Shown here piece by piece: positions 1-39,925 of a stretch of 39,925 bases of DNA. A model generated the notes under the pieces. The model was given only the letters and a program-made list of their open reading frames with translations. It was not told the origin of the DNA and did not search any database. The stretch spans positions 1 through 39,925 of the forward strand of contig MGVZ01000028.1 of assembly GCA_001800745.1 (NCBI GenBank). Direction: 5' to 3'. The DNA comes from Euryarchaeota archaeon RBG_16_67_27 (GTDB lineage Archaea > Thermoplasmatota > Thermoplasmata > RBG-16-68-12). Position 1 is the stretch's first letter. The number at the start of each line of letters is the position of its first letter. Made by a program: the position numbers and the translations under genes.

Positions 1-1
1 A

Positions 2-49
2 GGACAACGGGAATTCGTAGGCGTACGCTACGTGCACCGGCGAGGTTGA
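2..49 (+). CDS. possible C-terminal end of an upstream gene (partial)
   Basis: The second frame is open from the window edge and reads ...REFVGVRYVHRRG before a TGA at 47-49. It ends 27 bases before the next gene on the same strand, which is the spacing expected for co-transcribed genes. Only about 15 residues are visible, so no family can be assigned. It could also be a chance open frame in GC-rich DNA. Confidence 0.3.
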   Translation, partial: GQREFVGVRYVHRRG

Positions 50-76
50 CCCCTCCCCGCGTCGTCCGGCGAGCGG

Positions 77-1396
77 ATGGATTCTCTCGCCCTGATCGGC
101 GCGGTCCTCGGGATGACCTTCCTCGGGGTTGGCGCGGGGGCCCTGACCGGCCTCGCCCCCGGGATCCACGTGAACAACGTCGCGGCCCTCGTCCTCGCGA
201 CGCGCGCCGCGTGGGACTCCCTCATCGCGCTCCTCGCCGCCGGACCGAGCCCGGAGGAGACCTCGCTCCTCCTCTCCGTGTTCCTCGTCGCCGCGACCGT
301 CGCCCACGCGGTCCTCGACTTCGTCCCGTCCGTCTTCCTCGGCGCGCCCTCGGAGGAGGTCGGGACGCTCCTGCCCGGCCACCGGATGCTCCTGTCCGGG
401 GACGGAGCGACGGCGGTCGCCCTCGCCGCGCGCGGGGCGCTCGGCGGCCTCCTCGTCGGGATTGCGCTCCTCGTCCCTCTGCGCCTCGGGCTCGGGGACC
501 CCGTCGGCCTGTTCGAGGCGTTTCGTCCGTGGACGGCCGCGTTCCTCGTAGGCCTCCTCCTCGCCCTCGTTGGCATGGAGGCCGCGTCGGCGCCCCGGCG
601 CCTTCATTGCGCCGGGCGCGCGGCCCTCGTCCAGGGGCTTGCGGGGCTCCTGGGCGTCGGCGTGCTGCGCGGGCCGTCCGGACTCGAAGCGAACGTGGCG
701 CTCCTCCCGCTCTTCTCCGGGCTCTTCGGCATCCCCGGGCTCCTCCACGGGCTGCGCGTGCCGCCGGGAGGGGTCCCCCCGCAGCGGTCCGTGTCCCCCG
801 GCCGGTTGTCCCGCGGGGACCGGGCCGCCGTCGTGCGGGGCGCGCTCGCGGGCGCGGCGGTGTCGTGGCTCCCCGGGCTGAGCGGGGGCGCCGCGGCCTC
901 CCTCGCGTCCCTCGGGTCCCGGCGTCCGGAGGCGCGCCGGTTCATGGTCCTCCTCGGGGCCACATCGACCGCGACCGCGACGCTGAGCATCGCGGTCCTG
1001 TTCGTGATCGGGCGGGCACGGAGCGGGACCGCGGCGGCGGTCCGGGACCTCCTGGGCCCCGCGGCCGCGTGGGACTCCCCGTCGGCCGTCCCCGACGCCC
1101 TGCTCGTCCTCGTGGCGTCGTCCGTCCTCGCGTGTGGGGCCGCGTGCGTCGTCGCGACGCGACTCGCGCAATCGCTCGCGACGCGGTGGACCTCCGCCCG
1201 CGCGCGGCCGATCTCCGCCGTCGCCCTCGTCGCGCTCGTCGGGCTCATCGCGGCCGTCGCGGGGCTTCCGGGCCTGCTCGTCGCGGCGCTCGCCGCGCTC
1301 GTCGGGTCCGTGCCCCTCGCCCTGGGCGTGCGGCGGGTCCACCTGATGGCCTCCCTCCTCCTGCCCGTGCTCCTGGGAGCCGCCGCCGGCGGATGA
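77..1396 (+). CDS. TctA-like polytopic membrane protein (DUF112/COG1784 type)
   Basis: A 439-residue protein made almost entirely of hydrophobic helices separated by short Gly/Pro-rich loops. The N-terminal GLAPGIHVNN (residues 25-34) resembles the glycine-rich signature of the TctA/DUF112 membrane subunit of tripartite tricarboxylate transporters. A second similar loop (WLPGLSGGAAAS) lies in the middle, as expected from the internal duplication of that family. Archaeal members are known as COG1784, mostly stand-alone proteins of unproven substrate. No TctB or TctC partner is nearby, so transport of a carboxylate is only inferred. The ATG at 77 has a weak ribosome-binding site, and the gene may be co-transcribed with whatever ends at 49. 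The function is moderately sure at family level only. Confidence 0.75.
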   Translation: MDSLALIGAVLGMTFLGVGAGALTGLAPGIHVNNVAALVLATRAAWDSLIALLAAGPSPEETSLLLSVFLVAATVAHAVLDFVPSVFLGAPSEEVGTLLPGHRMLLSGDGATAVALAARGALGGLLVGIALLVPLRLGLGDPVGLFEAFRPWTAAFLVGLLLALVGMEAASAPRRLHCAGRAALVQGLAGLLGVGVLRGPSGLEANVALLPLFSGLFGIPGLLHGLRVPPGGVPPQRSVSPGRLSRGDRAAVVRGALAGAAVSWLPGLSGGAAASLASLGSRRPEARRFMVLLGATSTATATLSIAVLFVIGRARSGTAAAVRDLLGPAAAWDSPSAVPDALLVLVASSVLACGAACVVATRLAQSLATRWTSARARPISAVALVALVGLIAAVAGLPGLLVAALAALVGSVPLALGVRRVHLMASLLLPVLLGAAAGG

Positions 1397-1402
1397 GCCG
1401 GA

Positions 1403-1413
1403 GGAAAAGATAA
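1403..1413 (+). promoter_or_regulatory. TATA-like promoter element of the winged-helix gene
   Basis: The A/T-rich GGAAAAGATAATG stands out in a very GC-rich junction just after the stop of the TctA-like gene. Its centre is about 47 nt from the ATG at 1456, so a transcript starting about 27 nt downstream would miss the upstream ATG at 1429 and leave a short leader carrying GGTGGA. Confidence 0.4.
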
Positions 1414-1455
1414 TGTGGCGCGGGCCGCATGCGCGCCAAGGTCCGCGGTGGACGG

Positions 1456-2280
1456 ATGCCGGCCGCGAAGGGCAAGGACCCCACGGTCCTCGAGAAGCTG
1501 TCGTACGTGATCTCGAGCCGGCAGCGGGAGAAGGTCCTTGCGGCTCTCGTAGCCGGGCCGAAGACCCCCGCGCAGATCGCCCGGGAGGCGGACCTCCGGC
1601 TCCCTCACGTGAGCCGGGCGACTGGGCAGCTCGTCCGGGCGGGGCTCGCTGCGGCCCAGACCCCGCAGCGGCGGGGCCGGCTCTACGCCGCCTCGGAGCT
1701 CGGGAACCGGGTGTTCCATGAGCTCGCGGAGGCCCGCGGCGACCGGGTCGTCGCGCCCCTGCTCCGCGGCACTCACTTCCAGGTGTACCACCGGTGGGTC
1801 ACGAAGAACCACGGCCGGGACCGGGCGAACGCGTTGTTCGAGGACGCCGGGATCGACCCCCTGCACGTGGACCCAAACGGCTGGTACCCCTTGCGCTCCG
1901 CCCTCGTGATCCTCGACGAGATCGAGGCTCGCTTTGGGGACGGCACGTACGAGACGATCCGGCGGATGTTCCGCGAAGGGGTCACGGGCTTCGTGTCCGT
2001 CCGGCGCCTCCTGTCCTTCGTCCTTCCTCTCCCGATCCTCATCGAGCTAGGCCCCGCGATGTACTCGCGCGAGTTCAATCACGGCCGGATGGAAGTCGAG
2101 GTCGAGGAGCGGCGCGCGCTCCTGAAGAACTACGACTGGATGAGCTCCCCCGCGCGGTGCGCGGCGTGGCAGGGCACGTACGAGGGCGTCCTCGCGTCGA
2201 AGGGCATCCGCGGAACCGTGCGGAAGGTCGCATGCATGCGCGAGGGGAGCGCGTACTGCGGCTACGTCATCGAGTGGTAA
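1456..2280 (+). CDS. winged-helix regulator with C-terminal sensor-like domain
   Basis: The ORF track begins at 1429, but the ATG at 1456 follows GGTGGACGG, which matches the ribosome-binding sites of the ribosomal operon; that start gives 274 residues. An N-terminal winged helix of ArsR/MarR type spans about residues 10-85 (helix-turn-helix around TPAQIAREADLRLPHVSRA, wing around RRGRLYAAS). The rest is an alpha/beta domain ending in CMREGSAYCGYVIEW. A C-x3-G-x3-C-x-Y pattern at the C terminus recalls V4R or TIGR02265/DUF2378-type ligand-sensing domains, so the protein may be a small-molecule or metal-responsive repressor. The regulatory domain assignment is a guess from pattern only. Convergent with nadM. 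Confidence 0.65.
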   Translation: MPAAKGKDPTVLEKLSYVISSRQREKVLAALVAGPKTPAQIAREADLRLPHVSRATGQLVRAGLAAAQTPQRRGRLYAASELGNRVFHELAEARGDRVVAPLLRGTHFQVYHRWVTKNHGRDRANALFEDAGIDPLHVDPNGWYPLRSALVILDEIEARFGDGTYETIRRMFREGVTGFVSVRRLLSFVLPLPILIELGPAMYSREFNHGRMEVEVEERRALLKNYDWMSSPARCAAWQGTYEGVLASKGIRGTVRKVACMREGSAYCGYVIEW

Positions 2281-2473
2281 TGCGCGCCCCCCTCCCGGCA
2301 GCCTGTCAAACGCGCAACTCAAGGTACGTAGATGGTAATATCGGATTATGCCAGCGCGCGGCGCATCCCATCCCGCTGCAGGAATCCTCGGGGACTCGTG
2401 GCCCGTTCTGGAGGGATGCCTGCTCCCGTGCCCGTCCTCACGTGGCCTGAGGCGTGGGGTCGGGTGCCTCTTT
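2281..2473. other. convergent intergenic region, no gene seen
   Basis: These 193 bases separate the stops of the winged-helix gene and nadM. I searched for a tRNA T-arm and for a conserved small ORF on both strands and found neither. A weak hairpin (CCTCA/TGAGG, loop of 7) lies near 2438-2454, and a CTCTTTT stretch near 2469-2475 could end transcripts on the plus strand. The region is somewhat less GC-rich around 2310-2350. Confidence 0.4.
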
Positions 2474-3022
2474 TCACTCCGTGTCGTTCTCCCGCGTCCC
2501 GTACGGGGTCGAGTACTTGTACGTCTCCTGGATCCGCTCGATCCCGTCGATCTCCCGGACGTAGCCCGCGACCGCGGGCGGGACGAGGGACGTCCAGTCC
2601 CCGCCCTTGAGCATCCTCCGGCGGACCTCCGTGCCCGAGAGGGCCTCGCGGTCGACGAGGGGCGGGGAGAGGACCTTCACGCCGTGCTCCCGGAACAGCC
2701 GGACGACGAGGTCCGAGTTCGTGTACACGACGTCGAAGTGGGGGACGAGGGACCGGATGTGGCTCACCCATACGCTGTGGACGTGTGTGTCGGGGATCGG
2801 GACGATGTGGTACTCGTGGATGCCTGCCTCGTCGAGGCAGCGCTTGATCATCTCGTACCGTTCGCCCGCGGTGAATGGGTTCTCCCCCGTGTGGCTGTAC
2901 TGGGCGGACCCGATCCCGAGGATGACTTCGTCGTTCGTCTCGAGGATCCGCCGGATCATCGCGAGATGGCCGTTGTGGAACGGCTGAAACCTCCCGATGA
3001 AGAGGGCGCGGGAGCCGGTCAC
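2474..3022 (-). CDS. nadM: archaeal nicotinamide-nucleotide adenylyltransferase
   Basis: Transfers AMP from ATP to NMN, the last adenylylation step of NAD synthesis, in the cytoplasm. GRFQPFHNGH at residues 10-19 carries the HxGH-type nucleotidyltransferase motif, and LSGTEVRRRM near the C terminus is the ISSTxxR-like phosphate-binding motif. The length (182 residues) fits archaeal NadM. The ORF track starts upstream at 3094, but the GTG at 3022 sits directly behind a strong GGAGGAGGAG and overlaps the stop of the upstream small gene as GTGA. The extra N-terminal residues in the longer frame are the out-of-frame reading of that small gene. Last gene of a lonB-small ORF-nadM unit. Confidence 0.93.
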   Translation of the reverse strand: MTGSRALFIGRFQPFHNGHLAMIRRILETNDEVILGIGSAQYSHTGENPFTAGERYEMIKRCLDEAGIHEYHIVPIPDTHVHSVWVSHIRSLVPHFDVVYTNSDLVVRLFREHGVKVLSPPLVDREALSGTEVRRRMLKGGDWTSLVPPAVAGYVREIDGIERIQETYKYSTPYGTRENDTE

Positions 3023-3147
3023 TCGATCTCCTCCTCCATGAAGTGGTCGATGTACTCGCACTCCATCGTAAGGAATTTCCGGCAGCTCTCGCACCGGCCG
3101 TCGTCCCGGTCCGGCCTCAGCTCGGGGTTGAACTCGTAGCAGGGCAT
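3019..3147 (-). CDS. 42-residue cysteine-rich (putative zinc-binding) protein
   Basis: Too short for the ORF track. The frame starts MPCYEFNPELRPDRDDG and continues with CESC, a spacer and MEC, ending in an acidic EEEIE tail. Cysteines fall at residues 3, 19, 22 and 30, a pattern able to hold one zinc ion. Its start lies 55 nt after the lonB stop with GGAG just upstream, and its TGA overlaps the GTG start of nadM. That overlap, and the fact that nadM needs the GGAGGAGGAG coded by this gene, argue for a real, translationally coupled gene. I do not recognise the family. It could be a rubredoxin-like knuckle or a small RNA- or protein-binding adaptor. Confidence 0.65.
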   Translation of the reverse strand: MPCYEFNPELRPDRDDGRCESCRKFLTMECEYIDHFMEEEIE

Positions 3148-3202
3148 CGGCTCCGAGAGCTCGGAGGGGTCCGGGCCGAACGCGATCGCGGTCCCTCCCG
3201 CG

Positions 3203-5182
3203 TCACTGCGGCACCGCGGACCCCGGCTTCTCCGAGGTGACCTTCGGGACGAGGGCCGCGAGCTTGCTGATCAGCCCCGATTTCTTCGGGCCCACGAGGA
3301 CGTGATCGAGGACCTCGCTCAGCGTGTCCACGGGGACGATCTCGATGCGCCCGCGGTACTTGTCCTCCAGGAGCACGTCCCGGAGGTTCGGGCGCGGGAT
3401 GATCACCTTCCGGATCCCCATCTCCGCCGCGGCCTCGATCTTCGCCGTGATGCCGCCGACGGGGAGGACCTGCCCCCGGACGCTCAGGCTGCCCGTCATC
3501 GCGACGCTCTGGTCCACGGGGACCTCCTCGAGCGCGCTGATCACCGCCGTGGCGACGGAGATCGACGCGCTGTCCCCCTCCGTGCCCTCCCGGGATCCGA
3601 CGAACTGGACGTGGATGTCGTGGTTGGAGACGTCCTCGCCCGTGTACTTCTTGATCAGGGCGGCGACGTTCTCCACCGCTTCCTTCGCGATCTCCCCGAG
3701 CCGACCCGTCGCGATGATCCTGCCGCCCTGTTTCGTCTGGGCGGGCGTGACCTCCGCGGCGATCGGCAGGATGATCCCGGAGAACTCGGCCATCGAGTTG
3801 TCCCCGACGAGCACCGCGAGCCCGTTGACCATGCCGACGATCGTGCCCGTCGTCTCGTACATCTGGTACTCCTTGCCGCGCTCGATCATGCGGTCTGCGA
3901 CCTGCTGCTCGAGGGACCGCGCGATCCGCTTCCCGGCGAGGACGTGCTTCGCGAGGACGAGGGGCGCACCCTCTTCCTGGGCGATGTCCCCCGCGACCCG
4001 GATCAGGCCTCCGAGCTCGCGGAGACGGAGGGTCAGCTGGCCTCGCCGGCCCGACCGGCGCTGGGCCTCCCGCAGGATCTCGACGACCGCGCTCCGGTCG
4101 AAGTGGGGGATCTTCTTGTCCTTCGAGACCTCCTGCGCGACGAACCGGACGAGCTTCATCCGGTTGTCGTCCGTGTCGAACATCGTGCTCTTCATGTAGA
4201 TCTCGTAGCCGTACCCGCGGATCCGCGAGCGCAGGGCGGGGTGCATGCCCTGGACGGCGTCGAGGTTCCCCGCGGCGACGAGGACGAAGTCGCACGGGAC
4301 GGCCTCCGTCTTGACCATCGCGCCGCTCGACCGCTCGCTCTGCCCGACGATGGAGAACTTCTTCTCCTGCATCGCCGTCAGGAGGGACTGCTGGCTCTCC
4401 ATCCGGAGAACGTTGATCTCGTCGACGAACAGGACGCCCTTGTGCGCCTTGTGGATCGCGCCCGGCTCCACCCGCTCGTGTGCGGGGGTCTCGAGTCCGC
4501 CGCTCTGGAACGGGTCGTGCTTCACGTCGCCGAGGAGGGCGCCTGCGTGGCTCCCCGTCGCGTCGATGAACGGGGGCATCTCGTCCACGGTGTGGGTGAC
4601 CAGGAGCTTGGGGACCATGAGGTTCTCCTGGCGGTGCCCCGTGTACCGCGTCGCGATGTAGATGATCGCGGCGACGAGGATCCCGAAGAGGATCGTCGTG
4701 GGCTCGAACATCTTCGTGTTCGGGTCCCCGGACCAGTTGTACGACAGGATCACGGAGAGACCGATGATGAAGAAGATGATCGTCATCATCATGGAGGCCT
4801 TCTGCTCCCGGCGCTGCATCGCCTCCGCCTTCTGCGCGTTCACGATCTCGCGCCCCTTCGCCGCGGGCACGACGCGGATCTTGGGCTCGTTCGGGTCCTC
4901 CGGGTTGTGGTAGACGACGATGTCCTGGAGCTCGTCGCGGGGCAGGAGCTCGGTCATCGACCGGGCGAGCATGGACTTCCCCGTGCCCGGGTCGCCGATC
5001 AGCATGACGTGCCGCTTCTGCTCCGAGGCCTTCCGGATGACCTCGACCGCGTGCTCTTGGCCGATGACATGGTCGACGAGCCGCTCGGGGATCTTGACCT
5101 CCGCCGTGCTCCGGAAGTCGAGCTTCTCGATCCACGAGTCCACGGGCGAGTGCTCTTCAGAATCCTTCGCGCTTCCCGCCAT
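3203..5182 (-). CDS. lonB: membrane-anchored ATP-dependent protease LonB
   Basis: Archaeal LonB unfolds and degrades proteins at the inner face of the membrane. From the ATG at 5182 the protein has 659 residues. It shows Walker A GDPGTGKS (about 63-70), two hydrophobic segments inserted in the AAA+ module (about 129-147 and 162-180, the LonB hallmark), Walker B VLFVDEINVL, and a C-terminal protease domain. The catalytic Ser lies in EGDSASIS and the catalytic Lys in GGITAKIEAA. The ORF track uses a GTG at 5200; the ATG at 5182 follows AGGGAG more closely, and either is possible. All expected active-site elements are present. First gene of a unit with the small Cys protein and nadM. Confidence 0.95.
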   Translation of the reverse strand: MAGSAKDSEEHSPVDSWIEKLDFRSTAEVKIPERLVDHVIGQEHAVEVIRKASEQKRHVMLIGDPGTGKSMLARSMTELLPRDELQDIVVYHNPEDPNEPKIRVVPAAKGREIVNAQKAEAMQRREQKASMMMTIIFFIIGLSVILSYNWSGDPNTKMFEPTTILFGILVAAIIYIATRYTGHRQENLMVPKLLVTHTVDEMPPFIDATGSHAGALLGDVKHDPFQSGGLETPAHERVEPGAIHKAHKGVLFVDEINVLRMESQQSLLTAMQEKKFSIVGQSERSSGAMVKTEAVPCDFVLVAAGNLDAVQGMHPALRSRIRGYGYEIYMKSTMFDTDDNRMKLVRFVAQEVSKDKKIPHFDRSAVVEILREAQRRSGRRGQLTLRLRELGGLIRVAGDIAQEEGAPLVLAKHVLAGKRIARSLEQQVADRMIERGKEYQMYETTGTIVGMVNGLAVLVGDNSMAEFSGIILPIAAEVTPAQTKQGGRIIATGRLGEIAKEAVENVAALIKKYTGEDVSNHDIHVQFVGSREGTEGDSASISVATAVISALEEVPVDQSVAMTGSLSVRGQVLPVGGITAKIEAAAEMGIRKVIIPRPNLRDVLLEDKYRGRIEIVPVDTLSEVLDHVLVGPKKSGLISKLAALVPKVTSEKPGSAVPQ

Positions 5183-5238
5183 CTCCCTAACCGGTCCCAC
5201 CAGAAGGGTTCGACTCGGTCGAATAGACAGCGGACCTA

Positions 5239-5246
5239 CTTAATAA
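5239..5246 (-). promoter_or_regulatory. TATA box of lonB
   Basis: On the minus strand AAAGTTATTAAGTAGG is a clear A/T island. A start site about 27 nt downstream (near 5216) would give a leader of roughly 17 nt to the GTG or 35 nt to the ATG of lonB. Confidence 0.5.
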
Positions 5247-5308
5247 CTTTGACCCCCTGATTAAAAATGAAATGGGTCGGAGTCGTTACTCGATCCGGGA
5301 GTCCGCGC

Positions 5309-5842
5309 TCAGGCGGCGCGGGACGCGATCAGCTCCGCGAGCTTCGCGAACGCATCCTCGACGTTCTCGCCGGTCTTCGCGGAGGTCAGGAGGAACGTCG
5401 CGCCGTGGGAGTCCGCGAGGGACTTCACGTCCCCGTCGGACACGACGCGCTCGTCCTTGAGGTCGACCTTGTTCGCGAGGAGCTCGACCGGGATGTTCCC
5501 CGTGACCTTCACGACGGCCGCGATCCACTCCTCGAGGTCCGTGAGGGTCTCCTTCCGCGTGACGTCGCACACGGCGAGGACGCCCTGGGCCCCGTGGAAG
5601 TACGCCTCCTTGAGGAGCTCCCGGAAGCCCTTCTCGCCCATGATGTCCCAGATCGTCATGTCCACGTCGACGGCCGCGCCGTTGCCCTGGATCACGATCT
5701 CCTTCTTCGAGACCTTCGCCCCGAGGGTCGAGATGTAGCGGTCCTCGAACTGGTCGTGGACGAACCGCCGGATCAGGCACGTCTTCCCGACCGCGCCTTC
5801 CCCGACGAGGCAGATCTTGACCTTCATCTTCTGGCGATCCAT
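5309..5842 (-). CDS. Ras/Rab-like small GTPase (array member 1)
   Basis: A 177-residue complete small G domain. The P-loop is GEGAVGKT (14-21), the switch I Thr is in YISTLG (T39), G3 is WDIMGE (65-70), G4 is NKVD (124-127) and G5 is TSAK (153-156). The WDxxG motif and Y-x-x-T-x-G switch place it in the Ras/Rab branch rather than with Era or TrmE. The residue matching Ras Gln61 is Glu (E70). There is no C-terminal cysteine for a lipid anchor. It is more similar by eye to the third array member (shared KKEI, FRELLKEAYF, LANKVDL) than to the second. GGTG 5 nt before the ATG supports the start. The cellular role is unknown; no GAP, GEF or Roadblock gene is seen nearby. Confidence 0.9.
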   Translation of the reverse strand: MDRQKMKVKICLVGEGAVGKTCLIRRFVHDQFEDRYISTLGAKVSKKEIVIQGNGAAVDVDMTIWDIMGEKGFRELLKEAYFHGAQGVLAVCDVTRKETLTDLEEWIAAVVKVTGNIPVELLANKVDLKDERVVSDGDVKSLADSHGATFLLTSAKTGENVEDAFAKLAELIASRAA

Positions 5843-5883
5843 CCCGCACCTCAGTCCGATTCTTTCCGACGCAGGAAGGTCAG

Positions 5884-5891
5884 ATTATAAA
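5884..5891 (-). promoter_or_regulatory. TATA box of small GTPase 1
   Basis: The minus strand reads CTCCTTTATAATCTGA, a near-consensus archaeal TATA box 45 nt before the ATG at 5842. It leaves a short leader that contains GAGGTGCGGG. The element lies within the 103-nt gap after GTPase 2, so this gene can be transcribed independently. Confidence 0.6.
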
Positions 5892-5945
5892 GGAGTTCCT
5901 TCGCGGTTATCTCCATGGATAACACGCGTCCTCCGGGAGGGTCGT

Positions 5946-6500
5946 TCACGCGTCGGGCCGGGAGGCGATCGCGCTCGCGATTGCGAGGAACGCCTCGTCC
6001 ACGCCTCGTCCCGTCCGCGCCGACGTCAGGTAGTGAGGGGCCTGGTGCATCGCGCCGAGCCGCGCGAGCTCCTCCTCGGTCACGACGATGCGCTCCGCGA
6101 GGTCGCTCTTGTTCCCGAGGAAGACGATTGGCACGCTCCCGATCTGCTTGCGGACCATCGTGACCCAGCTGTTCAGGTCGTAGAACGTATCCTTCCGGGT
6201 GACGTCGCACACGGCGAGGACGGCCTGCGCGCCCTCGAAGTACGCGTCGCGGAGGAGGGAGCGGAAGCCCTTCTCGCCCATGATGTCCCAGACCATCATG
6301 TCGAGGGTCGCGGGCGCGCCCTTCCACACGACGTCCGTCGTCTTCTTCGTGACCTTCGTGCCCACGGTCGCGACGTAGCGGTCGTCGAAGTTGTCCGTCA
6401 CGAACCGCTTGATCAGGGAGGTCTTCCCGACGGCGACGTCGCCGACGAGGCAGATCTTCGCCTTGACGTGCTTCGGCGTCGCCTCGACGGCGGTCATCAT
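5946..6500 (-). CDS. Ras/Rab-like small GTPase (array member 2)
   Basis: A 184-residue G domain from the ATG at 6500. The P-loop is GDVAVGKT (20-27), the switch I Thr is in YVATVG (T45), G3 is WDIMGE (71-76), G4 is NKSD (130-133) and G5 is TSAR. It is the most divergent of the three: it has LGNKSDL rather than LANKVDL, a Trp in the central strand (VVWKGAP) and a ten-residue N-terminal tail. Glu again stands at the Ras Gln61 position. No lipid-anchor cysteine is present. The ORF track starts at a GTG at 6506, but the TATA box at 6523-6530 puts transcription initiation at about 6500, suggesting leaderless translation from one of the two adjacent ATGs (6500 or 6497). Confidence 0.9.
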   Translation of the reverse strand: MMTAVEATPKHVKAKICLVGDVAVGKTSLIKRFVTDNFDDRYVATVGTKVTKKTTDVVWKGAPATLDMMVWDIMGEKGFRSLLRDAYFEGAQAVLAVCDVTRKDTFYDLNSWVTMVRKQIGSVPIVFLGNKSDLAERIVVTEEELARLGAMHQAPHYLTSARTGRGVDEAFLAIASAIASRPDA

Positions 6501-6522
6501 CGCCACCCGAGGGACCGTTTAC

Positions 6523-6530
6523 TGTAATAA
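6523..6530 (-). promoter_or_regulatory. TATA box of small GTPase 2
   Basis: GGCTTATTACAGTAAAC on the minus strand, centred about 27 nt before the ATG at 6500. The spacing predicts a leaderless or nearly leaderless mRNA. Confidence 0.55.
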
Positions 6531-6564
6531 GCCGTGACCCCGCGAGTATCGGCGATGATAATTC

Positions 6565-7128
6565 TCACTCTTCCGGCACGACCTTCCTCGCGTAGCGCTC
6601 CTTCACGATCCGTTCCCCGAGGGACTGGAACGCGAGCTCGACGTTCACGCCGGACTTCGCGGAGGTGAAGTGGAACGAGCTGTCGTACGCGCGGGCGGCC
6701 TGGATCAGCTCCTCCTCGCCGAGCTCCGGTTTCTCGAGGTCGACCTTGTTCGCGAGGAACTCGATCGGGATCCGGCCTGTGACGGAGTACACGCCCTCGA
6801 TCCAATCGTCGAGGTCGTCGAGCGTGCGCTTCCGTGTGACGTCGCAGACGGCGAGGATCCCCTTCGCGCCGTAGAAGTACGCCTCCTTGAGGAGCTCGCG
6901 GAAGCCCTTCTGCCCCATGATGTCCCAGATCGTCATGTCGATCCGGAGCTCCCCGGTCCCGTCCGTGGCCTGGGTCAGGATCTCTTTCTTCGACACCTTC
7001 GTTCCGAGGGTCTGGATGTATTTGTCGTCGAAGTCATCCAGGACGAACCGGCGGATGAGGGACGTCTTGCCGACCGCGGCCTCGCCCACCAGGCAGACCT
7101 TCATCTTCATCCGCTTGAATTCCACCAT
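6565..7128 (-). CDS. Ras/Rab-like small GTPase (array member 3)
   Basis: A 187-residue G domain. The P-loop is GEAAVGKT (15-22), the switch I Thr is in YIQTLG (T40), G3 is WDIMGQ (68-73), G4 is NKVD (127-130) and G5 is TSAK. Unlike its two neighbours it keeps Gln at the Ras Gln61 position, so it may hydrolyse GTP differently. A short insertion (QATDGTGE) before the WDIMG strand is partly shared with member 1. The C terminus is charged (KVVPEE) with no cysteine. The ATG at 7128 has little Shine-Dalgarno sequence; an ATG six codons in (7110) follows GGTGG and is an alternative. It is the gene nearest the ribosomal operon and is read away from it. Confidence 0.9.
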   Translation of the reverse strand: MVEFKRMKMKVCLVGEAAVGKTSLIRRFVLDDFDDKYIQTLGTKVSKKEILTQATDGTGELRIDMTIWDIMGQKGFRELLKEAYFYGAKGILAVCDVTRKRTLDDLDDWIEGVYSVTGRIPIEFLANKVDLEKPELGEEELIQAARAYDSSFHFTSAKSGVNVELAFQSLGERIVKERYARKVVPEE

Positions 7129-7335
7129 GGGTTCTCAGCCAACGCGGGTCATAGCCGGCGATTTTCCCTTAAACGTTGTGGGAATGTTATCAGGCACGAT
7201 ACTCCGTGCCTCGCCGGGGCGCGGAGCGCCGCTCCGTCGGCGCACACGCACGCTCGCGGGCGCCGTGATCCCCCGGAGGGAATTCCCCGTGGCCGCCGTG
7301 CCGCGAGCCGCCGGACCGCCGCCGCGGGATGCGCT

Positions 7336-7355
7336 GCGCCCCGCGCGCGGGGCGC
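7336..7355. repeat. perfect 20-bp GC palindrome
   Basis: GCGCCCCGCGCGCGGGGCGC is exactly self-complementary and lies about 20 bp upstream of the ribosomal-operon TATA box. It could be an operator, a transcription-termination hairpin without a U tract for readthrough, or chance in a CG-rich stretch. Confidence 0.4.
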
Positions 7356-7375
7356 GAGCGCGCGCGCTCCAAACC

Positions 7376-7384
7376 GTTAAATAC
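7376..7384 (+). promoter_or_regulatory. TATA/BRE promoter of the ribosomal protein operon
   Basis: AAACCGTTAAATACG is the only A/T-rich stretch in about 200 bases; the AAACC side fits a purine-rich BRE and GTTAAATAC the TATA box. A start near 7407 would give a leader of about 155 nt before L3, unusually long for this genome, where most other promoters are leaderless. Confidence 0.65.
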
Positions 7385-7454
7385 GCCCTTCTCATAGGCT
7401 CGCCGGTCGCGCCGACCAGACGCGCTCGGGCAATCCTTCGTGGACCCCGGGAAT

Positions 7455-7486
7455 GCGGCCCTGACCCTTCTGGGCCCGCAGGCCGC
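7455..7486 (+). promoter_or_regulatory. nested leader hairpin upstream of L3
   Basis: GCGGCC (7455-7460) pairs with GGCCGC (7481-7486), and inside it CCC (7465-7467) can pair with GGG (7472-7474) around TTCT. It lies in the inferred leader and could be a structured site for autoregulation, but no known family is recognised. Confidence 0.35.
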
Positions 7487-7513
7487 GTCACGGTGGTGCG
7501 AACGAGCCCACTC

Positions 7514-7535
7514 CTCTCCACGTGATCGTGGAGAG
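7514..7535 (+). promoter_or_regulatory. 9-bp perfect hairpin in the L3 leader
   Basis: CTCTCCACG (7514-7522) and CGTGGAGAG (7527-7535) are exact complements around a TGAT loop, 12 nt before the AGGAGG of L3. There is no U tract, so it is not an obvious terminator. Its position next to the ribosome-binding site suggests translational control of the first ribosomal gene. Confidence 0.55.
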
Positions 7536-7561
7536 ATGCCCCTCCCAGGAGGAGCCGCGCT

Positions 7562-8563
7562 ATGCCGAAGGAGCACCGACCCCGCCACGGTTCGATGGGC
7601 TTCTCGCCCAGGAAGCGCAGCGAGAGCCCGGTCCCGCACTTCTCGAGCTGGCCCGAGCACGACGGCACGCCGAAGGTCCAGGGCTTCGCCGGGTACAAGG
7701 CGGGCATGACCCACGCGATGATCGTCGACTACCGGCCGACGTCCACGACGTCGGGCCAGGAGGTCCAGGTCCCCGTGACCGTCGTCGAGGTCCCCCCGAT
7801 GAAGGTCGCGGGCGTCCGGGTCTACCGGCAAACCCACGAGGGACTCAAGGCGGTCGCGGAGGTGTGGGCCGCGAAGCTCGACAGCGCGCTCCGCCGTGTC
7901 TTCCCGATCCCGAAGGACTACGAGCCCGATGCCGCGTGGAAGGAGGTCGACGCGGTCACGATCGACGAGGTCCGTCTCATCACGTACACACAGCCCGCCC
8001 TCGTGACCGGCGTGCCGAAGACGAAGCCGGAGCTCATGGAGAACCGGGTCGGCGGCGGCACGATCGAGGACCGCCTCGCGTACGCGAGGGCGCTCATCGG
8101 GAGGGACATCGCGGTCACGGACTTCTGCAAGGAAGGGTCCATGGTCGACGTCGCGGCGATCACGAAGGGGAAGGGCTGGCAGGGCCACCACACCCGGTGG
8201 GGCACGAAGCTCCTGAGCCACAAGAACTCGAAGCACCGCCGGAACATCGGCACCCTCGGGAACTTCCAGCCCGGCTACGTGCGCCCGACGGTCCCGCAGG
8301 GCGGCCAGACGGGGTACCACCAGCGCACGGAGTACAACAAGCGGGTCCTCAAGGTCGGCGCGAACGGCGAGGAGGTCACCACGGACGGAGGCTTCCTTCA
8401 CTACGGCCAGGTCCGGAACCCGTACATCCTTCTCCACGGCTCGATCCCCGGCCCCGCGAAGCGGCTGATCCGCCTCCGGGACTCGACCCGCGGTGGCTAC
8501 GTGAAGCTCGAGAAGCCGCCGGAGATCACGTATATCTCCCGCGAATCGAAGCAGGGGGCCTGA
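7562..8563 (+). CDS. rpl3: ribosomal protein uL3
   Basis: 333 residues, the usual archaeal length. It opens with a basic segment (MPKEHRPRHGSMGFSPRKRS) and contains the family region GKGWQGHHTRWGTKL with its conserved His, followed by the HKNSKHRRNIGTLG and PTVPQGGQTGYHQRTEYN segments that reach towards the peptidyl-transferase centre. The ATG is preceded by AGGAGG at 8 nt, the strongest ribosome-binding site of the cluster, as fits the first gene. L3 is a primary 23S rRNA binder and begins the 25-gene ribosomal block. Confidence 0.97.
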   Translation: MPKEHRPRHGSMGFSPRKRSESPVPHFSSWPEHDGTPKVQGFAGYKAGMTHAMIVDYRPTSTTSGQEVQVPVTVVEVPPMKVAGVRVYRQTHEGLKAVAEVWAAKLDSALRRVFPIPKDYEPDAAWKEVDAVTIDEVRLITYTQPALVTGVPKTKPELMENRVGGGTIEDRLAYARALIGRDIAVTDFCKEGSMVDVAAITKGKGWQGHHTRWGTKLLSHKNSKHRRNIGTLGNFQPGYVRPTVPQGGQTGYHQRTEYNKRVLKVGANGEEVTTDGGFLHYGQVRNPYILLHGSIPGPAKRLIRLRDSTRGGYVKLEKPPEITYISRESKQGA

Positions 8564-8565
8564 GC

Positions 8566-9492
8566 ATGGCCGAGGACGAAGTACGGGAGGGGACCGAGGC
8601 GGCCGCGGCGAAGCCGAAGAAGGAGAAGCCCGCGCGGCGCAAAGGGGCGAAAGCGAAGGCGACGAAGGAGGTCCACGCGAAGAAGGCCCCCCGCGAGGCT
8701 CCGCCCCTGAAGCCCGGCCAGGTTCACGTGTACGCCCTCGACGGGAAGGCAATCCGGGCCGTCGACCTCCCGGCCGTGTTCCTCTCCGAGCTCCGTCCCG
8801 ACCTCGTCCGCCGGGCGGTGACCGCGTTCCAGGCGAACCGGCGCCAGCCGTACGGGTCCTCCCGCACCGCGGGGACCCGGCACTCCGTCCGCTGGTCCGG
8901 GAAGGGCCACGGCGTGTCGCGCGTCCCGAGAATCCGCGGCACGATGACGGGCGCCCAGGCGCCCGGGACCGTCGGCGGCCGCCGCGCACATCCCCCGCGG
9001 GTCGAGGCAGTCTGGGCGAAGAAGGTCAACGAGCAGGAGCGACGCCTCGCGCGCAACGCGGCGCTCGCGGCCGTGAAGGACTCCGCGCTCGTCGCCCGCC
9101 GAGGCCACCGGTTCCTCGCGGACCTGAGCCTGCCCGTCGTCGTCGAGGACGGCCTCGAGGCGCTCGAGCCGAAGGACGGCCTGACACGTGAGGGGCTGGA
9201 GATCCTCCACCGGCTCGGCGTCTACGACGACGTCATGCGCGCGAAGGCGGGGCGGCACGTGCGCGCGGGGCGCGGCAAGATGCGCGGCCGACGGTACCGC
9301 CGGCCGACGAGCCTGCTCCTCGTCGTCAAGGAGCCCGCGAAGGTCCGGCGCGCGTTCGGGAACCTCCCGGGCGTGGACGTCGTGAGCCCGTCGGCGCTGA
9401 ACGCGGAGATCCTCGCCCCCGGGGGCGACGCGGGTCGGCTCACGGTGTTCAGCGAGGGCGCGCTCGAGATCCTCAGGAGCTGGGCCGCATGA
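8566..9492 (+). CDS. rpl4: ribosomal protein uL4 with Lys/Ala-rich N-terminal extension
   Basis: 308 residues. The core from about residue 48 (VHVYALDGKAIRAVDLP) is a normal archaeal/eukaryotic-type L4, with the loop region [17 protein letters not shown] and GKGHGVSRVPR lining the exit tunnel. Before it lies a 45-residue low-complexity tail rich in Lys, Ala and Glu that ordinary archaeal L4 (around 250-260 residues) lacks. The start at 8566 lies two bases after the L3 stop; the 656-residue ORF in the track is this gene plus an out-of-frame reading of L3. The L4 stop overlaps the L23 start as ATGA. Confidence 0.96.
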   Translation: MAEDEVREGTEAAAAKPKKEKPARRKGAKAKATKEVHAKKAPREAPPLKPGQVHVYALDGKAIRAVDLPAVFLSELRPDLVRRAVTAFQANRRQPYGSSRTAGTRHSVRWSGKGHGVSRVPRIRGTMTGAQAPGTVGGRRAHPPRVEAVWAKKVNEQERRLARNAALAAVKDSALVARRGHRFLADLSLPVVVEDGLEALEPKDGLTREGLEILHRLGVYDDVMRAKAGRHVRAGRGKMRGRRYRRPTSLLLVVKEPAKVRRAFGNLPGVDVVSPSALNAEILAPGGDAGRLTVFSEGALEILRSWAA

Positions 9493-9770
9493 AGCCGCAC
9501 GACATCCTCCTCCACCCCTACGTGACGGAGAAGACGCTGAACATGCTCCAGGGCACGCCTGCGCAGAACCTCAAGGACGGGAACCGGCTCGAGTTCCTTG
9601 TCCGCCGGGAGGCGACGAAGCCCGAGATCAAGAAGGCGTTCGAGGAGCAGTTCCAGGTAAAGGTCAAGAGCGTGAACACGTTCGTCCGCAAGGACGGGAA
9701 GCACGCGATCATCCATCTCAAGCCCGAGTTCTCCGCGGAGGAGATCGGGATGCGGATCGGGGTGTTCTGA
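9489..9770 (+). CDS. rpl23: ribosomal protein uL23
   Basis: 93 residues. It begins with the typical DILLHPYVTEKTLNML helix, followed by the RLEFLVRREATKPEIKKAFEEQF region and the conserved VKVKSVNTFV strand. It binds 23S rRNA at the exit tunnel mouth, where signal recognition particle docks. The ATG overlaps the L4 stop (ATGA) and its own stop overlaps the L2 start (TGATG), indicating translational coupling on both sides. Confidence 0.96.
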   Translation: MKPHDILLHPYVTEKTLNMLQGTPAQNLKDGNRLEFLVRREATKPEIKKAFEEQFQVKVKSVNTFVRKDGKHAIIHLKPEFSAEEIGMRIGVF

Positions 9771-10480
9771 TGGGAAAGAACCTCCCGACCCAGCGCCGAG
9801 GTCGCGGGACCTCGCCGACGTACCGGTCGCCGAGCCACCGCCACCCGGGCCCGGTCGTCCACCCGAGGCTTCGCGGCGCCGGCGTCGTCACGGACATCTT
9901 CCAGGCGCCCGGCCACACCGCGCCCCTCGCCCGCGTCACGTACGACGGGCAGGAGGTCCTCATGATCGCCTGCGACGGCCTCCAGGTCGGCCAGCAGGTC
10001 ACCGTCGGGGCGGTGAACGTCGACCGGGGGAACACGCTCCCGCTGAGCGACATCCCCGAGGGCACCCTCGTCTACAACCTCGAGGCGGCCCCCGGGGACG
10101 GCGGCCGGTTCGTCCGAGCCGCCGGGACGACGGCCGTCGTCGTGAGCCGCGGGGAACGGATCGTCGTGCAGCTGCCGTCAGGCCACTTCCGGTCGTTCCA
10201 CCCGGCGTGCCGCGCGACGATCGGCGCGGTCGCGGGCGCGGGCCGCGGCGACAAGCCGTTCACGAAGGCGGGCAAGAAGCACCACGCCTTCCGGTCGTTC
10301 AGCAAGGCGTACTTCAAGGTCCGCGGGGTGGCGATGAACCCGGTGGACCACCCGCACGGCGGCGGGTCGCACCAGCACGTCGGCCGGCCGTCGACCGTCG
10401 GATATGACGCTCCTCCCGGCCAGAAGGTCGGCCGGCTGTCCCCGAGGCCGAAGCGGATGAAGAAGCGGAAGGAGAGGTGA
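9770..10480 (+). CDS. rpl2: ribosomal protein uL2
   Basis: 236 residues, the normal archaeal length. The signature [14 protein letters not shown] near the C terminus carries the conserved histidine close to the peptidyl-transferase centre, and the middle shows the SH3-like RNA-binding part ([23 protein letters not shown]). It ends in a basic [10 protein letters not shown] tail. The ATG shares its A with the L23 TGA stop. Confidence 0.97.
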
Positions 10481-10482
10481 CG

Positions 10483-10947
10483 ATGGCGAAGAGGATGGGC
10501 GGGCTCGCGAAGGCGGCCCGCCGGAAGCTGCGGAAGCGCGCGGGCGTCGTCGAGACCCGCCGCCGGAAGGAGTTCACGTACCGCGGGTACACGATGGAGG
10601 AGATGAAGGCGATGACGCTCGATGAGATTGTCGAGCTCCTCCCCGCCCGCTCCCGCCGATCCTTCGTCCGCGGTATCGATGGGGAACGCCTGACGTTCGT
10701 CGAGAAGCTCCGCGCGAACGGGACGGAGGACGCCGTTCGGACGCACTGCCGGGACGTCCCGATCCTCCCGGACTTCGTCGGCAAGAAGGTCGCCGTCCAC
10801 AACGGGAAGGAGTTCGTGAACGTCGAGATCAAGCCCGAGATGATTGGGCACTTCCTCGGCGAGTTCGCGATGACGCGCAAGGTCGTCTCCCACAGCGGTC
10901 CCGGCGTCGGCGCGACGCGCTCGTCGAAGTTCATGCCGCTCAAATGA
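10483..10947 (+). CDS. rps19: ribosomal protein uS19
   Basis: 154 residues from the ATG at 10483, which follows GGTGACG; the track's GTG at 10477 lies inside that ribosome-binding site and overlaps the L2 stop. The C-terminal half carries the diagnostic [23 protein letters not shown] and [16 protein letters not shown] segments. The N-terminal 60 residues are the archaeal/eukaryotic extension ([19 protein letters not shown]). Head of the small subunit, next to S13. Confidence 0.96.
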
Positions 10948-10956
10948 GGTCGGACG

Positions 10957-11412
10957 ATGGCGAAGCTCGGGTACACGGTGGATTTCAAGATCGAGACGAT
11001 GGCCCGCGCGTACGGCCGCGAGCTCCCGATCGCATGGAAGAAGAGCGTCGAGCTCGCCCGCGCGATCCGCGGGAAGACCGTCGAGCAGGCGCGGCAGTAC
11101 CTCGAGCGCGTCACGGACCTCAAGCAGCCGGTCCCCATGAAGACGTACAATCGCTGGGTCGCCCACAAGGCGGGCTACGGCCCCGCGCGGTACCCCGTGA
11201 AGGCTGCGAAGGCGTTCCTGAAGATTCTGGACAACGCGATCGCGAACGCGGAGTTCACGGGGAAGGACGACCCGGACGCGATGGTCGTGCGGGTCGTGAA
11301 CGCGCACAAGGGCTCGATCACGAAGGGTTCCCGGCCCCGGGCCTACGGGCGGAGCGGCCCGTGGAACCAGGACACCGTGAACCTCGAGATCGTCCTCGAG
11401 GAGGTGGCCTGA
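10957..11412 (+). CDS. rpl22: ribosomal protein uL22
   Basis: 151 residues. KSVELARAIRGKTVEQARQYL is the first conserved helix region, and SKGSRPRAYGRSGP-like sequence (here TKGSRPRAYGRSGPWN) forms the tunnel-lining hairpin. The start sits nine bases after the S19 stop in the recurrent TGAGGTSGGACGATG junction of this operon. Archaeal-type length with the short N-terminal addition before the core. Confidence 0.95.
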   Translation: MAKLGYTVDFKIETMARAYGRELPIAWKKSVELARAIRGKTVEQARQYLERVTDLKQPVPMKTYNRWVAHKAGYGPARYPVKAAKAFLKILDNAIANAEFTGKDDPDAMVVRVVNAHKGSITKGSRPRAYGRSGPWNQDTVNLEIVLEEVA

Positions 11413-12294
11413 GTGCCCGAGGCGAAGTCGGCCCGGCGGAAGGACCGGCGGATCATCGCGGAGAACGTCCGACGGGTCCTCCTCAAGGAGTACCTGATGC
11501 GGGAGACGCGCCGCGCGGGCTTCGGCGGCCTCGACATCCAGCGGACGCCGATGGGCACCCGCGTGACCCTGCTCGCAGAGCGCCCGGGGCTCGTCATCGG
11601 ACGGAAGGGCGGGACGATCAAGATGCTCACGGAGGCGGTGGAGAAGAGCTTCAAGTTCGACAACCCCCAGATCGAGGTCCAGGAGGTCGAGCAGCCCTCG
11701 CTCAACGCGCAGATCATGGCGGAGAAGCTCGCGAACGCCCTCGAACGGGGCTGGCACTTCCGCCGCGCGGGGCACTCGACCGTCCGTCGGATCACGGAGG
11801 CCGGCGCGAAGGGATGCCTCGTCGTGATCGCGGGCAAGCTCACGGGCCAGCGGCACCGCAGGGTGAAGTTCAAGGCGGGCCACATCAAGTACTGCGGGGA
11901 GCCTCGAAACCTCTGGATGGACACGGGCTTCGCGGTCGCGAAGCTCAAGCCGGGGGTGATCGGGGTGACGGTGGAGATCATGGACCCGCGCGCGAAGCTC
12001 CCGGACGACATCGAGGTCGCCCCCGCGGTCCCGGCGGACGCGGCACCCATGCCGCCGCTTACGAAGCCGCCGGCCTCCGAGGGCCCTATCGAGGAGGCCG
12101 CCCCCCCGACCCCCACTGAGGCGCCCGAGGCGCCTGCGGATGAAGAGGCCGTCGTGCTCCTGGAAGAACCCGAGGCGAAGAAGGTCGCGGTGACGGCGAC
12201 CAAGGTCGCGGGCCGGCGACTCAAGAAGGCGCTCAAGCAGGTCAAGGACGTCGAGGTCGACGTCGAGATCGAGGTCAAGGAGGGGGAGAAGTAG
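11413..12294 (+). CDS. rps3: ribosomal protein uS3 with acidic/basic C-terminal tail
   Basis: 293 residues, GTG start directly after the L22 TGA with GGAGGTGG upstream. The KH domain shows GLVIGRKGGTIKML (the GxxG loop) and the S3 C-terminal domain shows FRRAGHSTVRRITEAGAKG and GKLTGQRHRRVKFKAGH. After about residue 205 comes a Pro/Ala/Glu-rich stretch and then a Lys/Val/Glu-rich end (KKALKQVKDVEVDVEIEV). Archaeal S3 often has a variable tail, but about 85 residues is long. It contributes to the mRNA entry channel. Confidence 0.95.
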   Translation: MPEAKSARRKDRRIIAENVRRVLLKEYLMRETRRAGFGGLDIQRTPMGTRVTLLAERPGLVIGRKGGTIKMLTEAVEKSFKFDNPQIEVQEVEQPSLNAQIMAEKLANALERGWHFRRAGHSTVRRITEAGAKGCLVVIAGKLTGQRHRRVKFKAGHIKYCGEPRNLWMDTGFAVAKLKPGVIGVTVEIMDPRAKLPDDIEVAPAVPADAAPMPPLTKPPASEGPIEEAAPPTPTEAPEAPADEEAVVLLEEPEAKKVAVTATKVAGRRLKKALKQVKDVEVDVEIEVKEGEK

Positions 12295-12546
12295 ATGCCC
12301 CTCCTGCGCACGAAGGAGATCCGCGCGATGGACGCGGAGACGCGGTCGAAGAAGCTCACGGAGCTTCGGGACGAGCTCATGCACGAGCGGGGCGTCGCCG
12401 CGATGGGCGGAGCGCCTCCGAGCCCCGGCAAGATCCGCGCGCTCCGGAAGAACATCGCACGCATCCTCACGGTCATGCGGGAAGAAGAACGATTCGGAGC
12501 CCGCGCGGCGGCGAAGCCCGTGCCCGCGAAGGAGGAGACGGGCTGA
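12295..12546 (+). CDS. rpl29: ribosomal protein uL29
   Basis: 83 residues. LRTKEIRAMDAETRSKKL and ELRDELMHERGVAAMGG with KIRALRKNIARILTVMREEE make the two-helix hairpin typical of L29. The ATG follows the S3 TAG without a gap. A short Ala/Lys tail follows the helices. It binds next to L23 at the tunnel exit. Confidence 0.93.
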   Translation: MPLLRTKEIRAMDAETRSKKLTELRDELMHERGVAAMGGAPPSPGKIRALRKNIARILTVMREEERFGARAAAKPVPAKEETG

Positions 12547-12845
12547 TGGCGGGGATCTGTTCCACCTGCGGGCTCCCGGACGAGTTGTGCATGTGCGAGG
12601 AGCTCGCGAAGGAACAGCAGCGGATCCGCGTCTACACGGACACGCGCCGGTATGGGAAGGTGATGACGATTGTCGACGGGCTGGATGGCACGGACATCAA
12701 TCTCGACGAGCTCGCACGGCTCCTCAAGAACCGCTGCGCGGCGGGCGGAACCGCGAAGGAGGGCCGGATCGAGCTTCAAGGAGAGCACCGCAAGAAGGTC
12801 CAGGCCGTCCTCCAGGGGATGGGCTACTCCGTGGGGGTCGTCTGA
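12546..12845 (+). CDS. translation initiation factor aIF1 (SUI1 family)
   Basis: 99 residues of SUI1/eIF1 type. The core YGKVMTIVDGLDGTDINLDELARLL and CAAGGTAKEGRIELQGEH (basic loop and beta strand) is diagnostic. The N terminus carries CSTCGLPDELCMC, a Cys4 knuckle (C5, C8, C15, C17) also seen in other archaeal SUI1 proteins. aIF1 monitors start-codon selection in the P site. It overlaps the L29 stop as TGATG, and its place between L29 and Rnp1 is the usual archaeal gene order. Confidence 0.95.
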   Translation: MAGICSTCGLPDELCMCEELAKEQQRIRVYTDTRRYGKVMTIVDGLDGTDINLDELARLLKNRCAAGGTAKEGRIELQGEHRKKVQAVLQGMGYSVGVV

Positions 12846-12846
12846 G

Positions 12847-13098
12847 ATGAACCTGCGGAAGCACGAGCTCATCGGTCTGCGTGTCGAGATCGTCCGCTCC
12901 GAGGACCCCGGCCTCCTCGGCGTGGCCGGCGTCGTCGTGGACGAGACGAGGAACACCCTGCTCATCGACGCGGCCGGCCGCGAGAAGCGCGTCGCGAAGC
13001 AGGGTTCCCGATTCCGGTTTGACGTTCCGGGCGGCGCCGAGGTCGAGGGCGACGAGATTCGCTTCCGACCGGAGGACCGCATCAAGAAGGCACGGTGA
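12847..13098 (+). CDS. rnp1: RNase P protein component 1 (Rpp29/Pop4 homologue)
   Basis: 83 residues. [33 protein letters not shown] is the Sm-like Rpp29 fold, followed by [22 protein letters not shown]. It binds the archaeal RNase P RNA with Rpp21 to aid 5' maturation of pre-tRNA. The ATG lies one base after the aIF1 stop. The track lists it only inside a longer frame starting at 12670. Confidence 0.94.
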
Positions 13099-13104
13099 CC
13101 CAGG

Positions 13105-13467
13105 ATGGCGAAGGCGGAGAAGAAGGAGAAGTCGTCGGCGCGGGACATCGGAATCGACGTCCCGGTCCCCGAGCGCGCGTGCGCGGACGCGCACTGTCCG
13201 TTCCACGGGAAGCTCGCCGTCCGCGGGCAGGCGCTCGACGCCGTCGTCGTCTCGACGCGGATGCAGCGCACGGTCGTCGTCGAACGGGAGTACCTTCGGT
13301 ACCTCCAGAAGTTCGAACGGTACGAGAAGCGCACGCGCCGGATGAACGTCCACGCGCCGCCATGCCTCGGCCTGGTCCCAGGACACCGCGTGACGATCAT
13401 GGAGTGTCGTCCGCTGAGCAAGACCGTGAGCTACGTCGCGATCCGCAACCGGGGGGTGAGCGCGTGA
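13105..13467 (+). CDS. rps17: ribosomal protein uS17
   Basis: 120 residues. The OB-fold core runs from [34 protein letters not shown] to [19 protein letters not shown]. Before it are about 30 residues of an archaeal N-terminal extension with two Cys (ACADAHC) before PFHG. It binds the 5' domain of 16S rRNA. Its TGA overlaps the L14 GTG start. Confidence 0.95.
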
Positions 13468-13862
13468 AGGGCTTGCCCGGGCGCCAGACCCGGGGCCTCC
13501 CGAAGGGCTCTCGGATCGAGTGCATCGACAACACGGGGGCGAAGATCGTCGAGATCGTCGAGGTGCCGAAGTACCGCGGCGTCCGGAAGCGCCGGTCGTC
13601 GGCGGGAATCGCCGACCTCCTCGTCGTCACGGTGAAGCGGGGCACCCCGGAGACGCGCAAGCAGCTCATGAACGCCGTGGTCGTGCGCCAGCGCCGGCCG
13701 TTCCGGCGGCCCGAGGGCACGATGGTCCAGTTCGAGGACAACGCGTGCGTGATCGTCACCCCGGAGGGCGAGGCGAAGGGATCGGACATCAAGGGCCCCG
13801 TGGCCCGCGAGGCGGCAGAGCGTTGGCCGCGGATCGCCGCCACGGCGAGCATGATCGTGTGA
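13464..13862 (+). CDS. rpl14: ribosomal protein uL14
   Basis: 132 residues, GTG start overlapping the S17 stop as GTGA. The sequence shows [41 protein letters not shown] and [29 protein letters not shown], which are the L14 strands and inter-subunit contact region. Length is normal for archaea. In the track it is hidden in a 255-residue frame that begins upstream. Confidence 0.95.
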
Positions 13863-13871
13863 GGTCGGACG

Positions 13872-14231
13872 ATGGTGAGCACGAGACCCCGGGTGCAACG
13901 GAAGCGGGCCGCGGAGGCGCCCCTCCACCGCCGCCGGATCGCCGCGTCGTCCCACCTGTCGCCGGCGATGCACGAGAAGTCGAAGGCGCGCCTTCCCCGC
14001 GCCCTCCCCGTCCGGAAGGGCGACACGGTCCGCGTGATGCGCGGGACGTTCCGCGGCCGGGAGGGCAAGGTCGTCAGCGTGGACCGCGTCGACGGGAGCG
14101 TCGTCGTCGAGGGGATCACGATCGAGAAGACGGACGAGAAGAAGGTCCCGCGGCCGATCCACGCATCGAACCTCATGATCACGAAGTTGGACGACACGGA
14201 CCCGTGGCGGAGGAAGAAGCTCCAGGAGTGA
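13872..14231 (+). CDS. rpl24: ribosomal protein uL24
   Basis: 119 residues. A basic N terminus (RPRVQRKRAAEAPLHRRR) is followed by the KOW motif LPVRKGDTVRVMRGTFRGREGKVVSVDR and the family end TIEKTDEKKVPRPIHASNLMI. The start uses the recurrent TGAGGTCGGACGATG junction after L14. Assembly initiator of the large subunit. Confidence 0.95.
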   Translation: MVSTRPRVQRKRAAEAPLHRRRIAASSHLSPAMHEKSKARLPRALPVRKGDTVRVMRGTFRGREGKVVSVDRVDGSVVVEGITIEKTDEKKVPRPIHASNLMITKLDDTDPWRRKKLQE

Positions 14232-14235
14232 GTCG

Positions 14236-14946
14236 ATGAAGAAACATCTCAAGCGGCTGCCGGCCCCGAGGAGTTGGGCGATCTCCCGCAAGACGGCCTT
14301 CTGGACGATCCGCCCGTCCCCGGGCCCTCACGAGGCGGAGGCGAGCGTCCCGGTCGGCCTGATCCTGCGGGACATGCTCTCCGTCTGCGCCACCGCCCGG
14401 GAGGCGCGACACATCCTCCACGGCCGCGGTATCCTCGTCGACGGCCGGGCGGTCAGGGACCCGAAGTTCCCCGTCGGGCTCATGGACGTCCTGTCCCTCG
14501 CGGAGACGAAGCAGCACTATCGGATGATGGTCAGTACCCGGGGCCGGATGGCCCTCGTCCCCGTGGACGACGCGGACGCGAAGTGGAAGCTCTGCCGGAT
14601 CGAGGACAAGACGACCGTGCGGGGCGGCAAGATCCAGATCAACCTCCACGACGGGCGGAACCTCCTCGTGCCGAAGAACGAATACCGGACGGGCACGACG
14701 CTGAAGCTCCAGCTTCCGGGCCAGAAGGTGCTCGGGCACTACGAGCTCGTTCCCGGCGCCCCGACGGTGATCACCGGCGGCAAGCACGTCGGAGAGGTCG
14801 CCCATGTCCTCGACGTCCGCCTGACGCGGAACCCGCGCGCGAACGTCGTCACGTTCAAGGAGGGCTTCTCCACGGACATCGACAAGGTGTTCGTCGTCGG
14901 AAAGACCGCGCCGGAGGTCAAGGTGCCGGAGGCGCCGGCGCTGTAG
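14236..14946 (+). CDS. rps4e: ribosomal protein eS4
   Basis: 236 residues, found only in archaea and eukaryotes. [20 protein letters not shown] is the conserved N terminus, followed by the S4-like RNA-binding domain ([27 protein letters not shown]) and a C-terminal KOW segment ([18 protein letters not shown]). The start follows GGAGTGAGTCG, overlapping the L24 stop region. Standard position between L24 and L5. Confidence 0.96.
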
Positions 14947-14954
14947 GTGGGACG

Positions 14955-15464
14955 ATGGGGGACATGCGCGCGATCCAGGTGGAGAAGGTCGTCGTGAACA
15001 TCGGCGTCGGCGAGGCAGGGGACAAGCTCGTCAAGGCGCAGAAGGTTCTCGACCTCGTGACGAAGCGCAAGTCCGTCCAGACCCTGAGCCACCAGGCGGT
15101 CCGGGAGTGGGGGGTGCGGCGGAACATGCCGATCGGGGCTCGGGTCACGCTTCGTGGCCTGCCGGCGGAGGCGTTCCTCAAGGAGGCTTTCGAGATCCGG
15201 AGCCGCCGTCTCCCCGCATACAGCTTCGACCCCCGCGGCAACTTCTCCTTCGGCGTCCAGGACTACACGGACTTCCCGGGCATGAAGTACGACCCGGAGA
15301 TTGGGGTGTTCGGGATGGACGTCAGCGTGAGCCTGATGCGGCCGGGCTGGCGCGTCGCGCGCCGGAGCGTGAAGCCGCGGCCGATCGCGGCCCACCACCG
15401 GATCACGCGGGCGGACGGCATCGCGTTCATCAAGGATCACTTCAAGGTCGAGGTGGTCGAGTGA
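14955..15464 (+). CDS. rpl5: ribosomal protein uL5
   Basis: 169 residues. It shows [59 protein letters not shown] and the C-terminal [21 protein letters not shown] region. It binds 5S rRNA and contacts the P-site tRNA. The ATG at 14955 follows AGGTGGGACG. The track shows it only inside a 396-residue frame that reads through S4e. Confidence 0.95.
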
Positions 15465-15607
15465 AGCGGACGCGGCAGTTCGGGCGGAGCAAGGGCTGCC
15501 TGCGATGCGGGCGGAAGCGCGGGATCGTCCGGCGGTACGGGCTCCACGTGTGCCGGCAGTGCTTCCGCGAGATTGCGTACGAACTCGGGTTCCGGAAGTA
15601 CAGCTGA
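15461..15607 (+). CDS. rps14: ribosomal protein uS14, zinc-binding form
   Basis: Only 48 residues, from a GTG that overlaps the L5 stop as GTGA; it is missing from the track as its own frame. CLRCGRKRG and CRQCFRE give the two CxxC pairs of the zinc-binding S14 type, and the end FRKYS is typical of archaeal/eukaryotic S14. It sits in the small-subunit head. Confidence 0.95.
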
Positions 15608-15616
15608 GGTGACAGG

Positions 15617-16006
15617 ATGCTCCAGGATCCACTCAACGACGCGATGGCGACGATCCGCAACGCGGAGTCCGTCGGCAAGCGGGACTGCAAGCTGCGGCCC
15701 GCGTCGAAGCTCATCGGCCGCGTCCTCAAGGTCATGCAGGAGTCGGACTACATCGAGTCCTTCGAGTTCATCGAGGACCGGCGCGGTGGGATATACCAGG
15801 TCCGGCTCAAGGGGAACATCAACAGCTGCGGCGTGATCAAACCCCGGTTCGCCGTTCGGCGGCAGGACCTCGAGCGGTACGAGGCACGGTACCTCCCCGC
15901 GCAGGACTTCGGCGTCCTGATCCTGACGACGACGGAGGGAGTGATCTCGCAGGCGAAGGCGAAGGAGATCGGCGTTGGAGGCAAGCTCCTCGCATACGTG
16001 TACTGA
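15617..16006 (+). CDS. rps8: ribosomal protein uS8
   Basis: 129 residues. [18 protein letters not shown] is the N-terminal signature, and the C-terminal half has [40 protein letters not shown], the core rRNA-binding part. The start follows TGAGGTGACAGG after S14. Central-domain primary binding protein of the small subunit. Confidence 0.96.
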
Positions 16007-16015
16007 GGTGGGACG

Positions 16016-16561
16016 ATGCCGGTCGCAGGTCTGCTCGACGAACGGATCAAGATCCCGGACGGGGTCCAGGCGAGGATCGAGGGAGGTTCGATCGTCGTCG
16101 CAGCGAAGGGGCACCGCCTCCAGCGCGCCCTCGGCCATCCGCGGGTCTCCGTGAGCGTCGAGGGCGGCGAGGTCCGCGTCCGGAGCGAGTTCCCGACGAA
16201 ACGGGAGAAGGCCCTCGTGGGCACGTTCGCGGCCCATGTGCGGAACATGATCCGCGGGGTGACGGAGGGCTTCCGCTACGAGATGAAGATCGTGTACAGC
16301 CACTTCCCCCTGAAGGCGTCCGTGAAGGGGACCGAGTTCCTCATCGAGAACTTCCTCGGGGAGAAGCACCCGCGGAGGGCTCCGATCCTCGGGGCGACGA
16401 AGGTCGAGGTGAACGGGGACGTGGTCGTCCTCGAGGGCCCCGACGTCGAGGCCGTCTCCCAGACGGCGGCGAACATCGAGCAGGCCACCCGGATCCGGGG
16501 CTTCGACCCGCGGATCTTCCAGGACGGCATCTACATCACGAAGAAGGCCGGGGAGGCGTGA
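16016..16561 (+). CDS. rpl6: ribosomal protein uL6
   Basis: 181 residues. Two L6 repeats are visible: IKIPDGVQARIEGGSIVVAAKG at the start and HPRRAPILGATKVEVNGDVVVLEGPDVEAVSQTAANIEQ in the second half, followed by RIRGFDPRIFQDGIYI as in archaeal L6. The start uses the TGAGGTGGGACGATG junction. It lies near the sarcin-ricin loop. Confidence 0.95.
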   Translation: MPVAGLLDERIKIPDGVQARIEGGSIVVAAKGHRLQRALGHPRVSVSVEGGEVRVRSEFPTKREKALVGTFAAHVRNMIRGVTEGFRYEMKIVYSHFPLKASVKGTEFLIENFLGEKHPRRAPILGATKVEVNGDVVVLEGPDVEAVSQTAANIEQATRIRGFDPRIFQDGIYITKKAGEA

Positions 16562-16563
16562 GC

Positions 16564-17307
16564 ATGGTGGACGAGTCGAAGGACGCGGGACCGCCGAGGA
16601 AGACGAAGAAGGCCGTGAAGGACGTCTCGCCCGCGGAGCCGAAAGCCGTGGCCCGGCCCACGGCCCACGAGGTGCGGGAGGGACACAAGGCGGACCTCGT
16701 CGCGTGGTGCGAGGCGTTCGGTCTCGACGGCGAGGGGAAGGTCGACGACCTCCGGAAGCGGCTCCTCGCGTACCTCGAGACCGAGGCGAAGGCGGAGGCG
16801 AAGCCCCAGGCGAGACCACCCGAGGCCAAGCCGGAGGGACCCGAACCGAAGAAAGCGCCGGCGAAGGCCACAGAAGAGGAGGCCGAGCCCGAGTACGTCG
16901 TCAAGATCAAGCCCAAGCTCGATCCGCGGACGCGCGCCCTCCTCCGTCTGCGTGCGGAGAAGACCGCGCAGCGGCCGTCGTTCCGCCGGCAGGAGTGGTT
17001 CCGGTACGACAAGTTCGGGGAGGAGTGGCGGAAGCCCCAGGGCGGCCAGTCGAAGCTCCGCCGGCACTTCGGGTACCGGTGGAACCTCCCTTCCATTGGG
17101 TACCGGGGTCCACGGGAGGTCCGGGGGTACCACCCGAGCGGCTTCCAGGAGGTCCTCGTCCACAACGTGCGCGAGCTCGAGGGCGTCGATCCTGCGCGGC
17201 AGGCCGTGCGGATCGCCCACGGCGTCGGCACGCGGAAGCGAGAGATCATCGAGAAGGCGTGCGAGGAGCGCAAGCTCCGGGTGCTGAACCGGATGGTGAC
17301 GGGATGA
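16564..17307 (+). CDS. rpl32e: ribosomal protein eL32 with SAP-like N-terminal extension
   Basis: 247 residues from the ATG at 16564, which follows GGGGAGGCG; the track uses a GTG two codons upstream. The L32e core begins near residue 120 (KLDPRTRALLRLRAEK) and shows FRRQEWFRYDKFGEEWRKPQGGQSKLRRH and NVRELEGVDPARQAVRIAH. The first 120 residues are extra: a Lys/Pro-rich leader, a helix-extended-loop-helix segment (LVAWCEAFGLDGEGKVDDLRKRLLAYLE) resembling a SAP motif, then a Pro/Ala/Glu linker. Haloarchaeal L32e also has an N-terminal domain, but of helix-hairpin-helix type as I recall, so this one appears different. Confidence 0.93.
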   Translation: MVDESKDAGPPRKTKKAVKDVSPAEPKAVARPTAHEVREGHKADLVAWCEAFGLDGEGKVDDLRKRLLAYLETEAKAEAKPQARPPEAKPEGPEPKKAPAKATEEEAEPEYVVKIKPKLDPRTRALLRLRAEKTAQRPSFRRQEWFRYDKFGEEWRKPQGGQSKLRRHFGYRWNLPSIGYRGPREVRGYHPSGFQEVLVHNVRELEGVDPARQAVRIAHGVGTRKREIIEKACEERKLRVLNRMVTG

Positions 17308-17768
17308 GGTTCGACCACCAGCGCCGGCTCGCCGCGGAGGTCCTCGGGTGCGGGGTGAACCGCGTCCGGATCACGACCGACCCCGCGGAGCAGGAGAACA
17401 TCCTCGACGCGATCACCCGGGAGCTCGTCCGTGCGCTCATCGCGCGGAACGTGATCACTCGCCGGCCCGTGCAGGGTGTGTCACGCGGGCGGGCGCGCGC
17501 GCGCGCCGCGCAGCGGGCGAAGGGGCGCCGCCGCGGGCACGGGAAGCGCAAGGGCAGCTCGAACGCCCGCGCGCCGGGCAAGGCCGCCTGGGTGACGACG
17601 ATCCGGAGCCTCCGGGCGCACCTCCGGGACCTGAAGCTCCACGGCCGGATCGATGTCCGCACGTACCGGCGGTACTACCGCCAGGCGAAGGGCGGCATGT
17701 TCAAATCGAAGGCCCACCTAGACCAGCAGCTCCGGAACGCCGGGGTGATGAAGGAGGTGGCGAAGTGA
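17304..17768 (+). CDS. rpl19e: ribosomal protein eL19
   Basis: 154 residues. It shows QRRLAAEVLGCGVNRVRITTDP, the highly basic GRRRGHGKRKGSSNAR stretch, and WVTTIRSLRAHLRDLKLHGRIDVRTYRRYYRQAKGGMF, all diagnostic of the archaeal/eukaryotic L19e. The ATG overlaps the L32e stop (ATGA). It forms an intersubunit bridge. Confidence 0.96.
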   Translation: MRFDHQRRLAAEVLGCGVNRVRITTDPAEQENILDAITRELVRALIARNVITRRPVQGVSRGRARARAAQRAKGRRRGHGKRKGSSNARAPGKAAWVTTIRSLRAHLRDLKLHGRIDVRTYRRYYRQAKGGMFKSKAHLDQQLRNAGVMKEVAK

Positions 17769-18271
17769 AGGCACAGGGACCCCACTATCGCGTCGGCTTC
17801 CGTCGACGGCGGGAGGGACGCACGGACTATCGGCTCCGCGCCCGGCTCCTCCGGGGCGGCGTCCCGAGGGCCGTCGTCCGAAAGACCCTGAACCAGGTGA
17901 TCGTACAGGTCGTCGAGCTGCAGGCCGCGGGCGACCGCGTGATCGCCTCCGCGACCTCGAAGGAGCTCGCGAAGCACGGCTGGACCGCGGGCACGGGGAA
18001 CGTGCCGGCCGCGTACCTCACGGGCCTCCTCGCCGGCCGCCGCGCCGCGTCGAAGGGCGTGGAGTCCGCCGTCCTCGACATCGGCCTGCACAAGCCGACG
18101 AAGGGGGGACGGGTCTTCGCGGTCCTGAAAGGCCTCCTCGACGGCGGCCTCAAGGTGCCCCACAGCCCCGACGTCCTCCCCTCGAAGGAGCGCCTCCGCG
18201 GCGAGCACATCGGCGAGGCGGTGCCGAAGGCGTTCGATGAGGTCAAGGCGAAGCTCGAGGTGATCCGATGA
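17765..18271 (+). CDS. rpl18: ribosomal protein uL18
   Basis: 168 residues from a GTG that overlaps the L19e stop. The sequence has [22 protein letters not shown], the 5S-binding [46 protein letters not shown] core, and the archaeal C-terminal [14 protein letters not shown]. It carries 5S rRNA with L5. In the track it appears within a longer frame starting at 17348. Confidence 0.95.
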
Positions 18272-19098
18272 GGAAGCGGCGGACGAAACCACGCACGGAG
18301 CGCTACACACGGGACCTGAGCGCGTGGACGCCGAAGACGAAGCTCGGGCGGCTCGTCCTCAAGGGCGAGATCACGACGATGAGCGACGCGGTCAAGACCG
18401 GCCTCCCGGTCCGCGAGCCCGAGATCGTGGACGTCCTCCTCCCGGAGATGGAGGACGAGGTGCTCGACGTGAACATGGTCCAGAGGATGACGGATTCCGG
18501 TCGGCGGGTGAACTTCGCGATCACGTGCGTCGTCGGGAACGCCGACGGGTTCGTCGGCCTCGGCCGGGCCCGGGGCCGCGAGGTCGGCCCAGCGATCCGG
18601 AAGGCGATCGACAACGCGAAGCTGAACATGATCGAGGTCCGCCGGGGGTGCGGGTCTTGGGAGTGCGGCTGCTTCCGGTCCCATTCCCTCCCGTTCAAGG
18701 TCCGTGGCCGGAGCGGCTCCGTCCAGGTCACGCTGAAGCCCGCGCCCCAGGGCGTCGGCCGGGCGTGCGGGGACATCGCGAAGAGCGTGCTCAAGCTCGC
18801 GGGGATCACGGACGCGTGGGGGTTCACGAAGGGACACACGAAGACGACGGTGAACTACGCCCTCGCGACGTTCGACGCCCTCCGGCGCACGGGCGGCGTC
18901 AAGGTCCGCACGGAGCAGGCGGACCGCCTGAAGATCAGGGCGGGCGCGGAGCAGGTGTTCGTCCACAAGACCGCGACGGCGGAGCCGCCCGCGGGGGAGG
19001 CCGTCGAGCTCCCGGAGGAGGTCGAGGTGGAGGGTGAGAACCTGACCGAGACCCCGGGAACGGGACAGACCCCAGGCGAACCGGAGCGTGAGAAGTGA
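18268..19098 (+). CDS. rps5: ribosomal protein uS5 with acidic C-terminal tail
   Basis: 276 residues, ATGA overlap with L18. The N-terminal double-strand-RNA-binding part is [37 protein letters not shown], followed by the second domain ([47 protein letters not shown]). The last 40 residues are rich in Glu, Pro and Thr and look disordered, and are absent from shorter archaeal S5. Involved in the mRNA entry site and decoding fidelity. Confidence 0.95.
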
Positions 19099-19589
19099 TG
19101 GCGCTCGCCGTCGTCCGGCTCCGGGGGAAGCACGATCTTCCCGATCCTGTCCGGGACACGCTCCGCATGCTCCGGCTCACGCGGCAGAACCACTGCGTGG
19201 TCGTCCCCGCGGACGCGACGACGAAGGGCATGCTCCAACGCGTGAAGGACCAGGTCACGTGGGGCGAGCTGGACGCGGAGGTCCTTGCGAAGCTCCTCCT
19301 CCGGAGGGGCCGGTCCGTCGGAGACCGACCGATCGACGACGCGTTCGTGAAGGCGCACAGCCCGTTCAAGTCGATCTGGGATCTGAGCCAGGCAATCGCG
19401 AAGGGAGAGGCAGCGCTCCGGGACGTCGCGGGGCTCCGCCCCATCCTCCGCCTGCACCCCGCGGTCGGGGGTCTCCGGGGGATCAAGCGGGGCTACAACG
19501 ACGGGGGCGACCTCGGGTACCGCGGGAAGGCGATCAACGACCTCCTGCTCCGGATGGTCTTCGAGGAGGGGACCGCGCATGGTGTCTAG
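19098..19589 (+). CDS. rpl30: ribosomal protein uL30
   Basis: 163 residues from the ATG that abuts the S5 stop; the track includes an upstream GTG in the overlap. LAVVRLRGKHDLPDPVRDTLRMLRLTRQNHCVVVP is the L30 N-terminal domain and the rest (RPIDDAFVKAHSPFKSIWDL, GGLRGIKRGYNDGGDLGYRGKAIN) is the archaeal/eukaryotic C-terminal domain. The last ten bases are shared with the L15 start. Confidence 0.95.
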   Translation: MALAVVRLRGKHDLPDPVRDTLRMLRLTRQNHCVVVPADATTKGMLQRVKDQVTWGELDAEVLAKLLLRRGRSVGDRPIDDAFVKAHSPFKSIWDLSQAIAKGEAALRDVAGLRPILRLHPAVGGLRGIKRGYNDGGDLGYRGKAINDLLLRMVFEEGTAHGV

Positions 19590-20007
19590 GACGCGGAAGC
19601 TCCGCGGGAGCCGCACCCACGGCCGGGGGAAGAAGCACGGACGCGGGGCGGGTGGCCGCGGGGGCACGGGGAACGCAGGACTTCACAAGCACAAGTTCAA
19701 GTGGATGATCAAGTACGCGCCGGACCACTTCGGCCGGCACGGGTTCACCCGGCACGCGCAGGTTCGGGACGTCACGACGATCAACCTCGAGGAGCTCGCC
19801 GCTCGCCTGCGAGAGCTCGAGGCCCAGGGCCACGCGAAGCGCTCCGAGACCGGGGTCGAGGTCGACCTCTCCGCGGCGGGGATCGGAAAGCTCCTCGGAC
19901 GCGGCCGCGTGGACGTTCCCCTGCAGATCACGGTCGCGCAGGCCTCGGAGAGCGCCGTCGCCGGGGCCGGCGGAAAAGTCAAGCTCGCCGCCGCATCTGA
20001 GGAGTAG
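19579..20007 (+). CDS. rpl15: ribosomal protein uL15
   Basis: 142 residues. The Gly- and Arg-rich N terminus SRTHGRGKKHGRGAGGRGGTGNAG is the family hallmark, and the C-terminal region VDLSAAGIGKLLGRGRVDVPLQITVAQASESAV fits the globular domain. Its start overlaps the L30 end by 11 nt, and the SecY gene begins 5 nt after its stop. Confidence 0.95.
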   Translation: MVSRTRKLRGSRTHGRGKKHGRGAGGRGGTGNAGLHKHKFKWMIKYAPDHFGRHGFTRHAQVRDVTTINLEELAARLRELEAQGHAKRSETGVEVDLSAAGIGKLLGRGRVDVPLQITVAQASESAVAGAGGKVKLAAASEE

Positions 20008-20012
20008 GCGCG

Positions 20013-21614
20013 ATGCCCCTCGAGGAGAAGAAGAAGAGCCGTCTCTACTCGCTGAAGCCCCTGACGGACCGGCTGCCCGCGGTCTCGAGGCCGGAAGGCC
20101 ACGTGCAGTTCCGGACGAAGATCATCTGGGTCATCCTGATCCTCGTCCTGTACTTCGTCCTCACGAACATCTTCATCTACGGGCTCGACCGGACGAGCGT
20201 GATCGACTTCTTCTCCAGCCTCCGGGCGATCCTCGCGGGCGCCCAGGGCTCCCTCATGCATCTCGGGATCGGGCCGATCGTCACGGGCTCGATCATCATG
20301 CAGCTCTTCGCGGGAGCGAAGATCATCAACCTCGACCTCCGGGACGACGACGACAAGAGCGTGTATCAGGGGACGCAGAAGCTCCTCGTGATCATCATGA
20401 TCTTCGTCGAGGCGGTCCCCCAGGTCTTCGGGTTCCTCACGCCCTCGAGCGGGTTCATCACGAACCTCGACGGGCCGCAGGTCTTCGGGCTCATCCCCGA
20501 GAACAACGGCCTGTTCCTCGCGCAGCTCCTCATCGTTGTCCAGCTCTTCGTCGGCTCGTATCTCGTGTTCCTGATGGACGAGGTCGTCTCGAAGTGGGGG
20601 ATCGGCTCGGGGATCTCCCTGTTCATCGCGGCGGGCGTGGCCCAGCAGATCTTCACGGGCACGTTCAACTGGGAGCCGTCCCAGGCCGGCTCGACCGTCC
20701 CCGCGGGCGCGATCCCGAAGACGATCTACTACCTGCAGAACCTCCCCGCGGGCCAGATCGGGTCCACGGGGCTCGAGCAGATCATGTTCCAGCCGCCGAA
20801 CCCGCTCATCGCCCTCTTCGGGACCATGGCGATCTTCCTCATCGTCGCGTACACGGAGTCGACGCGGATCGAGCTCCCCCTCGCCCACGGCAAGGCGCGC
20901 GGCGCCCGGGGGCGCTACCCGATCCGCCTCATGTACGCGTCGAACATCCCCGTGATCCTCGTCGCCGCGGTCCTCGCGAACGTGTCGATGTTCTCCCTCC
21001 TCTTCTGGCAGCACCCGGAATGGCCGCTCATCGGACGGAACCCCCTGTTCGGCGCGTATCCGGACGCGGGCGACCCTCTCGTGCTCTCGGGGCAGATCCA
21101 GCGGACGACCCCCGTCGACGGGCTCGCGTACTACTTCTCGAACATCAACGGCGTCGGCGACTGGCTCCTACCGCTCTTCAACCCGAGCACGTACGGAGCG
21201 TACCTCCGCGGCCACGAATACTGGGAGGTGTTCCTCCACCTCCTCGTCTACGTGTTCGTCATGGTCGGGGGCTCGATCATGTTCGCGAAGTTCTGGATCA
21301 TGACGACGAACATGGGGCCGGAGGAGGTCGCGCGCCAGATCGAATCGAGCGGGATGCAAATCCCCGGGTTCCGGAGGGACCCGCGGATATTGCGGCGCGT
21401 CCTCGAGCGGTACATCCCCGTCGTCACCGTGATCTCGGGTGCTTTCGTCGGTGCGCTCGCCGCGGGCGCGGACATGATCGGGACCGTCGGGAACGCCTCC
21501 GGCACGGGCGTGCTCCTCGCCGTCGGCATCATGATCCAGATGTACGAGGCGATCGGGAGGGAGCAGATGATGGAGATGCACCCCGTCCTGCGTCAGTGGT
21601 TCGGCGGGCGATAG
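20013..21614 (+). CDS. secY: preprotein translocase subunit SecY
   Basis: 533 residues, the membrane channel of the Sec translocon, with about ten hydrophobic helices. TM1 is WVILILVLYFVLTNIFIYGL; the plug region is AQGSLMHLGIGPIVTGSIIMQL; other helices include LLVIIMIFVEAVPQVFGF and PVILVAAVLANVSMFSLL; the cytoplasmic loop has RIELPLAHGKARGARGRYPIRLMY. The end QMYEAIGREQMMEMHP is typical. It closes the ribosomal cluster. Adenylate kinase often follows secY in archaea; here a convergent gene ends 5 nt away, so the transcript ends here. Confidence 0.97.
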   Translation: MPLEEKKKSRLYSLKPLTDRLPAVSRPEGHVQFRTKIIWVILILVLYFVLTNIFIYGLDRTSVIDFFSSLRAILAGAQGSLMHLGIGPIVTGSIIMQLFAGAKIINLDLRDDDDKSVYQGTQKLLVIIMIFVEAVPQVFGFLTPSSGFITNLDGPQVFGLIPENNGLFLAQLLIVVQLFVGSYLVFLMDEVVSKWGIGSGISLFIAAGVAQQIFTGTFNWEPSQAGSTVPAGAIPKTIYYLQNLPAGQIGSTGLEQIMFQPPNPLIALFGTMAIFLIVAYTESTRIELPLAHGKARGARGRYPIRLMYASNIPVILVAAVLANVSMFSLLFWQHPEWPLIGRNPLFGAYPDAGDPLVLSGQIQRTTPVDGLAYYFSNINGVGDWLLPLFNPSTYGAYLRGHEYWEVFLHLLVYVFVMVGGSIMFAKFWIMTTNMGPEEVARQIESSGMQIPGFRRDPRILRRVLERYIPVVTVISGAFVGALAAGADMIGTVGNASGTGVLLAVGIMIQMYEAIGREQMMEMHPVLRQWFGGR

Positions 21615-21619
21615 GTTCC

Positions 21620-22153
21620 TCACTTCCCGACCCATCGGAGGACCAAACCCGCGAAGATCACCCCGAACGCCGCGTTGACGGTCAGGTTCCAGAGAGGGTC
21701 GTCCGCCCAAGGCACGAGATGCAGGGCGCGGTCCCTCCAGGGCCACAGCACGGGAGTGTCGAGGTGGTGGGTGAGGTCGATCGCGAGGTGCGTGGCCCCG
21801 CCGAGGACCGCAGATACTGCGGCCACGGGCAGGCTCCTCCGATCCGTCACGTAATCCCGCCCAGCGAACCTCCGCCAGCCTTTCCCGGGATGCCGCCGAT
21901 CGAGGCGCTCCGCGACCACCGGGATCAGGAGGCGCGCAGCGAGGAGCGAGAGGACGAGGTTCACCGTGACCACGCCAAGGAACGAGTGCATGACCGTCCG
22001 GCCCCACTCCCAGTCCCGGGTCATCGGGTAGACGGCCACGATCTCCAGGTCCGGCAGGATGGCCCCCATCGTCAGGGCGAGGACATCAAAGTGGCGCGGC
22101 CATCGGACGTAGAGCGGCCACACGGGGACGACGTGGAACGCGGTGAACGGCAT
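21620..22153 (-). CDS. DUF4184/YdjM-like integral membrane protein
   Basis: From the ATG at 22153 (177 residues) the protein opens with MPFTAFHVVPVWPL, the typical start of DUF4184 proteins, and has GAILPDLE, THLAIDLTHH and LWPW motifs shared with the YdjM class of putative membrane-bound metal-dependent hydrolases. About five hydrophobic segments are visible. The conserved His and Asp residues could bind a metal, but no activity is established for the family to my knowledge. The track's GTG start at 22174 overlaps the preceding stop as GTGA; the ATG has a better GGAG. It follows the ABC transporter genes on the same strand, probably in one transcript. Convergent with secY. Confidence 0.7.
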   Translation of the reverse strand: MPFTAFHVVPVWPLYVRWPRHFDVLALTMGAILPDLEIVAVYPMTRDWEWGRTVMHSFLGVVTVNLVLSLLAARLLIPVVAERLDRRHPGKGWRRFAGRDYVTDRRSLPVAAVSAVLGGATHLAIDLTHHLDTPVLWPWRDRALHLVPWADDPLWNLTVNAAFGVIFAGLVLRWVGK

Positions 22154-22170
22154 GCCCGACTCCGGCCCGG

Positions 22171-22692
22171 TCACGACCGGGGCTGGCGCAGGCTGAACGC
22201 CTCGGAATTGCTGTCGTACTGCACGAGCTCGACGTAGCGGCCCCAGTACACGAGCGCCCTGAGGAGGTCCTCGGACTGCCGTGCGCCGACCTGCGCGGCG
22301 AGCGCCGCAAGGACGTCCTTCCGGTCCACCGGCCTCCCGGCGTTCCGCACCATCTCCGTGATCTGCCGGAAGATCGGCACCTCCTGGAGGATGTCCCGGA
22401 AGATCGCCTTCCGCTCGCGCACGTTCGCCTGGAGGACCTTCCGGCTCAGGCTCGTGACCCGGAGGTCTCCCTCGTTCACGGTCAGGAGGCCCAATAACTC
22501 CGCGGCGTCCACGATCGGGCCGATCCGGTCGAGGTCCATCTCGACCTCCTGGGCGATCGAGGCGACGTCCGCCTCGCCTCCGACCTCGTCGAGCGCCTCG
22601 ACGAGGCCGACGACCTGGCTCAGGGACACCCTCGCAATCGGGTGCATGCCCACGAGCGCGTGGGGCCGGGCGTCTTCAGGCGTACGGGACAC
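22171..22692 (-). CDS. AAA-associated (ABC ATPase C-terminal-like) domain protein
   Basis: 173 residues from a GTG preceded by AGGGGGG; the track starts at a TTG two codons earlier. The sequence begins with a winged-helix-like part (LSQVVGLVEALDEVGGEADVASIAQEVEMDLDRIGPIVDAAELLGLL) and ends RALVYWGRYVELVQYDSNSEAFSL, matching the domain often fused to the C terminus of archaeal and bacterial nitrate/sulfonate-type ABC ATPases (PF09821/COG4754 as I recall). Here it is a separate gene 11 nt after the ATPase stop. It probably regulates the ATPase or transporter assembly. The assignment rests on recalled pattern and context. Confidence 0.7.
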   Translation of the reverse strand: MSRTPEDARPHALVGMHPIARVSLSQVVGLVEALDEVGGEADVASIAQEVEMDLDRIGPIVDAAELLGLLTVNEGDLRVTSLSRKVLQANVRERKAIFRDILQEVPIFRQITEMVRNAGRPVDRKDVLAALAAQVGARQSEDLLRALVYWGRYVELVQYDSNSEAFSLRQPRS

Positions 22693-22703
22693 GTGCAACC
22701 CCC

Positions 22704-23468
22704 CTAACGCACGCTGAGGGAATAAATCTCATCCACCCACCCGTAGAACTCCGGCTCCTTCCGGTTCCTCGGCCGGGGGAGGTCGATCCGGAGGTCCGCG
22801 ATGACCTTCCCCGGGCGCGGGGACAGCACGATGACCCGGTCCGCGAGGTACACGGCCTCCTCGATGCTGTGCGTGACCATGAGGACGGCCCGCGGCGGGA
22901 GGTCCGGGTCCGACCACAGCTGGAGGATTTCGTCCCGCAGGCTCTGCGCCGTGAGCGTGTCGAGCGCGTAGAACGGCTCGTCCATGCAGAGGAGGAGCGG
23001 CTCGATCGCGAGCGCCCGGGCGATCCCGACCCGCTGCTTCATCCCGCCGCTCAGCTCCCTCGGGTACGCGTTCTCGAACCCCGTGAGGCCGACCGCGTCG
23101 ACGTACTTCCGGGCGCGGGCGTCGCGCTCCGCGTCGGTCATGGGGCGCGCCTCCAGCCCGAGCATGACGTTCTCCTCGATCGTGAGCCACGGGAACAGCG
23201 CGAACGACTGGAACACCATCGCGACCTGGGGGTTGTCCGCTCGGATTGGCACGCCCTCGAAGAGGACCTCGCCGGACGTCGGTCGGTCGAGGCCGACGAT
23301 GATCCGGAGGAGGGTCGACTTGCCACACCCCGACGGGCCCGTGACGCACACGAAGTCCTGGTCGTGAACGTCGAACCGGATCGGTTCGAGGACCGCGAAC
23401 TCCTTCGCGTCCTCGAAGAAGGACCGGGACACGTCTCGGACTTCCAGGAGGGGCGGCGCCGTCGTCAT
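22704..23468 (-). CDS. NitT/TauT-type ABC transporter ATPase
   Basis: 254 residues. It shows Walker A GPSGCGKST, Q-loop VFQSF, signature LSGGMKQRVGIARAL, Walker B LLLCMDEP and H-loop VTHSIEEAVYLADR. The D-loop region reads FYALD where most relatives have FGALD. It powers import by the adjacent fused permease; nitrate, sulfonate, taurine and other anion importers share this ATPase type. ATGA overlap with the permease gene shows tight coupling. The 666-residue frame in the track reads back into the permease out of frame. Confidence 0.92.
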   Translation of the reverse strand: MTTAPPLLEVRDVSRSFFEDAKEFAVLEPIRFDVHDQDFVCVTGPSGCGKSTLLRIIVGLDRPTSGEVLFEGVPIRADNPQVAMVFQSFALFPWLTIEENVMLGLEARPMTDAERDARARKYVDAVGLTGFENAYPRELSGGMKQRVGIARALAIEPLLLCMDEPFYALDTLTAQSLRDEILQLWSDPDLPPRAVLMVTHSIEEAVYLADRVIVLSPRPGKVIADLRIDLPRPRNRKEPEFYGWVDEIYSLSVR

Positions 23469-25150
23469 TGGATCTCGATCCGGTAGCGCTCGGAGGCCCG
23501 GCGGTACAGGTTCCTCCAGAGGAGCTTGTTCATCGCGAGGACGACGACGATCATCGTGAGCACGGTGAGGAGGATCATCTCGTTGTCCGGCGTGGCGGCG
23601 AACGTCGCCCGAGCGAGGAGGTTTCCGATGCCCGTGACCTCGTGCACGGGCCCGCCGAAGGGGATGTACTCGGAGACGATGAGCGCGTTCCATCCCGCGC
23701 CCCATGCCGTGACGCTCCCCGTCACGATCGAGGGCATCGCCGCGGGCAGGAGCACGCGCCGCCAGTACCTCCAGCCCCGCACCCCGAAGGCGCGGGCTGC
23801 GTCGTGCAGGTCCGCGGGGACCCCGCGGATTCCCGCGATGAGGTTGAAGAGGAGGTACCACTGCATCGCGAAGAGGGCGATCAGGAGCGCCGCGAGCTCG
23901 TCCTCGAGGCCCGCGAAGGAGGCGATCCCGATCGAGGCGCCGAGGATCACCGGCAGGAGTGCGGTCGCGGGGAGGGAAGCGAACACCTCGAGCACGGGCG
24001 TGAGGAGCCGCGAGGCCCTCGCGTCCCGCGCGACCCACGCCGCCATCGGGATCGTCCATGCGAGGGCCAGGCCGTACGCGAGGGCGAGCCGCAGGAAGGA
24101 AGAGGCGGTCGCCACCGGGATCTCCCGCGCGGCCTCGGGCAGCGGTCGTGCGAGGAGTCCGATGAGCCCCGCGACGCCCGCCGCGACGACGATCACGAAG
24201 ATCGCCGCGAACATCGCGATGTCCACCCGTCGCACGGTCCGCAGGGTCCCCGGATGGGATGCGTACGCGCGCTCGAGCCGCTCGGACGCATGCTCCCACC
24301 GGTCCCGCAACGGGCGTGCCGTCGCGAGGACCCGCGCGCGGAGCCCGGGGAAGCGGGGCAGCCAGCGCAGCCGCTCGTACGGCCCCGGGACGCGGGGCAC
24401 GCCGCCGACCGCGTCGAAGCGGAACCGCTCCGCCCAGAGCGACGTCGGGCGCCAGACGATCGCGTCGAGCGTGAGGACGACCGCGGCGAGGGCGCCGAGC
24501 CCCAGGAAGATCCCTGGGACGTCCCCCGCGATCCCTGCCTCCGCGATGTATGCGCCGAGGCCGGGGCGTGTGTGCCGTTCCCCGAACGCGGTGAACACCT
24601 CGCTCGCGACGAGGAAGTACCACCCGTTCGACCAGGAGAGCATCGAGTTGTACACGAGCTTCGGGACCATCGCGGGGAACAAGAGGCGGCGGAAGCGCAA
24701 CCAACCCCGGAGGCCGAACCCCGTCGCGGCGCTCTCGAGGTCATGAGGAATCGTCGTGAGCGACTCGTACACCCCGTATGCCATGTTCCAGGCCATGCTC
24801 GTGAAGATGAGGAAGACGACCGCGAACTCGAGGCCGATCGGGTGTCCGTGGAAGGTCGCGACGAAGAACACGAGGGCCGCAGGGAAGAAGCCAAAGATCG
24901 GCACGGACTGGAGGACGTCAAGGAAGGGGAGCAGGATCGCCGCCGCGCGCCGGTTCGTCGCGGCGGCATGTCCGAAGGCGACTGCGAAGACGACGGAGAG
25001 CGCGTACGCGGCACCCAGCCGGGCGACGGAGAACGACGCGATGACCGGAAGGAGCACGAGGTCCGCGGCCTGCGCGGGGAATGCGGCGACCGCGACCGCC
25101 GCGACCGCGACGAGGACGAGCCCGATCGCACGAGCCCGGCTGAGTCCCAT
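23465..25150 (-). CDS. duplicated ABC permease (COG4986 type)
   Basis: 561 residues with two binding-protein-dependent permease domains fused head to tail. Each has an EAA loop: ESAATGFGLRGWLRFRRLLFPAMVP (about 139-163) and HDAARAFGVRGWRYWRRVLLPAAMP (about 446-470). About twelve hydrophobic helices are visible, with a polar linker in the middle (SERLERAYASHPGTLRTVRRVD). Duplicated permeases of this kind are known as COG4986, an anion-type importer of unproven substrate. No extracytoplasmic binding protein is encoded nearby. Its TATA box 26 nt upstream predicts leaderless translation. Confidence 0.88.
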   Translation of the reverse strand: MGLSRARAIGLVLVAVAAVAVAAFPAQAADLVLLPVIASFSVARLGAAYALSVVFAVAFGHAAATNRRAAAILLPFLDVLQSVPIFGFFPAALVFFVATFHGHPIGLEFAVVFLIFTSMAWNMAYGVYESLTTIPHDLESAATGFGLRGWLRFRRLLFPAMVPKLVYNSMLSWSNGWYFLVASEVFTAFGERHTRPGLGAYIAEAGIAGDVPGIFLGLGALAAVVLTLDAIVWRPTSLWAERFRFDAVGGVPRVPGPYERLRWLPRFPGLRARVLATARPLRDRWEHASERLERAYASHPGTLRTVRRVDIAMFAAIFVIVVAAGVAGLIGLLARPLPEAAREIPVATASSFLRLALAYGLALAWTIPMAAWVARDARASRLLTPVLEVFASLPATALLPVILGASIGIASFAGLEDELAALLIALFAMQWYLLFNLIAGIRGVPADLHDAARAFGVRGWRYWRRVLLPAAMPSIVTGSVTAWGAGWNALIVSEYIPFGGPVHEVTGIGNLLARATFAATPDNEMILLTVLTMIVVVLAMNKLLWRNLYRRASERYRIEIQ

Positions 25151-25172
25151 CCGGCCCGGGAAGGCCCGGACC

Positions 25173-25180
25173 CTATTTAC
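25173..25180 (-). promoter_or_regulatory. TATA box of the ABC transporter operon
   Basis: CCGTAAATAGGG on the minus strand, centred 26 nt before the permease ATG, in the 48-nt gap after argF. It implies a transcript separate from argF and a leaderless first gene. Confidence 0.6.
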
Positions 25181-25198
25181 GGGTTGCCGCCGCCCCTC

Positions 25199-26128
25199 TC
25201 AGACGCCCGCGAGGAACCGAGCGAGGATCGCCTTCTGCGCGTGGAGCCGGTTCTCGGCCTGATCGAACACGACGGACTGCGGACCGTCGATCACGTCGTC
25301 CGTGATCTCGAGGCCGCGGTGCGCGGGGAGGCAGTGCATGACGATCGCATCCTTGCCTGCGGCTTTCACGAGCTTGCCGTTCACCTGGAACGGCAGGAAT
25401 GTCCGCTCCCGTTCCTCCCTCTCCTTCTCCATTCCCATGGAGACCCACACGTCCGTGTACACGACATCCGTACGCTCGACGGCGTCGAACGGGTCGTGGA
25501 CGACCGCGATCTCCGCGCCCGTCTCCTTCCCGATCCGCTTCGCCGCGGCGAGCAGACTCGCGTCGGGCTCGTAGCCTTTCGGGACCCCCGCGGAAACGTG
25601 CATCCCCGCGATCGCGCACCCCAGGAGGAGCGAGTTGCACACGTTGTTCCCGTCCCCGACGTACGCAAGGCGCTTGCCGGGCAGGGCGCCCTTGTGCTCC
25701 TGGATCGTGAACAGGTCCGTGATGATCTGACATGGGTGCTCCCTGTCGTCGAGCCCGTTGATCACGGGGACCGTGGCGTGCTTCGCGAGCTCGCGGACGT
25801 TCTCGTTCTTGAACGCGCGGTACACGATCCCGTCGACGTAGCGGCTCAAGACCCTCGCCGTGTCCGCGATCGTCTCCCCCCGGCCAATCTGCAGGTCGTC
25901 CGGGCTCAGGAAGAGCGCGTGGCCGCCGAGCTGGGTCATCCCGACCTCGAAGGAAACCCGCGTCCGAGTGGACGCCTTCTCGAAGATCATCGCGAGGCTC
26001 CTGCCGCGGAGGGGCTCGTACGGTTCGCCCGCCTTCGTCCGGTTCTTCAGGTTCGTGGCGAACTCGAGGAGTCCGACGAGGTCCTCCCGGACATCGAGCA
26101 TGGAGAGCAGGTCGCGCTTCGCGGGCAT
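25199..26128 (-). CDS. argF: ornithine carbamoyltransferase
   Basis: 309 residues. Joins carbamoyl phosphate and ornithine to give citrulline in arginine synthesis. The carbamoyl-phosphate site STRTR is at 53-57, HPCQ at 131-134, and the ornithine-binding HCLP loop at 266-269; SMGME fits the ornithine SMG-type loop and sets it apart from aspartate transcarbamylase. The ATG at 26128 lies about 28 nt after a TATA box. It stands alone, with no other arginine genes in the window. Confidence 0.96.
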   Translation of the reverse strand: MPAKRDLLSMLDVREDLVGLLEFATNLKNRTKAGEPYEPLRGRSLAMIFEKASTRTRVSFEVGMTQLGGHALFLSPDDLQIGRGETIADTARVLSRYVDGIVYRAFKNENVRELAKHATVPVINGLDDREHPCQIITDLFTIQEHKGALPGKRLAYVGDGNNVCNSLLLGCAIAGMHVSAGVPKGYEPDASLLAAAKRIGKETGAEIAVVHDPFDAVERTDVVYTDVWVSMGMEKEREERERTFLPFQVNGKLVKAAGKDAIVMHCLPAHRGLEITDDVIDGPQSVVFDQAENRLHAQKAILARFLAGV

Positions 26129-26152
26129 TGGCCGTCGATTCCTGCGAACCTA

Positions 26153-26160
26153 CTAAACGT
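26153..26160 (-). promoter_or_regulatory. TATA box of argF
   Basis: AACGTTTAGTAGG on the minus strand, about 28 nt before the argF ATG, giving a leaderless or near-leaderless mRNA. It lies right beside an 8-bp inverted repeat that may be an operator. Confidence 0.5.
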
Positions 26161-26162
26161 TT

Positions 26163-26192
26163 GTGTCCGGAGTGCCAGAGGCGGCCGGACAC
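26163..26192. promoter_or_regulatory. inverted repeat between divergent argF and membrane-protein promoters
   Basis: GTGTCCGG (26163-26170) and CCGGACAC (26185-26192) are exact reverse complements with a 14-bp spacer, placed between two divergent TATA boxes (26153-26160 and 26199-26206). Centre-to-centre spacing of the arms is 22 bp, about two helical turns, as suits a dimeric regulator. The repressor is not known. Confidence 0.45.
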
Positions 26193-26198
26193 CCAAGT

Positions 26199-26206
26199 CC
26201 TTAAGG
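26199..26206 (+). promoter_or_regulatory. TATA box of the small membrane protein gene
   Basis: AAGTCCTTAAGGAAAC, centred 28 nt before the ATG at 26231. Leaderless spacing. Confidence 0.5.
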
Positions 26207-26230
26207 AAACTCCGCGCCATCTCGCGCGGG

Positions 26231-26491
26231 ATGGCCCCGCCCCGGACCACCGCCGCGGAGCGCGAGCGGGAGGCCCGTGAGGCCGCCGTCCGGCGACGCG
26301 GGCTGTCCGCCCGCGTCGGGACCGTCGGAGTCGTCCTGCTCTTCCTCGGCGGAATTGGGACGATCCTCTCACCGGAGAACGTCGCGACGATGATCGGCGT
26401 GATCGTCGTCGGGATCGTCCTCGTCCTCGCGGCGCTCCTCCTGATCTCGGACGCGGTCCGCGACGTGAAGGCGCTGACCAAAAACCTATAA
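26231..26491 (+). CDS. small two-helix membrane protein, unknown function
   Basis: 86 residues hidden at the end of a 1007-residue antisense shadow frame. It starts with a charged helix (AAEREREAREAAVRRR) and has two hydrophobic segments (about 29-46 and 52-73), then a short cytoplasmic-looking tail VRDVKALTKNL. A TATA box at leaderless distance and normal codon use support it. No family recognised. Its last codon and TAA stop double as the TATA box of the tRNA-His gene. Confidence 0.65.
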   Translation: MAPPRTTAAEREREAREAAVRRRGLSARVGTVGVVLLFLGGIGTILSPENVATMIGVIVVGIVLVLAALLLISDAVRDVKALTKNL

Positions 26492-26492
26492 G
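26485..26492 (+). promoter_or_regulatory. TATA box of tRNA-His
   Basis: CCTATAAG, centred about 29 nt before the G(-1) of the tRNA. It overlaps the final Leu codon and stop (CTA TAA) of the upstream small membrane protein gene. Confidence 0.65.
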
Positions 26493-26518
26493 GCGTGCCC
26501 CGTATCCGACGCCCCGCG

Positions 26519-26593
26519 GCCGGGATGGGCTAGCTTGGTTCATGCTAGGGGACTGTGGATCCCTTGACGCGAGTTCAAATCTCGCTCCCGGCC
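26519..26593 (+). tRNA. tRNA-His (anticodon GTG)
   Basis: The acceptor stem GCCGGGA/TCCCGGC is fully paired. The anticodon arm is GGGGA-CTGTGGA-TCCCT with GTG at 26555-26557. The T arm is GCGAG-TTCAAAT-CTCGC. T8, A14, G18, G19, A21, T33 and TTC are in place; the D stem has one T-T mismatch at 13-22. The discriminator is C73 and the base before position 1 is G (26518), so the G(-1):C73 pair that marks tRNA-His for histidyl-tRNA synthetase is encoded. There is no intron and no encoded CCA. The 656-nt-scale ORF frames crossing it are shadows. Confidence 0.95.
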
Positions 26594-26622
26594 CTCCGGC
26601 CTCGGCTCGAGGACGATACCCG

Positions 26623-26629
26623 TTTATAC
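26623..26629 (+). promoter_or_regulatory. TATA box of the glycosyltransferase gene
   Basis: ACCCGTTTATACGG lies between tRNA-His and the glycosyltransferase; its centre is about 39 nt before the ATG at 26665. Confidence 0.5.
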
Positions 26630-26664
26630 GGCGAGCCGGTTCCGCATCCGAACGGCGGACCACG

Positions 26665-28116
26665 ATGCGTGTCCCGCTTCTCCGTCAGGTCACGATGCGA
26701 CGCGCGCTCCTCGGGGTCGTCGCCCTCGGCCTGACGCTCCGTGGCCTCGCGTTCCTCACGTCCCGCGTCTCCTCGGACGCGAGCTCGTTCGGTGTCATGG
26801 CGGTGAGCCTCCTCGCCCGGGGCGAGTTCGTCATGCCCCTGGGGGAGTACTGGTCCGACAGCTGGGCGCCGACGTACAGCCATCACTACTCCCCCGGCTA
26901 CCCGGTCTTCCTCGTCCCGTTCGTCGCGATCGGCGGGTTCACGCCGTGGGCGATCAAGGCCGCGGGGCTTGTCTCCGGAGTCCTCGCCCTCCTCACCGTG
27001 GGGTGGACGACCCGGGACCTGTACGGGCCGGACCGCGCGCTCGTGGTGACCGCGGTCGCCGCCGTCGACCCGATCCTCGTGAAGAGCGCGGGCATCGGGT
27101 ACAGCGAGAACCTCCTGGTCGCGTTCTTCATCCTGACGATCTGGGCGATCCTGAAGAGCCTGAGCCGGGAGCGGTTCATCGTCCTCGCGGGCCTGTTCGC
27201 GGGGCTCGCGTTCCTGACGAAGGGGGTCATGGGATGGTTCTTCCTCGTCGCGGGGTTCGCGGGCCTCGCCTGGCGCTTCCACTTCATGCGCTGGCGCGTG
27301 TTCCGCCAGACGTACTACCTCCTGGCGATCGCCGTGTTCGGGGCGTTCGTCCTCTTGTGGTCGTTCCGGAACCTTTCCCACTTCTGGGACGGGTCCGTCG
27401 CGGGGCTCCTCACCGCCTGGCAGAGCAGTGCGTACTTCTCGACCGCCTTCGACGAGAGCCTCGCGCGGCCCGGAGACCTCGCGTTCATCCTCCTCGCGCG
27501 GATCCCGCTCTACATCGGGTTCTTCCTCTTCTTCGGGGGGTTCTGGGCGAGGGACCTGCGCCGCGCCCCCAAGATCACCGACGAGCACTACAGCGGCCTC
27601 TGGCTCGCCGTCGGGCTCACGTACGTCCTCGCCTGGATCATCGCGGGGATCCTGTGGGTCCACGAACGGAACCCGGTCTTCTGGGTCGACCAGCTCCGCT
27701 ACGTCGCGGTCGGCACGGTGCCGCTCTTCTGGCTCGTCGTGAAGGACGCGGACCTCGGCTCCGTCGCCTTCCGACGGAAGCTCGCTGCGACCCTCGTCGT
27801 CCTCCTCGCTGTCGCGGTCCTGGGCGTGTCCCAGCCTGCGCCCGGCGTGTACACCGTGTACGACGCCCTGAACGAACGCGTCGCCCCGGGGGACGTCGTC
27901 GCGGTCGACGGGCTCCTCCGGTACGAGGTCATGCTCTACGTGGGAGGAGATGTCGCGTACGTGCCGTACGCCCCCGGCGTCCCCGCGGATTTCGTGATCA
28001 CGGCGAACCTCTCGCGCGTGTACCCGGGCTACGTGCTCCTCGCGACCGGCGTCACGCCGAACACGATCGCGGGCCTGGTCCCGGCCTTCGACGGGGCGCT
28101 CTGGGGCCGCCCCTGA
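26665..28116 (+). CDS. GT-C family membrane glycosyltransferase (PMT/ArnT-like)
   Basis: 483 residues with about ten hydrophobic helices. After the first helix comes a polar extracytoplasmic loop with SDASSFGVMAVSLLARGEF and HHYSPGYPVF, the layout of GT-C enzymes that use a dolichyl- or polyprenyl-phosphate sugar donor; the Asp of SSDAS is the likely catalytic acid position. FLTKGVMGWFFLV is the typical second loop. The C-terminal 100 residues form a soluble domain (YDALNERVAPGDVVAVDG, YEVMLYVGGDVAYVP). The track start at 26542 lies within the tRNA. ATG 26665 follows the TATA box; ATG 26695, with AGGTCACG, is an alternative. The acceptor is unknown; no partner enzymes are nearby. Confidence 0.75.
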   Translation: MRVPLLRQVTMRRALLGVVALGLTLRGLAFLTSRVSSDASSFGVMAVSLLARGEFVMPLGEYWSDSWAPTYSHHYSPGYPVFLVPFVAIGGFTPWAIKAAGLVSGVLALLTVGWTTRDLYGPDRALVVTAVAAVDPILVKSAGIGYSENLLVAFFILTIWAILKSLSRERFIVLAGLFAGLAFLTKGVMGWFFLVAGFAGLAWRFHFMRWRVFRQTYYLLAIAVFGAFVLLWSFRNLSHFWDGSVAGLLTAWQSSAYFSTAFDESLARPGDLAFILLARIPLYIGFFLFFGGFWARDLRRAPKITDEHYSGLWLAVGLTYVLAWIIAGILWVHERNPVFWVDQLRYVAVGTVPLFWLVVKDADLGSVAFRRKLAATLVVLLAVAVLGVSQPAPGVYTVYDALNERVAPGDVVAVDGLLRYEVMLYVGGDVAYVPYAPGVPADFVITANLSRVYPGYVLLATGVTPNTIAGLVPAFDGALWGRP

Positions 28117-28181
28117 GTCCACTCGAGCCGGCCGCCGGCGCCGCGGCGGCGCCTCCCCGGTCCGAGAACGGCCTCCACACG

Positions 28182-28190
28182 TTTTTATAG
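28182..28190 (+). promoter_or_regulatory. TATA box of ileS
   Basis: CACGTTTTTATAGGGAG is a near-consensus archaeal TATA box about 87 nt before the ileS ATG. It leaves a leader of about 60 nt that ends in AAGGAGGGG, unlike the mostly leaderless genes nearby. Confidence 0.65.
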
Positions 28191-28272
28191 GGAGGGCCGG
28201 TTCGGCTCATCGCCTCCTCGGGGCGAAGAGCAAGTCCCTGGGGCGCCGCGAATCCCTCAAGGAGGGGCTGCG

Positions 28273-31200
28273 ATGATCAAGCAGGCGGAAGACGAGTACG
28301 TCCCCGTAGAGCTCGAGAAGCAGGTCCGGGACTTCTGGACCCGCGCGAAGGTGTACGCGAAGACCGTCGCCGCGCGATCGAAGGCGGAGGACTTCTACTT
28401 CGTCGACGGGCCGCCGTACACGACCGGGGCGATTCATCTCGGCCAGGTCCTGAACAAGACGATCAAGGACTGCGTCGTGCGCTGGCACCGGATGCGCGGG
28501 TACAACGTCCGCGACCAGCCGGGCTACGACATGCACGGCCTCCCGATCGAGGTCCAGGTCGAGAAGACGCTGGGGATCACGAACAAGAAGGAGATCGAGG
28601 ACTTCGGGATCGAGAAGTTCGTGAACACGTGCCGGGACTTCTCCCTCGACCTCCTGAGGAAGATGAACGGCCAGTTCGCCGAGCTCGGGGTGTGGCTCGA
28701 CTGGGACCGGCCGTACATGACGATCCGGAACGAGTACATCGAGGCCGCGTGGTGGACTTTCAAACGCGCGCACGAGCGCGGCCTCCTCTACGAGGCGCTC
28801 CGATCCCTCCAGTGGTGCAGCCGGTGCGAGACCGCGCTCGCGGAGGCGGAGGTCGAGTACTCCGACGAGACGGATCCGTCGATCTACGTCAAGTTCCCCC
28901 TCACGGACCGACCGGACGAGTCCCTCCTGATCTGGACGACGACCCCGTGGACCCTGCCCGCGAACATGGCGATCGCGGTCCATCCCGATCTCACGTACGC
29001 GAAGGTCAAGCTCACCCGCGGCGGAAAGTCGGAGCACCTGTGGATCCTCGAGTCCGTCGTCCCCGAGGTCATGGCCCTCGCGGGTCTCACCGCGTTCGAG
29101 GTCGTTGAGCGCAAGGCGGGCAAGGATCTCGTCGGGCTCGAGTACGCCCACCCCCTCGCCCCGAAGATCCCGTTCCAGGCCTCCGTGAAGGGGGAATGGG
29201 TGCACCGCGTCCTGCCGTCCGGCTTCGTCGAGGCGGAGCGCACGGGGCTCGTCCACACGGCCCCGGGGCACGGCCCCGAGGATTTCGACCTCGGCCAGGC
29301 GCACGGCCTCACGCCGTTCTCCCCCGTGGACGAACGCGGGCGGTTCACCGCGGAGGCGGGCGACTACGTCGGGCGGCAGGTCCGCGAGGCGAACTTCCTG
29401 ATCACGGACGACCTCAAGGGGTTCCACGCACTGTTCGTGGATGACGACATCGTCCACTCGTACGGGCACTGCTGGCGCTGCAAGTCGCCCGTGATCTACC
29501 GCGCGACGACGCAGTGGTTCCTCAAGGTCACCGACGTCAAGCCGAAGATGATCGAGGAGATCCGCCGGATCTCCTGGTTCCCGGACTGGGCGGGGTCCGC
29601 GCGCCAGCTCGACTGGACCCAGAACCTCCGGGACTGGTGCCTCTCCCGCCAGCGGTACTGGGGCATCCCCCTCCCGATCTGGCGGTGCTCCTCGTGCCGC
29701 GCTTGGACGGTCCTCGGGTCCGCGGCGGACCTCCGCCGCGCGAAGGGTTACGTCGAAGGCATGGACCTCCACCGGCCCTGGATCGATGCCGTCGTCCTGC
29801 CCTGCTCTGCGTGCGGGGGTGAGATGGCGCGGATCAAGGACATCCTCGATGTATGGTTCGACAGCGGGGTCGCGAGTTGGGCGAGCCTCGGCTATCCGGC
29901 GCGGGAGGACGAGTTCAAGCGGTGGTGGCCGACGGACTGGATCGTCGAGGGGCCCGACCAGACCCGGGGCTGGTTCAACTCCCAGCTCGCCGCGGGGGTC
30001 GTCGCGTTCGATCGCGCACCCTACCAGGCCGTCCTGATGCACGGCTGGGTAAACGGGCCCGACGGGCGCCAGATGCACAAGTCCCTCGGGAACTTCATCG
30101 AACCCCGCGTCGTGATCGACAAGTTCGGCGTGGATGCGCTCCGGTTCTACGTCCTCGCGGTGAACCCCCCCTGGGACGACATCACGTTCCAGGAGGAGGG
30201 CGTCCGCACCGCGCAGCGCTCGCTCAACATCCTGTGGAACGTGCTCCGGTTCGCGACGACGTACATGCTCCTCGACCGGTACGACCCCGCGCGGGACACC
30301 CTCCCGAGCCTCGAGGGACACCTGCGCCCGGAGGACCGTTGGCTCCTGTCCCGGCTCGAGGGGCTTCGCGCGACCGTGGACCGGGAGATGCAGGCGTACC
30401 AGCTCCACCGCGCGTTCCGGGCGGTCGAGTCGTTCGTGCTCGATGACCTGTCCCGGTGGTACGTGAAGCTCGTCCGCGAGCGGACGTGGGTCGAGTCGTC
30501 GGACCGTTCGAAGACCGCCGCGTATGCGGTGCTCTTCGAGGCCCTCGTGACGACCGCGGCCCTGCTCGCCCCCGCCGCGCCGTACATCGCCGAGGCGATC
30601 TACCAGCGGCTCGACGGTCGGAAGCTGTCCGTCCACATGCTCGACTGGCCGGCCCCCTTCGAGGGGCGTTCCGCCCCGGGGCTCGAGACCTCGATGGCCG
30701 TCGTCCAGGAGCTCGTCGAGGTCGTCGCGAAGGAGCGGCAGAAGGGCGGGCGCAAGCTCCGCTGGCCCGTCCGGCTCATCGCGCTCAAGGGCGCGACGGA
30801 GGGCGCGGCGAGGGCGCTCACCGATCTCCGGGAGATCTTCGTCCAGCAGGCGAACGCGAAGGAGTTCGTCCTCCTGAAGGCCCACGAGGAGTTCCCCGGG
30901 ATGGCGCTCGTCCTGAGGCCGGACGCGGGCGTGATCGGGAAGGCGTACCGGGCCCTCCTCCCGAAGATCGCGATGGTCCTCGAGTCCCGGAGCGCGGAGG
31001 AGATCAAGAAGGCGCTCGACAAGGGCGAATACAAGCTCGGGATCGACGGGCAGATCATCACGATCGAGAAGTCGATGGTCGCTTTCGGCCGGAAGATGCC
31101 CGAGGATGTCGCGATCGTCCCGACGCCCCATGGCGAACTCTACGTGGACATGCGGATCACGCCGGAGATCGAGAGGGAGGGGTACGCCCGGGAGATCGTC

Positions 31201-32421
31201 CGCCGCGTCCAGCAGATGCGCAAGGAGATCAAGATGGACGTCGACGACTTCGTCGCGACGACGGTGAAGGCCGGCCGCGAGCTCGCGGAGGCGGTGGAGG
31301 CCCAGAAGGACCTCATCGCGCGGGAGACGCGGTCGCGGACCCTCGTCCTCACGGACAAGGCCGTGGAGTCCGAGTACGTCGTCGAGTGGAACGACGTCGA
31401 GGGCCAGACCGTCACGATCGGCATCGTGCCCCTGCACATGGCGGAGGCACTCCGGGAGTTCACACGGATCGACCGGGTGGGGCCGCGGCAGGCGATGGCC
31501 CTCTTCGACGCAGGGTACAAGGGCGTCGCCGCCCTGCGCGCGGCGACGCGGCAGGAGCTCTCCGCCGTCGAGGGGCTCGCGCCCGCGGATGTCGACCGGA
31601 TCCTCGCCGCCGCGGCGGCGTCCGCGGAGGCTGGGCTCGCGTGCCCGGTGTGCGAGGTGCCTCTCTCCCCGGGGACCCGGCGCTGCCCGCGCTGCGGCGA
31701 GCCGACCACCACGGAGGCGACGGCGTGCCCGCGCTGCGGCTCCGCGGTCGGCCCGGGCGCCGACGCGTGCGCGGTCTGCGGTTTTGTGATCGCGAAGGAG
31801 CCCGCCCACGGTCCGTCCCGCGCGCCCTGCGTCGCGTGCGGCGAACCGATCCCGATCGGGACGGACCGCTGTCCGTCGTGCGGCGCCCCGCAGGCCCCGG
31901 AGAAGGCGACCGGGGCCCCGAAGGTGATCACCCCCGCGGTCGCGGTCGAACTCCGCCCCTCGTCGACGTACCTCGTGAAGGAGGAGCATCCGGAGGAGGC
32001 GTACCGCCTCTTCGTCGCGGCCCTCGCGGCTGGGAAGAAGGGGCTGTGCATCACTCGCGTGTACCCGCAGAAGGTCCGGGAGAAGTACGGCCTCCTCGAC
32101 CTCCCCGTGCTCTGGCTGAGCAACGTCGGCAAGGAGGACGCCGTCCGCCCGAAGGATCTCGAGAAGCTCTCCCTGTCCATCGAGCAGTTCCTTGCGCGGG
32201 AGAAGGGGATCGTCCTGCTCGACGGGCTCGAGTACCTGATCACGAACAACAACTTCATCACCGTCCTCCGGCTCGTCCAGTCGATCCGGGACCAGGTCGC
32301 GATCAACGCCGCGATCCTCCTGTTCTCCGTGAACCCGTCCACGCTCGACGGGCACCAGCTGACCCTGCTCGAGCGCGAGGTCGACCGGGTGATCAGCGCG
32401 GGCGCGGATCGAACTCCTTGA
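28273..32421 (+). CDS. ileS: isoleucyl-tRNA synthetase fused to HhH, zinc ribbons and DUF835-like domain
   Basis: 1382 residues in one open frame. Residues 1 to about 1055 are a complete class I IleRS: HLGQ of the HIGH motif at 55-58, editing-domain motifs TTTPWTLP and VHTAPGHGPED, DVWFDSG, and a KMSKS counterpart reading MHKSL (601-605), then the anticodon-binding domain. After this come a helix-hairpin-helix (about 1063-1115, RVGPRQAMALFDAGYKG), three zinc ribbons with six CxxC pairs (1124-1203), and a DUF835-like domain (about 1228-1382, ending in DGLEYLITNNNF and NPSTLDGHQLTLLERE). Normal IleRS lacks these last 330 residues. AAGGAGGGG precedes the ATG. The stop region overlaps the opposing regulator gene by 29 nt. 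Confidence 0.95.
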   Translation: MIKQAEDEYVPVELEKQVRDFWTRAKVYAKTVAARSKAEDFYFVDGPPYTTGAIHLGQVLNKTIKDCVVRWHRMRGYNVRDQPGYDMHGLPIEVQVEKTLGITNKKEIEDFGIEKFVNTCRDFSLDLLRKMNGQFAELGVWLDWDRPYMTIRNEYIEAAWWTFKRAHERGLLYEALRSLQWCSRCETALAEAEVEYSDETDPSIYVKFPLTDRPDESLLIWTTTPWTLPANMAIAVHPDLTYAKVKLTRGGKSEHLWILESVVPEVMALAGLTAFEVVERKAGKDLVGLEYAHPLAPKIPFQASVKGEWVHRVLPSGFVEAERTGLVHTAPGHGPEDFDLGQAHGLTPFSPVDERGRFTAEAGDYVGRQVREANFLITDDLKGFHALFVDDDIVHSYGHCWRCKSPVIYRATTQWFLKVTDVKPKMIEEIRRISWFPDWAGSARQLDWTQNLRDWCLSRQRYWGIPLPIWRCSSCRAWTVLGSAADLRRAKGYVEGMDLHRPWIDAVVLPCSACGGEMARIKDILDVWFDSGVASWASLGYPAREDEFKRWWPTDWIVEGPDQTRGWFNSQLAAGVVAFDRAPYQAVLMHGWVNGPDGRQMHKSLGNFIEPRVVIDKFGVDALRFYVLAVNPPWDDITFQEEGVRTAQRSLNILWNVLRFATTYMLLDRYDPARDTLPSLEGHLRPEDRWLLSRLEGLRATVDREMQAYQLHRAFRAVESFVLDDLSRWYVKLVRERTWVESSDRSKTAAYAVLFEALVTTAALLAPAAPYIAEAIYQRLDGRKLSVHMLDWPAPFEGRSAPGLETSMAVVQELVEVVAKERQKGGRKLRWPVRLIALKGATEGAARALTDLREIFVQQANAKEFVLLKAHEEFPGMALVLRPDAGVIGKAYRALLPKIAMVLESRSAEEIKKALDKGEYKLGIDGQIITIEKSMVAFGRKMPEDVAIVPTPHGELYVDMRITPEIEREGYAREIVRRVQQMRKEIKMDVDDFVATTVKAGRELAEAVEAQKDLIARETRSRTLVLTDKAVESEYVVEWNDVEGQTVTIGIVPLHMAEALREFTRIDRVGPRQAMALFDAGYKGVAALRAATRQELSAVEGLAPADVDRILAAAAASAEAGLACPVCEVPLSPGTRRCPRCGEPTTTEATACPRCGSAVGPGADACAVCGFVIAKEPAHGPSRAPCVACGEPIPIGTDRCPSCGAPQAPEKATGAPKVITPAVAVELRPSSTYLVKEEHPEEAYRLFVAALAAGKKGLCITRVYPQKVREKYGLLDLPVLWLSNVGKEDAVRPKDLEKLSLSIEQFLAREKGIVLLDGLEYLITNNNFITVLRLVQSIRDQVAINAAILLFSVNPSTLDGHQLTLLEREVDRVISAGADRTP

Positions 32422-33460
32422 GGGCGGCGACCATCGGGCCGAAGTCGCAGCTCCGGTGGATGTTCGTCGCACCGACGAGCCCAAGATGGATCGTCGCGTC
32501 CCCCGCGAGGAAGCCGCGCTCCTCGTAGTGCTTCGCGAGGGTCTGGCGCAGAGAGGAGAAGTGCTCGTAGCTCTTCACGGCCCCGAGCAGGACGGACTCC
32601 GAGTTGCACGTGGCGTAGAAGTACTGGGGCGTGATCCTGAGGGTCCTCTCGATCGCCTCCGCGCGCGCTCGGATCGTCGCCGTCGGGGTGAACCGGTTGA
32701 ACGTGGAGGCGAACAGCTCGAAGCCGAGCGCCCGGACGTTCGGGATCCGGACGGTCCGGAGGAGGTCCGTCGCCTCGAACTCCCGGCGCAACTTCGAGAC
32801 CGCCTGGCGGGACGCCTTGATCTTCGCGGCCACCGCCTTGTCACTCAGTTCCGGGTACCGGACGAGGCCAACGAGGACGTCCGTCTCCTTTCGGGAGAGC
32901 TCGATGTCCGCGACCTTCCCCGCCTGCGCCCCGAACGACGTCCGGTGCTCGATCCCGAACGCGAGGGCGAGGACATGGCTGTAGTCGAAGAAGTTCCCGA
33001 TGGCGGTCATACCGACGGGGAAGATCGTCGTCGTGATCGTGCCGTCGTCGAGGAGCCCGGCTTTGTGGAGCGCGAGCCGCAGGTCCTCGAGGTCGCGGCG
33101 GAACGCGGTGTAGTCCTTGGCCATGGAAAGGAAGAAGAAATGGTCCGGGGAGTCTGAGAAGTGGAAGATCGTCGGGAAGCGGTCCCCGAGAAGCTCCTCG
33201 AGCTTCGCGCTCGCATTCGGTCCCCCGGTCTGCGAGAGCCGGCCATGGCTGGCGGCGAGGAGCTCCCAACCGATCCGGTTCATCATCGGGATCCTGCGGG
33301 TCGTGTAGTAGTCCGCCTTCCGAAGGCGGCGCCGGATCGCCGTCACCGTGGAGACCTTGATTCCGAGAGCCTCGGAGAGCTCGCGGTCATTGAGTCCGGG
33401 ACGGTGGACGAGGCCGAACAAGACCTGCCGTTCGTTGTCCGTCAGGCTCCGCTTCGCCAT
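32393..33460 (-). CDS. transcription regulator with two winged-helix/effector units
   Basis: 355 residues that are clearly an internal duplication. Each half starts with a winged helix (TDNERQVLFGLVHRPGLNDRELSEAL at 7-32; SRKETDVLVGLVRYPELSDKAVAAKI at 189-214), continues to TRRIPMMNRIGWELLA or VRIPNVRALGFELFA, and then an alpha/beta domain of RAM/Lrp-like size. One chain can thus act as a pseudodimer. Targets are unknown. A TATA box 28 nt before the ATG predicts a leaderless mRNA. The last 29 bases overlap the end of ileS on the other strand. Confidence 0.75.
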   Translation of the reverse strand: MAKRSLTDNERQVLFGLVHRPGLNDRELSEALGIKVSTVTAIRRRLRKADYYTTRRIPMMNRIGWELLAASHGRLSQTGGPNASAKLEELLGDRFPTIFHFSDSPDHFFFLSMAKDYTAFRRDLEDLRLALHKAGLLDDGTITTTIFPVGMTAIGNFFDYSHVLALAFGIEHRTSFGAQAGKVADIELSRKETDVLVGLVRYPELSDKAVAAKIKASRQAVSKLRREFEATDLLRTVRIPNVRALGFELFASTFNRFTPTATIRARAEAIERTLRITPQYFYATCNSESVLLGAVKSYEHFSSLRQTLAKHYEERGFLAGDATIHLGLVGATNIHRSCDFGPMVAALKEFDPRPR

Positions 33461-33483
33461 GGCGCCGGAACCGCAGGCCCGGA

Positions 33484-33492
33484 TGTTTAACC
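33484..33492 (-). promoter_or_regulatory. TATA box of the duplicated regulator
   Basis: AAAGGTTAAACATCC on the minus strand, centred 28 nt before the ATG at 33460, just after the stop of the preceding operon. Confidence 0.55.
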
Positions 33493-33501
33493 TTTCCGCA
33501 A

Positions 33502-34290
33502 CTATTGCAGGGAAAGTGCGGAGCTCATGACGTCCTTGAGCCGGGGAACCGTGTCAAATGTGGCGACTTCGGCAGGCCGAATCCACCGGTGCGCGACGTT
33601 CTCCCAGTCCAGACGGACGCGCCGCGAGGGCACATCGAAGAGGAACGGGTGGACGAGGTAAATCGTGTCCTCGTGCCGCGCGAGCACGGCGCGCCCCGCG
33701 TGGCGGAACCGCGCGCTGCGGATCCCCGTCTCCTCGCGGACCTCCTGCCGCGCGCGCTCCCGCGGATCCTCGTCCCCCTCCAGGTAGCCCGAGACCGCAG
33801 ACCACCGCCCCCGAAAGCTCCCGACCTTGCCGCTGCGCTGCACGAGCAGGACGCGGCCCCGGTTCCGCAGGAGGACGCTCACGACGGGCCGCGCCTTCAC
33901 ATCGGGGAGCAGGACCTCGTCCGCGTCCGCGTCGACGACGACCCGGTCTCCCGGCCGCAAGCCCTGGACGTCGACCCCATCGACCATGGGGAGGCCGCCG
34001 AGGATCGCCCCGACGGCGACGATCGCCTCCGCCCTCTCGTTCACGATCGCCGCAGGGCCGATCCCCCGCTTCGCGAGTCCGTAGATCACGTACGAGCCCA
34101 CCGTGCTCCCCTTGCCGTGGGGGAACGCGAGGACCCGGTCGCGGACGCGCTCTCCGGGGCCGTCCGACGCGGGGTCGAGGAGCCGCCCGGTCCCGAGGTC
34201 GACGCCCCCGACGAAGGAGAACGGCGCCGGATGCACGAGGGCCACGCCCTCCGCGCGGCCGGGGGCGATCCGGCGCGCGGGGATCCTCAT
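33502..34290 (-). CDS. aconitase-X small subunit (DUF126) fused to NUDIX hydrolase
   Basis: 262 residues. Residues 1 to about 130 are the swivel subunit of aconitase X (AcnX/DUF126): GVALVHPAPFSFVGGVDLGTG, then FPHGKGSTVGSYVIYGL with the catalytic-type Ser, then AIVNERAEAIVAVGAILGGLPMVDG. Residues about 134-262 are a NUDIX domain with the box at 168-190 (GYLEGDEDPRERARQEVREETGI), complete except Gln for the first Arg. In archaea the AcnX pair is known as phosphomevalonate dehydratase of the modified mevalonate pathway. The NUDIX partner suggests hydrolysis of a diphosphate, but the substrate is unknown. The ATG at 34290 overlaps the large-subunit stop (ATGA). The 763-residue frame in the track is this gene plus shadow. 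Confidence 0.88.
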   Translation of the reverse strand: MRIPARRIAPGRAEGVALVHPAPFSFVGGVDLGTGRLLDPASDGPGERVRDRVLAFPHGKGSTVGSYVIYGLAKRGIGPAAIVNERAEAIVAVGAILGGLPMVDGVDVQGLRPGDRVVVDADADEVLLPDVKARPVVSVLLRNRGRVLLVQRSGKVGSFRGRWSAVSGYLEGDEDPRERARQEVREETGIRSARFRHAGRAVLARHEDTIYLVHPFLFDVPSRRVRLDWENVAHRWIRPAEVATFDTVPRLKDVMSSALSLQ

Positions 34291-35450
34291 GCGAACCGCT
34301 CCATCAGGGTCTCGATGTCCTCGAGGATGACCCTCTGCTTGCACAGGCTCGGCAGGTAGTACGCGCCTTTCCCCGAGGGGGTCGCGACCCGGGAGAACCG
34401 GTGCTCGAGGAGGGTGACCTCGAGGCACGTGTCCGCGAGGACCCGTCCGCCGTGGCGTTCGATCGTCGCGACGGCCGCAGGGCACGCCTCCCGCGCCGCG
34501 CGGCTCGTGAAGACCCACACGGGGATCCGGGGCGCCCTCCGGTCGACGATCGCCGCGATCTCCCGCAGCTCCTCCGCGGAGAGCTGAGGGGCTCCGAGCG
34601 CGATCAGGTCCGCGTCGTCCGCGGTCGTGTACGCGGCCTTCGTCGCGTCGAGGTCCGCTTTCGTGACCCGCACGGTCGGCAGGCCCCGGGTCCTCGCCTT
34701 GCGCCACTCCGGCGTGCGGCGCTCGAGGTGGAACATGCCGACGCTCCCCGAGGAGGCGAGCGCGGCGCCGAACCACTTCAGGTCGTCCTCCCCTCCGACG
34801 AGCCCGCGAACGAACGGCAGGCCGTCCCCGAGGACCTTCCCCGCGAACAGTCCGAGGAGGGAGAACCCGAAGCCGCGCACCTTCGTCCTCACATCGAGGA
34901 CGTGCGTCGGCTGCCGGCCCGCGTCGAGATGGAGGCCGTAGTTCGGCGTCGCCCCGACGACCGCCGCCGCGAGCGCGGAGGGCCCGCCCTCGCGGTTCGT
35001 CCGGGCGCCGAGGACCGAGTTTGCGAAGCACGTCGCGTTCGACTCCGCCCAGGCGACGTGCTCGCCGAGGGCGGGTCGGACGCCGAGGGCATACGGCGTG
35101 CACGAATACACGGGACGCACCCCCATCCCCTCGTACGCGCGCGCGATCCGGGCCTGCTTCTCCGCGAACTCCGGCGGCACGCCGAGCTCCTTCCACTGCC
35201 GGAGGTCCGTCCCGAGCGGGTTCACGGTCGTCGGGACCGTGACGCGGGCATCCCGCGCGAAGTCCTCGATGAAATCCAGGCCGGGATCGCCGATCATCTT
35301 GTACGACGCCCCGGCGACATGCGCGGACGTGATCCGGACGAGGCCGCGCGCGCCGTACAGCTCGCCGATCGCGACGAGGATCCCCATCGCCTTGCGCTGC
35401 GCGGCGGTGCCGTCCACGAGGAGACGCTCCTGCCCGCGGGTGAGGTGCAT
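34287..35450 (-). CDS. aconitase-X large subunit (putative phosphomevalonate dehydratase, DUF521)
   Basis: 387 residues. The family landmarks are VPTTVNPLGTD, CTPYALG (Cys117), WAESNATCFANSVLGARTNREGG, DTCLEV (Cys342) and SGKGAYYLPSL. With the small subunit it would dehydrate mevalonate 5-phosphate to trans-anhydromevalonate 5-phosphate, using an Fe-S cluster. The motif I recall as GCPHxS in this family reads GAPQLS here (residues 287-292), so one presumptive cluster cysteine and the following His are missing. Cys141 and Cys323 are extra and might substitute. Start and stop are tightly coupled to its neighbours (TGAATG, ATGA). Confident in the family, less in the substrate. Confidence 0.85.
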   Translation of the reverse strand: MHLTRGQERLLVDGTAAQRKAMGILVAIGELYGARGLVRITSAHVAGASYKMIGDPGLDFIEDFARDARVTVPTTVNPLGTDLRQWKELGVPPEFAEKQARIARAYEGMGVRPVYSCTPYALGVRPALGEHVAWAESNATCFANSVLGARTNREGGPSALAAAVVGATPNYGLHLDAGRQPTHVLDVRTKVRGFGFSLLGLFAGKVLGDGLPFVRGLVGGEDDLKWFGAALASSGSVGMFHLERRTPEWRKARTRGLPTVRVTKADLDATKAAYTTADDADLIALGAPQLSAEELREIAAIVDRRAPRIPVWVFTSRAAREACPAAVATIERHGGRVLADTCLEVTLLEHRFSRVATPSGKGAYYLPSLCKQRVILEDIETLMERFA

Positions 35451-35885
35451 TCAACGCCCACCCGAGAGGAGCTCGCGGACGACACGGCGGTGGGCCTCGG
35501 GCCGCGACGGATACGCTTCGATCCGCACGCGGACGTCGATCGCATCTCCGTCCCTCGCGAGGGCGAGGACGCCCTGGAACGCAGCCTGCTTGTCGAGCCG
35601 GATGTGGAGGACCCCGTCCTCGTCGACCCGCGCCTCCGCCCCGGGGGCGATCGCGGGAAGGAGCCCCGCGTCCTCCCACCGGGACCACGCGCCGCGGATC
35701 GCGCCTGGCGCGTCCAGCCGGCGGGAGAGACGGACGATCGGATTGCCGAAGTGGCCCTCGAGCGCGCTCCGGTCGATCGGGCCGCCCGGGCACGCGGCGT
35801 CGATCGCTTGGAGGACCCGGCCTTCGTCCTCCGTCGCATGGGCGTGGGCCGTCGCCTCGATCCAGTGGATCGGCATCCTAGCCAT
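35451..35885 (-). CDS. COG1325-type RNA-binding protein
   Basis: 144 residues. MPIHWIEATAHAHATEDEGRVLQAI is the recognisable opening of the archaeal COG1325 family (predicted exosome-associated RNA-binding proteins), followed by EGHFGNPIVRLSRRL and the C-terminal RLDKQAAFQGVLAL, DAIDVRVRIEAYP. The ATG at 35885 overlaps the end of the upstream kinase gene; an ATG three codons later (35876) matches the usual start of the family. The pairing with a UPF0200 kinase upstream is common in archaea, as I recall. Confidence 0.8.
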   Translation of the reverse strand: MARMPIHWIEATAHAHATEDEGRVLQAIDAACPGGPIDRSALEGHFGNPIVRLSRRLDAPGAIRGAWSRWEDAGLLPAIAPGAEARVDEDGVLHIRLDKQAAFQGVLALARDGDAIDVRVRIEAYPSRPEAHRRVVRELLSGGR

Positions 35886-36483
35886 AGATCCGCCCCAGCG
35901 CGGAGGCGACCGCCCTGCGGAACTCTGCGAGGGTCCCCTCGTTCAGGACCATGACGTCCGCGGTCGCGAGGACCTCCCCGAGGCCCCACCCGAGCTCCCG
36001 CTCGTCCCGGGCCCGGAACGCCGCGCGCGTGGCCACGTCGTCGGACCGGTTCCGTTTCAGGGCGCGAGTGTACCGAGCCTCCGGGGACGCGTGGACCGCG
36101 AAGACGACGAGCCGGTCGCCGAACTCCCGCCGGAACACGTCGAGCTCGGCCTTCCCCCGGAGCCCGTCGACGAGGATCCGACGGCCTCGGAGCCGCGGCA
36201 GCGTCCGCTCCGCCCAGATCCCGAAGCCGTGCTCTACGCGCTCCTGGTGCGCCATCCCCCCGACCGCGCTGTCCGTGAGGGGGAGCCCGCGGCGCCGAGC
36301 CTCCTCCCGGACGATGTCGCCCATGCGGACGATCCGGAGGCGGAATCGGCGCGCGGCGCGCACGAACTCCTCCTTGCCCGCGGCGGGCATGCCCGTGACG
36401 AGGGCGACCCGGAGCGGCGACAGGCGGTGTTCGATCGCGGGCCGGGAGGCCCGTCGCTTCGCGCGCGGCTTCCTCGCGGACAT
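35878..36483 (-). CDS. UPF0200/dephospho-CoA-kinase-like nucleotide kinase
   Basis: 201 residues. The P-loop is GMPAAGKEEF (31-40). Further family features are VRMGDIVREEARRRGL, the conserved GGMAHQERVEHGFGIWAERTL region, RILVDGLRGKAELDVFR and RDERELGWGLGEVLATAD. The fold is adenylate-kinase-like and the family is often annotated as dephospho-CoA kinase-related, but the substrate of UPF0200 proteins is not settled. The N-terminal 25 residues are strongly basic. The ATG lies about 32 nt after a TATA box (TTTATCC), so translation is near-leaderless. First gene of a four-gene operon ending in the AcnX-NUDIX fusion. Confidence 0.82.
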   Translation of the reverse strand: MSARKPRAKRRASRPAIEHRLSPLRVALVTGMPAAGKEEFVRAARRFRLRIVRMGDIVREEARRRGLPLTDSAVGGMAHQERVEHGFGIWAERTLPRLRGRRILVDGLRGKAELDVFRREFGDRLVVFAVHASPEARYTRALKRNRSDDVATRAAFRARDERELGWGLGEVLATADVMVLNEGTLAEFRRAVASALGRIYG

Positions 36484-36511
36484 CGCCCCGGGCCGGCGGT
36501 ATCCCCCCGGG

Positions 36512-36518
36512 GGATAAA
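36512..36518 (-). promoter_or_regulatory. TATA box of the kinase-AcnX operon
   Basis: TACCCTTTATCCCCCGG on the minus strand, centred about 32 nt before the ATG at 36483. It shares a 163-bp divergent region with pdxS. Confidence 0.5.
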
Positions 36519-36598
36519 GGGTATTGCCCGCGGCCCGGCCCCTTCGGGTCGACGGACCGCCGGGCCTCCGCGCCGGGACGCGCGCGGACCCCGAAGAA

Positions 36599-36610
36599 AA
36601 GTAGAAATAC
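36599..36610 (+). promoter_or_regulatory. promoter-like A-rich element of pdxS
   Basis: GAAGAAAAGTAGAAATACCC precedes the pdxS ATG by about 42 nt. The TATA match is weak (AGAAATA), but a purine-rich BRE-like stretch comes first. GGGAGG at 36632-36637 may serve as ribosome-binding site. Confidence 0.4.
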
Positions 36611-36646
36611 CCACGCCCCGTAGCTCGCAGCGGGAGGACCGGACAC

Positions 36647-37666
36647 ATGCCTCTCGACCTCGACCTGAGCCGCCTTCGCTTCGGGACGGAGCTCCTCAAG
36701 CGTGGCTTCGCGAAGATGCAGAAGGGCGGCGTGATCATGGACGTCACGAACGCGGAGCAGGCCGCCGTCGCCGAGGAGGCCGGCGCCGTCGCGGTCATGG
36801 CGCTGGAGCGCGTCCCTGCGGACATCCGCGCGACCGGAGGCGTCGCGCGCATGGCGGACCCGATCAAGGTCCAGGAAATCATGGACGCGGTCACGATCCC
36901 CGTGATGGCGAAATGCCGCATCGGACACGAGGCGGAGGCGAAGGCGCTCGAGTCCCTCGGGGTCGACATGATCGACGAGTCGGAGGTCCTCACACCCGCG
37001 GACCCGTTCTTCCACGTGAACAAGCGCGGGTTCAGCGTGCCCTTCGTCTGCGGCTGCCGGAACCTGGGGGAGGCGGCCCGCCGGATCTGGGAGGGTGCGG
37101 CGATGATCCGCACGAAAGGGGAGGCGGGCACGGGCGACGTGATCGAGGCCGTGCGGCACGTGCGCCTCGTGAACCGGGCGATCGCCGAGCTCGAGGGATT
37201 CGACCGGGATCGCCTGTACGCGGTCGCGACGAAGTACGCGGAGAGCTACACGGTCCTCTTGAAGGAGATCCGGTCGACGATGGGCCTCGAGGCGACGGTG
37301 AACGAGGCCGATGTGATCTTCGCGGGGTCGAACCTCGACGTCATCTCGGAGGGGGTCTTCCAGATCCTCACGGAGATCAAGAAGATCCAGCGCCTCCCCG
37401 TCGTGAACTTTGCGGCGGGCGGCCTAGCGACCCCCGCGGACGCCGCGCTGATGATGATCATGGGATGCGACGGCGTGTTCGTCGGGTCCGGGATTTTCAA
37501 GGCCGAGAACCCGGAGGCCCGGGGGCGCGCGATCGTGGACGCCGTCGCGCACTTCGACGACCCCGCGGTCGTCGCCGACGTCTCGAAGGGGATTGGCCTC
37601 GCGATGAAGGGTTTGGACGCGAAGGCGCTGCCTATCGAGGCCCGCTTGCAGGAGCGCGGCTGGTAA
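36647..37666 (+). CDS. pdxS: pyridoxal 5'-phosphate synthase, PdxS subunit
   Basis: 339 residues, a TIM barrel that makes PLP from ribose 5-phosphate, glyceraldehyde 3-phosphate and ammonia. Conserved residues are visible: Asp32 in [10 protein letters not shown], Lys89 in VMAKCRIGH, and Lys157 in [19 protein letters not shown], plus the phosphate loop [16 protein letters not shown]. Ammonia normally comes from the glutaminase PdxT, which is not in the window. The last 35 bases overlap the end of the opposing NOG1 gene. Confidence 0.96.
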
Positions 37667-38606
37667 CCGCGGCGAGGGCGAGGTCCAGGGCGACCTGAAC
37701 GCCATCGCCCGTGACGGAGGACATCTGAGGGTATGGCGTCTCCTCGCCCGCGAGGTCCGCCTTCGTCGCGACGACGACGACCGGGGTGTCGGGGAACGTT
37801 GCGCGCACGGAGTCGAGGAGGCGGAGCTGATCCTCGAGCGGGTAGCCCGCGGTCCCGGTGGGGTCGAGGATGAACAGGACGACGTCCGCGAGGTGGGCGA
37901 GCGCATTGACCGCCTGCCGCTCGATCCGGTTCCGTGCCTCCATCGGCCGGTCCAGGAGGCCCGGGGTGTCGAGGACCTGGTAGCGCCGCGCCCCGCGCTC
38001 GAAATGGCCGATGCTCACACGCTTCGTCGTGAATGGGTAGTCCGCGATCTTCGGCCGGCCGGACGACGCGGCCCGGACGAACGCGCTCTTCCCCACGTTT
38101 GGATACCCCGCGACGACGATCGTCGGGATGTCGGGGTCCACGACGGGCAGGCGCCGGAGGGCGGTTCGCGCGGCGACGAGGCCCTCGAGATCCCCCGCGA
38201 TCTGGCCGACGACGGAAGCGAGACGCCCGAACGCCTCCTTGCGGAGGCGGAGGGAGTGTCTCGCCGCCTCCTTCCCGATCCGGCGCACGGCGGAGCGCGT
38301 GAGGTCCGCGCACGTGCCCGAGGCCCAGTCGACGGCGCCGAGGTGCTTCTTCAGCTTCCCGCTATCGACGAGGATGTCCACGAGCTCCCGGTAGAATGGC
38401 GGGAGCCGGTCGAGGCTCGGGAAGCCCTTCACGTACGCGCGGAGGCTCGACTCCAGGGTGTGCCCCGCGATCTGGACGCGGGTCGCCGCGAGGTTCTTCT
38501 GCCGGGTCGCGCGGTCCGGCCCCTTCGCGATCGTCGCTTTCGCGGCGCGGCCGAACGCCTTGTCAAGGAGTTCGTCCGCGAGGAGGACCGTCGGCAGGTC
38601 GAGCAC
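37632..38606 (-). CDS. NOG1-type GTPase (archaeal COG1084)
   Basis: 324 residues. The N-terminal helical domain ([21 protein letters not shown]) is the NOG1 signature and precedes an Obg-type G domain: P-loop GYPNVGKS (167-174), [14 protein letters not shown] switch, DTPGLLDRP (G3), ATKADL (G4, Thr for the usual Asn). NOG1 proteins act in large ribosomal subunit assembly in eukaryotes; the archaeal role is inferred. Start is a GTG, 26 nt after TTATCC, fitting leaderless translation. Convergent overlap with pdxS. Confidence 0.9.
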
Positions 38607-38628
38607 GGCCGCGCGAACCCTGCGGAGG

Positions 38629-38634
38629 GGATAA
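38629..38634 (-). promoter_or_regulatory. TATA-like element of the NOG1 gene
   Basis: GCATCCTTATCCCC on the minus strand, centred 26 nt before the GTG start at 38606, in the short gap after the VTT-like gene. Confidence 0.4.
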
Positions 38635-38643
38635 GGATGCCGC

Positions 38644-39186
38644 TCAGCCGCCGAGGAGGTTCAGCCCGACGACGAACAGGAGGACGAGGATCGCGACCCG
38701 GTTCAGCGCCGCGAGGAAGTTCGCGATCAGGAACATGTTCTGGTCGAGCGCCTTCCCTTCCTCGTTGAACAACGAGTAGACGTACAGCGGGATCGTGTCG
38801 CTCATCAGGGGGATGCTCAGGAGGATGTACAGGCCCGCGTACCCCGTACGGCGGACGAACGCCTCCGCCTTCTCCACGAACCATTTCGCGAGCCGGAAGC
38901 GGGCGGACCAGGCACGGATCGGCCCCTCGACGTTGATCCCGAGGAGGAACACGAGCCAGGCGCCGATCGTCTTCCCCGCGGCGAGGGCGAGCGTGATCCC
39001 TGCGATGTAGCCCCAGCGCCCGTCGAGGAGGGGCTTGAGCAGCGCGAGCTCGATCGGGATCGGCAGCACGATTGCGACGGCGATCGCGTAGACGAGGACG
39101 AGCCCGAGGTACACCGCGGGGACGTCGTACGCGGCCTGCAGGAATCCGAGGAGGTCGTCGATCGGTCCGGCCAAGGAGGTCGACAT
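38644..39186 (-). CDS. VTT/DedA-like membrane protein
   Basis: 180 residues with four to five hydrophobic segments. Two re-entrant-like stretches, LPIPIELALLKPLLDGRWGYIAGITLALAAGKTIGAWL and RTGYAGLYILLSIPLMSDTIPLYVYSL, resemble the paired half-helices of VTT/SNARE-associated (DedA) proteins, some of which are lipid scramblases or flippases. The assignment is by pattern. The track starts at a TTG at 39189; the ATG at 39186 is chosen, but the strong TATA box is only about 20 nt upstream, so a TTG at 39174 cannot be excluded. Confidence 0.65.
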   Translation of the reverse strand: MSTSLAGPIDDLLGFLQAAYDVPAVYLGLVLVYAIAVAIVLPIPIELALLKPLLDGRWGYIAGITLALAAGKTIGAWLVFLLGINVEGPIRAWSARFRLAKWFVEKAEAFVRRTGYAGLYILLSIPLMSDTIPLYVYSLFNEEGKALDQNMFLIANFLAALNRVAILVLLFVVGLNLLGG

Positions 39187-39200
39187 CAATCGAGCCCGGG

Positions 39201-39210
39201 TCTATAAAAA
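39201..39210 (-). promoter_or_regulatory. TATA box of the VTT-like gene
   Basis: CTCATTTTTATAGACC on the minus strand is one of the best TATA matches of the window. It lies between the TYW1 stop (39221) and the VTT-like start, showing that the latter has its own promoter. Confidence 0.55.
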
Positions 39211-39220
39211 TGAGCCGTGC

Positions 39221-39925
39221 TCAGTGTCCGCCCGTGGGAATCGGCCGGAGCGCCCCGTCCGGGGTGAGGAGCACGACCCGGCTGTCCTCGCGCTCCCCGG
39301 CGATCCGATAGCCCAGGGAGCCAGCCAGGCGCTCCGCGAACGCGCGGATCGACGCGTGGGAGGGCATGTTCTCCGCCTTGAGCCGGAGGCGGCTCTCCCC
39401 GACGAAGGAGTAGCCCTTACACTCGACGAACATCGGCTTCCCGATCGCGTCCAGGGCTGCATACTCCTCCTCCCACCCGAGGTTCCACCCGTCGACGAGG
39501 GTGTGGCGGACCACCGTGCGCGTGTCCAGGCTCGGCAGGAGCGCCAAGGTCTCCCGGAGCTTCTCCCACTCGTGGTCCGACCTCGGGGCCATCAGGGTGC
39601 GGTAGATCGGTTCGTTCGGCGCGGCGACGGTCACGTAGAGCTGCGTCGGCAGGCGGCCCTCCGCGGCCATCCGTCGCAGGACCGTGGGTGTCGTCCCGTT
39701 CGTCACGAGGAACCGCTCCCGCGGGACGTCGGAGTTCCCCTTGTATCCGCTCAGGAGCTCTCGTTGCGCCCGGATCGATTCCTCCACGATGAGGCCGGGG
39801 TCGTTCGCCTCGGTCAAGGAGTTCGAACCCCACTCCTGCGTCCGCCAGCAGAACATGCATCCGAGGTTGCACGCGTCCACGGTCGGCGTCATCTGAAGGC
39901 ATCGGTGGCTCTCGATGCCGTAGAA
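39221..39925 (-). CDS. TYW1/Taw1, 4-demethylwyosine synthase (5' part outside window)
   Basis: A 234-residue C-terminal part is visible and the frame stays open to the window edge (FYGIESHRCLQ before MTPTVDACN). CNLGCMFCWR is the Cx3Cx2C radical-SAM cluster motif with the Trp that is typical of TYW1. FLVTNGTTPTVLRRM, YVTVAAPNEPIYRTLM and VRHTLVDGWN follow, as in archaeal Taw1. The enzyme condenses pyruvate with N1-methylguanosine-37 of tRNA-Phe to form the tricyclic wyosine core. The track's ATG at 39892 is internal; the true start lies beyond 39925. Confidence 0.93.
   Translation of the reverse strand, partial: FYGIESHRCLQMTPTVDACNLGCMFCWRTQEWGSNSLTEANDPGLIVEESIRAQRELLSGYKGNSDVPRERFLVTNGTTPTVLRRMAAEGRLPTQLYVTVAAPNEPIYRTLMAPRSDHEWEKLRETLALLPSLDTRTVVRHTLVDGWNLGWEEEYAALDAIGKPMFVECKGYSFVGESRLRLKAENMPSHASIRAFAERLAGSLGYRIAGEREDSRVVLLTPDGALRPIPTGGH

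Follow-up and report, generated by a model that had tools for sequence, protein, structure and literature searches.

Our analysis points to multi-copy Rab-like GTPases, accompanied by a family of transmembrane proteins with longin-like tails, in a phylum outside the Asgard archaea for which only single Rab-like genes have been described. Multi-copy Rab-like GTPases with longin or roadblock partners are treated as a hallmark of the Asgard archaea and of the road to eukaryotic membrane traffic. The window analysed here is a stretch of 39,925 nucleotides (contig MGVZ01000028.1) of the genome of Euryarchaeota archaeon RBG_16_67_27, a soil archaeon of the phylum Thermoplasmatota. Three intact Ras-superfamily GTPase genes lie in it as an array (5309-7128, minus strand), between lonB and a divergent ribosomal operon that begins with uL3 at 7562. 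Their coordinates and those of their control elements are given in Table 1. Neighbouring genes were called by codon usage, as GC-rich DNA yields shadow ORFs.

Table 1. Genes and putative control elements of the GTPase array and of lonB, in window coordinates.
Feature	Position	Strand	Description
lonB	3203..5200	-	archaeal membrane-anchored Lon protease; TIGR00764 E 5e-271; directly downstream of array
TATA-like box, lonB	5238..5247	-	GTTATTAAGT; without operator
GTPase member 1	5309..5842	-	177 aa; last array gene, adjoining lonB; PF00071 E 5e-40
TATA-like box, member 1	5884..5892	-	CTTTATAAT; kept in relatives
Operator, member 1	5907..5922		perfect inverted repeat TTATC-CATGGA-GATAA
GTPase member 2	5946..6500	-	184 aa from ATG 6500; PF00071 E 1e-34; coding score
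TATA-like box, member 2	6523..6531	-	CTTATTACA; weaker; kept in relatives
Operator, member 2	6546..6561		TTATC-ATCGCC-GATAC
GTPase member 3	6565..7128	-	187 aa; first array gene; PF00071 E 9e-31
TATA-like box, member 3	7167..7175	-	CGTTTAAGG; kept in relatives
Operator, member 3	7186..7202		(G)TATC-GTGCCT-GATAA

The original prediction, made from the sequence alone, described three consecutive Rab-like small GTPases of 177-187 residues with all five G motifs, and the open reading frames, the Pfam Ras profile and the motifs agree with it. The profile (PF00071) matches all three ORFs with E values that exclude chance. The start of member 2 is uncertain, and a GTG at 6506 is also possible, giving 186 aa. 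Each member has the features that define the Ras superfamily: its only G domain is about 165-190 aa long and carries the motifs G1 GxxxxGKT, G2 Thr in YxxTxG, G3 WDIMG, G4 NKxDL and G5 (T)SA(K/R). At the Gln61 position there is a Glu in members 1 and 2 (WDIMGEKGF in member 1) and a Gln in member 3, and this residue is invariant among the orthologues of each (22, 20 and 30 for members 1, 2 and 3, respectively). A residue fixed in this way suggests that the array members are functionally distinct, and the GTP cycling of members 1 and 2 probably differs from that of member 3. Members 1 and 3 are, as had been noted, closer to each other (59% identity) than either is to member 2 (53% for members 1 and 2, 48% for members 2 and 3), with weak tree support for grouping them to the exclusion of member 2 (88/79 in a 43-row tree). 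The proposal that the array has a duplication history is borne out.

The AlphaFold model of member 1 is a standard G domain (pLDDT 88). Compared to the PDB with Foldseek, its top folds are Rab1 and Rab8 (TM about 0.8), and a Thorarchaeota Rab is among the listed matches. A PDB search using a 68-member profile of the family found the Thorarchaeota Rab 7EZB first (E 2e-37), followed by Rab1 and Rab21. The fold is therefore Rab-like, but the RabF1 motif, the prenylation Cys and a placement among the Rabs are all missing. The segment after switch I reads LGAKV, VGTKV and LGTKV in the three members, and the eukaryotic RabF1 motif IG(V/I)DF (IGVDF in Rab1) is absent from each of them. A Cys within the last 12 residues that could be prenylated occurs in 0 of 168 family ORFs, which extends to the whole family the earlier remark that no lipid-anchor cysteine is visible.

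The GTPases of Thermoplasmatota form a single clade, with support of 99/98 in a 102-row tree and 100/97 in the 43-row tree, and in both trees this clade falls outside MglA, Arf, Ran, Ras, Rac, the eukaryotic Rabs and Thor-Rab. A position inside MglA had been named as an outcome that would speak against the original prediction, and the array GTPases are found in their own clade instead. The trees contain two bacterial MglA sequences only. Full-length self matches in the PDB confirmed the reference sequences of MglA, Arf1, Ran, HRas and RagA; those of Rab1A, Rab7A and Rac1 entered the trees without such a match. AU tests on the sister group of the clade rejected no candidate (Thor-Rab, p 0.56; Rabs plus Thor-Rab, p 0.43; MglA, p 0.26). 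The original prediction also gave Ras-like arrays in archaea a bearing on how the small GTPases of eukaryotes arose. As the AU tests reject neither Thor-Rab nor the Rabs as sister, the trees do not support this part of the prediction.

The source genome (1.55 Mb, 79 contigs, 75% complete) has at least 14 GTPases of this family, and between 9 and 20 are found in each of the 22 genomes of the archaeon's own family (22/22). The bin that gave the highest count, 20, has 7% contamination, and this number may be inflated. Over the phylum, the GTPases were found in 39 of 293 genomes, as a single copy in some and as many copies in others; copy counts in this survey were taken from the best 11 candidates per genome and are thus at least the numbers given. 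The array itself is not particular to one assembly, which had been the other outcome held against the prediction. The order GTPase3-GTPase2-GTPase1-lonB beside uL3 is kept in named relatives, and in more distant Thermoplasmatota (nine named loci) four GTPases are followed by lonB, so that the synteny of array and lonB extends to about 28 named loci. Orthologues of member 3 are present in every array-bearing lineage sampled, and they group together across these lineages in a 10-row clade (99/98 in the 102-row tree).

Some paralogues have features of their own. In those on contigs C6 and C16 the C-terminus is extended by a conserved helical stretch of about 100 aa, and that on contig C22 has a possible winged-helix (helix-turn-helix-like) tail; Pfam gave nothing significant for these two extensions or the tail. 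On contig C57 (L131:4351-9462) a GTPase adjoins several KaiC-like ATPase genes. The RBG_19FT_COMBO_69_17 MAG (MGWD01) contains two LonB-GTPase arrays, one with 99.6-100% and the other with about 81% DNA identity to the window, which indicates that this bin probably mixes two species and that its GTPase count is inflated.

At three other loci of the source genome (contigs C47, C6 and C17), genes for membrane proteins adjoin the GTPase genes. These proteins have the same layout: the N-terminus is signal-like, an outside part follows, one TM-like segment lies about 140-155 residues before the C-terminal end, and the C-terminal domain is conserved. With two of the source-genome tails as queries, this domain was found again beside GTPases in other families of the phylum (six loci) and beside tandem GTPases in named relatives. 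A profile search counted 10 longin-like domain proteins in the source genome, as against the 14 GTPases, and 11-17 such domains in each of eight relatives. The roughly 10 proteins of the source genome are spread over nine contigs; most of them span the membrane once, many have a very large ectodomain (300-1500 aa), and the family is uncharacterised in Pfam.

The AlphaFold model of the tail from one relative (locus L086, pLDDT 78) has the element order b1-b2-a1-b3-b4-b5-a2-a3, which is that of a longin. The roadblock fold begins with a helix, unlike the longin fold. The top named PDB matches by Foldseek are AP-2 sigma (TM 0.63), zeta-COP, AP-1 sigma, Ragulator subunits and MglB, all of them from the longin/roadblock superfamily. 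In sequence comparisons, Pfam Robl_LC7 stays below threshold (best E 0.026, 5 of 18 members), the INTU/FUZ longin profiles reach E values of about 0.1 with one member each, and a PDB sequence-profile search with the longin-like profile returned noise only. The fold call thus rests on AlphaFold and Foldseek, and we assign a longin fold to the cytoplasmic tail with moderate confidence. The absence of a Roadblock partner, which had been noted from the sequence, is correct within the window but not genome-wide, since besides the longin-like proteins the source genome has 3 Roadblock (PF03259) proteins. One of these, on contig C53 (L136:5472-6229), adjoins a V4R-domain protein, an arrangement typical of GTPase regulators; there is no GTPase near this pair.

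The association of the two families becomes apparent when it is followed over the 293 genomes of the phylum. The longin domain was found in 34 of them; the GTPase is present as well in 31 of these, 3 have the domain only, and 8 further genomes have the GTPase only. Put differently, the domain is present in 31/39 genomes with the GTPase vs 3/254 others (Fisher p 5e-31, a value that ignores shared ancestry). The copy numbers of the two also correlate (Spearman 0.74, with the GTPases counted from the best 11 candidates per genome). There are 16 domain hits no farther than 1.5 kb from a GTPase vs 1.5 expected, and with estimated ORF limits 17 GTPase-longin pairs are direct neighbours, spread over 13 genomes from nine families. 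Most longin copies (110/127) do not adjoin a GTPase. The examples that went into the domain profile were GTPase-adjacent ones, with the first two queries taken from the source genome only. No longin gene lies beside the array of the window itself, where the conserved neighbour is lonB.

A further connection between GTPases and longin genes comes from the promoters. Each array gene has its own TATA-like box, as had been predicted, and the boxes are conserved. Just upstream of each box there is an inverted repeat, TTATC-N6-GATAA or a one-base variant of it, which is also kept in relatives. The pattern TATC-N5-9-GATA occurs at 4 sites in the window, 3 of which are the array operators, while 0.18 are expected by shuffling, and the whole source genome has only about 9-10 distinct TATC-N6-8-GATAA sites. 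The same repeat before each box does not support the idea that the genes are regulated separately; from these sites, the three genes probably have their own promoters and one common regulator. In the source genome the operator also precedes two longin genes, one for a 1440-aa membrane protein (contig C60) and the other for a 147-aa longin-like protein (contig C37). Other copies precede a KaiC-like ATPase gene (contig C13) and a sugar-nucleotide transferase-glmS pair (contig C63), so the regulon would be broader than GTPases and longins, and one site lies inside a gene (contig C27). Perfect-palindrome operators are present in 22/22 genomes of the family, and a reversed control pattern gave almost no matches. 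Nine genomes compared by position have 29 perfect sites, and for at least 14 of these the gene directly downstream is an array GTPase or codes for a longin tail. Elsewhere in the window, a perfect palindrome (TATCCCCCCGGGGGATA, 36500-36516) lies just upstream of a pdxS-like gene at 36647.

We propose that the array genes encode members of a Rab-like family, expanded in several Thermoplasmatota lineages, that work as on/off switches driven by GTP. Their place of action is most likely the cytoplasmic membrane, where they would do without a lipid anchor. The cytoplasmic longin tails of the single-pass proteins would replace the anchor, serving as docking and regulatory platforms with a GEF- or GAP-like role. 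An ectodomain could sense something, upon which its longin tail would recruit and switch individual GTPases. Each array gene would be transcribed from its own promoter under one operator-binding regulator, with at least two longin genes under the same control, and through this common regulator switches and platforms would be made together. Physical binding of GTPase and longin domain, GEF or GAP activity, sensing and the pairing of array members with particular longin proteins are all inferred steps. For the core of this model, in which longin-tail membrane proteins recruit and switch Rab-like GTPases under a common operator regulator, we see about even chances. We hold somewhat less firmly the wider proposal that Thermoplasmatota evolved or kept a receptor-coupled GTPase signalling system, in which single-pass longin-tail receptors switch matching Rab-like GTPases at the cell membrane without an anchor. 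It is similarly tentative whether such a system could be regarded as a prokaryotic counterpart, outside the Asgard archaea, of eukaryotic longin-Rab regulation.

In one alternative, the targets of the array GTPases would be the membrane-bound LonB protease or its substrates, and the longin link would apply to other paralogues only. The gene lonB follows the array in the conserved loci, including the distant ones with four GTPases, and hydropathy places two TM-like segments in LonB (residues 135-153 and 164-182). In addition, a GTPase of genome G227 adjoins a longin gene, and lonB lies about 1.1 kb upstream. However, the TATA box that precedes lonB is a separate one and comes without the array operator, one relative (locus L038) has the array with no lonB found within its 12.5-kb locus, and the related genome G282 has a GTPase-longin pair without lonB nearby. 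We had considered the G227 arrangement as a link between lonB and such pairs and rejected it when it was not reproduced in this sister genome. Overall we consider control of LonB unlikely. The neighbour on the other side, the uL3 operon, raises the possibility of ribosome-linked GTPases of the Era/Der type, and NCBIfam Era/Der models do match, although weakly and far under the cut-off. Against this, Ras is the best match by a wide margin, the proteins have a single G domain and no KH domain, the array is divergent from the operon, the four-GTPase arrays have no uL3 within the sampled flanks, and 11 paralogues lie elsewhere in unrelated gene contexts. This explanation can practically be set aside.

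Two known types of prokaryotic small GTPase could also account for the family. MglA-type polarity GTPases, which in Myxococcus work with a Roadblock GAP, are brought to mind by the three Roadblock proteins of the source genome and by the relation of the longin fold to MglB in the Foldseek list. Here though G3 is WDIMG with the canonical Asp and not the TVPGQ of MglA, the family lies outside MglA in both trees (with two bacterial MglA sequences, and an AU p of 0.26 for MglA as sister), and no Roadblock gene of the source genome shares a contig with a GTPase. PDB retrieval also differs, as M. xanthus MglA finds only MglA and Arf/Sar chains where the Thermoplasmatota family finds Rabs. This makes an MglA-type role highly improbable. 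In haloarchaea, the small GTPase ArvA drives vesicle formation (PMC10927574), and a comparable vesicle-forming role could be suggested for the array, given that ArvA is the sole archaeal small GTPase with a membrane phenotype in the literature surveyed and that both belong to the Ras superfamily. But its partner ArvB/OapB (PF09846) has 0 matches in the source genome (75% complete) with a positive Haloferax control, and in Pfam ArvA is closest to Arf (PMC10927574) while the array GTPases are closest to Ras. We find a vesicle-forming role quite improbable. The platform model with longin-tail receptors remains our preferred reading.

Compared to known systems, this model shares with MglA/MglB the pairing of a small GTPase with a protein of the roadblock/longin superfamily, but G3 differs, and MglB is a soluble roadblock protein where here a tail of longin topology is part of a membrane protein with an ectodomain. 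The gene logic of a membrane sensor, a roadblock-type protein and a small GTPase is also that of the actinobacterial conservons (CvnA-D), in which however the roadblock protein is separate from the sensor, the sensor is histidine-kinase-like and the GTPase is of MglA type. Longin or roadblock domains likewise serve as small-GTPase platforms or exchange factors in DENN, Mon1-Ccz1, TRAPP and Ragulator, but these are soluble multi-subunit complexes and not single-pass receptors.

The Asgard archaea are known to have Rab, Rag, roadblock and longin proteins (PMC10933270). Thor-Rab (7EZB; PMC10933270), the top PDB match to the family profile, has the same fold and also has no prenylation site, but its G3 is WDLAGQ instead of WDIMG(E/Q) and the two form separate clades in both trees. 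Closer to our case, Surkont and Pereira-Leal (2016, PMC4915359) described a single Rab-like protein in a Thermoplasmatales archaeon and another single one in Aciduliprofundum; both are long-branched and do not cluster with Lokiarchaeum. The GTPases described here are similar to these in being single-domain, without a C-terminal Cys and on long branches outside the Asgard archaea. They differ in number and setting, with 9-20 per genome, arrays and a membrane longin partner family as against one per genome in two Thermoplasmata, and in the RabF1-like segment, which is T(L/V)G(A/T)KV and not TIGVDF. Groups 1 and 2 of the Rup family of Wuichet and Sogaard-Andersen (2014, PMC4316618) are also non-MglA prokaryotic Ras-like GTPases. 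Among the features in common, group 1 lacks the G3 Gln and group 2 is multi-copy in archaea. Group 2 is described only from Crenarchaeota and without conserved neighbours, and the Rup family text does not mention Thermoplasma. In the open-access literature, the coverage of which is incomplete, we found no earlier description of the GTPase expansion, the transmembrane longin partners or the operator.

If the model is true, a system comparable to that of the Asgard archaea, and independently organised, would exist in a non-Asgard phylum, and the pairing of GTPase and longin would be older or more easily evolved than thought. It would also offer a simple two-component system for how longin domains handle Rab-like switches. 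The array, its longin partners and the operator provide a concrete list of genes for this. Apart from the array, the window contains a class I aminoacyl-tRNA synthetase of 1382 aa (28273-32421) with a C-terminal extension, unusual for a tRNA synthetase, that carries a helix-hairpin-helix, zinc ribbons and DUF835.
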